Shown one piece after another: positions 1 to 64,000 of a DNA stretch of 64,000 bases. The notes under the pieces are model-generated. The model saw only the letters and a program-made list of their open reading frames with translations, searched no databases and had not been told where the DNA came from. The DNA comes from Gautieria morchelliformis (taxonomy: Eukaryota > Basidiomycota > Agaricomycetes > Gomphales > Gomphaceae). The number at the start of each line of letters is the position of its first letter. Within the stretch, counting starts at the first letter, position 1. The stretch lies in contig WHVA01000138.1 in assembly GCA_015179125.1 (NCBI GenBank), forward strand, positions 167,644 to 231,643, in the 5' to 3' direction. The position numbers and the translations under genes are program-made.

Positions 1-859
1 GGTCACGTGGATAGAAGGTGTTAGATTGCTAGAATGATGATTCAAGGGGGTCAGAATGACCTCCTTTTATATTGTAAAATACACAGGATTATGTAAAATC
101 GGGTTCTTCTATCTATTAGGCGAGTGATGTCATATGTAAATATTTGCACTGCTAAAACACACCCTCATAACTATTGCGGTGTGTTTGTGCAAAGAAATTG
201 GAAATAGATAGCCAATCACCTTCCCTGGTTTGCACAGATTTTCACAGCCATGCACTGCCTTACACTGCCTTGCACAGCCCTGCACATCCCCTATGACATC
301 AAGGGACCTGTTTGGTGTCATAGTACTGCGTTTGGAGGATTCATTCATCCAATAGGCTTTGCTAAATCCGCACCCTAGTTTTGGCTTTGTACGTCTTTGT
401 GTGACTTTGTATGCAGCCTTGCACAGCCATGGTTGCTATGATGCAAGTCATGTGCTGGCTGGGTTTGAATTGCTCAGGCTTGTGTAAGCGGTAGAGGACG
501 CATTCAGTCCCAGAGGCTGAGTTTGAGTGAGCCAAGGTACCAGAGTTATAGGTGCTTGAGTGCCTGCAACTCCGAATTCACGGTTCGTGGAAAGCTCTGG
601 TCAGAGTTTGAAACTGAGCGGCTGTGGCAGAGTTGTGGATGTGCATGGGTTCATAACTCTGCCTGACAGAATAAGGAGTTTTTGAGCCAGGGAGGCCAAG
701 TTAAATGGTGAAAAAATAAGAGGAAATTCAAGGAATATTTGAATAGAGCTTTCCCAATAATAGCCATGTATATTAGCTACTATTAGCTGGGAAAACAAGG
801 TTTTAAAGCGATTTTAATCCTTTTTCATGAGGCTTTTCATTAGCAACGGTTCCCACACA
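1..859 (-). mobile_element. LTR F0, partial copy of a long LTR family (F)
   Basis: This stretch is the reverse complement of about 18821-19690, the 5' part of solo LTR F3. Its LTR terminus is at 859, reading TGTGTGGGAACC on the minus strand, and its other end lies outside the window. It carries the same short GGCTGTGCAG-like tandem repeats (about 235-300) and the same TATAAAAGG promoter motif (about 50-65, reversed) as F3. No protein is encoded. It truncates gypsy D, whose pol sequence starts at 860. If the insertion was normal, GTGGC (860-864) should be its TSD, with the partner copy beyond the window start. Confidence 0.85.
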
Positions 860-1450
860 GGTGGCCCAATTCGCACATCAGGCCAGATGGAACCTGATGG
901 CGGCACACAATGCAATCATTGAGCATCGAGTGACGCAAATGTTTCACGTGAACAAGAAATGTACGGTGAGCGACATGTATGGCCAACGACTGCGTTTACC
1001 TGTTGACCCAAAACCTGACTCTGCCAAAAGGAAGAGCCAGAAAACTCATGCCCCGGTATATTGGACCATACTGCATTGTCGAGGCACATAATGAAGCCTC
1101 GACGGTGACCCTTGAACTCCCTGACGAGCTGAAAAGCCATTGTATTTCACTGTTCTTCCATTCAAGCCTTGTATGAGGATACGAGGCTAACAACGATGAA
1201 CTGTTCCCTCGTCATGAAGCCAAGTCATTCTACGACTTTGGATCGAATGATGACAAAGAGTGGCTCATTGATGAGATTATCGCACATCGATGGATAAACT
1301 CAATGGACCTGGAGTTCCAGGGCAGCTGGACCCTAGGCAACGTGACATGGGAACCCATGTCATCATGTAATGATCTTGAAGCTCTAGATCACTATCTAGA
1401 GCTCCAGGGGGTGGGCATGCCACACAACCTCCCCAAGCACCGCTAGACAC
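860..1450 (+). pseudogene. Integrase C-terminus and chromodomain-like end of gypsy D pol
   Basis: Translated fragments match, residue by residue, the integrase end of gypsy C at 29270-29813. Shared stretches include WNLMAAH, EHRVTQMFH, a GPY/F-type motif around YIGPY, and a terminal chromodomain-like block with LIDEIIAHRWIN and VTWEPMSS. Frameshifts near 985 and 1170 and a TGA near 1180 break the frame. In the intact family this region tethers the integrase to chromatin and helps choose the target. Here it is a relic truncated by LTR F0 on its left. Confidence 0.85.
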
Positions 1451-1511
1451 GTCAGTTATGTGTATACCACCTGACACGCCGGCTACAGCACGGTTAAATT
1501 TTCACCTTGGG

Positions 1512-2156
1512 AGGATGTTCACATTGACAACAATGTACATTCTTCTAGGATATATTAGATATCTTTTAAAATATCAACCCTAACCGAATTCATAGTCCAT
1601 CATTTTGAGCAACTTGTATATTGTGGACATCCTAAATTTTTTTGAATGTTCTGATATTTTAAAAATATGGTTGTATGTGCTAAAGCATGGTGTGTATTCA
1701 GATAACAGAGCAATTTCAGATAGGATTTGGATGACTATATATTAAAAGTATATATGAAGCTTGTTACATGTATGATGATAGAATGTAGAGGCAAGTATGG
1801 ACCATATGAGTACATGTTAGAAGTATATATGAAACATGTTAGATGTACAATCACAGAATATAGAAGCAAGTATGGACAATACCTGTACTATATTATTATA
1901 TATGGGTGAGAGATATGATTAGAAGGTATGTTTAAAATAATATGCATGTATAGTACAAAGATATGTAACTATTGATGTTTAGACAATGGGGTATACACCT
2001 TTTCCTGGGGGAGCAGCAGACTGTGAGAAAGAACTTTAGGACTAGGATTAAGCATGCCTTACAAATGCTGGCAACTGTCTCAATTGTGATATATTTTATG
2101 AAACATAGGTGAGCTAAGTTATATATACATATATATGACAGTTACAACCATCCCCC
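1512..2156. other. AT-rich insertion in the pol-ORF3 spacer of gypsy D
   Basis: In gypsy C the spacer runs directly from the TTAAATTTTC box to ATCTTTCC (29907-29935). In gypsy D these two boxes are separated by about 645 bases of AT-rich sequence with no coding potential. It includes an imperfect tandem duplication of roughly 75 bases (about 1735-1880). Both borders have a purine-rich block on the outer strand (GGGAGGATG at the left, GGGGGATGG on the minus strand at the right). I could not assign it to a transposon class or settle its TSD. Confidence 0.6.
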
Positions 2157-2222
2157 TTTGATCTTTCCAAGGTGCATCGCTTCTTGGAAGCAACCACCAC
2201 CACCATCATATCCCCATGAAGA

Positions 2223-2588
2223 CACTGCAAAAAGGATGAAATTCCCAATTTGAAAATACACGATGAAAACACATTCTTTACATTTAGTATATACATGGTT
2301 CTCAAAATTGCCCATACACGTCTAAAACTTTTTGTTCCATATGTGTATTAGAGTGTTTTGGAAAACTTTATGTTTTCTGGAATGTTCTAATACACATATT
2401 ATCTGCATGTCACCTGGTCACTAGAACATTCCAGAAAACATAAAGTTTTCCAAAACACTCTAATACACATATGGAACAAAAAGTTTTAGACATGTATGGG
2501 CAATTTTGAGAACCATTTGTGTACTAAATGTAAAGAATGTGTTTTCATTGTGTATTTCCAAATTGAGAATTTCATCCTTTTCACAGTG
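2223..2588. mobile_element. MITE with long inverted repeats and CACTG...CAGTG ends
   Basis: The element is a near-perfect foldback. Its left arm (2223-about 2386) is repeated in reverse complement in the right arm (about 2424-2588), leaving a loop of about 37 bases. It starts CACTGCAAAAAGGATGAA, and its minus strand starts CACTGTGAAAAGGATGAA. A 3-base TSD, AGA (2220-2222 and 2589-2591), flanks it. Gypsy C has the empty site with one AGA at the equivalent place (29982-29984). CACTR ends with a 3-base TSD fit the CACTA/EnSpm superfamily. It has no ORF, so it would depend on a transposase supplied in trans. Confidence 0.85.
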
Positions 2589-5151
2589 AGATGATGCCAT
2601 CAAAAGATGGAATGGATGTTGATCCGCCAACATCTGAGCCATGCTCAATGGCCCTGAAGCAAGGGGACGCAGACATCCTATGAGCACCAGTCAATCAGGA
2701 ACACTGGATGATCGTGGGATGGGAAGATGCTCTGGCAGTCGTCCACCCAGATGACCTGTACACTGTGCACTTGCGGGCCACGACGAGCACCCGAAAGGTG
2801 AAGCTGAAGGACAAGGACGTCAGCGATGCCATCGACGCGGCCTGGGGGTGGTTCCCAAGGGCCATCGTGCATGATGTGTGAGTGGAGCCCTTACGGGACA
2901 TCCATGACATCAAGAAGGAGGTCAAAGATCTAGAATGTGTGGTCAAAAACTGTGACGACACACTCGACACCGAGTGTGCCTAGGTAAAAGAGCTGGAGGA
3001 GCAGCTTAAGGCACTCCAGTGCACACATGCAGCCTCGAAAAGGCCGCACCAAGACCAAGCCACTGATTCAGTGGCCGGCCCATCATCACCGCACGTGACG
3101 GCACCCTTGCCTGCACGTGCAGCTTCGGGACTAGCCTCCTGAATATCGGCCCCCACACCAGCTTCAATGGAGGGGCCAAGCACGCCGTCTGATGCGGTGT
3201 ATGATGACATCCTGGATGGATGGGTGTCCAACTCCTCCATCTGGAAGACGTACGACCCGGAAAGGGTTCAGCGCCTAGCTGAGCAACCCAAAAAGAAGTG
3301 CAAGAAGTTGCGCAGGACCCCCAACACATACAATGGCCTAGCCATTGCGAATGAATGCATGATCAGCACGTACCTAGTGGCGTCACCGTCGCACACAATT
3401 AACGACCCTGCCTTACAATGGCAGGTAGCGATGGTCCAGGCCCAGTACATTGGCCTGCACGTGGACCTACCACCAGTGGTGGGGCCAGTTCACCTTCCCT
3501 ACCTGGGGGAAGGGGAGATCATACCGCTCGGAGACCGGCCGATCCCTGAGACAGGCTTCCTACCACGTCCCATAGGAAAGGCGCTGCAGCGATGTACGCA
3601 GTGGTATGACGTCTGCCCACTTGACCATGCACGCTGTGTCGAGCTCCGGCTGCAGGCGAAGGACACGCTAATGGGATTGTTTTGTGATAGCGAGCGGTAC
3701 CCCGCTTAATATTGCGGCCATCCTGAAGGGTTGGATCCACAACCCGGAAGGAATACCCTCAGCCATCTGTGACAACGTGGATGGGAGCCTCAACCTCACA
3801 GACATGGACGTCTGGATGTGGTTGAAGGCCCTCACGCCCCGAACCAAAAAGATTGTGTCACCCCTCAAGTTGAGGCTCTTCGACTTATTCGGCTCGACCG
3901 ACCAATGGTCGAGCTACATTGATGCCAGGGAGTCTCTGATGCCGCAGAGCACCAGCCTCCAACTGTCGATCAGGGGTCCATATCCCGTAAGAGGTTGGGC
4001 TGGGCCAGACATCCTGCTTGCTGAGATTGCACGGTGGCTGGCCCGCTATGCCGGCATCACTCGTGAGTGACAGAATGATAAGGTTTGAATAGACTTGGGA
4101 TGCGGCCTATAGCTCGAGGCCGAGTTCGATATAAAGCGCAAGAGAGGAAGGTAACTCGAAGTTCGACTAATGGCTCGAAGTCAAACAAAATATCAAAAGG
4201 TTCATGTTCATCGATTCTTCAGTCATACATTGCGTACTACTTATAGCTATTCGGATAGGGGTCTCGGTACGTAGGGATGAACGACCAGGATAGTCGAATT
4301 GTGCGTGTGGTAGGTGCGTACATACCGCCGCTACCGTACATCCATGCTGCGGATCGCTTGTTCGGTCTGGCCTGGACATGAGGCGGAAGGGAATATCCTT
4401 ATGTGGTGGCTCGAAGGATAAGGCGGGACGGTAGGAGGGACTGGATAGGAATAATGTGCACGGCTCAAAGGTAATGGAGAATATATATCATGCACCCTGA
4501 TCGTGGTGTGGGATCGACTCGGTCCACCCTGGTACTCAGCTCGTCAATTGTACTCGTGTCTCGACTTGACTCGTGGGAGTTAAGGAACTTGGCGGTGGCG
4601 TGTTGTACTCGGCTCAACTCGGTAAGTGTGACTCGGCTTGGACTTGATGAGGGGCTTGTAGGCTCATGTGTGTGTGCATGTGTCTCAGGGTACTCGGAGT
4701 AAGGTTGGATAGTGAGAGAGAGATCATTAGGGCAATCGTGAATAGAAATTGTTGTAATGGACATTACGGGTCGTTATTCGTGTGCGTGAAGTCATGAGAT
4801 AAATCGAGTCAAGCAGGAATCTGCATCTGATAAGTCTTTCCTCATGATAGTGAGCGCATGGCTCACATTGAACAATATGTTCAACGCAGTTTCACAGGCG
4901 CAGCATTCAGTGCCACTGCCTGCAAGGGCCAACAGAAGGTTCTCAAGGCCATGCTCCACGAGGACACTGGCCCTGATGACCAGGCGGAAGCTCCCGCCAT
5001 GGGTGAAGCAGGGCCGCCGCACCCAAACACCTCCACAGATACAGAGGCACCCCCGGTGGAATCTTGTGCTTCGCCAGCCCCATATGATGCCGATGTCATC
5101 ATATCAGAATCACTCGAGGACTCCATCATGGAGGACCTCTACACCTCTTGA
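2589..5151 (+). pseudogene. Third ORF of gypsy D (downstream of pol), decayed
   Basis: This is homologous along its whole length to the third ORF of gypsy C (29985-30513 continuing at 22376-20913). Shared landmarks in order are KDGMDVDP, HWMI.GWEDAL, a heptad-rich coiled-coil region (about 2905-3020), VAGPSS, WKTYDPE, LAEQPKKK, QWYDVCPLD, ILKGWIHNPEGIPSAI, MDVWMWLKAL, DLFGSTDQWSS and a C-terminal acidic tail ending SLEDSIMEDLY. There are several in-frame stops (near 2676, 2879, 2981 and 3139) and frameshifts (near 3700). A solo LTR sits at 4068-4849. No known domain is recognised, and no signal peptide or membrane segment is seen. Confidence 0.8.
4068..4849. mobile_element. Solo LTR-like insertion (family L) in gypsy D
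   Basis: The insert is flanked by a perfect 5-base TSD, GTGAG (4063-4067 and 4850-4854). Removing it and one TSD copy joins the third-ORF sequence just as in gypsy C near 21310. It starts TGACAGAATG and ends CATGATA, so the usual CA end is TA, possibly from C-to-T decay. It is rich in CTCGA/TCGAAG/ACTCGG words, like LTR H and LTR I, and has no coding capacity. Confidence 0.7.
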
Positions 5152-5172
5152 GTTGTTCATAGAGGGGGAGGG

Positions 5173-5382
5173 TGTAAATAACCTGTGTACATACATAGTA
5201 CATACATAGTGCTTAGATAATACCAGTGGGCCCCTTAGGGACCCACTGTACAGTTCATGTGTGGGAACCAGCCGGCGGTTCCCAATCACATCTTACCTTA
5301 CACTGTCACTATGTAGCATACCACACATTGGTCAAGTTCTGTCTGCCCTTGTGACACAAGGCTTAAGATCTGCATCTTTACA
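5173..5382 (+). repeat. 3' LTR of gypsy D
   Basis: A polypurine tract, AGAGGGGGAGGG (5161-5172), lies directly before the LTR and would prime plus-strand DNA synthesis. The LTR begins TGTAAATAACC and ends GCATCTTTACA, giving 210 bases. It matches the reverse complement of the 213-base LTRs of gypsy C, including the inverted block GTGGGCCCCTTAGGGACCCAC. Confidence 0.85.
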
Positions 5383-6748
5383 TGGAGTCAGGTTAGGGAT
5401 CAATCAGACAGATGAACCTGTAAATGCTATGGATCAAGTGGAGTATATGGAATAGAGTAAGCTGAAGCTTGGGATGAGTGTCATCCAGGAAAGATGGAGA
5501 TGAGAGAGAGAGAACCGGGGGAGAAGATGTATGCACAGGCCTGGTAGTGCCAAATTATTGCATCTCTTCAAAGGTGTAATTATGGAACACTTAGCTAGCA
5601 TGCTGCCAGTTTTCCACAACAGTAATTAATTAAACAAATCATGGGTTTCTAGAGGTGACATGATCTAGGTTTGTAACAATGTAAAGAGATGACAGATCTA
5701 AGAGGTGACATGGTCTAGGTTTGTAATGGTCAGGACGGGTCATGGCCGCCAGCAGTGGCCCTGCGAATATTGACGCTGTTTAGCGCGAAGTCGGAGTGCT
5801 AAGAGGTGACATGATCTAGGTTTGTAAAGAGGTGACAGATCTAGGTTCGTAAAGAGGTGGCATGATCTACATTTGTAAAGGTGACATGATATACGTTTGT
5901 AATGGCCAGGGCGCCCCGCAGTGCCATGCGGAGCTAAGTCCAATAATGAGTCCGACCTTCGGACTCCGCAGTCTGTCCGCTTTGCTTTTCGCGCAGCTGA
6001 ATGACGAATGAGTAGCTATATGTCCAGCAGGGCTTCTTCACAGAACATAGGGCTCAGTCACCGGATAATTCTACTGCCTTGGAAAGGAAACGCCAGTTCC
6101 CCCTTCATGTAAACAAAAATGTGAGTTCATAAGTAAGCTTAATCCTTAGAAAACATTATTTCCTGTGAGCACAAAAAATATTTAGTATTCTGACGTAATT
6201 ATAAACCTGTTTCATATTTTTAGTAGCATTGCTGTAACTTGCCGGCCTTATCTACTGGTGCAAGCTGAGTCTCCCTCATTTTACTGTAAGCCTCGTATGT
6301 TCTCATTGAAGTAAGGGTCAGGCGATATTAAACCGTGCTCCCTAAACATGTTAGGATTAGCGTACTGAAGATGCTACCAAAAGGTATATTCTCAAATTTT
6401 TCGGATTTGTTATGCAACTGCACTCGCCACAGGAATTAATGTTTTCTGAGAAAGCACTTACTAATTGTGAGGGGACTGCTTTCCCACGAAGGGTTGATCA
6501 AAAGACTTATCCTCTTGCTTCCCACCTTCTAATCGTTCCTTCATTCCGCTTCATTACTGTGTTTCGGAACCGATCGTAAGTGACAGCGCTATCATTCCTT
6601 AGACAGGCTGGGTGCGAGTCTAGTTACTCCCCCGTGCGTCGCGCGCGCCCGCCACTTTTATCCCAAAAGGATACACTTGATGCCACTTGACACTTCGGGC
6701 GAACATACCATTATCGAGACATTGTCAGGCTGATCCGAGTTCAGGGAA
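5383..6748. other. Intergenic region, no gene seen
   Basis: No convincing coding sequence is present. It holds a minisatellite (5645-5905). The last few hundred bases are presumably the upstream region of the SDR gene at 6749. Confidence 0.5.
5645..5905. repeat. Minisatellite with GGTGACATGATCTAGG-type units
   Basis: About seven degenerate units of roughly 20 to 28 bases each carry AGAGGTGACATGATCTAGG followed by TTTGTAA. They are interrupted once by about 80 bases of unique GC-richer sequence (5728-5800). Confidence 0.75.
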
Positions 6749-8037
6749 ATGTCAGTTAAAGGAATTGCTCTTGTCACTGGATCTGGGCAAGGTATCGGAA
6801 GAGGCGTTGCCCTCAGGCTAGCAGACGACGGTTTCGATGTAGCAATCAACGACATCGCGTCTAAGAAGGATGTCATCGACAGTGTTGTTACTGAGATCCA
6901 GCGCAAGGGAAGGAGAAGTCTTGCCGTTCCAGCGGATGTGGGGTTGGACGGTGAGGTAAAGGAGATGGTTGCCACTGTCGTCAAGGAATTGGGCGGGTTG
7001 GATGTGGTAAGTGACCGGTGACTCTCCAGACCTCTCGTGATACGCAGCTGACATATGTTACTGAGATGGTTGCAAATGCCGGTATTTGCCAGTACCAGCC
7101 ATTTCTTGAAAGTACGCTTTCACTCATCTCATAGCGGTAACGCTCTGAGAGGCGACTATGACAAGCTTCCGTTGAGCAATGGGACAGGACCATGGCTATC
7201 AACGCTCGTGGTGTATTCTTATGTTACAAATATGCGGCGGAACAAATGATCAAACAAGGCCGCCCGGGTCGTATTATAGGTGCCAGTTCAGTAGCCGGGA
7301 AAAAAGGTATATGTTTGCTCAGGCTCACAGTCACCTTGAAATCCGCTACAAAAGGGTTCATATGATCAGGAATGCCTATGTGTTCGGATTATTGCGCATC
7401 CAAGTTTGCAGTTCGAGGCCTCACCCAAAGTGCAGGTGAGTTTTTAACGACTTCACTAGCGTGCGTTGGAAGGACTCCGTTGACCTGAGTGTGTCGGGGT
7501 CAGCTACAGAATTGGGCAAGTACGGTATTACCGTAAATGCATACGCTCCTGGCGCTATCGATACGCCTATGTGTAAGCTCCAAAGTCAAAGTCTGTTTGA
7601 CCATCCTCACCAGCTGGTTTGATTCTCCATCCTGTCCCAGTGCAATTCGCAAATGAATCGATCTCTAATATCACTGGTACACCCAGCGATCTCTTGACAA
7701 CTGTAAGTGCTTCAAAGGATAAACGCGGTCCGTTGCCTGCGCTGAACGTGGTTGCCCTTGCGTTCATCGTTATGTAAAGTCGAAGGGAATGACTGCCACA
7801 AACAAGCACGGAAATCCAGAAGACATTGCAGGCTTGGTTTCCTACCTAGCCTCTGTCCAGTCCCACTTCCTTACAGGTGCGTTCTACTAAGCCCTTAAAT
7901 TCTGTATTTATTGTGGCGTACAAATTTGTTTCTGCGTAGGTCAAACGGTGAGTTTCATATCCACAATGGTTACCGTTTTAGATGGTACTAGCGGTGTTCA
8001 ACAGATCAGTATCGACGGTGGAGTATATTTCGATTGA
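6749..8037 (+). CDS. Short-chain dehydrogenase/reductase, intron-containing
   Basis: This is a classical SDR, an NAD(P)-dependent oxidoreductase of about 255 residues once spliced. Exon 1 (6749-7006) has the Rossmann motif TGSGQGIG near residue 11 and the acidic residue D35-D36 region. Exon 2 starts at 7066 and gives the NAG motif. Later exons give the INARGVF helix, GASS with the catalytic Ser, YCASK with the catalytic Tyr and Lys, and the NAYAPGAIDTPM block. The last exon ends ISIDGG followed by a stop at 8035-8037. At least five small GT-AG introns are needed, and the second junction is uncertain. Overall it resembles the acetoin/diacetyl reductase-like branch of SDRs, but the substrate is unknown. 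It looks intact and is the best host-gene candidate here. Confidence 0.85.
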
Positions 8038-8611
8038 TAGAGAGGCTGAGGAGCTCGATCATGTCATAGAAGCCTGAGGTACGTTGTGAACCTCGGCATA
8101 TGAGATGACATATGTACTTGAAGATAACTTTCGAAAACATGATGTATTATTCGCTGTTTGCTTGTAATCAGGGCCCAGAGGAGAGGACTTTGGGTGTGGC
8201 TGACAAAAACATCCCCACCCAAATAATTAAAGCAGCAGCGCCGGGTTTACGGTAATCATATGTCATATCTACATGACAATGATAGTGTATAAATACTCTG
8301 AATTGCCGTGTAGCCTGCCAGGCGGGAGCCGGTGTTGAGCGCTCATGGTACGGCATTTAACCCAACAAGGTAACTTCAATTGGCGAGTAACGCCCGGGGT
8401 TTAGGCATCGACTCGGAGGTCGGATGCTTGCCACTTCGTGACGCCCCTCACTGTTGACGATATCTCACATGGAAATGGTGGATAGTACATATCACCATGC
8501 GATTTTCTGAGGCACGTCACTGAAGAGCTGCCAACATTAGACTTCCCGACTGTGGCATAAACGTGGAATCTCTCTGACTGATCAAGTATTCTTTGACTTT
8601 GTGGAGATTAT
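8038..8611. other. Downstream intergenic region, no gene seen
   Basis: I see no coding sequence, repeat or mobile-element hallmark beyond the presumed 3' untranslated region of the SDR gene. Confidence 0.4.
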
Positions 8612-9079
8612 TTGGCATATTCTAGCTGTCAACACCACAGCTGTAAAGTGGACCCAGTTGCCCGCTCATTTCAATCGACGATCAGGAGCGGATTAGGGGC
8701 AGCAGCAGCAGTGCTATCCCAGGAGGAATGGAGAAGAAGGACGAGTCGGCATGGCAACCAAGTAGCTTCCAGACAACGAGAGAGGAGAGCGCAATATCAG
8801 GCCAGCCAAGGTCTCTGCAAGGCCCTACACAAACAAATAGTCGCAATAGGCATGGGAAGAACAAGAGGGAGCAGGGTGACAGTGAGATGTGTACCGGGGC
8901 ACGAGGGAGTCAAAGGAAACGAGAGAGCAGAGAGGAGGCAAGAAGAGCGGCTAAACATCAGCAAAAAAACCGAATTGCACGTAACATTATATAGCGTACA
9001 TAGCAGCCATAGCACGGTAGACTCGTGCCAATTATGTGGTCCCCATAGCTCCCCGCGACGGTTCAGTACCGTGCCATAG
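8612..9079 (+). pseudogene. LINE-type RNase H fragment
   Basis: The reading frame around 8840-8950 gives VTVRCVPGHEGVKGNERA. This matches the C-terminal RNase H motif of non-LTR retrotransposons (the PGH..V.GNE.AD block), with the final D replaced. The rest of the RNase H domain and the reverse transcriptase are not recognisable. It is a scrap of a dead LINE, probably 5' truncated. Confidence 0.65.
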
Positions 9080-9119
9080 CGCCGTATAGCGCCATACACT
9101 GCAGTAACTGAGGGCACTT

Positions 9120-9340
9120 AATATAAGTACATTACGCACCAATTTTTCAGGGCCCAAGTTACTGATAATAAGTAATCGGGGAGCAGATTTTTGACGCTTC
9201 CTCTCGATAAGCTTGGTACCGAAATCTAGTAGCTAGAATGTCCGCTTTCAGTGTCCTAGAACACTGATTTTCAGTTCTTAAGTTACTTATAAATGGTACT
9301 TTAGAACACAATATAACAGTGCTTTCTATTACTGAAAGAC
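9120..9340. repeat. Degenerate palindromic repeat related to one near 18240
   Basis: It contains GGTACCGAAATCTA and, on the minus strand, CTGAAAATCAGTG. Both words recur in a similar arrangement at about 18250-18390. It is possibly an old non-autonomous foldback element. Ends and TSD are not resolved. Confidence 0.35.
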
Positions 9341-9369
9341 AGAAATACATAGATTGAAAGCTATGTCCC

Positions 9370-11044
9370 AACCCACCCAACGTCGCCCTACACACCTCCT
9401 CAACCCCAATGCTCTCGGTGCAATACAAACTCGTCTCCTTCCACCGCTAACCACCCTTGTTCTTCCCGCCCAGGACACATATAATGATGTCGCCCGCCTC
9501 CCAGTCCGGGCTCTCGTTGCCCTCGCCCTCAAACACGAACTCGCTGCCCTCAGCAATGCCCATGGGGACGTTGAGCGCATAGTGCTGCATGTGCGGAACG
9601 AGCACGTGGGACACGTCTGGATGTGCAAGTCCTGTCGAAAGTATTAAAGAATACAATATTAACACATTAACCACAACAAACACAACCCCATATCACGACC
9701 AATACACCGATAACCCCTCTCTCAGGATATATGCATCACGGCACTAGTACCCGAGACCGCCGGATCATCATATGCCCACTCAGACTGACCCGATCACATC
9801 CCCCGACTCCCGCGATGTCACAGGAACACGTATCATGTGTTACCACGACTCACAACACCCAAAACGCTATCCAAGAACACCAAGCCCATCCCGAATCACG
9901 CGCCTTCCATCAGTCACGTGACCCAATCAAGGGACGTGACGTGTCGAGCCGACCCTGCCTATACCCAGACTATGCCCCCTATCCTTCACCAAACTTCCGT
10001 CCCCACATCCTACTTTACACTCCATCTCCAAGCCCAACCAATACAGCACACGTCGTCTCTCCTATCGTTACATGTGCGCCGCTCGCCCCATTCCATCATC
10101 CCTTTAGTATCACACCACCAATCCCTTGACCGCCAAGCGCCACTAGTAACTAATAAATACGTGTCCCCATGTACAATAACATAGTAGTGAAATAGCACCT
10201 CGTTTCACCTCTCATTCCGTAGTAGAATTTCTAGTCAACACTAAAGTCATAAGACATGCATACTTACTGTGCGCGCAGATATTCCTGTCTACTCTAAAAT
10301 CTCACTCGATTTATCTCACAACCAAGAGATTGAATCAATTATTCTCAATATCATTCCTAGTATAAAACAACAAGTCCTCCAACGCGGAAGTGGTCGCAGA
10401 AGACCTTTATGTTAATCATGAACTGGATGCCGAGTCGCAGGATCACAAGAAATGGAGATGAAGGAATGGGCATCAAAAGCAATAATCGTCAGAGCAGAAA
10501 TCACGCAAAGACGATGTTTGGAACCTACGTCAATCTCCACACCCTTATACATATCCTCAAGGCTCACTTCAAAGTCGCTTGTCGTCATGGGCCTGCGGCG
10601 GACCTCGTGTTGTTGAGCTGCAGTGTCACAGGATCATAAATGTCATGAATGATATGGCACATGAGTAGTAGGAGTATTATACGGCAAAGTATCATTTTGA
10701 GCGTGCAGAACGATAAATTAACGATGAAACGACTCACGTCCGCCGCCACCGAAGAAGGACGAAAACATATCGAAGGGATTGGCGTGCTGGCCACCTTCAT
10801 GCTGTCTCAGGCCTTTCTGGATGAGAGGGAAGGGTAATATTTGTCAGCTCGCGTCTGGGCAAGTATAAAACGATAAGTGACAAAGTAAAGTAAAGCTCAA
10901 AGAACAATGACAAGGGCGAATTGCAACACGTACCTCCCCATGTCGCTCATAAAGGCCGTGTTTCTGTCCAAAAAAAGAAATATGGTGGTCAGGTTGAGTT
11001 AAGGCATAGTAGAGATGTTCATGGGCGCACCTGGGCTGCGTATG
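9370..11044 (-). pseudogene. DnaJ (Hsp40, ER Scj1/DNAJB11-like) gene, broken
   Basis: Several minus-strand exons with proper GT-AG borders are visible. At 10934-10963 the end of a J domain reads KHGLYERHGE. At 10738-10816 the Gly/Phe region reads GLRQHEGGQHANPFDMF and SSFFGGGG. At 10529-10617 the start of the substrate-binding domain includes FEVSLEDMYKG. At about 10370-10422 the next exon has CDHF where the zinc-finger CxxC is expected. At 9370-9631 the C-terminal domain reads FVFEGEGNESPDWEAGDIII. The zinc-finger region between 9684 and 10370 is replaced by unrelated sequence, an in-frame stop follows at about 9445, and most of the J domain is absent. The family acts as an Hsp70 co-chaperone. 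This copy cannot make an intact protein. Confidence 0.8.
9684..10370. other. Non-coding sequence inside the DnaJ pseudogene
   Basis: About 690 bases separate the two halves of the DnaJ pseudogene. Nothing recognisable is encoded on either strand. It may be an unidentified insertion or the remains of a recombination that removed the zinc-finger exons. Confidence 0.5.
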
Positions 11045-11582
11045 CTGGAAGGATCGGAATGTGAGTATGTGAGTGATGAGGAAGGTAGGCATATAAGGCA
11101 TGTAACATGGCTCCCAATACTTGTGACAGCCCAGCCCCCACACTCACCTTTCGCAACCTTCACATGAGTGGGAGCAGAAGTGGTCTATTGTAAGAGCGAG
11201 GACACATTGCGAGAGCGAGGGTGGGAGTGGTCTATTGTGAGAATGAGCAGGTGAGGGGAGATAGTGTGAGAGCAAGACCCAGAGTGCATGAGCGAGAGCA
11301 GCAGAGAGGCACGTAGCAATAATACTACTACTATTAAGCAAACGACGCGCATTCATTTGCGCCTGTTTGCCAGCTCTTGGCGTCCGTCCCTTTCCCGAGT
11401 CTTGCCCTCCCTCCGCCTATCCTTCCCCTCTCCACTCGCCGTTTCTTCCGTGGTTTCCTTCACCCGCCCCTTTTTCCTCCTGTCGTTGGCCGTCATCGTC
11501 CGCTCCTGCAGGTGGTATTCGGAGCTCTTTTACGGATGGGTAGAAGGATAGGTATCGGAAGGAGAAGGCTCGGTCACCGTCC
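11045..11582. other. Non-coding region with GAGCGAG-rich short repeats
   Basis: Two imperfect copies of GTGGTCTATTGT(A/G)AGA lie at about 11180-11245. The 5' exons of the DnaJ pseudogene would be expected here but no J domain can be read. Unique C/T-rich sequence follows up to the target site of LTR F1. Confidence 0.5.
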
Positions 11583-12044
11583 TGTATGGGATCCTGCTTT
11601 GCCGGTCAAATAGGAGAAATTCCATGTATTTTCGAAATAGTGACCTTAAAATATAGCATACTGGTATTGCTATCATTGGGGATGAACTATTTAAACTTCC
11701 TCTAATTTCCTACCATTTTTTCGCCATTTCTAATGAAGTCTTTGGCTCAAAACACTTCTATTCTGTTGCAGCAGAGTTATGAATCCACATGTATCCACAA
11801 CTCTGCTTATTCAAACTCCGACGCGCGCGAGCCCGAACTCGAGCCTGTGGACACTCTACCGGTTCGGACTCAGCACTCTGGAAATGGCAATTTATTCCCA
11901 AGCCTCCACAACACAGTTTGTGCAATACAAACTCAGCCCAACCTATGCTACCATAGCAACAAGGCTATGTTAGGCTGTGCTGTGCCATAGCTACACTCAC
12001 ATTGGGTTCACAAGATACAACAATCTCTTGATAGTTTAGCTAAG

Positions 12045-12285
12045 AATCCCCCATGGTCACATGACTATCACATGACCACAAAAACAGCTCAAAGTCACCT
12101 GATCATCCACAGTCACCTGACAGTCACCTGACCTCAAAGTCACCTGATTATCTACAGTCACCTGACAATCACCTGACCTCAAAGTCACCTGATTATCTAC
12201 GGTCACCTGACAATCACATGACCTCAATCCAGCTTGAAGTCACATGACTTTCCTTCGTCACATGATAATCACATGAGCGTGGGAG
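12045..12285. repeat. Tandem TCACCTGA/TCACATGA array in LTR F1
   Basis: There are roughly eighteen CACCTG or CACATG hexamers in 240 bases, arranged in units of about 48 bases (TCAAAGTCACCTGATTATC, then CAGTCACCTGACAATC). The array lies 200 to 430 bases upstream of the TATA box, in the position of the U3 region. Confidence 0.8.
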
Positions 12286-12477
12286 TTTCTTACATACTCT
12301 TAGCTTTACTGTCACAGAGGTGTGACTTTAACCCAATATAGCAATAGAACCTTCCACAGCCTTCCAATAGTTTCCAAACCTTTCCTGAAGCTTCTCTAAG
12401 CTTCCACAAGGTTCTTCACAGTAGTAGAAGCTTCTACAAGGTTCCTAGCAGTAGTTACATAAGCTAGATAGATGCAG

Positions 12478-12485
12478 TATAAATA
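12478..12485 (+). promoter_or_regulatory. TATA box of LTR F1
   Basis: TATAAATA follows GATGCAG and precedes the R-region-like segment shared with F2 and F3. Those two have TATAAAAGG at the matching place (about 15824 and 19620). This is inferred to be the RNA polymerase II promoter of the parent retrotransposon. Confidence 0.65.
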
Positions 12486-13442
12486 GCCTGCAGTTTTAGC
12501 AGTGAATCAGCCAATACATCATCATCTACTATCCACGTACCTCGTGTGACTTGCCAAGCTTGCACAGCTTACTAAGCTGCTAACCCCAGCTAGGGTTATT
12601 ACACTTACTTAGTGTATAATTCTCAGTTAAGTAGTTGTGTTTCTACTTAGCCACCCAGACTAACACTCCAGGTGAAATTCTGCAGAGTGAGTCTGACAAT
12701 TGATTTCCTTGTCAATTAGCTCTCCAATACCCAAGACGAACTGATCAGTGACTTTCCTGTTCAGTGACTTTCACAAGTCACTTCTTAAACCCTAGTCACT
12801 CGTTTATTGCAGTGCATTGACGTTAATCAGGTCAGTCCACTTACAAACTCTCCTGTGAAGCCATTCCTATCTTTTTGGAATACTTGGACCCCGATAGTCG
12901 TCCTCGAACCTACAGACTTTTAGTTTATTGTTCAGTGCTGCTAAGAAACATATTGCCTTCCATCCGTATTAACTTGGACTAGTTTTTACGCGGATTGCAA
13001 CCAAGGTACAAATATTAAATTATTTCCGGAGTTGTGCTGCAGCATTGTTTAATATTCTTTGAGTTTCGTATACGACACGTTCTGATAGACCAAAGTGTTA
13101 GCTCTGACACCAAAGTCTTGAAGGGTTCCAAAACACGTCCCTTCACGTCCTCACATGGGGGGAAGGCTACGCACAGGTAGGGGATCCCATCGACGCCTCC
13201 CCACACTGTGATGTCTTTCAGCGTCCCCTCGCACACCGTCACTGTGTCTCATGGCTATTCCCGCAGCTGTATATTCTTCCTCTCCTGTGCAGGCCATCCC
13301 TTGCCATATATTTGTCTCTTCATGTGTTTTCTCTTTTCCTTATGTCTACCATTAATTTGTGTGCTAACGTCTGTCTTCGAGGGGGTCATCGACAGACGAC
13401 CTCTCCTACATATTATTGTTTCTATGACACTGTAGTTCAGGC

Positions 13443-14212
13443 CTTGGACGGCTCGGTGGTCCCTCTGGAGCTTCGACCACACTGACGCTCGCGTCGTCGG
13501 CCGCATTTTCGCCCCTCCATCGTCGCCCATTTTGATGGACATTATTTCTCTAACGGCTTATCCTGGAGATCCGACATCTGATGACTATGAAATCGGTGTC
13601 CCGGACGATAGCTCGGTAGCTGTTTGGACGGTTGGTGCCGTTCTAGATAATGCCAAAGTTGACGCGGATTCCCAGACGAGAGCATTCAATCTTGCCGTTT
13701 CCGACTACTTCCGAGATGGCACGAAAACCTTTGCTTTGGAGTCCGTATCTTTCCTGAGCTCTTTTCTTTTTTTCATTTATGTTTCGCTTAATGTGTCTTC
13801 CTTAGGTGTGTTTACGACGGTAATTCGGTTCACTGGAGTCGGGCTCCTGCTCCCAATGTTAACATGGCGATCTATGCATATGGCACATTCAGGAAAGTGA
13901 ATGAACATGGCAATTTGAGTATAGTTGTTGATAACGTCGCGTTGAACGTGGGACCGGCCACCCTAGCCCCTTGCTCCTTCCGCGAAGGATGGTGGCCCGC
14001 GTCGTCGACTGAGGAAGTTCGCGACAGCCGTCCCTAAATACGACGGTGACAACGCTCTCGCCCACAAGGTTCGTGAAGATGGCCGTCGTTCGTCTTCGCC
14101 AGTTTCGCCCACTCGTTCCAATGTTACCTTTTCGGGCGACGGTCCTTCGCAGACCGATCCAGGCAATCTTATCACAAGGAGTGGTAAACAGCGTGCTGGT
14201 CTTACACCTTAA
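13443..14212 (+). pseudogene. Unknown gene remnant, two exons plus a frameshift
   Basis: A long open stretch reads through LDGSVVPLEL and MDIISLTAYPGDPTSDD to TKTFALE. A short intron follows (about 13738-13804, ending TTAG). The frame continues CVYDGNSVHWSRAPAPN and IYAYGTFRKVNEHGN to VDNVALNVGPA. After a frameshift near 13980 it resumes KFATAVPKYDGDNALAHKV and ends LITRSGKQ to a stop at 14210-14212. I do not recognise the family. The beta-rich pattern around IYAYGTFRK and LSIVVDNVAL looks like an OB fold, which Helitrons often carry as an accessory ssDNA-binding protein, and a Helitron helicase lies at 16503. This is inference only. The 5' side is cut by LTR F1. Confidence 0.45.
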
Positions 14213-14463
14213 CTGCCATCCCCGGCCTTTTTCTTTCTTCATTTGTATTTCTATCTCCTCTTTGTATCATACATGTTTCCGTTTCGATGTGACTGCCTTC
14301 GAATCTGACTCCGTGACCTTTTGAGCCTTCCCCTGTCTTCGACAGACCCTGTTTCAAATCTGCCGTCGTGATTATAATTTTTCTTCCATGCTGTTGCATA
14401 CCGGGGTGTATACTGAAGGAGTTAACCTTTTTTCTTTCTATTCCTTTGTTCCCCCTACCATGC

Positions 14464-15494
14464 TGTCACGACCGGTTTATTTCTCCTACCGCGCTACCTC
14501 TATGTTCCCCCTCGTCACTCCCTAGCATCTTCGCCAGAGTTCGCCGCACCTACCGACCACTTCCCCTCTACGTCCACTCTACCCGCTGTTCGCCCCATTC
14601 TCTGAACCGCTATTCGCTGCTCGCGCATTTCATCAGCAGGCACGCCATCGAATATGATCGATACCATTCACCCGGCATGATGGCTCATCATTAACCCCGT
14701 CATCTTCTTAATCCAACCCCATTGGGTGTTCGTATGGCCAAGGTGTGATCGCAGGACGTCTCTTCTATAGGTCGTGCAGGATCAACCCAGTAAATGAAGA
14801 GTCCGTGCAGGGTAGCATGTATGCGGGTCCCAAGACATGGTTTTGTCCATAAATGCCTTCGCTCCCTTTATTCTCCGTCATTTCATGTTCGCATTCTCCC
14901 CTCACTCTATTGTATGTTTATTCCATCTACCTAGTATCATGACCGCGCACCCCTATCCAACCCTGACTCACAACACCCTCTTTCCTATTCGCTGATACCT
15001 TACGAGCATTCGATATAAGTAGTTTACATTCGCATGTATATTCCCCAGTTCAATTATCATACGTCGTTCATCTTGTGCAGCTTTGACCTCGCGGTGGTCA
15101 TCATCTTAACCCTTCTCTTGGAGATTCCCATCTTCGACTAGCAAAGGACTTAGGCATCACTGGTGAGTTCTCATACTTCATCTTCGTTACCTTAGCCTTC
15201 GAACCATTTTCTGTGCTGTTGGCGAAGGGCTCCGAAGGAGCACCTTCGCCAGCGAAGGGATTGTTGAGACTTAGACAGCCCTTCCGTGAGACCTTGCACG
15301 TTACATTGTCAAGAGTCACGGGCTATTTCGCTACGACTGTAGATAGGGTGAGCCCCGTTTAGGCAAACCCTCTTACCTTGTGAACATTCATTGGTTCACC
15401 TATTCGCCGAACGGCATACTTATTCGCACAAGTTATTTGGGCATTCGCTGTGTTCACTAATACACAATATTAATGCCTAAAAACCAATCTTGAC
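14464..15494 (-). mobile_element. Solo LTR B1
   Basis: This is a 1031-base LTR that on the minus strand runs from TGTCAAGATTGG to ACCGGTCGTGACA. It is the same family as the LTRs at 40156, 42235, 43273, 44953 and 46660. The left flank is CATGC (14459-14463) but the right flank is AGAGC, so there is no TSD. Its right end abuts a 5'-truncated LTR F2, suggesting a later recombination or deletion. Confidence 0.85.
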
Positions 15495-16502
15495 AAGAGC
15501 CCTAATTGGCTCAGAACTCCTTACTCAGCTTCTGAGTGCCAAATACATGGTTATCTGGAGATACAGCCTCAATGGCTCAACCAATCCAGGCACACCTTGG
15601 TGAGTCAGGAGTACATGACTCAGCCAAGCTGTGCTATGGCACGTGACCCCTTTCAGTGAGTCATTCCTGACAAATCAAGCTCTGATTGGTAGGAAGCATG
15701 GTAGAGTCCCCTGGAAACAGCCAGTTTCTTCCAACCCTTTCTTCCACCTTCCACAAGCTTCTTCCCCCATTCCATTAATAGATAGAAGGTTCTACCTGCT
15801 TACTAAGCTCTTGTACATTACAATATAAAAGGAGGCCCTTTGCCTGCCCTTTGAGCAATCAATCTACCCATCTTCTATCCTACACAGCTTGTGTGACTTG
15901 CACATCTTATCTAAGTTCCTAACCCGAACTAGAATACTACTCTTGCTTAAAGTAACTATTCTTAGTTAAGTAGTTGCTTTACTGCTTAGCCACTTAGCCT
16001 AACATGCTGGGTGTAACTCTACAGAGTGAGGTTGGCAATCGATTTTCTTGTCAATTAGCACTCCAATACCGGAGACGAGCTGTTCAGTTGATTTTCCTGT
16101 TCAGTGACTTTCACAAGTCAAGTCAAGTTGTGCGCGAAAGCCACTTCACATTACTCTCTTGTTATTGCAGTGCATTGACGTTGGTTGACCCAATCCACTT
16201 ACAAACTCTCCTGCGGAGCCTATTCCCTCTTTATTAAAAGGAATACTCTTGGACCCCGATAGTGTCCTTGAACCTACACACTCTTTTAGTTTATTGTTCA
16301 GTGCAGCTAAAAAACACATTGCCTTATAGCTGTAATAACTTGGACTAGTTATTACATGGATTGCAACCAAGGTACAAATATTAAATTATTTCCAGAGTTG
16401 TGCTGCTGCATTGAACCGGTATTCTACTAGTCGTGTAAACGACACGTTCTGATAGCCCGAGGCGTTAGCAATAACACCAAAGTCTTGAAGGGTTCCAAAA
16501 CA
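15495..16502 (+). mobile_element. LTR F2, 5' truncated
   Basis: It is collinear with the 3' part of LTR F1 and F3, including TATAAAAGGAGGC (15824), the CTTGGACCCCGATAG block, the GGATTGCAACCAAGG block and the end TTCCAAAACA. About the first 200 bases, including the TG terminus, are missing at the junction with LTR B1. The right flank GCGTC has no visible partner. Confidence 0.85.
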
Positions 16503-17162
16503 GCGTCCCTCTGTCTTCCCTGATCGATTCTCGCCGGCACCAATGCACGGTGCGCTATGTATAACTCTATATGCCTACACAGGCTTGGCACTCCTGAAAA
16601 AAATTATATGGCTGCTGACTCTATCAAGGAAATGGACGATGCAGACATACTTTCCCCTCAATCCCTTCTCGACTTCGCTGCCCGGCAAACACCTCCAGGC
16701 CTACCCCCGCACTGTCTCTCCATCCGCTTGGGGGGCCTATATCGCTTAATGCATAACTTCTCCATCTCATGCGGCCTCGTCAAAAACTGTAGAGTCGTCG
16801 TTACTCACCTAGGGATAAGACTAATCACCGTTAACATCCTCCACCTTGAACAGGGACACAATTATATCAACCGGGAATCAATCTTACTTCCCCGAATAAC
16901 CTTTACCTACTTTCTCCCCTCCAGTGGTCATACACTTTTACGTAGACAATTTCCTTTATGCACCGCATACGCCACAACATTCAACAGTTGCCAGGGACTC
17001 ACGCTCAATCAAGTCGCCATAGACCTCTCCACTCCCGTTTTCAGCCACGGCCAATTATACACCGCTCTCTCTCGCGTTCGATGTAGGGACAATGTTCGAA
17101 TTCGATTACCTGCCGATGAAGACACCACTCAAAATATTGTCTATGACAAAATCACTCTATAA
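16503..17162 (+). pseudogene. Helitron Pif1-type helicase, C-terminal fragment
   Basis: The frame 16557-17162 carries the last helicase motifs. PPGLPPHCLSIRLGG matches the motif V region. RRQFPLCTAYATTFNSCQGLTL matches the motif preceding the Q-G signature, and PVFSHGQLYTALSRVRCRDNV matches motif VI. This wording is typical of the helicase half of Helitron Rep/Helicase proteins, which move by rolling circle. The whole Rep domain and the Walker motifs are missing because LTR F2 replaces the upstream sequence. The usual NKSQGQTL is changed to NSCQGLTL, which also argues that it is dead. Confidence 0.85.
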
Positions 17163-17262
17163 TTTATGCGTCATTCCCTGTTTCCATATCCTTCCTCTCC
17201 CACCCCTATTTCTTTTCCCTTTATATCCCACCCCTCGAACACCACCTTTCCCTTCACTCACC

Positions 17263-17583
17263 ATGGCACCTCCTGCAGACCATCGCCCGAGCTTTCCTGG
17301 CGTCAAAAACGTGCGTCCCCTTTTCCCTCCCCGCCTCCTTTTCCTTCTAACTCTACACAAAGCAGATATTATGCCGGTCACTTCCTCGCAAGTGTCGGCA
17401 TACGTCATCCGTTATATAACACGTCCTCGCAGGTCACCTATCCACACACCTGTTAACGGTCCCGCATCCATAGACGCCCTATTGCGCTCCTTACCTTTGC
17501 TTCCCGACATCTCCCCTGAAACACGTCGGCGGCTTCAGAACGAACTACAGCTCATCCGTACCTTCATGTCGAGGGACCAGTGA
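17263..17583 (+). CDS. Small hypothetical protein (106 aa)
   Basis: An ATG at 17263 opens 106 codons just after the Helitron helicase fragment. The protein is basic and proline/arginine rich with the C-terminus SPETRRRLQNELQLIRTF. No family is recognised. It could be a Helitron accessory ORF, or a chance ORF in the Helitron 3' region. Confidence 0.3.
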   Translation: MAPPADHRPSFPGVKNVRPLFPPRLLFLLTLHKADIMPVTSSQVSAYVIRYITRPRRSPIHTPVNGPASIDALLRSLPLLPDISPETRRRLQNELQLIRTFMSRDQ

Positions 17584-18599
17584 ATGGTCGCATGTAACTT
17601 CACCAAAGCTAACTTTCCCCACTTTGTATTACATAATGGAATTTTTTTTATTATCTTTTCACCCATCTGTACTGGCGCGCCGAAGTGAAGCGCAGGCGAG
17701 CCTTGTATATATTGAGTATATGCATGGTATTTTCAATGAAAGAGTATCTTACCAGGAGGCACCCTCTAAACCACCGCGTTTTTACCCAACCCCACGATAT
17801 CATTTATAAGAAGAGCTTTTTGATGCAGGTGTTGAGCGGGGATCACGCGATAACATCACGATGTTCACATACTCTGCATTTTCCTCCTGGTTCGCTCCAT
17901 CATAACTGGGCATGATCGAAAAATTGATGAGGGCAAGCATTATAGTTTGTTTTCTGTTGGCCATGGTCATGGGGGGAAGAGAGGAGTTAGAATTCAAGCA
18001 GGTCGGAGATTCAAATCACTTGGGGAAAAATTCGGACACGCGTACAAGGTACTGCATTGGTCGCCATGATGCCTCCAGGACTTGGTGAGCAATATTTCAT
18101 GCTATAGTGGCAGCAGCGCTAATTACTTGGCAGACTCAGTTCGACGACAAGAGGAAATTGCTCTGTATGCCTAATGGTCTAACATACGCAGTGAAGAGGG
18201 CGATCGTGTTTCTTTTTTTTTTTTTTTCACATACTGTACTTGCATGTTTTTCAGTACCTGAAAATCAGTGCTCCAAAGCACTTATTTTTGGTGCTCATTT
18301 AATGATATTTCTGAGCACTGATTTGTCAGTGCTCAAAGGTACTGATTATTGCCGTTTGTGTAAAAGGTACCGAAATCTAATGTCGGAGTTTTCTCCAGTG
18401 CATAGCTCCTCGGCGGGCCTCTCCATAGCGCTTGCGGGGAGGTGCTCCATAGCACTGTAAAGGTCTATGGAGGCGTATGTGAGGGGGTATGGAGTACTAG
18501 GAATCCTCGGCGTTTCCTATCATTTGTCTGCTAGTGCCAGTGCATGTCACTGAACAACGGGCAGGAGATCACGTCACGGTAGGATTATTTTGAAAATGA
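17584..18599. other. Non-coding, with a T-tract and a palindromic repeat
   Basis: No convincing gene is present. A run of about 15 T bases occurs near 18212-18226, followed by an imperfect inverted repeat (18250-18345) built from CAGTACCTGAAAATCAGTGCTC and its complement with AAAGGTACTGA. The repeat shares words with 9120-9340. The 3' end of the Helitron could lie in this interval, but no convincing CTRR end was found. Confidence 0.4.
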
Positions 18600-18820
18600 A
18601 ATAAAAAGTATTTGGTACTAAACTTGTAAACTTGGCTCTTATTCCAACATCTCTTCCTCCCCTCCAGCAGTGACCTCTCACACGGCGGCATCGGAAATGT
18701 CATGCGTGAGCTTCCTGATGGCAGGGAGAGTTGTCTGCAAGTCTCCTGCTCCGGAGAGTGTCCTACAAAGAATAACAGAGTGCTGTTAGAGGTTCGACCT
18801 GAGACCGCGTGGTATGCGTA
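18600..18820 (-). pseudogene. Plavaka-like transposase gene, piece beyond LTR F3 (most 3')
   Basis: On the minus strand this is the continuation of the transposase reading frame after LTR F3 is removed. The TSD GCGTA (18816-18820 and 20281-20285) joins KARYA to YHAVSG. The frame stays open for about 60 codons but I do not recognise conserved transposase blocks in it. It may be a poorly conserved part of the protein or already decayed. Confidence 0.4.
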
Positions 18821-20280
18821 TGTGTGGGAACCATTGCTAATGAAAAGCCTCATGAAAAAAGGATTAAAATCGCTTTAAAACCCTGTTTTCCCAGCTGATA
18901 GTAGCTAATACACGTGGCTATTGTTGGGAGAACTCTATTCAAATATCCCTTGAATTTCCTCTTATTTTTTCGCCATTTAACTTGGCTTCCCTGGCTCAAA
19001 AACTCCTTATTCTGTCAGGCAGAGTTACGAACCCACACACGTCCACAACTATGCCACAGCCGCTCAGTTTCAAACTCCGACCAGAGCTTTCCATGAACCG
19101 TGAATTCGGAGTTGCAGGCACTCAAGCACCTATAACTCTGGTACCTTGGCTCACTCAAACTCAGCCTCTGGGACTGAATGCGTCCTCTACCGCTTACACA
19201 AGCCTGAGCAATTCAAACCCAGCCAGCACACGACTTGCATCATAGCAACCATGGCTGTGCAAGGCTGCGTACAAAGTCACACAAAGATGTACAAAGCCAA
19301 AACTAGGGTGCGGATTTAGCAAAGCTTATTGGACGAATGAATCCTCCAAACGCAGTACTATGACACCAAACAGGTCCCTTGATGTCATAGCGGCTGTGTA
19401 GGGCTGTGCAGGGCTGTGCAAGGCAGTGTAAGGCAGTGCATGGCTGTGAAAATCTGTGCAACCCAGGGAAGGTGATTGGCTATCTATTTCCAATTTCTTT
19501 GCACAAACACACCGCAATAGTTATGAGGGTGTGTTTTAGCAGTGCAAATATTTACATATGACATCACTCGCCTAATAGATAGAAGAACCCGATTTTACAT
19601 AATCCTGTGTATTTTACAATATAAAAGGAGGCCATTCTGACCCCCTTGAATCATCATTCTAGCAATCTAACACCTTCTATCCACGTGACCTCGTGTGACT
19701 TGCATCTTACTAAGCTGCTAATCCCAGCTAGGGTTATTCACTTACTTTAGTGTCTAATTCCTTGTTAAGTAGATACTTTTCTGCTTAGCCACCTAGACTA
19801 ATCCTCCGGGTGTAATTCTACAGAGTGAGTCTGTCAATTGATAGTCTTGCCATTCGCACTCCAATACCCGAGACGATCTGATCAGTCGATTTTCCTGATT
19901 AGAGACTTTCACAAGTCACTTCTAAAACTCGTTGATCCCTCGTTTTATTGCTGTGCGCTGGTAGATTATCAAGGCAGTCCATTTATAAACTCGCCTGCTA
20001 AGTACATTCCGTTATATTTTGGAATACGCTTGGACCCCGATAGTGTCCTTGAACCTACATTCTTTTAGTTTATTGTTCAGTGCTGCTAAGAAACACATTG
20101 CCTTCCATCCATATTAACTTGGACTAGTTTTTATGTGGATTGCAACCAAGGTACAAATATTAAATTATTCCCAGAGTTGTGCTGCAGCATTGTTTAATAT
20201 TCTTTGAGTCTCGTAAATGACACATTCTGATAGATTGAAGTGTTAGCAATAACACCAAAGTCTTGAAGGGTTCCAAAACA
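18821..20280 (+). mobile_element. Solo LTR F3 with perfect TSD
   Basis: This is a 1460-base LTR from TGTGTGGGAACC to TTCCAAAACA, flanked by GCGTA on both sides (18816-18820, 20281-20285). Its first 870 bases equal LTR F0 in reverse complement. It holds the TATAAAAGG promoter (19620) and ten-base GGCTGTGCAG-type repeats (19391-19450). It splits the Plavaka-like transposase gene. Confidence 0.9.
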
Positions 20281-20663
20281 GCGTACCTTGCTTTATCATG
20301 CAGACACTTCTGCAGCCGGGGAAGGATATGCTTGCCTTGCGCATGGTCACCCCATGTCCCCAAACTTTGGAGACGATGATGTCTAATAAATGAAATCAAT
20401 GATAGCGCGAGCAACTGCGGTCACTTCTGAATGGACTGCACCATATGTCAGGGTTGCAAAGATGCACTGCATCTCCTGGAATTGATGCCCTGTCCATTGC
20501 ATAATAGTAGATATTCCTTTCTTGAAGTATCGCAGACTCGGATGATCTGGCATGCACTGGAACCTTTGATCAATTTCTGCTGCACCCACATGCGTGAGAC
20601 ACCATTTCACAAGATGGTCTTTGAATACACCTTGTGAAGTTGGCGCAGGAGGTCAGGTGTGAA
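20281..20663 (-). pseudogene. Plavaka-like transposase gene, C-terminal domain piece
   Basis: The minus-strand frame starts just inside the gypsy C insertion with TPDLLRQLHK. After a one-base frameshift near 20605 it continues MKWCLTHVGAAEIDQRF, YFKKGIST and VARAIIDFIY. In agaricomycete Plavaka/KDZ-related transposases the same order is found: a PD.LHQL.KG.F.DHLV.W block, an AEID.RF block, a KGIS block and an RA.LDF.YLA block. Its right end is the TSD of gypsy C and its left end is the TSD of LTR F3. Confidence 0.75.
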
Positions 20664-20876
20664 TGTAAAGATGTCTATCTTAAACCTTAAGTCACAAGAG
20701 CACGACAGAACTTGACCAATGTGTGGTATTCTGATGCTACGTAGTGACAGTGTAAGGGTAAGATGCGATGGGGACCGCTAGCCGGTTCCCACGCATAAAC
20801 TATACAGTGGGTCCCTAAGGGGCCCACTGGGATTATGTAATAACTAATGTACATGTAGATACACGGGGTATTTACA
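20664..20876 (-). repeat. 3' LTR of gypsy C with polypurine tract
   Basis: On the minus strand the LTR begins TGTAAATACCCC and ends ACATCTTTACA. The polypurine tract AGAGGGGGAGGG directly precedes it (20877-20888). Comparison with the 5' LTR shows about five to six differences in 213 bases. Four of them are CG versus CA/TG changes (the TSD of the nested LTR B included). Confidence 0.9.
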
Positions 20877-20912
20877 CCCTCCCCCTCTATAGATAACTAT
20901 AGGGGTTAACTA

Positions 20913-22376
20913 TTACTCATAGAGGTCGTCCATGAGGGAGTCCTCTAGAGTGGCCGATACGATGATGTCGTCGTCGTACGGGGCCGGTGGAGCACGTGAC
21001 TCCTCCGGGGGCACCTCCGCGTCATCGGTGGTGATTGGGTGAGGCTGGTCGGCCTCACCACTAGTGGCGGTCTCCGCTTGGGTGCTGGGGCCCGTGTCCT
21101 CGCGGAGCATGGCCTCAACGGCCGGGTCCTCAGTTTGAGGAGGGGGCCGGAAGCGCGCCAGCTCTCGGTCGAGCTGGGCATGAGTGAGGGGTCGCGGCAC
21201 CGCGGCCCTCACATGGCCGGTCTCGATGACCTTTTGTTGGCCCTCGCAGGCGGCGGCACTGAATGCCGCGCCGGTGAGGCTGCGTTGAACATAATGTTCA
21301 ATGCGGGCCACTCGCTCGCGAGTGACTCCCACATAGTGGGCCAACCATCTTGCGATCTCCGTGAGTGGGATGTCGGGGCCGGCTTGGCCCTCCACAGGGA
21401 ATGGGCCCGTGATTGAGAGCCGCATGGTGGTGCTCTGAGGCGTCAGCACTTCCCTGGCGTCGACGAGGCTCGACCATTGGTCTGTCGAGCCGAAGAGGTC
21501 GAGTAGCCTCGCCCTGAGAGGTGATGCGACCCCTTTGACCCGGGGCGCAAGGGCCTTCAACCACATCCAGACGTCCATGTCATCTAGGTTGAAGGTGCCG
21601 TCCGCGTTGTCACGGATGGCGGATGGGATCCCTTCAGGGTTGTGTATCCAACCCTTCAGGATCCCCGCGATGTCGTGCGGGGTACCACCCGCTATCACGA
21701 GACAATCCCTTTTGGGATTGCGAGCGCGTTGTTCGCACTTGATGCGTTTGAATACGCCGATCATCTCACACGTACACGCGAGCTGCGGCGTTTCTTTTGC
21801 CCACGCTATGAGTTCGACGAAGCGTGGGTCGTCGAGCGGGCAGACATCGTACCATTGAGTACGACGCTGTTGGGCCTTTCCTACCGGCTGTGGTAGGAGG
21901 CCCATCTCGGAGATCGGTGGGTCTCTGAGTGGTATGATCACTCCCTCCCCCGGGTAGGGAGGGTGAACTGTCCCCGCCGGTGGAGGCAGGGCCACACCAG
22001 GCCCGATGTACTGGGCCTCGATCTGTGCTACCCGCCGCTGAAGGGCGGGGTCGTTGATGGTGTGCGACGGTGACGCCGCTGGGTAGGCGCTAATCGTGCT
22101 TTCCTTCACAATGGCTATCCCATTGATGGTGTGGGGGGAGCCACGCAATTTCTTGCGCTTTTTCTTTGGCTGCTCTGCCAGCCGCTGTGCCCATTCGGGG
22201 TCGTACGTCTTCCAGACAGATGAGTCGGACTCCCATCCATCTGGGACGCCGTACGCAGAGTCGGAAGGTGCGCTCTGCCCTTCCGTTGTTGTTGTTGTCG
22301 GGGTCGGCACCGACAATCAGGACGCTAGCCCCGATGTTGCGCGCGCCGGCAACGGCGCCGTCGCGCGAGGTGATGA
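20913..22376 (-). pseudogene. Third ORF of gypsy C, C-terminal two thirds
   Basis: This is the rest of the ORF whose N-terminus lies at 29985-30513. They were joined before copia A1 inserted and the inversion happened. Open codons run from the TGA at 22317-22319 to 20913, about 467 residues. Landmarks are AEQPKKKRKK (basic, possibly nuclear targeting), QWYDVCPLD, CEMIGVFKRIKCEQ, ILKGWIHNPEG, MDVWMWLKALAPR, LFGSTDQWSS, EIARWLAHYVGV and an acidic tail ending SLMDDLYE. The in-frame TGA is also present at the same place in gypsy D. There are no recognisable envelope features (no signal peptide, no membrane span). Function is unknown. Confidence 0.75.
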
Positions 22377-22873
22377 TGTAGAGGACAGGAATTATAGGCA
22401 GTAGGTATGGACTTGTTGCTCAAAAGAATAGACTAGAAATTAATTCACTCTCTCAGTGAATTTAGTTGTCACTATAAATATATTATACACTACCTAGAAA
22501 TTAATTCACTACAGAGGATTTCTAGGTCAATAAATCGAAAGAATGCTAGACTAATTTACTTGCCTCTCTCAGTGAATTTAGTTGTCACTGAGAGAGGGGG
22601 AAATTGTTTCACTGCGCATGTACTACTATCCGGCCCTTTAGCGCCCAAGAGCTCGCGCGTCGAAGTCATTTCAGACTCCGCTGGGTGCAGCCGCTTGTGA
22701 AAGTAGGAATAACAAAATGAAATAGAGAGACAGGGAGTGAGTGGAAAATTTCGAAAATCACCAGAGAAATGGATGCATGATACAAGAACAACATGAGAAG
22801 AAATTGAGAAAGCACACAACAAATTGGATATATTATGCTTGATTTTGGTGCAGGAGCATCAATGCACCCAACA
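22377..22873 (-). repeat. 3' LTR of copia A1
   Basis: 497 bases. The polypurine tract on the minus strand (CTTGAGGGGGCG, about 22874-22886) precedes it. It contains two inverted CTCTCTCAGTGA-type motifs that can pair with each other. It differs from the 5' LTR by one base seen by eye. Confidence 0.9.
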
Positions 22874-22886
22874 CGCCCCCTCAAGC

Positions 22887-23288
22887 TTAATATATTCCGA
22901 TTTGCTCGTTGAGGATCTTCACTCTAGGACTAGAAAGTCCTTTGGTGAGGATATCTGCCAACATTTGTTCGGTTGGCAAATAAACGAGCTTGGCTTGTTG
23001 ATTTTTGATTATATCTCGAAGGAAATATAATCTGATGTCGAAATGTTTGGTTCTCGTGTGTTGTTGAGTGCAATATGTGATGGCAATGGCTGATTGATTG
23101 TCTGAATAAATTTTGATGGGTCTGTTCAGTGGTTGGAATATTTCAGAAATAAAATGGCGCATCCAGAGAGCCTCTTTGCCCGCATGGGTCAGGGCAACGA
23201 ATTCGGCTTCAGTTGATGAGAGGGCTACTATCGACTGTTTCTGGCAACTCCATGAAACAGTGCCTCCATCAATCTGAAATAAGTATGC
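22887..23288 (-). pseudogene. Copia A1 RNase H domain, after an in-frame TAG
   Basis: Reading on from the 669-codon ORF past TAG (SY*AYLFQ), the frame continues QKQSIVALSSTEAEFVAL, then IYSDNQSAI, TKHFDIR, QMLADILTKGL and a stop before the polypurine tract. These are the later RNase H motifs of Ty1/copia pol. The TAG is also found in copia A2. Confidence 0.85.
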
Positions 23289-25298
23289 CTAATACGAACG
23301 CCTATGACTCTGTGAACCCCAATCCGCATCTGAATACCCCATCAAGCCGTCTCGATTTCTTCCAAGTGTGAGCTTGTAATGCTTCGTGCCTTTCAAATAT
23401 TTGAAGACATGTTTGACTGCATTCCAATGTGTGCCACCTGGATTTTCGAGGAATTGCGAAAGCAATGACACCGCAAATGCAATGTCAGGTCGAGTGGCTA
23501 CAGCTGCCCACATCAGTGATCCTATAGCTTGCCTGTACGGGAACTTCGACATGGCTTTCTTGCCTCTCTCTGTAGAAGGACATTGGTCTTTTGATAATTT
23601 AACAGCTGGGTCAAGGGGCGTAGCATAAGTCTTTGCATCTTCGAGATTGAATTTTTTGATGATCTTCTCGATGTATGCAGGTTGTGAAATTGCAATAGTT
23701 TTCTTCTGCCAGTCTCTTTCGATTTTGAGATTCAATAGCCAATGAATCTCGCCTAGATCTTTCATACTGAAGACCTGAGCAAGATCTCGTTTGACTTCGT
23801 CCAGGACTGACTGATTCTCAGCTGTGATGGTGAGATCATCCACAGCTGTTGCAATGATCACATGCCCCTTTCCGCCACGTCTATAAAATACAGCCCCATC
23901 TGTGGCTGACGTAGTGAATCCTAATTTGTGGAATTCACCACTTAGACGTTTGTACCATTCCCTTCCAGATTGTTTGAGGCCATAGAGTGCTTTCTTCAAA
24001 AGTAGCACTTCGTCTTTGTCTCTAGACTCATATCCATACGGCTGCTTCATGTAAATAGGTTCAGGTAGTGTAGCATTGAGGTATGCATAGTCCACGTCCA
24101 TTTGATGGATAGGCCAGTCATTCCTAGCAGCAATGGCGCATATGATCCGTAGGGAGGATAATCGAGCAACAGGTGAGTATGTCTCATCATAGTCGACTCC
24201 AAACTTCTGTGTGAAGCCTTGGGCGACCATTCTCGATTTAGGCATTATTGGTTTCCCTTCTGGATTACGCTTCCAAAGGTAGACCCATTTATTACCGACA
24301 ATATTGGCTCCAGGTGGTTTGGCTCGTTCCCACACTCCCTTGTCGATTAGGGCCTCATACTCTTTGTCCATTGATTTCTTCCATATAGGATTATTCAGAG
24401 CTTCGTCTGCATTGCTAGGTTCAATTTGACTCAAATCCGGCGCCTTGTTATTGTTTTGACCGTCGGTTAGAAACGCACTGATGGCACACTCATAGCTACT
24501 GATGCCATCAATCTCGGAGGATAATTCTTGGTCGAATAAAACTTCTTTATGGTCCTCAACGTCCTCGTAAGCTAGCGTAGTCATATGTGCGCCAGCTTGT
24601 CTCTGGGTTTGAGATCTTGTTACGGGACCTGATGGGGCCGGCTGCACTTGTTGTTGACGGATCCTTTCGCTTCTCCTTATCGGTTCAGCTTCTCTAGGTC
24701 TGTCATCAACTCCCTGAATAGGTTGCAGCTTTTCAAGATATTCCTCTGGTGCATTTTCATCAATTTCTTCGATCTTTGCCTCTTCGCTGACTAAGCGACC
24801 GGGTACAGGCACTGATGCCGGAATGGCCTTCTTCTCTTCTCTAGACGTAGGTAGCTTGGATTCCTCAATAGAAATGATTGGGACCTTTCCCTTCTTCATC
24901 TCTGAATCAAACACAACGTTCCGCTCGACAGAAACTTTGTGCGAGTCAGGACAATAAATATAATGACCATGGCTCTGCGCAGAAATTCCTATCCACCGAG
25001 CTCTCTTGGCACGAGCTTCCAATTTATCTCCCTGAGTGACCTTAACATAGACTTCAGTTCCCCACGCGTGAATGTCTTTGAGATTCGGTTTCTCATGGTG
25101 GATCATCTTGTAGGGCGTTTTATCCGGTAGGGCTCTTGTGTGCGTCCTGTTCCTAAGATAATTGGCATGCTGTATTGCATAGCCCCATAATATCTTAGGA
25201 AGGCCTGATTCTAACAGCATGGCACGAGTTCTCTCAGTGAGAGTTCGGTTCAGACGTTCGGCAACACCATTAGACTCTGGTGTGTCGTGTACCGTCAA
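23289..25298 (-). pseudogene. Copia A1 integrase C-terminal half, reverse transcriptase, start of RNase H
   Basis: 669 open codons without a proper start: the piece is in another frame from Gag-PR-IN and continues it after a frameshift and apparent small deletion near 25360. The integrase Glu lies in ESNGVAERLN (residues 8-17). The linker is followed by RT (about 330-575) with QMDVDYAYLNA (399-409), LKQSGREWY and an AVDD active site (485-488), where animal and plant copia have YVDD. RNase H begins with YSDADWG near the end. It copies the element RNA into DNA and integrates it in virus-like particles. The frame is interrupted, so this copy is not autonomous. Confidence 0.9.
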
Positions 25299-25365
25299 CT
25301 GATGCTTCGTGCCTTGTTTGGCTAGATGCTGTTCGAATTCAGAGCTCGTATACTCGCCCCCTCGA

Positions 25366-27102
25366 TCAGAAACAAGTGCCTTGATGTGTACATTTCTCTG
25401 TCGAAGCAGAGAATGCTTCTGATTTGTTCGCCATGAGATAGATCACCGATTCTCTTGAGTAATCATCGATAAAGGAGACATAATATGACTTCTTATCGAT
25501 TGTGAGGTGCCTTGCAGGTCCCCAGACATCAGAATAAATTCTGTCACCGAATTTTGATGTTCGGTCTCTGGGTTCTCGAGGAAGAGGTTTGCGTGCAATC
25601 TTGGCCTGAATACACGCATCGCAGACAATTCTATCGCCTGTGGAGCTCAGTTCAATGCCCAATATCATGCCATGATTTAATAGATGTTGTAGGGACTTCT
25701 GTGAGATATGCCCCATTTTTTGATGAATTTCCATGGCAGACAAACACATATGGGCTTGAGCACTTGGTGACTGGAGGTCTAGTTGATATAAACCATTGAC
25801 CTTCGGTGCTTGCATCAATACCTTTCCAGTAGCGTTAGATATTGTGCATTTCTGGCCACTGAGTCGAATGTCGTAGCCAGCATCATCGCACCGACCGATC
25901 GAGACGAGGGTAGCAGCAATTTTTGGAGCATAATATGTATCTTGCAACATGACTTCTACTGTTTTATCTCCAACCTTGTTGGATAATACAAGCAGTCCTG
26001 AACCGAAGGCATCAAAAGTGCCTTTGTTGGCTGCTCGGATTGTCCTCGGCTGTGAGAATTGACAGTAGTTCCTCAATAAATTTTTATGAGGAGTCATATG
26101 CAATGTCGTTCCGGTGTCGAGTATAACTATAACTCCTGAGGATGTGCTCAGATTGAAATTAGAGCACTCGTCAAAATTGGTGAAGGCAAGATGCCCATCA
26201 CCACTTTCCTCAGAAGAGGACTCTTCTTCGGCAACATTCGCTTTTGCTTTACCCTTCTTCTTCTTCTTGGCTTTGGCTTTTTTCTTCTGACGTGGTCCTT
26301 GACCTTCTTTACCACCTCCTTTAGCCCAGCAATTTTCGATGGAATGTCCAGGCTTTTTGCAGTTGGTGCATACATGCGCCTTCTGCCCCTTCTGGTCCTT
26401 CTTAGTAGATGAACCAATAAACACCTGCTCTTCTTGCGGGAGTGTTTTCTTCCTGTCATACTGAGCCTTTAGTACCCTAATAATATTATCAGGGACCAAT
26501 GGCATCCCGCATTCTTCAAGCGAAGTGGTAAGGGCGTTCATGACTGCCTCATAGGATGGTGGAAGTGATGCAAGGATGATGTCCATAAATTCTTCTTCGG
26601 AAACTCTGGCTCCCATCTCATTAAGACGAGCATATAGGTCTTGGGCCTTGTCCAAATGATCTCTCAAGTCTCCATCCTCAGGACATCTCATACTGCGGAG
26701 TTGTCGCTGCAGGCTGGTGAGGACCATCTTGGGCTTTTTGGTCATCTCATTGACCAATGCATCCCAAGTCTCTTTTGCTGTCTTCTGCTTCTGTAGCATC
26801 AGGGCTAATGACTCTGACACTGAGACGATGATTTGGGTCTTGGCTTGTCCTTCTCTAGCAAGGTATCTCTCCAGCTTCTCCTCAGCCTTATCCATCTGAG
26901 TTTCCTCAGCTTCTGTGAGAATATGGCCTGGGGGCATAACTGGAGGATCAGGAGGTCTAGTGACTCTCCCTTCTACATGCTTGAGTAGATTTTTGGACTC
27001 GAAATAGCTGATGAGAGTGGCTCGCCACAATGGCCAATTACTACCATCAGTAGCAAGCTTCTCAACACCCAATAGCTTCTCAGAAGTGTCTCCGGGGCCC
27101 AT
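25366..27102 (-). pseudogene. Copia A1 Gag, protease and integrase N-terminal half
   Basis: 578 codons from ATG at 27102. Gag occupies about residues 1-300, with a CCHC zinc knuckle CTNCKKPGHSIENC (245-258) and a lysine-rich tail (270-290). The protease has LDTGTTLHM (DTG at 329-331). The GAG-pre-integrase HHCC motif is HQKMGH...CDACIQAK near 450-500. The integrase core starts YSDVWGP with FIDDYSR. The ORF ends by frameshift within the integrase. The start ATG lies inside the presumed primer-binding site. The same protein is encoded by copia A2 at 31016-32752. Confidence 0.9.
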
Positions 27103-27107
27103 AACCC

Positions 27108-27604
27108 TGTAGAGGACAGGAATTATAGGCAGTAGGTATGGACTTGTTGCTCAAAAGAATAGACTAGAAATTAATTCACTCTCTCAGTGAATTTAGTTGT
27201 CACTATAAATATATTATACACTACCTAGAAATTAATTCACTACAGAGGATTTCTAGGTCAATAAATCGAAAGAATGCTAGACTAATTTACTTGCCTCTCT
27301 CAGTGAATTTAGTTGTCACTGAGAGAGGGGGAAATTGTTTCACTGCGCATGTACTACTATCCGGCCCTTTAGCGCCCAAGAGCTCACGCGTCGAAGTCAT
27401 TTCAGACTCCGCTGGGTGCAGCCGCTTGTGAAAGTAGGAATAACAAAATGAAATAGAGAGACAGGGAGTGAGTGGAAAATTTCGAAAATCACCAGAGAAA
27501 TGGATGCATGATACAAGAACAACATGAGAAGAAATTGAGAAAGCACACAACAAATTGGATATATTATGCTTGATTTTGGTGCAGGAGCATCAATGCACCC
27601 AACA
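27108..27604 (-). repeat. 5' LTR of copia A1
   Basis: 497 bases. By eye it matches both LTRs of copia A2. It is followed on the minus strand by GGGTTATGGGCCCC, the presumed primer-binding site. Confidence 0.9.
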
Positions 27605-28464
27605 TCTGGCACACTACATGCCGGATGTTAGCGCATATACCACCCTGCTATCAGGCTGTGCGCGTAATAACCGTCCATTCGAATGGACACCACTGCTCGT
27701 TACACTTAAATATAACTTAAATATAAAATTGGGACAAATGCTGGCAAAGCATTAAGGCATTGGCCTGTAAGGCCCCGATCCTGCGTCCAGTAGACGCAAG
27801 GTACCCAGAGCCGATCTGGGTGATCACCGATGGATCAAAAGCCGGCGTCGGTGCGGTCTACGGCCAGGGTCCTGACTGGAAAACTTGTCGACCAGCCAGC
27901 TTCTTGTCAAAGAAGTTCAGCGTTGCTCAGCAACACTACCAGACTCACGAGCACGAGACGATCGCGGTGCTCGAGGCTCTCATGAAATGGGAGGACAAAC
28001 TGCTGGGGCGAAGGTTCACCCTCATCACAGACCACAAGGGGCTCGAGTACTTAAAGACCCAAAAGAGCATATCTGACGGACAGGTCAGATGGTGGGAGTT
28101 TCTATCCCGGTTCAATTTCAACACCGTTCATGTAGATGGTGTAGAGAACAAGGTAGCGGACTGCCTGTCGCGCTACTATGACAGCGACACGAGTGATGAC
28201 ACTCACCCGGACCACGTCTTCGTGAACGCGGATGCGTGTTTAGACCCGGACGGTGAGTTATTGCCCACCGACCGGTATGTCGAGTTGCGAACAGCGGCAA
28301 CAAGATGCTCTAAACGCCTCGCTGAGAAGACAGAGGCGAGAGTAACGGAAGCTGCCGCATTAAACGAGGGCTCACCAGAGCCCGCGACTACGACGATGAC
28401 ATCAGAGCCATCGCCGCAGGAAATGATGGCGCACCCCTGCGCCGGATCGTCGAGCAAGGCGTAG
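27605..28464 (+). pseudogene. Gypsy C RT end and RNase H (inverted block)
   Basis: This is the direct continuation of the RT at 35742. LVQYL joins AHYMPDVSAYTTLLSGC when copia A2, one TSD copy and the inversion are undone. A 31-base AT-rich insertion (27699-27729) interrupts WTPLL and DKCWQSIKAL. The RNase H follows with WVITDGSKAGVGAV, HEHETIAVLEAL, ITDHKGLEYL and VADCLSRYY. The frame ends after an acidic linker. RNase H removes RNA from the RNA-DNA hybrid during reverse transcription. Confidence 0.9.
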
Positions 28465-29813
28465 ACCTGTCCAAGGTCCTACGAGACGCGTACCACAGGG
28501 ACACCGTGTTCACAAAGATCATGGCGCACCCGGACGCGCACCCGAGATTCAGGACCCGGGACGGGCTGATCTGGACTAAGAATCAGCTCAAGAGAGACGC
28601 CATTGCCGTCCCCCGCTCTGTTCTTCAAGGGGGAAGGAAGCTGATCGAAATTATCATCGATAGGGCACATCAGATAGTCGGCCACTACGGCCATCTGAAG
28701 ACTTAGAACTACGTTCTGCACATCGTGCGCGAGGTGTCAGATGACGAAAACTGGGCCACAACGGTCCAAAGGCCTACTACACAGCCTACCCATTCCAGAT
28801 AGGCCGTGGCAGTCGATTGGCATTGACTTCATGGGGCCCCTGCCCAAATCCAATGACTGTGACTACCTGATGGTAGTCATCGACCGACTAACGTCGCTCG
28901 TACACCTCGTACCAACCACGACGAGCGTGTCAGCCAAGGGAGTGGCCTGGCTGTTTCTGAAGGAGGTCATCTGACTACACGGAGTTCCCGACTCCATCGT
29001 CTCGGACAGGGACTCAAAGTTCACGTCGATCTTCTGGCGTGAACTCCAGCGACTCATGGGGACTAAGCTCCTCATGTCAACTGCCTTCCATCCACAAACG
29101 GATGGAGCAACCAAGCGGGCAAACCGCTCCATCGGCCAGATATTGCGCGCGGTCGTCAGAGACGATCAAAAGGATTGGGCATTGAAATGCCCAATGGTTG
29201 AGGTCGCCCTCAACAGCAACGTCAGCGCGACCCCGCGGATAGACCTCCCCATAGCCGCGGACACCCCGTTCAAGGGGGTGGCCCGGTTCACACATCAGGC
29301 AAAATGGAACCTGATGGCAGCACACGATGCAATCATAGAGCATCGAGTGACGCAAATGTTTCACGCAAATAAGAAACGTATGGTGAGCGACAGGTACGCG
29401 GCCAACGACCGCGTCTACCTTTCGACACAAAACCTAACTCTCCCGAAAGGAAGAGCCAGAAAGCTAGTCCCGCGGTACATCGGACCGTACCACGTCATCG
29501 AGGCTCACAACGACGCCTCGACAGTGACCCTCAATCTTCCCGACGAACTGAAAGCCGTCGCATTTCACCGGTCTTCCATTCCAGCCTCGTACGGCGATAC
29601 GAGGCTAACAACGATGAATTGTTCCCTCGTCGTGAGGCCAAGTCATTTTACGACTTCGGAGCAAATGACGACGAGGAGTGGCTCGTTGACGAGATTATCG
29701 CACATCGATGGATAAACTCGACGGACCTGGAGTTCCAGGTCCGTTGGACCCTAGGCGACGTGACATGGGAACCCATGTCGTCCTGCAAGGACCTTGTAGC
29801 CCTAGATAGCTAG
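28465..29813 (+). pseudogene. Gypsy C integrase with chromodomain-like end (inverted block)
   Basis: Zinc-binding region: AHQIVGHYGH supplies the two His and CTSCARCQMTK supplies the Cys pair, but a deletion and frameshift near 28705 separate them. Core: IGIDFMGPLP gives the first Asp and IVSDRDSKF the second. The third motif reads TDGATKRANR, where the catalytic Glu of T.E is replaced by Lys. A TGA at about 28972 interrupts KEVI.LHG. The C-terminus has a GPY-type motif (YIGPYHVI) and a chromodomain-like module WLVDEIIAHRW...VRWTLGDVTWEP. A frameshift lies near 29550. Inactive. Confidence 0.9.
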
Positions 29814-29984
29814 CTAGAGCTTCGGGGGGTGGGCAAGCCACGCGACCTCCCCAGACGCCACTAGATGCGTCTGTCACATGCAGACCACGTGACGCGCTGG
29901 CCACGGCGCGGTTAAATTTTCGCCTCGGATCTTTCCGAGGGCGCATCGCTTCTTGGAAGCAACCACCATCATCTACCCACAAAG
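29814..29984 (+). other. Pol to third-ORF spacer of gypsy C
   Basis: A spacer of about 170 bases with an inverted repeat around CCTCGGATCTTTCCGAGG (29924-29941), which could form a small hairpin just before the third ORF. The same sequence, decayed, is seen in gypsy D, where it is split by an insertion. Confidence 0.5.
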
Positions 29985-30513
29985 ATGATGCCCCCCAAAG
30001 ATGGGATGGACGTTGACCCGTCAACGTCCACAACGCGGACATCGGCCCCGAGACAAGGGGCCGCACACATTCTCCGTGCTCCAATAGACCAGGACAGGAG
30101 CACTGGATGATCATGGGCTGGGAGGACGCCCTCGCCATCGTCCACCCGGAAGATTGCACAACATGCGCGGACTACGCCGCGCACCTTAGGGCCGCGACCG
30201 GCACCCGCAAGGTCAAATTGCGGGATGAGGACATCGGCGACGCCGTCGATGCAGCCTGGGGATGGCTCCCACGGGGCATCGTGCGCGACACGCGGGAGGA
30301 GCCCCTCCGGGACATCCATGACCTTAAAAAGGAGGTCAAGGAGCTGGAACGCGCGGTCGAGGACCGCGGCGACGTGCTCGCAACCGAGCGCGCAAGGATC
30401 AAGGAACTGGAGCAACAGCTGAGCGCAGCCCAGCTCCAGGTTACCCTGGTCCACGCTGCCTCAGCAAGGCCGCGACATGACCCAGCCACAGACCCAGTGG
30501 CCGGGCCATCATC
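29985..30513 (+). pseudogene. Third ORF of gypsy C, N-terminal third (inverted block)
   Basis: Starts ATGATGCCCCCC after a purine-rich leader. It encodes KDGMDVDPSTST and, after a four-base insertion near 30095 relative to gypsy D, HWMIMGWEDALAIVHPEDC. A coiled coil follows (DLKKEVKELERAVEDR and IKELEQQL, 30325-30420), then VAGPSS, where copia A2 begins. The continuation is at 22376. The homologous ORF in gypsy D is uninterrupted at this point, which proves the original order. Function is unknown. A coiled coil plus a basic patch would suit a nucleic-acid or capsid-associated protein, but this is a guess. Confidence 0.75.
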
Positions 30514-31010
30514 TGTTGGGTGCATTGATGCTCCTGCACCAAAATCAAGCATAATATATCCAATTTGTTGTGTGCTTTCTCAATTTCTTCTCATGTTGTT
30601 CTTGTATCATGCATCCATTTCTCTGGTGATTTTCGAAATTTTCCACTCACTCCCTGTCTCTCTATTTCATTTTGTTATTCCTACTTTCACAAGCGGCTGC
30701 ACCCAGCGGAGTCTGAAATGACTTCGACGCGTGAGCTCTTGGGCGCTAAAGGGCCGGATAGTAGTACATGCGCAGTGAAACAATTTCCCCCTCTCTCAGT
30801 GACAACTAAATTCACTGAGAGAGGCAAGTAAATTAGTCTAGCATTCTTTCGATTTATTGACCTAGAAATCCTCTGTAGTGAATTAATTTCTAGGTAGTGT
30901 ATAATATATTTATAGTGACAACTAAATTCACTGAGAGAGTGAATTAATTTCTAGTCTATTCTTTTGAGCAACAAGTCCATACCTACTGCCTATAATTCCT
31001 GTCCTCTACA
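30514..31010 (+). repeat. 5' LTR of copia A2
   Basis: 497 bases, TGTTGGGTGCAT to CCTCTACA. It contains the CTCTCTCAGTGACAAC and AATTCACTGAGAGAG inverted words, which can form a hairpin near 30790-30825 and recur near 30915-30945. Confidence 0.9.
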
Positions 31011-31024
31011 GGGTTATGGGCCCC
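31011..31024 (+). promoter_or_regulatory. Presumed primer-binding site (half-tRNA type) of copia A2
   Basis: Immediately after the 5' LTR is GGGTTATGGGCCCC. It is complementary to a CCATAACCC-type anticodon stem-loop of a methionine tRNA (CAU anticodon), as in Drosophila copia and yeast Ty5, which prime from a cleaved half tRNA-iMet. The Gag start codon (31016) is the triplet that pairs with the anticodon. Confidence 0.6.
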
Positions 31025-32752
31025 GGAGACACTTCTGAGAAGCTATTGGGTGTTGAGAAGCTTGCTACTGATGGTAGTAATTGGCCATTGTGGCGAGCCA
31101 CTCTCATCAGCTATTTCGAGTCCAAAAATCTACTCAAGCATGTAGAAGGGAGAGTCACTAGACCTCCTGATCCTCCAGTTATGCCCCCAGGCCATATTCT
31201 CACAGAAGCTGAGGAAACTCAGATGGATAAGGCTGAGGAGAAGCTGGAGAGATACCTTGCTAGAGAAGGACAAGCCAAGACCCAAATCATCGTCTCAGTG
31301 TCAGAGTCATTAGCCCTGATGCTACAGAAGCAGAAGACAGCAAAAGAGACTTGGGATGCATTGGTCAATGAGATGACCAAAAAGCCCAAGATGGTCCTCA
31401 CCAGCCTGCAGCGACAACTCCGCAGTATGAGATGTCCTGAGGATGGAGACTTGAGAGATCATTTGGACAAGGCCCAAGACCTATATGCTCGTCTTAATGA
31501 GATGGGAGCCAGAGTTTCCGAAGAAGAATTTATGGACATCATCCTTGCATCACTTCCACCATCCTATGAGGCAGTCATGAACGCCCTTACCACTTCGCTT
31601 GAAGAATGCGGGATGCCATTGGTCCCTGATAATATTATTAGGGTACTAAAGGCTCAGTATGACAGGAAGAAAACACTCCCGCAAGAAGAGCAGGTGTTTA
31701 TTGGTTCATCTACTAAGAAGGACCAGAAGGGGCAGAAGGCGCATGTATGCACCAACTGCAAAAAGCCTGGACATTCCATCGAAAATTGCTGGGCTAAAGG
31801 AGGTGGTAAAGAAGGTCAAGGACCACGTCAGAAGAAAAAAGCCAAAGCCAAGAAGAAGAAGAAGGGTAAAGCAAAAGCGAATGTTGCCGAAGAAGAGTCC
31901 TCTTCTGAGGAAAGTGGTGATGGGCATCTTGCCTTCACCAATTTTGACGAGTGCTCTAATTTCAATCTGAGCACATCCTCAGGAGTTATAGTTATACTCG
32001 ACACCGGAACGACATTGCATATGACTCCTCATAAAAATTTATTGAGGAACTACTGTCAATTCTCACAGCCGAGGACAATCCGAGCAGCCAACAAAGGCAC
32101 TTTTGATGCCTTCGGTTCAGGACTGCTTGTATTATCCAACAAGGTTGGAGATAAAACAGTAGAAGTCATGTTGCAAGATACATATTATGCTCCAAAAATT
32201 GCTGCTACCCTCGTCTCGATCGGTCGGTGCGATGATGCTGGCTACGACATTCGACTCAGTGGCCAGAAATGCACAATATCTAACGCTACTGGAAAGGTAT
32301 TGATGCAAGCACCGAAGGTCAATGGTTTATATCAACTAGACCTCCAGTCACCAAGTGCTCAAGCCCATATGTGTTTGTCTGCCATGGAAATTCATCAAAA
32401 AATGGGGCATATCTCACAGAAGTCCCTACAACATCTATTAAATCATGGCATGATATTGGGCATTGAACTGAGCTCCACAGGCGATAGAATTGTCTGCGAT
32501 GCGTGTATTCAGGCCAAGATTGCACGCAAACCTCTTCCTCGAGAACCCAGAGACCGAACATCAAAATTCGGTGACAGAATTTATTCTGATGTCTGGGGAC
32601 CTGCAAGGCACCTCACAATCGATAAGAAGTCATATTATGTCTCCTTTATCGATGATTACTCAAGAGAATCGGTGATCTATCTCATGGCGAACAAATCAGA
32701 AGCATTCTCTGCTTCGACAGAGAAATGTACACATCAAGGCACTTGTTTCTGA
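31016..32752 (+). pseudogene. Copia A2 Gag, protease and integrase N-terminal half
   Basis: 578 codons, identical in sequence to the A1 copy at 25366-27102. It has a Gag N-terminus with WPLWRATLISYF, zinc knuckle at residues 245-258, protease DTG at 329-331, and HHCC motif and first catalytic part of the integrase at the end. The frame is lost near 32735, where a frameshift, and probably a short deletion, precedes RQRNVHIKALVSDRGGEY in the next frame. Confidence 0.9.
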
Positions 32753-32819
32753 TCGAGGGGGCGAGTATACGAGCTCTGAATTCGAACAGCATCTAGCCAA
32801 ACAAGGCACGAAGCATCAG

Positions 32820-34829
32820 TTGACGGTACACGACACACCAGAGTCTAATGGTGTTGCCGAACGTCTGAACCGAACTCTCACTGAGAGAACTCGTGCCATG
32901 CTGTTAGAATCAGGCCTTCCTAAGATATTATGGGGCTATGCAATACAGCATGCCAATTATCTTAGGAACAGGACGCACACAAGAGCCCTACCGGATAAAA
33001 CGCCCTACAAGATGATCCACCATGAGAAACCGAATCTCAAAGACATTCACGCGTGGGGAACTGAAGTCTATGTTAAGGTCACTCAGGGAGATAAATTGGA
33101 AGCTCGTGCCAAGAGAGCTCGGTGGATAGGAATTTCTGCGCAGAGCCATGGTCATTATATTTATTGTCCTGACTCGCACAAAGTTTCTGTCGAGCGGAAC
33201 GTTGTGTTTGATTCAGAGATGAAGAAGGGAAAGGTCCCAATCATTTCTATTGAGGAATCCAAGCTACCTACGTCTAGAGAAGAGAAGAAGGCCATTCCGG
33301 CATCAGTGCCTGTACCCGGTCGCTTAGTCAGCGAAGAGGCAAAGATCGAAGAAATTGATGAAAATGCACCAGAGGAATATCTTGAAAAGCTGCAACCTAT
33401 TCAGGGAGTTGATGACAGACCTAGAGAAGCTGAACCGATAAGGAGAAGCGAAAGGATCCGTCAACAACAAGTGCAGCCGGCCCCATCAGGTCCCGTAACA
33501 AGATCTCAAACCCAGAGACAAGCTGGCGCACATATGACTACGCTAGCTTACGAGGACGTTGAGGACCATAAAGAAGTTTTATTCGACCAAGAATTATCCT
33601 CCGAGATTGATGGCATCAGTAGCTATGAGTGTGCCATCAGTGCGTTTCTAACCGACGGTCAAAACAATAACAAGGCGCCGGATTTGAGTCAAATTGAACC
33701 TAGCAATGCAGACGAAGCTCTGAATAATCCTATATGGAAGAAATCAATGGACAAAGAGTATGAGGCCCTAATCGACAAGGGAGTGTGGGAACGAGCCAAA
33801 CCACCTGGAGCCAATATTGTCGGTAATAAATGGGTCTACCTTTGGAAGCGTAATCCAGAAGGGAAACCAATAATGCCTAAATCGAGAATGGTCGCCCAAG
33901 GCTTCACACAGAAGTTTGGAGTCGACTATGATGAGACATACTCACCTGTTGCTCGATTATCCTCCCTACGGATCATATGCGCCATTGCTGCTAGGAATGA
34001 CTGGCCTATCCATCAAATGGACGTGGACTATGCATACCTCAATGCTACACTACCTGAACCTATTTACATGAAGCAGCCGTATGGATATGAGTCTAGAGAC
34101 AAAGACGAAGTGCTACTTTTGAAGAAAGCACTCTATGGCCTCAAACAATCTGGAAGGGAATGGTACAAACGTCTAAGTGGTGAATTCCACAAATTAGGAT
34201 TCACTACGTCAGCCACAGATGGGGCTGTATTTTATAGACGTGGCGGAAAGGGGCATGTGATCATTGCAACAGCTGTGGATGATCTCACCATCACAGCTGA
34301 GAATCAGTCAGTCCTGGACGAAGTCAAACGAGATCTTGCTCAGGTCTTCAGTATGAAAGATCTAGGCGAGATTCATTGGCTATTGAATCTCAAAATCGAA
34401 AGAGACTGGCAGAAGAAAACTATTGCAATTTCACAACCTGCATACATCGAGAAGATCATCAAAAAATTCAATCTCGAAGATGCAAAGACTTATGCTACGC
34501 CCCTTGACCCAGCTGTTAAATTATCAAAAGACCAATGTCCTTCTACAGAGAGAGGCAAGAAAGCCATGTCGAAGTTCCCGTACAGGCAAGCTATAGGATC
34601 ACTGATGTGGGCAGCTGTAGCCACTCGACCTGACATTGCATTTGCGGTGTCATTGCTTTCGCAATTCCTCGAAAATCCAGGTGGCACACATTGGAATGCA
34701 GTCAAACATGTCTTCAAATATTTGAAAGGCACGAAGCATTACAAGCTCACACTTGGAAGAAATCGAGACGGCTTGATGGGGTATTCAGATGCGGATTGGG
34801 GTTCACAGAGTCATAGGCGTTCGTATTAG
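32820..34829 (+). pseudogene. Copia A2 integrase C-terminal half, reverse transcriptase, start of RNase H
   Basis: 669 open codons identical to A1 (23289-25298). The integrase frame can be followed upstream to about 32735 (LVSDRGGEY holds the second Asp). RT has the AVDD site at residues 485-488. The ORF ends at TAG (34827-34829) within the RNase H domain. Confidence 0.9.
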
Positions 34830-35231
34830 GCATACTTATTTCAGATTGATGGAGGCACTGTTTCATGGAGTTGCCAGAAACAGTCGATAGTAGCCCTCTC
34901 ATCAACTGAAGCCGAATTCGTTGCCCTGACCCATGCGGGCAAAGAGGCTCTCTGGATGCGCCATTTTATTTCTGAAATATTCCAACCACTGAACAGACCC
35001 ATCAAAATTTATTCAGACAATCAATCAGCCATTGCCATCACATATTGCACTCAACAACACACGAGAACCAAACATTTCGACATCAGATTATATTTCCTTC
35101 GAGATATAATCAAAAATCAACAAGCCAAGCTCGTTTATTTGCCAACCGAACAAATGTTGGCAGATATCCTCACCAAAGGACTTTCTAGTCCTAGAGTGAA
35201 GATCCTCAACGAGCAAATCGGAATATATTAA
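34830..35231 (+). pseudogene. Copia A2 RNase H domain, after an in-frame TAG
   Basis: Continues in frame after TAG with VALSSTEAEFVAL, IYSDNQSAIAI and QMLADILTKGL up to a stop before the polypurine tract (35232-35244). Identical to the A1 copy. Confidence 0.85.
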
Positions 35232-35244
35232 GCTTGAGGGGGCG

Positions 35245-35741
35245 TGTTGGGTGCATTGATGCTCCTGCACCAAAATCAAGCATAATATATCCAATTTGTT
35301 GTGTGCTTTCTCAATTTCTTCTCATGTTGTTCTTGTATCATGCATCCATTTCTCTGGTGATTTTCGAAATTTTCCACTCACTCCCTGTCTCTCTATTTCA
35401 TTTTGTTATTCCTACTTTCACAAGCGGCTGCACCCAGCGGAGTCTGAAATGACTTCGACGCGTGAGCTCTTGGGCGCTAAAGGGCCGGATAGTAGTACAT
35501 GCGCAGTGAAACAATTTCCCCCTCTCTCAGTGACAACTAAATTCACTGAGAGAGGCAAGTAAATTAGTCTAGCATTCTTTCGATTTATTGACCTAGAAAT
35601 CCTCTGTAGTGAATTAATTTCTAGGTAGTGTATAATATATTTATAGTGACAACTAAATTCACTGAGAGAGTGAATTAATTTCTAGTCTATTCTTTTGAGC
35701 AACAAGTCCATACCTACTGCCTATAATTCCTGTCCTCTACA
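35245..35741 (+). repeat. 3' LTR of copia A2
   Basis: 497 bases. By eye it is identical to the 5' LTR of the same element. Preceded by GCTTGAGGGGGCG. Confidence 0.9.
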
Positions 35742-36777
35742 CCAGATACTGTACGAGCCTGAGGAAACGCTGGACGTCGTTGAATGTCCGTGGCCTGCGC
35801 CATTCGCGGATGCGTTGCATCTTATCCTCATTGGCATGTACCCCTCGGCCATCGATCATATGGCCGAGGCACTCCATTCGGATGGAGTAGAGGTCCACCT
35901 TTTTCTTGCTCAGAAAGAGGTGGTTCTTCCTCAGTCTGTCAAAGACGATGTAGAGGTGCTCTTCATGCTCTTGTATTGAGAGCGAGAATATGAAGATGTC
36001 GTCCATGTATACATGGACAAAGCGACCTATGCAGTCACGGAAAATGGCTGTCATCAGCCGTTGGAATGTTGATGGGGCATTACAGTCCCCCATCTGTATC
36101 ACCTGGCTCCTGAAGGTGCCGAGGATCGTGGCAAAGGCTGTCTTTGCTACATGATCTGGATGAATCTGGATCTGCTCGTATGCTTCTGACATATCGAGTT
36201 TTCTTTGATATTGGCAGCGAGCCATGTCGCTGTGTATGATATCCTGATCTGGGAAGGGAGTGACGTCCTTCACCGTGTTCTCGTTCTGCTGGCGCAGATC
36301 GAAGACGGTTCTCAACGTACCGTTCTTCTTCGGCACACACAGCATGGGCACGGCCTGCTGCGCTACTGCCGGAATCCACCACTTTGCAGTGGTGTATCAT
36401 TCTATCTTTGCCGACAGTTCCTCTCGGAAGTGTTTGGGGCATTTCGGTAGTCGATACCGCATGTGCTTGATGGGATCGATGAGGTTGATCTCATGGTTGA
36501 TCTCCCGCAGTGGCGGGAGTTCTAATGGAATTCCACTGACTAGGTCAGTGATTCTTTCCATCCATTCCTCGCGGAGGCGAGGAAGGTCATCATCCGTGAG
36601 GATGATGGTAGTGGTTGGCTTAGGTGCCATTAGGCGCTGTTGGCGTCTATTAGGTCCCGTGGCGTGCGGGCCCGCTTTCCTTTTTCCCATCGCTTTCATC
36701 GTTAGGTGAGAGCGTCTCTCCCTACGGCTGTAGGGTGAGTTCGAGGACAAGTCGTCTCGCGACTCGTCCTCCTGGCT
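35742..36777 (-). pseudogene. Gypsy C reverse transcriptase (5' part of pol)
   Basis: Minus strand. After the TGA that ends Gag-protease, the frame stays open through a linker with IILTDDDLPRLREEW and KHMRYRLPKCPKHFREEL. It shifts near 36395 into VPMLCVPKKNGTLRTVFDLR. It then runs through KLDMSEAYEQIQ, QMGDCNAPSTFQRLM, the catalytic YMDD (residues 115-118 of the open segment starting at 36351), LSKKKVDLY and FLRLVQYL, where copia A2 intervenes. The rest of pol is at 27605-29813 in the inverted block. The order of RT motifs is normal for Ty3/gypsy. Confidence 0.9.
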
Positions 36778-38598
36778 TCAATGAGCCAGGTTCGGCTTCG
36801 GCGCCTGGGTGATCATGCTCACCCGTGGCCCTTTGTCCTCGTTCTTCGATTCGTCGTCATCGAATGAGACCTTGCCCGTGGGGATCACCTCGTTTCCCTT
36901 GCGAATCATCCCTGGGCTCGAGAAGTCCAGGGTTATGCCGAATCTCCTTAGGAACGGTGTCCCTAAGATCGCGTCGTAATATTCGACGTTTGCTACGTCG
37001 AAATATTCGTCGTATGTCCCACAACCAAACTTGATGGTCGTGTTCGTTCCATAGTTGATCGTGGAACGGCTGCCTATGCAGGCTAGTTGCAGCGCGATTG
37101 GTTGCTCCAGGGAGAACATCTTCATCCCTGTAGCTCGCGTGAATTTGGGGGACAGCAGTACCCCTTCGCTGCCGCTATCTAGCAGGCAGTGGGCTTTTAT
37201 GCCGTTTATTTCCCAGTACCCTGATAGGGTACGGTTCTCACTGCGTGGACATGTTGGCCGCGTCCTGTGTTTGCTTCGGTGGTGATACACCGGCTCTGCC
37301 GCCTTGTCTGGCGTGATTGATGTGCGTGCCGCCATAACCTTCGTGGCGGTCTCGTCTTCCAGCGCGAATCTGATCGCGCTGGACCTGTAGGTGGTATTTT
37401 CCACCTCCTCGTCCCATTCATAGTATTGGGACGGCTCTGGGTCCCATTCTTCAGTGGGCACATCTCCATTGTCCGGAGTGTCGTTGGGTTGGGGATCACC
37501 CTCCCCCTCTTCATCAATTTGTTGAAGAGAATTTTGACCGAGATCCGTTTCCGGATCCTCGGCTTCATTGTCGTGCCTCACGGCCGCTGTCCTCATACCG
37601 GACCTAAGCCGGGGGCACTCTGCCTTCTGGTGGCCAGGTTCGCCGCATTCAAAGCATGTGGTGTTGCTTTGGCTGCCACTGGGCCTGTCGTTGGGCCGGC
37701 CTGACGTTTTCGTCGGTGGGGCAGGTCGTGGGGACGACCCTGACGCTTGAGGCTGTTTAACTTCAGGCGGGTGTCCAGCTTGTGGTGGGCATGAGGGCGG
37801 TAGCCGTAGCCCTGTTCCGCTTCTTGCGAACAGGCTGGGCCTGGTCAGGCCCGTTTGTGTCGACGGCTTGCTCCCTGTGAGCCGGGCAGCACTTGCCGTT
37901 GCTGCTGCGCTTTCTGCACGGTGCATCCCCATGTTGTATCGGGATGCCTCATCGATCATCCGGGCGGTCTCGAAGAGTTGCTCTATTGAGCTGCTCTCGG
38001 CATTATAGCCCTTTTTGAGGACCTCGTTGCGCAGCGCCGATACGAACTGTCTCTGGAACGTGTACTCGTCTGGCGGCTGTATCATACGTGCCGCGTATTT
38101 CGTGAGCTCATTCAGCATCTCCTGAACGGTTTTCATGCCTTGCATGACCGCGTCGAATTTATTCGATGCGTGATGGTATGTCAGTGTGTGCAGGAACCTC
38201 TTTTGAAGGCCTTGCATCACAGATTCCAGCGTCCAGCTGTGGACCTGGCGATCGAAGCGTTCAACATTTCGAAGGAACCACTCCTGGGCTTCGCCGGTGA
38301 CGCGAGTGCCCACATAGCCGACCTGCGTGTCAATGATGGTTGGCCCTAGGAGGCAGTTCATTTTTAGCCATCGTAGGATGGCTGCCACGAAGATTTCAAA
38401 CTCTTCGAGGTCAGATCTCCCAGCATATGGCTCGGGGTGGGCCAATTTTACGCCGGCCTTCGCTAGCACAGACTTCTCCGGGTCTGTGTCCACGGTGTCT
38501 GCTAACGCCACGCGGATCATCCGTGTGATCCCGTCGTACGGCTCCATTGGTACAACGTCGGCCTGGTCAGGGATTCCCTGGCCTTCCGTTGGGGCCAT
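36778..38598 (-). pseudogene. Gypsy C Gag and protease (606 codons)
   Basis: Capsid-like Gag (about 45-225) with VKLAHPEPYAGRSDLEEFE and a retrotransposon-Gag core around TRVTGEAQEWFLRNVE. A proline-rich hinge is followed by a CCHC zinc knuckle CFECGEPGHQKAEC (315-328), an acidic spacer, and a retropepsin with HCLLDSGSEGVLLS (DSG near 474) and DAILGTPFLRRFG (544-553). The start ATG is three bases after the TGA of the upstream ORF, in the same frame. The end TGA is again followed by open codons in the same frame. The ORF itself is undamaged, which is unusual for this element. Confidence 0.85.
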
Positions 38599-38601
38599 GG
38601 A

Positions 38602-39903
38602 TCACTCGCGCGGTTGTGACGCCACGCGGGGCAGGCTGTTATATGCCCTGACGGGCCCCGGGCCCGGATCGGGCACGGGATCGGGAGCATTTTGTGCTCT
38701 CGGTTCCGGGGGCGTTTTGTGCCTGGTGTCCCCGGTCAGTCCCGCATTGCGGATCCGTAGCCTGCTGTTGTAGGCTGTGCGCGCTTGCCGTGCGTCCTGT
38801 ACGGCTTGCGTGAGCTGCTCGTCGGGCAGCTGAGCGGTGTGGCTGTGGGCCACCGTCTCTTCAGTGTTCTTCGCTAGTAGCTCGAGTGCTCGTGTGTGGC
38901 GGCGCGCGGCTGCGACTTCTTTACGCTGCCAGTGTGCGACTTCGAGCTCTAGGCTCTCAGTCATCGTTTCAGAGTCAGGCTCTGAGGCGACCTGATCCCT
39001 AATGATCTGTTGGATCATTTTACGGCTGTCCATTGGGGCAGCCAGTTGTTCCTGAGGTTCGTTCCTGAACCTTACGTCCTGTTCGACCGGGACGGCTGGC
39101 GGTGGCATTCGCTGCTTGTCTCGCTCCTTTCGGCGCGGGTCTTCCACGTCGCGACTGCGTTCGTTGGCTGCGGACTGTCGCGAGCTCGGACGAGTTGCGT
39201 CGCGTTCCCCGCGTGGGCGGAGTGCTTTCTGGACGTCCTCCAGCGTGGCTGCGTCTTGCCGCCTGACCTCCTCCGCCTGGTGGAGTTCCTTGCCAATTGC
39301 CATTAGGGCGGCGGCAGTGTTGTCAAGCTGCGATGCCAGCTGATCGTGCTTGTGGCGCGTCAGCGTACTTCAGTGCAGCGCAGCCTGCACCTGTTTGTTC
39401 AGGGCCTCTGCCGTCTCGTGGTCGATGGCGTGAGCCCTCGAGCTCTTGTGACTAGAGCTTGAGTATTCCGAGTCCTGACCATCATCTGGGGCTCGTCTCT
39501 TTTGCCGTCGTCCTCCTTCAGGGAGGATCGTCGTCGCTCTACTTCGTGAGCGTCGGTTTGAGTCGTGGCTTTGTGCCCGCCTCGACGTTGTTGCTCTACT
39601 GTCCGACAACGGTGAGACTTCTGTGCCCTTTCCTTTGGCCTTGGGCAGAGGGAGATGGGGGGGAGGCACCGGCTCGTTGCCTGGCATCGTCTCTTCCTCG
39701 GCCACGCTCGACGAGACGTGGTCGGGGTTTTCCTCGTCCTCTACTGAGGGGACGAGGGCGGTGAGATCTACGATCTCTCCGTCTTCTATCCTCCTGTTCT
39801 CTTGGTCCAGGATAGCGTCAGCCGTCGTGTCGCTGGGCTGCGCCTGGGGCGTGGACCTCGAGCTCGTCGCTCGTGTCCGTCTTCGACTGCGTGGAATCAT
39901 CAT
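38602..39903 (-). pseudogene. Gypsy C N-terminal ORF with one in-frame TGA
   Basis: From ATG at 39903 the frame is open for 177 codons, meets TGA at 39370-39372 and continues in frame to a second TGA at 38602-38604, 434 codons in all. The protein is highly charged: Ser/Arg-rich blocks (RRSRSRATT), an acidic segment, and long helical stretches with QLASQLDNTAAAL, ELHQAEEVRRQDAATLEDVQ and a C-terminal Ala/Arg helix. Such low-complexity coiled-coil N-terminal extensions precede Gag in several basidiomycete gypsy elements. No enzyme motif is seen. Confidence 0.65.
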
Positions 39904-40041
39904 GCTCGCAGCCGACAGTAGAAGGTCTACTGGAGGGTCTCAACGATTGTTAGTCGTCAACGCAGCGATCTTTTTCAAGATTGCTTCGAATCCACTATCG
40001 GTTGGTCGCATGACGATCAACCGCAGGATAGTTCAAAAAGG

Positions 40042-40155
40042 TGTAAAGATGTCTATCTTAAACCTTAAGTCACAAGAGCACAACAGAACTTGACCAATGT
40101 GTGGTATTCTGATGCTACATAGTGACAGTGTAAGGGTAAGATGCGATGGGGACCG
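40042..40155 (-). repeat. 5' LTR of gypsy C, inner half
   Basis: Equivalent to 20664-20777. The LTR continues at 41686-41784 on the far side of LTR B, making 213 bases in total. The flanking duplications are GACCG (40151-40155) and GACTG (41681-41685). Confidence 0.9.
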
Positions 40156-41680
40156 TGTCAAGATTGGTTTTTAGGCATTAATATCGTGTATTAGTGAACA
40201 CAACGAATGCCCGAAGAACTTGTGCGAATAAGTATGCCGTTCGGCGAATAAGTGAACCGATGAATGTTCACGAAATGAAGGGGTTGCCCGAACGGGGCTC
40301 GCCCTGTCTACAGTCATAGCGAAACAGCTCGCAGCACTTGACGACGTAACGTGCAAGATGTCGCGGAAGGGCTGTCTAAGTTTCGACGGTCCCTTCGCTG
40401 GCGAAGGTGCTCCTTCGGAGCCCTTCGCCAGCAGCACAGAAAATAGCTTGAAGGCTAAGGTATCGAAGACGAAGTATGAGAACTCACCAGTGATGCCTAA
40501 GTCCTTGGCTGGTCGAAGATAGAAATCTTCAAGGAGAGGCCCAAGACGATGATCACAGCGAGGTCAAGTTTGCACAAGATGGATGACGTATGATAATTGA
40601 ACTGGGGAATGTACATGTGAATGTAAACTACTTATATCGAATGCTCGTAAGGTAACAGCGAATAGGAAAGAGACCGTTACAAGTCAGGGTTGGATAGGGG
40701 TGCGCAGCCATGGTACTAAGGAGATGGAATAAACATACAATAGAGTGAGGGAAGAATGCGAACATGAAACGACGGAGAATAAAAGGGGGCGAAGGCACTT
40801 ATGGACAAAAACATGTCTTGGGACCCGCATGTTGGGTGCATTTATGCTCCTGCACCAAAATCAAGCATAATATGTTCAATTTATTGTGTGGTGTTTCCAA
40901 TTGTTTCTCACATTGTTCTTGTACCATGCATCCATTTCTCTGCTTATTTTCGAAATTTTCCAGTCACTCTCTACCTCTCCATTTCATTCTGTTATTTCTA
41001 TTTTCACAGGCGGCTGCACCCAGCGGAGTTTGAAATGACTTCGACGCGCGAGCCCTTGGGCGCTAAAGGGCCGGGTGCACGTATATGCCTTCTGAGACAG
41101 GATTGTACTCCTCTCTCAGTGACAATAAATTCACTGAGAGAGGCGAGTAGTATTCTTTGTATTTTCATAACATGTTGACTGAAAATCATGTATACATTTG
41201 ATTCTAGGTATTGTATTAATACATCAGTGACAATAAATTCACTGAGAGAGTACATTTGATTCTAGCTTTCTAAGAACTCTACCGAACCTTCCCTGCCATA
41301 GCCCCTAGTTGCTAACACCGCATACATGCTACCCTGCACGGACTCTTCGTTTACTGGGTTGATCCCGCACGACCTATGGAGGGAACGCCCTGCGAACGCA
41401 CTTTGGCCATACGGACACCCAATGGGGTTGGATTAAGAAGATGATGGGGCTAATGATGAACCATCATGCCGGGTGATTGGTATCGATCATATTTGATGGC
41501 GTGCCTGCTGGCGAAATGCGCGAGTAGCGAATAGCGGTTCGGAGTATGGGGCGAACAGCGAGTAGGGTAGACGTAGAGGAGGAGTGGTCGGTAGGTGTGG
41601 CGAACTCTGACGAAGATGCTAGGGAGTGATGAGGGGGAACATGGAGGTAGCGCGGTAGGAGAAATAAACCGGTCATGACA
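40156..41680 (+). mobile_element. Solo LTR B inside the 5' LTR of gypsy C
   Basis: Runs from TGTCAAGATTGG to ACCGGTCATGACA with the TSD GACCG/GACTG (one CG to TG change). Itself split by a copia-type solo LTR (40830-41317). Without that insert it is about 1032 bases, the size of LTR B1. Confidence 0.9.
40830..41317 (+). mobile_element. Solo copia-type LTR (A') inside LTR B
   Basis: 488 bases from TGTTGGGTGCAT to TTGCTAACA with a perfect TSD CCGCA (40825-40829 and 41318-41322). The empty site exists in other LTR B copies, for example near 49530. Related to but clearly diverged from the LTRs of copia A1/A2. Its closest relative in the window is 57605-58092. Confidence 0.9.
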
Positions 41681-41685
41681 GACTG

Positions 41686-41784
41686 CTAGCTGGTTCCCAC
41701 GCATAAACTATACAGTGGGTCCCTAAGGGGCCCACTGGGATTATGTACTAACTAATGTACATGTAGATACACGGGTTATTTACA
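41686..41784 (-). repeat. 5' LTR of gypsy C, outer half
   Basis: Equivalent to 20778-20876. It ends at the TSD GTGAG (41785-41789). Confidence 0.9.
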
Positions 41785-42234
41785 GTGAGGCATGAAAAAA
41801 TGTCCATATGAGGCAGTTCGGCCTAGAATGGTTTGGGGATTGGTCGGAGGCCTAGCCGTATATATTCTTCTGAAGAAACATCGGTAACCCAGTCCTTGAG
41901 AGCACTCAGGGTATGAACAGAGTCACAAAATGGTGCATGGCTGGGTTACCCTCAGTCATCAGAGTCAATTTCACAGATGGGGCAATCAGTGGGCTGGACC
42001 TCAACAATGAGGCATTGCTTGGGGAAGTCAGCAATATATGCGGCCAAGATTGGGTAGACCATGTGAATGTGCCAGGAAGCACAGGTCATTTGGAATCCTT
42101 TTTTTCCGGCCTCAATTAATGGTTCCAGGAGGATGGACTAACATAGTGAAAGAGTCGAAACCCAGCTCCTTTCTGGGCATGTTCATGGAGACACTTGAGT
42201 TTTGTGACAGGGAGGTATCCAAGGAGTATCATGC
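41785..42234 (-). pseudogene. Plavaka-like transposase gene, central piece
   Basis: Minus strand, frame-broken but readable. After LTR B2 is removed, KRGMILLGYLPVTKL is continuous across the CATGC TSD. Then come FHIHMVYPILAAYIADFP-like text (WHIHMVYPILAAY), QCLIVEVQPTDCPIC with a CxxC-type pair, LGLRPIPKPF and LPHMDIFSCLTPDLL, which runs across the gypsy C TSD into the piece at 20281-20663. In Plavaka-type transposases these are the successive blocks P.L..YV.D.PEQ, C..CP.C, and the N.F..LTPDLLHQLHKG region. Two or more stops and frameshifts. Confidence 0.75.
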
Positions 42235-44772
42235 TGTCATGACGCGTTTATTTCCCATACTCAGAAGCTCAGTTTTCCTATTTTCTCACCCCACCTTCGT
42301 GTTCGTTCCGATCGCCATTGTCATGTTCGGCAACCGATGTTCGCTGATTCGCGCCCATTACCATCGCCACGCCGTTAAACGCACGACTGACGGCTTTGGA
42401 CTGACTTGACAAGTCATCACTGGGTCTACCACCTCCTCTGCTCGACCCTCTCCCGATGGTGTTCTGATAGTTGGATTGTCATGACCTGTGTACTTCCTGC
42501 ACCTTGGTATCCCCATTTTCCCTTTCGCTACTCCTCCTCAGTGTTCGCTCGGCTGCGCCCTCGACCTCGACCTCTCCTCCCCTATGTCACCTCTGTTCAC
42601 CCTTCCTTGCATTTCGCTGAACGACTATTCGCTGCTCACATCATTCGCCAGCAGGCACACCATCAAATACGATCGATACCATTCACCCGGCATGATGGTT
42701 CATCATTAACCCCATCCTCTTCTTAATCCAACCCCATTGGGCATTCGTATGGTCAAAGTGTGTTCGCAGGACATCCCTTCCATAGGTCGTGCAGAATCAA
42801 CCCAGTAGACCAAGAGTCCGTGCAGGGTAGCATGTATGCGGGTCCCAAGACATGGTTTTGTCCATAAGTGCCTTCGCCACCTTTACTCTCCGTCGTTTCA
42901 TGTTCTCCCTCTTCTCACATTCTATTGTATGTTTCTTTCATCTATGCTGTATCATGACTGCGCACCCCTATCCAACCCTGACTTGTGACGGACTCTTTCC
43001 TATTCGCTGTTACCTTACGAGCATTCGATATAAGTAGTTTACATTCGCATGTATATTCCCCAGTTCAATTATCATACGTCGTTCATCTTGTGCAGCTTTC
43101 ACCTCGCCGTGGTCATCGCCTTAAGCCTTCTCTTGGAGATTCCCATCTTCGACTAGCAGAGGACTTAGGCATCACTGGTGAGTTCTCATACTTCATCTTC
43201 ATTACCTTAGCCTTTGAACCATTTTCTGTGCTGTTGGTGAAGGGCTCCGAAGGAGCACCTTCGCCAGCGAAGTGTCAAGATTGGTTTTTAGGCGTTAATA
43301 TCGTGTATTAGTGAACACAGCAAATGCCCGAATAACTTGTGTGAATAAGTATGCCGTTCAGCGAATAGGTGAACCGATGAATGTTCACGAAACAAGAGGG
43401 TTGCCCGAACGGGGCTCGCCCTACCTACAGTCGTAGCGAAATAGCTCGCAGCACTTGACGGCGTAACGGACAAGATATCGCGGAAGGGCGGTCTAAGTTT
43501 CGACGGTCCCTTCGCTGGCGAAGGTGCTCCTTCAGAGGCCTTCGCCAACAGCACAGAAGATAGTTCGAAGGCTAAGGTAACGAAGATGAAGTATGAGAAC
43601 TCACCAGTGATGCCTAAGTCCTTGGCTGGTTGAAGATAGAAATCTTCAAGGAGAGGCTCAAGACGATGATCACAGCAAGGTCAAGTTTGCACAAGATGGA
43701 CGACGTATGATAATTGAACTGGGGGATCTACATGCGAATGTAAACTACTTATATCGAATGCTCGTAAGGTAACAGCGAATAGGAAAGAGGCCGTCACAAG
43801 TCAGGGTTGGATAGGGGTGCGCAGCCATGATACAACATAGATGAGATAAACATACAATAGAATGTGAGAAGAGGGAGAATATGAAACGACGGAGAGTAAA
43901 GGTGGCGAAGGCACTTATGGACAAAACCATGTCTTGGGACCCGCGTACATGCTACCCTGCACAGACTCTTGGTCTACTGGGTTGATTCCGCATGACCTAT
44001 GGAAGAGATGCCCTGCGAACACACTTTGACCATACGAACGCCCAATGGGGTTGGATTAAGAAGATGATGGGGTTAATGATGAACCATCATGCCGGGTGAA
44101 TGGTATCGATCGTGTTTTTGATGGTGTGCCTGCTGGCGAATGATGCGAGCAGCGAATACCCGTTCGGCGAAATGCAAGGAAGGGCAAAAAGAGGTGACAT
44201 AGGGGAGGGGAGGTCGAGGTGGAGGGCGAAGCCGAGCGAACACTGAGGAGGAGTAGCGAAAGGGAAAATGGGGTACCAAGGTGCAGGAAATGCACAGGTC
44301 ATGGCAACCCAACTATTCGAACACCATCGGAAGAGGGTCGAGCAGAGGAGGTGGTAGGCCCAGTGATGACTGCCGAGTTAGTCCCAGGACGTCGATCGTG
44401 CATTTGGCGGCACGGCTATGGTAATTGGCGCGAACCGCGAGAGTTGGTTGCCGAACATAACAATGGTGATCGGAACGAACACGAAGGTGGGTGACAAAAT
44501 AGGAAAACTGAGCTTCTGAGTATGAGAGATAAACGCGTCATGACACGAAGGGATTGTTGAGACTTAGACAGCCCTTCCGTGAGACCTTGCACATTACATC
44601 GTCAAGAGCCACGGGCTATTTCGCTACGACTGTAGATAGGCAAACCCTCTTACCTTGTGAACATTCATTGGTTCACCTATTCGTCAAACGGCATACTTAT
44701 TCGCACAAGTTATTCCGGTATTCGCTGTGTTCACTAATACACGATATTAACGCCTGAAAACCAATCTTGACA
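42235..44772 (-). mobile_element. Solo LTR B2 with LTR B3 nested inside
   Basis: Perfect TSD CATGC (42230-42234 and 44773-44777). The two halves are 42235-43272 and 44546-44772, about 1265 bases in total. On the minus strand it runs from TGTCAAGATTGG to CGCGTCATGACA. Confidence 0.9.
43273..44545 (+). mobile_element. Solo LTR B3 inserted in LTR B2
   Basis: Same family, opposite orientation, 1273 bases. Perfect TSD CGAAG (43268-43272 and 44546-44550). Begins TGTCAAGATTGG, ends ACGCGTCATGACA. Confidence 0.9.
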
Positions 44773-44952
44773 CATGCCCCTCTTAGATATCTGACGATGA
44801 ACTGCCTTACAGATATTACCAATTGATATATAAACTGGCCAGGCTTGTTTGTTGAACTGTGACAGTTGGGTCTTGTCTGAAGCCAGTATCACTGGTGCAA
44901 TGGTGGTGCCACTCGGCAGTTTCTCCTGGATTGGACCATGTTCTGAGGTATA
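44773..44952 (-). pseudogene. Plavaka-like transposase gene, piece between LTR B2 and LTR B4
   Basis: Minus-strand codons read TSEHGPIQEKLPSGTTIAPV, ILASDKTQLSQF, AWPVYISIGNI and RQISKRGM. The block 'P.ILASDKT.LS....AWPVYLTIGNI.K..R' is a signature of Plavaka-type transposases. The frame is intact in this piece and runs across the TSDs on both sides. Confidence 0.85.
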
Positions 44953-45942
44953 TGTCATGACTCATTTATTCCTGTATCCAGTTATCTCCATTTTCCCTTT
45001 GCCTCTATGTTCGCTCCATTCGCTCTTCGCTGAATTCGCCGAACAGCCATTCGCTACTTGCACCATTTGCCAGTAGGTGCGCCATCAGACATGATCAACA
45101 TCCTTTACCCGGCGTGATGGTTCATCACTGGTCCCATCATCTTCCTGACTCAACCCCCATTTGGGTGTTCCCATGGCCGGAATACATTCGTGGGACGTCC
45201 TACCTGTAGATTGTGTGGCATCAACCCAGCAGACAAAGAGTCCGTGCAGGGTAACATGTATGCAGGTCTCAAGGCATGTTTTCTTACATAGGTGCCTTTA
45301 TCCTCTCTCCCCCCCATTGTTTCATGTTCACACTCCTCTCCTTCTCCATTGTTTATGTGTTCCATATATTTGTATCCTGACTGCGCACCCCTATCCAACC
45401 CTGACATGACGGCCTCTTTCCTATTCGCTGGTATCATATGAGCATTCGGTATAAGTAGTTTACATTCACATGTATATTCCCCAGTTCAATTATCATATGT
45501 CTATCTTGTGCAAAACTTGACCTCACTGTGACCATCATCTTGAGCCTTCTTCTATAGATTCCTATCTTCGACCAGAGGAGGACTTAAGCACCACTGGTGA
45601 GTTTCCATACTTCACCTTCACTACCTTAGCCTTCGTACTATTATCAGCACTGTTGGCGAAGGGCTCCAAAGGAGCACCTCCGCTGGTGAAAGGATTGTTG
45701 CTACTTAAACAACCTTTCCGTGAAACCTTTCCATGACACCTTGAACGTTACATTGTCAAGTGCCACAGGCTACTTCGCTACAACTGTAGATAGAGTGAGC
45801 TCCGTTTGGGCAGCCCTCTTACCTTCTGAACATTTATTGGTTCATCTTATTCACCGAACGGCACACTTATTCGCACAAGCTATTCGGGTATTCACTGTGT
45901 TCACTAATACATGATATTAACACCTAAAAACCAATCTTGACA
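44953..45942 (-). mobile_element. Solo LTR B4
   Basis: 990 bases, TSD GTATA (44948-44952) and CTATA (45943-45947), one mismatch. Lies in the Plavaka-like transposase gene between WWWDTQ and the ILASDKT block. Confidence 0.85.
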
Positions 45943-46659
45943 CTATAGTCCCCCTAAAATACTAGTGCCTGCACCTGCGTATCCCACCACCACTGTGCAG
46001 TCCACATCTCATTGATAATCTTTTCTTCCTCAGATTCATCACTGAACAAGTGTTCAGGGACATATTTCATGGCATCGCAAAAGTCCGGATTCCCAATTAA
46101 CTCGTGCACACATTCAACAGGATCATGATACCATATGTCAAGCTCCTCCTCTATTGGCTCGCTGTTCTCATCAAGAAAATCCCCTTTGACGGTGATTGTA
46201 CGGCACTTCCATGTGGGGCCTTGGGGTAATTTATCTATATTTTGTAACAGTGTTCGGTTATCCTTGTACGAAGGACCCATGCACTGGCGTGTCTGCAGAA
46301 GGGATAAGTTATGCCATATTGTATATCACATGCACCAAAAGACCCACAATATCCAGCTTTAGAAAGTGGTCTACCTTCGTTTGACTGGCACTGCTTGTCA
46401 TCAGCCAGTCAGCTAATTCCCATTCCTGTTGGTCCAGGAAAGGTCTGAACATCCCCAAATCACCATCTTCTGCTGCTGTTGCAATTGCTCAAAGAGTATA
46501 TGGTGCATACCCAATGATGTCCCCACAGGCTCATCAAAAGTTCAATGAAACAGCTCTCAACATCACCCCTGACCTCCTTAATCTGTTCATCAGACTTCTG
46601 GGAGTGTGTCTGGGGAGAGGGTGCATCGAGCGGGGCTTCCCCCATGGCACCATGCCCCC
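45943..46659 (-). pseudogene. Plavaka-like transposase gene, N-terminal piece
   Basis: On the minus strand: LGMHHILFEQLQQQQ, FLDQQEWELADWLMTSSASQ, a probable intron, MGPSYKDNRTLLQNIDKLP, WYHDPVECVHELIGNPDF and EMWTAQWWWDTQ. In agaricomycete Plavaka-type transposases the same order (EWELA.WL, N..LL..ID.LP.GP.W, DPVEC..EL..NP.F, WW..Q) precedes the ILASDKT block. This makes the identification firm. Stops near 46500 and frameshifts show decay. Upstream, the Gly-rich start continues across LTR B5 to 50138-50147 and then, beyond LTR G, to about 50691-50740. Confidence 0.85.
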
Positions 46660-46721
46660 TGTCAAGATTGGTTTTTAGGCGTTAATATCATGTATTAAAG
46701 AACACAGCGAATGCCCGAATA

Positions 46722-47714
46722 GGGAGGATAATCAAAATTGTCATGTGATACAGCATATATGAGTATATAATATATATTATAAGAGTATCAATAACAACAT
46801 ATAGGAATATATAGTAGTATTTATAAGGAGAATAATAGATGTTATTAGAATATTCTGTATATGTTTAAACATCTCAGAGATATATATACATATGAGAGAG
46901 TATCTGACTACAAGATAGAATAACAGATAGTTGGATAGATACTTCTAATAGATATGAGTGAGTAGGAGTATTAGTATGAATAGTTATAATGATATAGTGT
47001 ATCTTAAAAGTGGGCAGAAAAAATAAGAAGAGGCGTTCTCGTCGGCGGAGCCGCCAGCTTGGGGAGGGACAAACATAAATTTATTTATATCCCAACAATA
47101 AGATTGGCATGTACTTTCATCCTCTTCTTTTCTATAATCTGAGAATAAAATGGGTGAAGCTACAGGTAATAAAAAGTTGTGCGCATCCGCCTTAGATCAA
47201 TTCTTGAACCCTTCTCTACCTCCGCCCCTTCTGACTTCTGACTTCTGTTCTGAAATACTTTGGATGATAGTTCATTGGGGGCACAACACATATGTTGAAG
47301 CCACTGTCCGTTCCTATCTGAACTCCAGGATTCTTGATACATAACAAGGGTCACATAGATAGTCTTTTATTCATGTCTTTGGATCCTCCTCTGCCAGACT
47401 ATGTGATTTATGTAGTGTTGTTTACAGTCCAGTTCATTTCGATTTGGTCATGAACCAATTCCACTTTTCGCACATGTAATCAGCTCCAGCTCAGTTCATC
47501 AGCCGGTTCAGCTCATCGACCGGTTCTGAACTGGCTTGGGACTGGTTCATGATCAGTTTGAGTTTCAGAATCATTCTACTGTACAAGGAGGTGTTTTTCT
47601 TTCATATATTATCAAGGGCAATGTCCACTTCAGTGCTTTGAGTGTCCTCCCCCAACTCTTCCATATTGATAGCAGCCATTCATGATTCCCACCACTCCTT
47701 CAGCTCAGGGGCAC
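46722..47714. other. AT-rich and unique non-coding sequence inside LTR B5
   Basis: 46730-46990 is strongly AT-rich with many TATA words. From about 47040 the composition becomes normal. 47440-47560 has repeated CAGTTCA/GGTTCA words. No gene is recognised before the hAT fragment. Confidence 0.5.
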
Positions 47715-47891
47715 TCATGTATTTGATTCGATGCTTGGGTTAATGGACTTCAGGAGCTGCAGGGCTTCAAGTCGATTGGGGGTGAGGCGATTCCTTTTTT
47801 TGGAGTCCATGTCAGCTGCTGCACTCCACACACACTCAACAGGAGTCACAGACCCCTGTATGGCCAAGTAGTCAAGTGCCATCCTACTCAG
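47715..47891 (-). pseudogene. hAT transposase C-terminal dimerisation fragment
   Basis: The frame reads LSRMALDYLAIQGSVTPVEC, VWSAAADMDSKKRNRLTP and LEALQLLKSIN, then stops. This is the hAT family dimerisation domain (pattern A.DYL.I..SS...ER.FS.......R.RL.....E.L..LK), with the usual R-x-FS weakened to C-V-WS. The rest of the transposase is absent. hAT proteins cut and paste DNA with 8-base TSDs. Confidence 0.8.
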
Positions 47892-48225
47892 CTAGGGATA
47901 CAGGTGCTGGACAGACTATAAATGAGATGTAAGGTATGCTACAATGTAAAGTGTGGCTGATGTTGAGACTTACCTGCAAGTAAACCAATGCATCTGGACT
48001 GCCTTGGTCCAGATGCATGGTTGGGGCTTCCTCCAGATACAGTTCAGCCTCGGTCTGAGGGCTTTGGGTCCCAGCAACATCATCTCACATGTCCCCCCAA
48101 ATGGAGTTCTCAGTCTGGGAAGCTCTCAGAGGCAGGGGCAGATCAGTTGCATATGAGTCATTAAACTAGTCAAACTCATGTCAATGTAGTTGCCATTGAT
48201 CAAGAGTGATCATACCTTGAACAAG

Positions 48226-48833
48226 CATTTTGTGCAACTACCGGCATATCACCCTTCTTTACCAACAAGGGATACAACCCGAACCTCACAGTTCACCCCA
48301 AACAGGACCTTGCATCCTCCCGAGCCTGAGACTTCGCAGTTGACCTTGACCAGTTACATGCTACCCTGAAGGAGCAAATTAAACTCGCTCAATCTTGGTA
48401 TCAGGTCTCGGCTGACATGCATCACACTCCCACTCCTGAGTTCATGATAGGATCCTCCACATTTGTAAAAGCACAGTTCTTCTGGACAACCTGGCTCTCG
48501 AAGAAGCTGGCTGAGAAGTACCTCGGTCCCTTTGAGATTATAGGCCAGGCCAGATCCCAAGCTTACATTCTACGCCTGCCGGATAGCCTTTGGGCAGTTC
48601 ACCCGGTCTTTCACATCTCCATGCTCAAACCCATAGTCCCAAACACCATTCTGAATCAGGTTCAGTCTCCGCCACCTCCAGTTGAAATCGACAGTGAGAC
48701 AGAGTACGAGATTTCTGAGATTCTTGATTCCAAGATTGACCGACGACATATACCCTGTAACACTGGAGGCATGGCAAAATTTCTCAAGTCAGGAAACCCC
48801 CTGAAAAATTCTATGGAATTCCACATTTCTTGA
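48226..48833 (+). pseudogene. Gypsy integrase C-terminal fragment with GPY/F module
   Basis: Plus strand: TTGISPFFTNKGYNPNLTVH, WYQVSADMHHTPTPEF, KLAEKYLGPFEIIGQ (the GPY/F motif), AVHPVFHISMLKP and a chromodomain start YEISEILDSKIDRR. It closely resembles the integrase end of Tf1/sushi-like chromoviruses of basidiomycetes. It differs from gypsy C, K and J, so it is a further family. A stop lies near 48345, and both ends are truncated. Confidence 0.85.
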
Positions 48834-50147
48834 GAGTTTCCTAGGATGGGAAATTTAGAGGAAACTTAATGTTTTACAAGGGTTTCCAAAGTTCAGGAAA
48901 GTGAACACAGCGAATGCCCGAATAACTTGTGCAAATAAGTATGCCGTTCGGCGAATAGGTGAACCAATGAATGTTCACAAGGTAAGAGGGTTTGCCTAAA
49001 CGGGGCTCAACCTATCTACAGTCGTAGCGAAATAGCCCATGACTCTTGACGATGTAACGTGCAAGGTCTCACGGAAGGGCTGTCTAAGTCTCGACAATCC
49101 CTTTGCTGGCGAAGGTGCTCCTTTGGAGCCCTTCGCCAACAGCACAGAAAATGGTTCAAAGGCTAAGGTAATGAAGATGAAGTATGAGAACTCACCAGTG
49201 ATGCCTAAGTCCTTTGCTAGTCGAAGATGGGAATCTCCAAGAGAAGGCTTAAGATGATGACCACGGCGAGGTCAAAGCTGCACAAGATGAACGACGTATC
49301 ATAATTGGACTAGGGAATATACATGCAGATGTAAACTACTTATATCGAATGCTCGTAAGGTATCAGCGAATAGGAAAGAGTCCGTCACAAGTCAGGGTTG
49401 GATAGGGGTGCGCAGTCATGATACAGCATAGATGAAAGAAACATACAATAGAATGTGAGAAGAGGGAGAACATGAAACGACGGAGAGTAAAGGTGGCGAA
49501 GGCACTTATGGACAAAACCATGTCTTGGGACCCGCATACATGCTACCCTGCACGGACTCTTGGTCTACTGGGTTGATTCCGCATGACCTATGGAAGAGAT
49601 GCCCTGCGAACACACTTTGACCATACGAACGCCCAATGGGGTTGGATTAAGAAGATGATGGGGTTAATGATGAACCATCATGCCGGGTGAATGGTATCGA
49701 TCGTATTTGATGGTGTGCCTGCTGGCGAATGATGCGAGCAGTGAATACCCGTTTGGCGAAATGCAAGGAAGGGCGAACAGAGGTGACATAGGGGAGGAGA
49801 GGTCGAGGTCGAGGGCGAAGCTGAGCGAATACTGAGGAGGAGTAGCGAAAGGGAAAATGGGGATACCAAGGTGCAGGAAGTACACAGGTCATGACAATCC
49901 AACTATCAGAACACCATCGGGAGAGGGTCGAGCAGAGGAGGTGGTAGACCCAGTGATGACTTGTCAAGTCAGTCCAAAGCCGTCGGTCGTGCGTTTAACA
50001 GCGTGGTGATGGTAATGGGCGCGAATCAGCGAACATCGGTTGCCGAACATGACAATGGCGATCAGAATGAACACGGAAATGGGGTGAGAAATGGCAGGAC
50101 AGAGCACCTGAGTATGAGGAATAAACGCGTCATAACACCCCTGCCCA

Positions 50148-50690
50148 TGTTGGGTGCATATGTGCACCAGGCTCCAAACCTAACATTTCTGTTATTATTT
50201 CTTTCAATTTTGACCTGAAATTATGCTGGCATTCATTCTATGCCTTTCACAATTTTCTTTGATTTTTTCGAGGCTGTATTACTACTCCTTTTCATGTTCT
50301 GTCCAACTGACCCTTTGTGGGTGGTTGTGGACAAGTTTCCTTTTTGAGCTGCAGCTGTTCACTACCGTGCTACGTTCTATGGGCGCTTATCACGGCACAC
50401 CAGTGCCTCAAGGGCGCTTAAGTGCTGGAACTTCATATATGCGAGTGAAACAAGCCCATGCGCAGCCTCCCCTCTTCAGTGTTGACTATCACTGAGGAGG
50501 TGAGTTTAATAGTGTACTTTCATAGTATTTAACTGAAAAAACATGTAGAACATTAAATAGGTAGCATTCCTTTATATTACTAGTGTTGACTATCACTGAG
50601 GAGAACATTAAATAGTTTATTAATCTCCTGCAAGTCCCATCGTTCATATCTGGCATATTACTTCCTACTTGCCCAAACCGAGTTACTACA
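50148..50690 (+). mobile_element. Solo LTR G (copia-type)
   Basis: 543 bases from TGTTGGGTGCATATG to GTTACTACA with a perfect TSD GCCCA (50143-50147 and 50691-50695). Contains repeated TGTTGACTATCACTGAGGAG words, in the place where LTR A has its CTCTCAGTGA repeats. So it is a distant relative of the LTR A family. Confidence 0.85.
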
Positions 50691-50754
50691 GCCCATGCTG
50701 CCACCACCACCTGCAGGGGCAAGCTGCACTGGAACACTCGTCAATGAACTGGGC

Positions 50755-51199
50755 TGTGCTATCTACTATCTATAGGAACTGTACCCGGCGTGTCAGTTCT
50801 ATATACAGGAACTATCAATAACATGTATAAGCGAGTATACGCCTCAGTCTCACAGTATATGGGATGGAACTGAGGGAAAGGCTGGAACTCCGACTTGCAT
50901 CTCAAGTATCCCCAAACATGTGGGTACTTGTGTATGTGGCTTGGTCACGCTTGTATCTCCAACACCCCCCCTCAAGCGGTGACCGCAACGCTAGAACGCC
51001 TGTGCAGACCGAGCATCAGGGTGAGGTGGGAAAAAGGGGGGCTGGGAAGGGATTTTGTGAGGATATCAGCAGAGTTATTGCGTGTAGGGACATGTGTAAA
51101 GTGCACTTCGCCACATGAGACTCGACCGCGAATAAAGTGATGAGCCATGTGTATGTGTTTGGATCTGGCATTGTTAGGATCTGGCAGCATACGGATCAT
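50755..51199 (-). mobile_element. Copia E remnant: end of RNase H and 3' LTR
   Basis: Minus-strand codons (51199-50972) read ARSKHIHMAHHFIRGRV, VPTRNNSADILTKSL and a stop, the last RNase H motifs of Ty1/copia pol. A polypurine tract (GAGGGGGG) follows, then an LTR starting TGTTGGAGATAC at 50964. A likely LTR end is GATAGCACA at 50755, giving about 210 bases. The left flank is TGGGC. The element is cut off at about 51200, where gypsy K sequence starts. Confidence 0.75.
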
Positions 51200-51500
51200 T
51201 TTCAGTATGGAACGGATTATACCTTCTGGAAGACAAAGGGAACGAGCTACTGTGCATACCTGATGGAGTGCACAACGGCTCCTCCTTGCGGGAGCTCATA
51301 ATATCACATGCCCACTCTTTGCTAGTGCATCTATCGTGCAGGAAAACCTTCCATTATTTGAGAACCCACATTTGGTGGCCTGGAATGTACCAGGATATCA
51401 CGAATTACTGCGCATCTTGCCATGTTTGCGCAATGGCCAAACCTAACAACCAGAAGGCTAGTGGAATGCTTAAGCCACTGCTGGTGCCCTTCAAATGATG
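51200..51500 (+). pseudogene. Gypsy K integrase zinc-binding domain
   Basis: LRELIISHAHSLLVHLSCRK supplies the His pair. IWWPGMYQDI and YCASCHVCAMAKP follow with the Cys pair, then LLVPFK. The frame continues after solo LTR H as RWQQVGIDFVGPLP. Homologous to gypsy J at 60980-61190, but with the Cys pair intact. 5' truncated by the copia E remnant. Confidence 0.85.
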
Positions 51501-52181
51501 TGTTACGTATCGAGATTTCCGCTAAGTCGGAACTGGAAAGGACGGCGGCTTCAACTTATAGGTTGCGCCCCCGATGAACTATCGTCCTAAGTATTTCGGA
51601 ACTGAGTCGGGAGTCGGAAAGTACTGAACCAAAGATTGGTCGGAACTTGAGTCGGAACTGAGTCGGAGGGCGGAAGGCGGAGAGACTGAGATCTTGCTAG
51701 ACTCGCTGTGCTAATAACAGGAGATGGAGCAAAGGAAATCAAGTATCGAAGGTGATTATCTGATTGCAGAATAACAGACATACATGAGGGGGTTTTATAC
51801 AAAACGCAGAACAACAAGTAATGGAATAGTACTAAGCAAATTCCGGAGGAAGCGGAAATCGAGAAGACAATGTGTGGGAACTAACTATTGGGAACAATGG
51901 GACTACAAGGGGGGTTCAGGGTAAGGTAGAACAATGGCAAGAAACAAGGGGTCAGGAAAACATATCTGACAACGAACTACAAGGATGACCGGATATATGG
52001 TTTTGATGAACGATGAAACGGGTCCGGTGGGTCTGAGTAATAGAGTCGAAAGAACAAGGGAATAGAACAATAGGCGGAATGTCGGAAATGTTGGAGGGGC
52101 AGAACGTGTGGCGGAACTATCGGAGGGGCGGAAGGTGTGGTGGAACTGAAGGTCGGAAGTCAGAAATGAACGGTCGTAACA
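51501..52181. mobile_element. Solo LTR H in gypsy K integrase
   Basis: 681 bases from TGTTACGTATCG to GGTCGTAACA. TSD TGATG (51496-51500) and CGATG (52182-52186), where the difference is a CG to TG change. Rich in GTCGGAACTGAGTCGG words. The ends resemble those of LTR I at 62292. Confidence 0.85.
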
Positions 52182-53144
52182 CGATGGCAGCAGGTTGGAA
52201 TCGACTTTGTCGGTCCACTCCCTGCATCTAGGAACCGCCACGGAGAATTTGACATGATCTGCATCATAATAGATCATTTAACATCAATGGTGCACCTGCT
52301 ACCATCAAGGAGCACTTACCGTGCAAAGGACATCGCGGAGCTGGTCTTCGAAAATGTATACAAATTACATGGTGTGCCTGAAATCATCGTTAGTGACAGA
52401 GATTCTCTCTTCACCAGTGGGTTCTTGGAAGGGCTGCACAAACTTACAGGGTCCGAGCTACGCATGTCAACAGCCTACCACCCGCAAACAGACGGTGCAA
52501 CCGAATGTGCGAACAGAACAGTAACGCAGATGCTGCGCCTGTCTGTTGCATCAGATCAGAAGGACTGGGTTTCAAAGCTGCCAGTCATAGAATTTGCTAT
52601 GAACACAGCACGCTCAGATACTACAGGATACTCACCGTTTTATTTGAACTACGGGTCAGTCCCACGCCAAATGCTTTGGGATGCATCCATGGACACCCTG
52701 CCAGGGGTCCGTGCCCTCATAAAACGGTTGAGAGAAGGCCTTATCAACGCACATGACGCAATACTCACACAAAGAGCGAAGCAGACTTACTATGCCAATC
52801 GGAAGCGTCGCCCAGCTCCGTTTGCCGTCGGGGACCTTGTATATCTGTCCATGGAGAACTTGTCCATCTTGAAGGGTTGAGCCCATAAGCTCGTACCCAA
52901 ATTCACTGGCCCCTACAGGATAGTGTGAGAAGTTAGCCCCAAAACAAGTTTCAAGCTCGCATTGCCGTCAGAGCTGCTTAGCAAGGGCCTACACACCGTG
53001 TTCCACGCTAGCCTGCTACGCATACATCTCCCAAACGACGACCGTCGCTTTCCTGGACGGTCAACACAACAGGTCACTGGACTCATCACCTGATGAGTCA
53101 CTTGTCAAGGCGATTGTGTCTCACATCAGCCATGGGCCTGCTGC
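52182..53144 (+). pseudogene. Gypsy K integrase core and C-terminus
   Basis: DDE core: QVGIDFVGPLP (first Asp), IVSDRDSLF (second Asp) and HPQTDGATECANR (Glu). Then TTGYSPFYLNYG and a C-terminal RKRRPAPFAVGDLVYLS. After a TGA at about 52878, the frame goes on with LVPKFTGPYRIV (GPY/F motif) and FHASLLRIHLPNDDRRFPG. A chromodomain-like remnant, WFEALWQSGDRTWLPHGKV, overlaps the next entry after a frameshift. Close relative of gypsy J. Confidence 0.85.
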
Positions 53145-54493
53145 TTGGTTCGAGGCACTGTGGCAATCCGGAGACCGGACGTGGTTACCCCATGGCAAGG
53201 TGAAACATCTTGCCGCTTCAATGCCTATTTAGAAAATATAGTTATGGATGGGATTGATCACCTACCTAGGGGTATGGGCAAGCCCCCCTGTGATATCCTA
53301 GACCAAGTGAAACATGCTAAAAACTTGATTGAGAGTGATCTCAAATTAAACTATGCTTTTGTCAGCAAAACCAGCAGGTATAATAATGAGAGATCAGAGA
53401 CACGTGCACGGTACTTCACCAAGACCAACCAGCATATGTCTGACTCTCCTGACCCCGCCTTTCCCATTCATTATTATGAGTATGCGTCCCAGTTGGTGGA
53501 CACCGCTCTCATCAACGGACCTAACCCAGGTCCACCCCCGCAGGCCTACACAGCCTGGGCCTCTGCGAACGGCAAGCCTATAAGTATAGCGGAGGCGCGT
53601 AACAAACTGAGCCATCCATCAGCAACCTTCACTGATCCAAACGGTGACGTACAATGGGTGGGACAGCACCCCATCCCAGCTGCTGGTCCCCCATCCCTGG
53701 GCCCTTATGCATACCCATATGCTCCTTACCAACCCTATGCGGCACCCTCGCTCTCATCAGCACACATGGGGTTGATGACCCCACTTGAGCATTTATTGTA
53801 TCTGAGCAAGGTTCGCGATTATGAGTGAGAGGTCGCGTGGGAAGCAGGACATCGCACCTACCGCAGTGGGGGATGGAACAAAGTCTGGCTAAACAATGGC
53901 AAGAAACCAGCGCCATACGACAAGTCAGCAGCGAAGTCCAAGGGAAAGCCTAAGGACGACATACCTGCTCCAAAACGCCTGTCCCAGGCAGAGATTGACA
54001 CGATGGTGAAGTCTGCCATGGCTACGCTCAAGACGGTGAAGGAGCACATTGCAAAGAACAAGGGAGATCGCGTCAAACGCGCTGAGACACACTTAGCTGC
54101 CGCGTGATGGAGTATCATGGAAAATAGAGACAAACCTTCCTCTTCTGGTACAGTTCCGAACCATGAATCTTACCTGTATGAGATCCTTAACCAGGTCTGC
54201 AGAGAAATCGAAGGACTGCCTGCAGCAGGAGGACATCGAAATGGCAGTGGCCACCGCCAGCGAAAATTTCGCTGACGACCCAGCAACGACAGTGAAGCAG
54301 GGCAGTTGTGCCGGTGGTCTCATTGGTGTAGACCACCAATGAGGGCCACTACTTGTCGGTGTGCAAACGCAGACGAGAAGTGGTCTGACCTGTTGGTGTG
54401 CAATGACAATGAGGTCAACCTTGGAAGGGAAGGTGCTGGTAGCCGGCGCTCATGCAGCATATCAAAGATTCCACGCTGTCTCGAACCAGCCAT
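53145..54493 (+). pseudogene. Gypsy K downstream ORF of unknown function
   Basis: Runs on from the end of the integrase (NAYLENIVMDGIDHLPRG). The frame is open to 53828 through DILDQVKHAKNLIE, YYEYASQLVDTALI and a Pro/Tyr-rich tract (YPYAPYQPYAAP). After a TGA at 53826 it continues with GWNKVWLNNGKKPAPYDKSA, LSQAEIDTMVKSAMATLKTV and a second part around NHESYLYEILNQV. The last part to 54493 is uncertain. No known domain seen. Like gypsy C and D, this element therefore has coding sequence after pol, but I see no similarity between the two downstream ORFs. Confidence 0.5.
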
Positions 54494-54506
54494 TGTATTT
54501 CTACTT

Positions 54507-54931
54507 TTTTTTTTTTTTTTTTTGAATTCCGTTTATTATACTGCCACCTTGGGGCAAGGCCCTATATAGGCAGTCTACCCGGAACACGGAATAGAGTAAT
54601 CAAAGTGTTTTACATGCTAGGGTATCGTAGTTACCAAAGTAAGCCAGGGATATGCTGGCACCAACATAGGATACTTCCTGTTTGTTTACAATGCCTAATC
54701 ACCTTAGATACATATCAGTACCGGTCAGTTTCAGTAGGTCTTATATGCCAGATGGAAGTCCAGGAGCCTTGTAATCCTAACACTTATCAACACCTATCAG
54801 TGGTGTGAGCCATTGTAGTAATTACTGCTACAAATGGGGAGGGGGGGGGGTTCGAACCTGGAGGCTCTCCCTTCGCGTTATCCCAAACGGGCACTTTGTT
54901 TGGGTCAGTTCCACCTGCGCTAACCCGCCCC
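54507..54931 (-). mobile_element. tRNA-derived SINE with poly(A) tail and 13-base TSD
   Basis: Read on the minus strand, the head contains TTAGCGCAGGTGG (A box, about 54910-54922) and GGTTCGAACCC (B box, about 54850-54860), the internal RNA polymerase III promoter of a tRNA. Next come about 330 bases of body and a run of about 20 A residues at 54507-54524. A 13-base TSD, TGTATTTCTACTT, flanks it (54494-54506 and 54932-54944). No protein is encoded. It would have relied on a LINE partner for reverse transcription. Confidence 0.85.
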
Positions 54932-54944
54932 TGTATTTCTACTT

Positions 54945-55282
54945 ACTCGCAATGTCATGGTATTTACATTTCTTCGTATATTTCCTTACTTTCCACTTTC
55001 TGTTCTCTTCGAGAGCAGGGTGGGTGAGTGTAAGGAACCGGGCATCTACACTGTCGGAGACTCAACTTAGGTCCCAAACAGATACCCATTTATTGCCAAG
55101 AAACAGGTACGAAGCTCTCGTACAACAGTATATAAGATATTCTAGTTAGTTACTTGTACATAGAGCTTCTTGACCCCAAACTACAACTTGGTAGTTACCT
55201 GTCTTCAGCAAATCTTTCTAAGTCTTTCGAGGTCCACTCAATCCTACACCTTACAGCGCATGAGTCGAGCTCAAGGGATACA
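54945..55282 (+). other. Region before the gypsy J Gag start
   Basis: Expected to hold the 5' LTR or leader of gypsy J. No TG...CA pair could be confirmed. TGGTAGTTACC (about 55191-55201) could be a primer-binding site because it starts with TGG, but the tRNA is not identified. Confidence 0.35.
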
Positions 55283-57604
55283 ATGTCGACAGTAGACATA
55301 CAGACAGTCACCTCCCAAACAGACGAGCTGCTTGCCCAACAACTCCATGTAGAACTCAACAGTGCTGACCCAGATGACACCAATGAAAGAAAATTGTCAA
55401 GTGTCCTCCTGGGAGTTTATCAGCTTAGACAATTGAAGCCCGGGGATAGGGAAGCAACACCGACTGCTTACCCACTCCTGACTCGCGCTATGGACCAGAT
55501 CCTGGTCCAGAGCTACTTGGAAAATATCTTCAAGGGAAGATTGACAAAGCACCCCACAGACCGGCAATACGACACGGACATGTCCTTGGCTAAATTCAGT
55601 GACCCACCTAGTGTATACAAAGCCAAGATACTTCAAAAGAAAGCTTACCGTAAGAAACTGAAAGAAAGACTTGTGGACACATCCCGCATCAAAATCTTGG
55701 AGCCAGACCCATACGACGGCTCAGCAGACTTCAACGTGTTTGAGCAGTGGACGTTTGAGGTAAATAATTGGTTCGAAATGACAAATTTTCCATCACATTT
55801 TCGTGTAAGACACATGAAAAAAATTATGAAAGGAAAAGTGGTGAAATACTACATGACATTCGTGGCCCCTCAACCCGACAACTACATGGTAGAATCCCTG
55901 GGAACGGAGTTATTTGACTTCTGTTTCCCAGCACACTTTAGGCAACAAATGCGTCAAAAATTCTATGAAGCTCACCAAGGCAAGAAAATGATACGAGAGT
56001 ACATAAGACACCTGTGATCTCTGGTGACGTGCCTGCCGGATATTACGGAGTTCCACATTGTTCAACAGTTATGGAATGGAGCCAACAGCTACCTTCGCCT
56101 GGAATGGAGTAAGGCAGGTTTATCTGACGAATACACAGATCTCTTGACATTAGAAGAGACTGCTGAAAGATTCGAACAGGCTGAACACTTATGACAATAC
56201 AAAGAAAGGTGGAACACCTCCCTTCCAAAAACAGAACCCAGACGATCTTTGAGAAATAGAGACCCATATCCACGTCTGGCATCCCCAATGGATGCACTCA
56301 GGTCACGAACTTCTCCATCTAAATGCTGTAACTTCTGCGATTGAAAGCCTAGAGATAGAGCAATGAATGATAACAGATATAACTCCAGCGTGAAAAGAAG
56401 ATCCCGCTCACCGACCCAAGCCAATAAACCCAAACTCTCTGACGTGCAAAAAGATGACCTACATGCCAAAGGACTCTGCTTCCTATGCAAGCAATCGGGC
56501 CACCTCTCATGCGACTGTCCTACGCGCACAATGGTCCCAACTAATCGCCACCTGAAGCCCCCAGGGTACATGCAGCCACCGTCGAGATAACCGACCCTGT
56601 CACTGCTCTAGACTGCTTAGCCGCTGAAAACATCATGTTGGAACTCAACATGATAGAACAATGGGACGATACAAATGATGCACCAAAGGCCTTAGATATC
56701 CTACAAAGCTTCTGGGATGCAATAAGCCAGAGCCTATCCGATGGCGTCAGTACTGCCCACTGCCTCGTGCCCCCAGATTGTCCCAGATCAAACAGATTTA
56801 CAACGATCCCAGTATCTATAGACACTGTACTGATCAATGACCGTTTATTCAACATGCATTACTCACTGAACGCGGAGACAATGCTGGACAACAACTTTGA
56901 CTGCGTCGCCTGGATTAAATTCAAAAACGTCCAAAGACAAGCCGAAATACCCCCTGCAATTGAACCTTTCTCAGAGGATATGTGGGTAGATACCAGACAA
57001 GTGCTGTGAACCTTCTCAAGGTTAGGTACTAGATGGAACGGAGAATCATGGATCAACTCACAGGATAATCCATGGCACCTAAACCGACAACAGCTCACCA
57101 CACAGAACACTGAGCATATAGCAAATAACCGCCGAGTGGAGGAGCTAGAGGATGCTCAGGATCCGACAAACAGCGACGATGACTACTCATTCTCTTCAGA
57201 AGAAATGGACGGCCCTGAGAATGAATCCACACACTTGGATGATATCCTGCGGACGATCGTCCCCCAGGAAGAAGAGGAAATATATGCTTCTATGCCTGGG
57301 CTAGTACCCATAGAGGACGAAAGTGATGACGAGGAGTCCCCATCAAATGAGAACGAGGAGATTCAAATCCACATGGCAGCGGCATCTCCGGTGTCTAACA
57401 CCATAGCCGCCAAATCTCGAGGAAAACTTACAAGGAATCCCCAGAAGACACAGGAGATGGAGTGCAACGCTGGTAAACCTAAGGACTTCAAACAACTAAT
57501 ACCTAAAGCCATCATCATCACAGTACAAGTCAATGGAAAAGACATATGGGCTTTGTTAGATTCCGGATCCCTAGCCGACTTCATATCAACGACTACCATC
57601 AACC
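55283..57604 (+). pseudogene. Gypsy J Gag and protease N-terminal part
   Basis: ATG at 55283 opens MSTVDIQTVTSQTDELLAQQ. The Gag core follows with LEPDPYDGSADFNVFEQWTF, FRVRHMKKIMKGKV and HFRQQMRQKFYEAHQGK. A TGA at 56015 and further stops interrupt it. The CCHC zinc knuckle is CFLCKQSGHLSCDC (56477-56518). An acidic region (57136-57360) precedes the retropepsin IWALLDSGSLADFISTTTIN, which is split by a copia LTR exactly after TIN and continues at 58093. Stops and a frameshift between 56590 and 57136 show decay. Confidence 0.85.
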
Positions 57605-58092
57605 TGTTAGCAACTCGGGGCTATGGCAGGGAAGGTTCGGTAGAGTTCTTAGAAAGCTAGAATCAAATACACTCTCTCAGTGAATTTATTGTCACTATTA
57701 TATTAATACAATACCTAGAATCAAATACACTACATGATTTTCAGTCAACATGCTATGTAAATATGAAAGATACTACTCGCCTCTCTCAGTGAATTTATTG
57801 TCACTGAGAGAGGAGTACAATCCTGTCTCAGAAGGCATATACGTGCACCCGGCCCTTTAGCGCCCAAGGGCTCGCGCGTCGAAGTCATTTCAAACTCCGC
57901 TGGGTGCAGCCGCCTGTGAAAATAGAAATAACAGAATGAAATGGAGAGGTAGAGAGTGACTGGAAAATTTCGAAAATAATCAGAGAAATAGATGCATGGT
58001 ACAAGAACAATATGAGAAAAGATTGAAACACCATACAATAAATCGAATACATTATGCTTGATTTTGGTGCAGGAGCATAAATGCACCCAACA
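57605..58092 (-). mobile_element. Solo copia-type LTR (A'') in gypsy J protease
   Basis: 488 bases, TSD CAACC perfect (57600-57604 and 58093-58097). Ends TGTTGGGTGCAT and TTGCTAACA on the minus strand. Nearly the same as LTR A' at 40830-41317. Removing it restores STTTINQLNLPVEQLAKPL. Confidence 0.95.
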
Positions 58093-58350
58093 CAACCAGT
58101 TAAACCTCCCAGTGGAACAGCTCGCAAAACCTCTGCCCTGTCAGCTTGCAGCCATGGGTTCCTGCACAAAGATCAATTGCTCCACGACGGTGGAATTTGC
58201 ATACCAGGAAATACTGGAAAGGAGAAGATTCGACGTCATAAAATTATGATATGATATTGGGTACTCCCTTATTGTTCCAACACAGGGTCATGTTGGGATT
58301 CAACCCCTCTAGAGCGTCTATAGTGTCGAATACGGCAGAAAAGATTGGTG
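58093..58350 (+). pseudogene. Gypsy J protease C-terminal part
   Basis: Reads INQLNLPVEQLAKPLPCQL, TVEFAYQEILERRRFDV and, after a frameshift near 58245, a decayed GTPFLFQHRVMLGFNP-like end (the D.ILG.PFL motif of retropepsins), then SNTAEKIG. Bounded by two copia-type LTRs. Confidence 0.8.
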
Positions 58351-58848
58351 TGTAGTAGACTGGAATTATAGGCAGTAGGTATGGACTTGTTGCTCAAAAG
58401 AATAGACTAGAAATTAATTCACTCTCTCAGTGAATTTAGTTGTCACTATAAATATATTATACACTACCTAGAAATTAATTCACTACAGAGGATTTCTAGG
58501 TCAATAAATTGAAAGAACACTAGACTAATTTACTTGCCTCTCTCAGTGAATTTAGTTGTCACTGAGAGAGGGGGAAATCTGTCTCACTGTGCATGTACTA
58601 CTACCCGGCCCTTTAGCGCCCAAGAGCTCGCGCGTCAAAGTCATTTCAGACTCCGCTGGGTGCAGCCGCTTGTGAAAGTAGAAATAACAAAATGAAATGG
58701 GGAGGTAGGGAGTGACTGGAAAACTTCGAAAATAATCAGAGAAATGGATGCATGGTACAAGAACAATGTGAGAAGAGATTGAAAAACCATACAACAAATT
58801 GAATATATTATGCTTGATTTTGTTGCAGGAGCATAAATGCACCCAACA
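58351..58848 (-). mobile_element. Solo copia-type LTR (A3) in gypsy J
   Basis: 498 bases, TSD TGGTG perfect (58346-58350 and 58849-58853). Closer to the LTRs of copia A1/A2 than to A', with roughly 5% differences by eye. Its removal joins AEKIG to GPDVATI in frame. Confidence 0.95.
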
Positions 58849-61800
58849 TGGTGGACCTGATGTAGCCACCATAACATCAATGGCAGCGGACCTGGTAGAA
58901 GATGGACTACAACAGATACGTACACAACTTCGGGAATACGCAACGGACATCTGTCATTCCACGGATGAAATGCCACTGCCACCTATGAGGTCCATTAATC
59001 ATACCATACTGATAATAGACGAATATTACAATTGGAGACCATCACGATGTCCTAAAGCAGTAAAAAGCCTATGGCAAGCAAAACGTGACAACTATCTGAA
59101 AACGGGTCATTGGCACTTCAGGCCTGGATGCAACGCAGTACCTATGGTGATAGTAATGAAGAAGCCGGGTCCCAATGGAAAACCCCGCATCCATACCATA
59201 CTGGATAAACGTGAGCAGAATCAGAACACATGCAAATTGGCAAGCCCACTCCCAAATATTGAAACTATTCTGACCAATGTCCTACGACACCTGTTCAGAA
59301 CACTACTGGATGGGAGGGACGCGTATGAGCAGATCCACGTTATCGACGAACATGTAGGTCGTACAACTTTCAACACACCTGATGGTACAATGGAAAGTTT
59401 AGTCATGCAGGAGGGAGACTGCAACCATCCAGCAACATACCAAGCTGTCATGAACGATATCTTTGGTGCACACCTTGGTGTCTTCATGGACGTATATCTC
59501 GATGACATAGTGATTTACTCAAACTCGATCGAGGACCACATAAAACACTGCAATTTAGTCATTGACATCCTGTGCCGAGAAAAAATGTACCTTTCCACGC
59601 CAGACAAGCTCCAGCTTTTTGCGAAGGAAATGAAGACCCTGGGTCACATAATCGACGCGCAAGGAATTGTCATGGATCCTGAAAAGGTCGACCAAATATT
59701 GAACTGGAAAACACCTATGGGTAGGGATACCCTGGCTGCCTTTATAGGCACTGTCAGCTACATAGCGCCAAACTGCAAGGACATACACAAGCCAATGGGA
59801 ATCCTAACAAACCAAACAGGATCGACAGCATTGTGGAGATGGAGTCCTACGGAGCAAAGAGCCTTCGATTCCGTGAAACAAATAGTACAGACTCACCGGG
59901 ATTCACACCGAACCGCAATCGACTATGCAGCAGATGCTCCACTGGTGAACTTGATCTGTGACGCCTCATTAGGGGATGCAGGTGGCGTCCTGACACAAGG
60001 CGTGGACATAAAAAATGCTGCAACAATTGCTTTCTGGTCAGCCAAATTTAACCCTGCGCAACAGAATTACCCTGTACATGACCGTGAACTCCTCGTGATA
60101 ATAGAATCACTCAAACGCTTCCATCATCTGCTGCAAGGAATCAGGTTTCAGATATTCACTGATCACAAGCCGCTCAAATACATACTCACCCAGAAAAACT
60201 TGTCAGCCAGACAACACAGGTGGATTGACACCCTAGGAGACTTTGACTTCAAAATACACTACATCCCTGGTGAAACCAACGTGGTAGCTGACGTGTTATC
60301 ACAAATGTACAATGCGGAACCAGAGGGAACAGTGAGGAGCAGATCAGAATACATACAGGAGGAAGACTTACCAACACAGACCCCACGGCCACCACAATGC
60401 CTCCAGCCCTTACATATGGGCATGGAGGCGACAGCTTCACTGGTAATGCACCTCGGTGCTGCCAGTCTGGCCAAGCATGCTACAACCAGGAGCGGCCACA
60501 TGGTAAAACCACCCATAAGGCATGACAAAGAGGGCATGGCAGTACAACCCCTAACAAAAGCGAGTAAGCCTGTACAGACGACATACGTAAGAAAACACAA
60601 ACCAGTGGAATTGCCAAAATCGACGCGTCGCGCTTGTCAAAAAAAGGTAGAACCCGCGGCTTTACACAGCACGAGTCACTCCGTGGACACCCCGACACGT
60701 GACACACGTCGTGTAGCGGACTACCCCATAGCACAGACGCCAGACACTTTGAACGAGGAATATAACCCACCACCATTAGCCAATGTAGTATCTATGCTTG
60801 ATCCTTCCCTAAGCTTCCCAGAAGTACTGAAATCGCTATACTATGAAGACAGCTTCTTCAGGAATATGATCACCGCTCCTAACGATTTTGAGAATTTCAC
60901 GCTCCAGGATGGACTCATCATACTACAAGAGGCCAAGGGTACCAAGCTATGCATCCCTGAAGATCGGCATAAGGATCGCAACATACGTGAGATCCTTATT
61001 TCGCATGCTCATTCCTTACTCGCACACCTAGCCAGCAGAAAAACATTTCATTACTTACGCAAGCACCTCTGGTGGCCGGGCATGTTCAACGATGTAAAGT
61101 CGTTCTGCATTTGCGCCATGGCTAAACCAGTTAACCACATGAAGTATGGCAAACTGAAGCCTCTGGACGTGCCGACACAACACTGGCAGCAGATAGGGAT
61201 TGACTTTGTAGGTCCCCTGCCATCGTCATCAAACAGACATGGCGAGTTCAACATGATTTGTGTCATTATCAATCATTTAACGTCTATGATACACCTAGCA
61301 CCGTCGAAGCAGAATTTCGGTGTGAAACAAATAGCCGAATTAGTCTTCGACAATGTGTATAAACTCCACGGCATGCTGGAAAGGATAGTCAGCGACAGGG
61401 ACTCTCTGTTCATGGCTACCTTTTGGGAATATCTACACAATCTGCTAGGATAAGAGCTAATAATGTCAACATCCTACCACCCCCAGACAGATGGCGTGAC
61501 TGAACGTGCAAACCGCACGATTACTCAGATGTTATGAATCACTATCTCATCCGGTCAGAAAGATTGGGTCCAAAAACTCCTGTTCATCGAGTTTGCATTT
61601 AATATGGCCTGCTCTGACACGACGGGTTATTCACCCTTCTTCCTAAACTACGGCGCAGTACCACATCCCCTGATTTGGAGGAATAACGACTCATTTGTCC
61701 CTGGTGTCCAGGCATTTGCCAGGCGGCTAAAGGATGCACTAACGGCAGCACACGACGTGATTTTAGTACAACGCATCAAACAGACTCGAACAGCCAACCG

Positions 61801-62314
61801 CCATCGCAAGTTGGCTCCTTTCCACGTCAATGATCTAGTCTACTTGTCCACAGAAAACCTGCGACTGCCCAAGGGCCATGCTAGAAAGCTCACCCCAAAA
61901 TTCGTGGACCCTTACAAGATATTACAGGAAATAGTCCCATGGACATCTTACAGGCTAGCGCTACCAAACAAGCTCCTGGCTCGGGATATACACCCTATAT
62001 TCCACGCCAACCTACTCCGTATTCACGTACCCAACGACGACCGGAAATTCCCAGGACGATCAATCGATCAAGTCACCAACATGGGAACGGCGGCGCCAGA
62101 GTGGCAGCCACGCGCCTTCCTCCGACATAGTGGCAAAGGACGCGCCCCATGGTTCGAAGTTAGATGGCAAAATGACGATACAACCTGGCTCCCGTACCAG
62201 TCCGTACGCCACCTGGAAAAACTTGACACTTATTTGGAGGAGCAGGACGTCACGTCGATTGATGAGCTCCCCGAAGGACATGGCCGTCTTCTGTTACGAT
62301 ACTATCCGTCGTAA
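58849..62314 (+). pseudogene. Gypsy J pol: RT, RNase H, integrase, chromodomain-like end
   Basis: RT: GCNAVPMVIVMKKPG, KPRIHTILDKREQNQNT, LLDGRDAYEQI, MQEGDCNHPATYQ and VYLDDIVIYSN (YLDD at about 59495-59506). RNase H: LICDASLGDAGGVL, HDRELLVIIESL, IFTDHKPLKYI and VADVLSQMY. Integrase: ISHAHSLLAHLASRK and HLWWPGMFNDV, but the Cys pair is reduced to FCICAMAKP by a deletion. Core IGIDFVGPLP, IVSDRDSLF and HPQTDGVTERANR keep all three acidic residues. TAA (61451-61453) and TGA (about 61536) interrupt it. The end (61604-62314) has FVDPYKILQE and a chromodomain-like APWFEVRWQNDDTTWLP. Large parts are intact, but it is dead as a whole. Confidence 0.9.
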
Positions 62315-62839
62315 GGTTGACCGAGGTCGAGCGAGACCCGAGGTACGGTCTGAGGTTACGGGGCGAGGCTTGGATGGGGAAGTCGGAGAGGGACTAGGCT
62401 TCAGCTTATGTGCTGCGCCGACCCTACGCACGAGTCCCAACTTCGGAGGCAAACGAATAAGAGGCGAGGTTTGGCTTAAGAGGCGAGGCTTAGAAACTAG
62501 CTAGGGATCGAAGTTATACGATAGTTGATTTTCAGACTGAGGAGTAGGAATGCATACAGGAGGGTTTATATACGGGGTGAGGGTACGAGTCAGGGGCGAA
62601 CATATTAGTGGAGATCAGGGCGAGGTCAGGGTGAGGTAATATGTGAATGATGCGTGATGGAGCGGAATCAGTAACTAAGGGGATACGGGCATGGGATCAA
62701 GGTGGGATATGAGCTCTAGCTCGGGCTCAGGCTCGGGCGCAGGATAAGAACCATATGTACTCGGGCACGAGTATCACAAGGCTCGGGCTCGGAAGAAAGT
62801 TATACCGGTAAGTAACCGGCCAAAGGCCGGGTTATTACA
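62292..62839 (-). mobile_element. LTR I, minus orientation
   Basis: On the minus strand it starts TGTAATAACCCGG at 62839 and ends ATCGTAACA at 62292, 548 bases. A purine-rich block, CTAAGGAGGGGATAC, precedes it (62840-62854), as expected for the 3' LTR of a minus-strand element extending to the right. The left flank TCTTC and right flank GTATC do not form a TSD. It overlaps the last codons of gypsy J pol. Same general type as LTR H (TGTTACG end, CTCGGG/GAGGCT words). Confidence 0.6.
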
Positions 62840-62979
62840 GTATCCCCTCCTTAGGGCCGAGACCCTCGAGGCCATAATGTGAACAAGGTTTGCCTATCCT
62901 CGAATCTAGATCCCGGCCCGATGTTAAGTCGCTGGAAAGGCGAAGCTTAATCGTAGCCGAGGTTAGATAAAAGGGTGGG
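62840..62979. other. Short spacer, no gene seen
   Basis: Purine-rich block next to LTR I followed by unique sequence. A stop (TAG at about 62975) limits the open frame of the next gene. Confidence 0.4.
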
Positions 62980-63937
62980 TAGGAGGCAGCAAACCCAAGT
63001 GCCAACGAATATGGTGCGCCCCAAGCCCTCTTTAACTCTGCTATCGACGAAAACAGTGCAAACAACATGTTCGACCAGACCCTGCTGTCTGAGGAGGACG
63101 GTCCCTTGGGCGAGGTTATGCCCGAGGTTCGACCCGACGTGGTCCCGCGACCCATCGAGGATGCGGGGGCCATAGATATGCGGAAACCGTGGCAGGAAGG
63201 GCCCAACAGCAAGAAGGTGAGTACCGCCGTTGTCTGGTCATGGACGCTGCTGACTTGTACAGTATAAACGCATGTTGTTCTCGTACCACCCCACCGACTT
63301 GTCCCTATACGGGTACAAGCTCACCGACGGAGGACCTCGTGAGTGGCAACTCGCAACCAAGGCCGAGGCGAGGTGCGCGCGCTGCGAAGAGCGCGACTAT
63401 ACGTGCCTTCGGGCCGTTAGCCTCGACTTCGGCCTCGCCGACCAGGGTGCCTGCGTATGGTGCATGACACGCTCCTTGGGCTGTAGTATAGCCCATGGTC
63501 GTCGCAGCAAGGCGACCCCAGGAAAGGGTCAGGCGAGTGCCGTGGGCAAGCGGGCGAGGAGCGAGGACACCGAGGACGGACCGAGGCCGAGGAAAGAGGC
63601 CAAGGTTCGGGACGAGGTTGCAGAGGACGACGACTCAAGTGACTGGGTCGAGCGGAACCTTGAGACGAGGGTGGAGCGGATGGAAGCGAGGTTGAGTGAG
63701 GAGAAGGGTAAGGGGTCAGAGGGAGCGAGGCATAGTGAGGGGAAGGAATCCGAGGTAGAGGAAACCGAGGTGGAAGGTCGGAGGGCGAAGAAGGACAAGA
63801 AAACGAAAAGGTCGGAGCAAAGTGCGGAGATGAGGGAGTTGATAGCGGCGGTGAGGGATGTGGGACAGAAGGTTGGCGAGGTTGGGGAAAGGGTGTGTGA
63901 GTTGTTGGGGGAGTTTAGGGCGGCGATGATAGGATGA
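62980..63937 (+). CDS. Intron-containing gene with a six-cysteine cluster and a C-terminal coiled coil
   Basis: The first visible exon reads ANEYGAPQALFNSAIDEN, MFDQTLLSEEDGPLGEV and ends NSKK. A 46-base GT-AG intron (63218-63263) follows, and exon 2 continues YKRMLFSYHPTDLSLYGYK. A compact Cys cluster comes next: CARCEERDYTC, then CVWCMTRSLGC (six Cys, CX2CX6C then CX2CX7C). It is followed by KGQASAVGKRARSED, a highly charged Glu/Lys-rich helix and VRDVGQKVGEVGERVCELLG before the stop at 63935-63937. The spacing resembles fungal zinc-cluster-like proteins, but the family is not certain. The start codon is not determined. It may be a host gene or an ORF of the minus-strand LTR I element region. 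Confidence 0.55.
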
Positions 63938-64000
63938 ACAGGGCGGATGTGGAGTTCATGAGGATAAGGAGGAGGCGGAATTACTTGAAGCGGATGCAGG
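63938..64000 (+). other. Window edge, no feature assigned
   Basis: Purine-rich sequence with an open frame (GGATGAACAGGGCGGATG) running off the window, possibly the start of another gene or ORF. Confidence 0.2.

Follow-up and report, generated by a model that had tools for sequence, protein, structure and literature searches.

The 64,000-bp window of Gautieria morchelliformis analyzed here (part of contig WHVA01000138.1) includes an LTR retrotransposon, named gypsy C, that received two insertions of another retrotransposon family, the copia copies A1 and A2. These homologous copies lie in opposite orientation at both breakpoints of a 2.9-kb block that is on the plus strand, the rest of gypsy C being on the minus strand (Table 1). 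The 5-bp flanks of A1 and A2 are reciprocally exchanged between the copies, and the block is reversed relative to other gypsy elements of the same genome. We favor, with moderate confidence, an explanation in which two insertions were followed by recombination between the inverted copies, which homogenized them and flipped the block.

Table 1. Features of the inverted locus (positions within the window; TSD, target-site duplication)
Feature	Position	Strand	Remarks
gypsy C	20664-41784	minus	Received both copia insertions; 3′ LTR 20664-20876
gypsy C 5′ LTR	40042-40155 + 41681-41784	minus	Split by nested insert
gypsy C ORF3 remainder	20913-22376	minus	Severed from its start at the block's 30513 end
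GATGA	22372-22376		A1 left flank; TSD half, partner TCATC now at 30509-30513
Copia A1	22377-27604	minus	5,228 bp; outer (3′) LTR 22377-22873; inner (5′) LTR 27108-27604
Sole A1/A2 difference	22655		A1 outer LTR has the family base; coordinate by arithmetic
TCTGG	27605-27609		A1 right flank; TSD half, partner CCAGA now at 35742-35746
Inverted block of gypsy C	27605-30513	plus	RNase H, integrase C-terminal SH3-like domain, ORF3 start
TCATC	30509-30513		A2 left flank
Copia A2	30514-35741	plus	5,228 bp; inner (5′) LTR 30514-31010; outer (3′) LTR 35245-35741
26-bp deletion site in A2	32709-32710	plus	A1 counterpart ~25408-25409
CCAGA	35742-35746		A2 right flank
gypsy C reverse transcriptase piece	35742-36396	minus	RVT_1 E=1.1e-23; severed from continuation at 27605

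Exchanged target-site duplications at two inverted copia elements

A1 and A2 are Ty1/copia LTR retrotransposons, with a copia-type gag, the integrase ahead of RVT_2, LTRs, and the 5-bp TSD of the family. The Pfam matches in A1 are Retrotran_gag_2, Pol_BBD, gag_pre-integrs, a weak rve below the Pfam cut-off and then RVT_2 (E=3e-66), and the protein frames of A2 are the same. The LTRs of both elements are 497 bp long with TG...CA ends, and the two LTRs of each element differ at no position within A2 and at one within A1. The copia family consists of hundreds of copies, as defined by 392 and 624 junction matches with at most 1 mismatch, and many of them are 97-99% identical, which suggests recent activity. 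No Rfam match was found within the window at the gathering threshold. The host element, gypsy C, is a Ty3/gypsy LTR retrotransposon, with RVT_1 followed by RNase H and integrase and with an LTR pair; RVT_1, RT_RNaseH and the Tf2-1-like SH3 domain were detected in separate pieces, the domain order being taken from relatives, and the integrase core had no Pfam match in the piece examined (28975-29715). The LTR halves of gypsy C are 98% (112/114) and 96% (100/104) identical, and its outer flanks, GTGAA and GTGAG, match at 4 of 5 bases.

The flanks are laid out as GATGA-A1-TCTGG and TCATC-A2-CCAGA. A sequence-only reading of the locus had given the coordinates and flanking bases of both elements exactly as we find them, and had pointed out that the flanks are reciprocally complementary, so that flipping the block restores a TSD around each element; the exchange of the 5-mers was confirmed. 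By simple arithmetic the chance of two reciprocal 5-mer matches is about 1e-6. To place this arrangement against the habit of the family, 40 copies were fetched, of which 6 were unreadable at one or both ends and were excluded. A perfect 5-bp TSD was present in 21 of the remaining 34 and absent from 13, three of these matching at 4 of 5 bases and 10 having neither; the sample is non-random, as it was drawn from the first 100 listed junction-match places plus LTR matches and over-represents low-numbered contigs. Since a missing TSD is not rare in the family, it is the reciprocal swap, and not the absence of a TSD alone, that is telling evidence. A1 and A2 are the only pair with flanks that differ and yet are swapped among the 36 copies readable at both ends (the 34 sampled plus A1 and A2). 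One other flank pair listed among these copies was rejected as a second swap because both members merely carry the same intact TSD. Two of the 13 copies without a perfect TSD have features of their own, one (C14:242k) abutting another copia LTR and one (C150, minus strand) having flanks that match over 8 bases at displaced positions; therefore, an exchange is not needed to account for all 13.

Uninverted order in related gypsy elements

Twenty-nine gypsy loci related to gypsy C were fetched from this genome. In 24 of them the four flank probes were all present, always in the order RT side, block, ORF3 side and on one strand, and one or more probes were missing from the other five. The block in the window is therefore reversed relative to these relatives. 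One locus, L026, has an extra stretch of about 0.7 kb between the RT side and the block.

The relatives also supply empty sites, read in paralogous gypsy copies and not in an allele of the A1/A2 locus. The site between the RT side and the block was spanned in 23 of the 29 loci (22 gapless) and holds a single TCTGG in 22 of the 23 and TCGGG in one, and that between the block and ORF3 was spanned in 25 (22 gapless), with a single TCATC in 19 and one or two base differences in the other six. At both ends of the block the relatives' joins overlap by the TSD. The claim that a flip rejoins two broken gypsy frames, one in the reverse transcriptase and one in ORF3, also stands: the RT peptide join is native in 24 of 29 loci with at most 3 substitutions (L026 among them, as a poor match beside its insertion), as is the ORF3 join in 24 of 29 with at most 4, and the open frames around these joins range from 72 to 1,005 codons. 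The sequence-only reading had left the cause as either recombination between near-identical copies or a flip by the assembler; the swapped TSDs and the collinearity of the gypsy relatives, two independent lines, confirm the flipped state itself.

It could be argued that the 5-mers match by accident and that the block is a separately placed gypsy fragment, 10 of the 34 sampled copies having neither a perfect TSD nor a 4/5 match. We give this explanation almost no credence: besides the odds of the reciprocal match, in 24 of 29 relatives the block runs on at its two ends into the outer flanks, with joins that overlap by the TSD, and the collinear relatives and empty sites refute it. A separate in-place inversion of about 260 bp in contig C329 (L034) was considered as a second case of copia-associated inversion and rejected, there being no copia match in the locus.

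Near-identity of A1 and A2 and its possible origins

The reverse complement of A1 differs from A2 by 1 mismatch over 5,228 bp, in agreement with the near-identity noted earlier. The sequence-only reading overlooked that the two copies form a sister pair with private markers of its own. Both lack 26 bp in the integrase region, a deletion that disrupts the copia gag-pol frame and whose junction occurs exactly twice in the 122-Mb assembly (≤2 mismatches), in A1 and in A2, with no other carriers. Compared with six other copies, they further have in common 18 substitutions and a 3-bp deletion that are private to them. These six differ from A1/A2 by 50-193 substitutions and from one another (15 pairs) by 32-194, and among 25 copies scored the next-best match reaches 98% identity. 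For a pair set apart in this way, the near-identity itself needs explaining and is more than a mere precondition for recombination.

At the sole difference the outer LTR of A1 has C, the family base in 6/6 other full copies and 18/18 other LTRs, and the other three A1/A2 LTRs have a base absent from those 18 LTRs. Such a mismatch is what would be expected at the end of a gene-conversion tract. The homogenized copies leave this one informative site for reading them as chimeras of two originals.

The common markers could also be inherited. One already defective source copy, mobilized by helper proteins, may have inserted twice in the same gypsy element, the block then being flipped by a crossover or in assembly with no gene conversion; the near-identity of the two LTRs within each copy (no difference in A2, one in A1) and the recent activity suggested for the family agree with this. 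We consider it improbable. No third carrier of the deletion exists in the assembly, and the only two landing 2.9 kb apart in 122 Mb has a chance of about 1e-4 (arithmetic); furthermore, the sole mismatch would require one position to have mutated back exactly to the family base, an outcome expected of a random later mutation in about 0.1% of cases (~19/5228/3, arithmetic for ~19 private sites).

In the favored explanation, one gypsy element would have been hit at two sites by independent, oppositely oriented copia insertions, each generating its own 5-bp TSD; the two duplications are different, and each is single in other gypsy copies. A later crossover between the inverted copies would have flipped the 2.9-kb block and exchanged the TSD halves. 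Gene conversion, either in that event or before it, may have overwritten nearly all of one element with the other, the pol-breaking 26-bp deletion included, and the converted stretch may have ended inside or just before the outer LTR of A1, where one family base survives. The swapped TSDs together with the family TSD rule, the collinear relatives and the empty sites count for this explanation, and so do the outer frame of gypsy C, which is in place, and the single mismatch in 5,228 bp (versus 98% for the next-best copy) with the exclusive deletion and the surviving family base. Against it count the 13 imperfect TSDs in 34 copies, a pair of doubtful contigs (C58/C308, see below), an inverted copia pair in contig C141, and a missing second allele: no allelic or alternative contig in the other orientation was seen among the candidates scored for the block (40 of 1,463) and the left flank (40 of 816). 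In those sets, matches to the block reached at most 92% identity over its full length, up to 94% over at least 1 kb and 96% over 137 bp, and matches to the left flank at most 95%. The C141 copies are 1.3 kb apart and were rejected as a second case since both have intact TSDs and they differ by 188 substitutions; that pair is neither flipped nor homogenized.

It is quite possible, short of being our preference, that the true order in the organism is the uninverted one and that the assembler entered one copia and left via the other, reversing the block. A pair of 5.2-kb repeats differing by 1 mismatch, from a family of hundreds of copies, is hard for an assembler to resolve, and a variant in which the sequence of one copy was reused at both places would also explain the near-identity. 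Joins in this family are doubtful at least once: C58, one of the copies without a perfect TSD, has 4 kb in common with contig C308 at 99.85% identity (5 gap openings and a single mismatch; copia accounts for about 0.6 kb) and diverges from it on the other side, as though this copia repeat had been mis-joined or rearranged there. A precedent comes from Candida albicans, where PCR amplified only the orientation opposite to that of the reference, raising the suspicion that the reference is mis-oriented at an inverted repeat (PMC6591007). On the other hand, there is no N in the window despite its many repeats, and none in the 232,713 bases fetched, consistent with a gapless assembly of the long-read type, and reads of more than 6 kb would settle each copy alone; the genome paper gives Illumina, PacBio or hybrid sequencing (PMC7550596). 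Moreover, to make one sequence of two originals that differed at the private sites, marker positions indicate that mis-joins would have to fall less than ~220 bp from the inner edge of A2 and ~280-700 bp from the outer edge of A1. With mis-joins needed so near the copy edges, it is more likely that A1 and A2 each truly carry the common deletion.

Returning to recombination in the organism, we propose, as a tentative and rather doubtful refinement, that a single crossover-associated event between unequal copies flipped the block, converted essentially a whole 5.2-kb element to the sequence of its partner and spread the pol-killing deletion, the outer-LTR base of A1 marking the tract end, possibly as part of an ongoing flip-flop. 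If so, both block orientations could segregate in Gautieria populations.

Comparison with known inversion systems

The type of event is already known, and the A1/A2 locus is a clean example of it; the private set of deletions and substitutions common to A1 and A2 is new here. Inversion 2z3 of Drosophila buzzatii, generated by Galileo, has opposite copies at the breakpoints, exchanged TSDs and a single target in the uninverted state, as found for A1/A2, and ectopic recombination was inferred (PMC2775673). However, the element there is a DNA transposon whose TSDs are 7 bp, and the inversion is chromosomal and was examined in chromosomes with and without it, whereas here an LTR retrotransposon flanks a 2.9-kb block within another element and one arrangement of the locus is known. 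In Saccharomyces chromosome XIV, homogenized, near-identical inverted repeats of ~4 kb recombine to invert the segment between them (PMC9731477), which resembles our locus; those repeats are host genes around a 24-kb segment with 15 genes, and both orientations occur in populations, while the repeats here are defective retrotransposons known from one assembly. The arms of human Y palindrome P6 are likewise nearly identical (>99.9%), through multi-kilobase gene conversion with rare inverting crossovers (PMC3723533), but P6 consists of host sequence and was surveyed in 378 chromosomes, and ours is one locus in one assembly. Inverted Ty1 elements of yeast, which are LTR retrotransposons, undergo same-arm crossovers that invert the segment between them, with conversion accompanying repair (PMC9879454); those inversions were induced by Cas9 cuts and one was checked by Nanopore reads, whereas ours is deduced from sequence alone. 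Gene conversion between LTRs in plants is treated in PMC7251063.

If the proposed history is real, integration, conversion and crossover can all be read from one compact locus, which offers two TSD pairs, 23 and 25 empty-site controls from the same genome, and a conversion tract defined by markers. It would also mean that a defective copy can overwrite another without transposition. Swapped TSDs at inverted copies are a cheap assembly check, flagging either real inversions or flipped segments.

Two copia copies and their target sites

The window covers positions 167644-231643 of contig C158, in an assembly of 122,073,039 bases in 1,113 contigs. Two near-identical copia copies with 497-bp LTRs, A1 and A2, are inserted in the element gypsy C and enclose a block of it that is reversed with respect to the rest. 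The coordinates and 5-bp flanks of both copies, as located by a sequence-only reading, were reproduced exactly by direct reading of the window, and over 5,228 bp the copies differ at a single site.

Coordinates of the features discussed (window positions unless a contig or locus is named)
Feature	Position	Strand	Remarks
A1	22377-27604	minus	5,228 bp; flanks GATGA and TCTGG
A2	30514-35741	plus	5,228 bp; flanks TCATC and CCAGA
Gypsy C	20664-41784	minus	contains A1 and A2
Block	27605-30513		gypsy C piece between A1 and A2
RT side	35742-36396		gypsy C reverse transcriptase piece
ORF3 side	20913-22376		gypsy C ORF3 remainder
Nested insert	40156-41680		edges GACCG and GACTG
L034 inversion	L034:4159-4419 (contig C329)		in a gypsy C relative
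L041-L044	C141:73.2-85.1 kb		second inverted copia pair, same family, 1.3 kb apart
L128	C58:193500-197500		crosses the same copia edge as L130
L130	C308:142800-146800		contig ends about 5 kb further on

The target-site duplication (TSD) of the copia family is 5 bp long. Ends were fetched for 40 copies, and a perfect TSD was found in 21 of the 34 that were readable at both ends; the other 13 lack one, three of them matching at 4 of the 5 bases, and copies without a TSD are not rare in this family. This high share points to frequent recombination between elements or to frequent mis-joins. As had been proposed, the TSDs of A1 and A2 are swapped, and these two are the sole reciprocally swapped pair with differing flanks among 36 copies. 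Since there are two TSD pairs there were two integrations, and since their halves are swapped there was an exchange between the copies, either within the cell or within the assembler.

Orientation of the block in gypsy relatives

The orientation can also be judged independently of the TSDs. Among 40 matches scored of 1,463 candidates, 24 were other near-full-length relatives of the block at 88-92%. All four flank probes were present in 24 of 29 fetched relatives (at least one was missing in the other 5), and their order in these was invariably RT side, block, ORF3 side, on a single strand, adjoining probes overlapping by the 5 bp of the TSD wherever both aligned to their ends. The empty site between RT side and block was spanned in 23 of the 29 loci and read TCTGG in 22; that between block and ORF3 side was spanned in 25, with TCATC in 19 and variants of one or two bases in 6. 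Both this order and the empty sites confirm the suggested flip of the block, and the peptide joins that it was said to restore, in RT and in ORF3, occur natively in 24 of the 29 relatives for each when up to 3 substitutions (RT) or up to 4 (ORF3) are tolerated. The block is the displaced part because gypsy C has its own LTR pair and its outer 5-bp flanks, GTGAA/GTGAG, in place.

A nested insert of some 1.5 kb divides the 5′ LTR of gypsy C, and the sequence of this insert is found again in the window near 43.3 kb and near 48.9 kb. A separate in-place inversion of about 260 bp lies near the start of ORF3 in the relative L034, with forward sequence on both sides and no copia match within the locus.

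Private identity of A1 and A2

No other copy found comes nearly as close to either A1 or A2 as the two do to each other, a point that the sequence-only reading missed. Among 25 copies scored of 2,079 candidates, the next best is 98% identical. The A1/A2 match reaches 9424 of 9429 bits; the nearest neighbours of two control copies reach 9305 of 9481 and 9314 of 9524, the query of the second including some flank. Eighteen substitutions and two deletions, of 26 bp and 3 bp, are common to A1 and A2 and occur in none of six other full copies in the alignment; these differ from A1/A2 by 50-193 substitutions and among themselves by 32-194. With the 26-bp deletion gag-pol is no longer one continuous frame: the longest frames of A2 are 717 and 594 codons (a single frame of 1,430 codons is found in two of four other copies checked). 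The deletion junction occurs, allowing up to 2 mismatches, at exactly two places assembly-wide, A1 and A2. These common private markers call for one of two histories: either the sequence of one copy replaced that of the other, or a single defective source landed twice within a 3-kb stretch and left no other surviving insertion.

The lone difference is at LTR position 219, which is T in three of the four A1/A2 LTRs and C in the outer LTR of A1. It is C in 18 of 18 other LTRs, and the matching place is C in all six other full copies; in the family form the site is a CpG. The LTRs of an element are identical at insertion, and C to T at a CpG is an easy mutation while T back to C is not; by simple arithmetic, the odds of a chance reversion here are about 0.1%. 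The family base kept at one end of A1 would be the trace expected from a conversion tract ending there. In four other copia copies measured, the LTR pairs are 98.4-100% identical.

Recombination or assembly

Two copia copies integrated separately, each making its own 5-bp TSD, and inverted-repeat recombination between them would then swap the TSDs, flip the block and homogenise the copies together. This kind of event is already known: earlier reports describe inverted-repeat recombination in Drosophila (PMC2775673), yeast (PMC9731477; PMC9879454), Candida (PMC6591007) and on the human Y (PMC3723533). No report of this locus was found among titles and abstract openings in a limited open literature set on swapped TSDs, inversions and LTR/Ty elements, nor in the available portions of a similarly limited set mentioning Gautieria, which concern peroxidases and lineage; neither set is proof of absence.

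Alternatively, the inverted order may have been produced by the assembler. On contig C58 a copia copy lacks a TSD, and a copy on C308 has an intact one; one side of the two is near-identical (99.85% across 4,001 bp, of which about 0.6 kb is copia, with 1 mismatch and 5 gap openings) and the other sides differ. The likely cause is a mis-join, redundancy at a contig end or a rearrangement, and the repeat family involved is the one that A1 and A2 belong to. Five gap openings against 1 mismatch are a hint of indel errors from long reads. In the part available, the genome paper does not specify the sequencing method for this species (PMC7550596). The inverted pair on C141, with both TSDs intact and 188 substitutions between its copies, is a natural control, which shows that such a pair can remain unflipped and unhomogenised. 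Because of the C58/C308 case and the unflipped C141 pair, and with one assembly only, we consider a real recombination event behind the flip to be only somewhat more probable than not, and an assembly flip to be a lesser but appreciable possibility.

A gypsy relative on contig C491 (L004) has an apparent lone copia LTR adjoining its RT region, and the copia match extends about 8 bp beyond the LTR.
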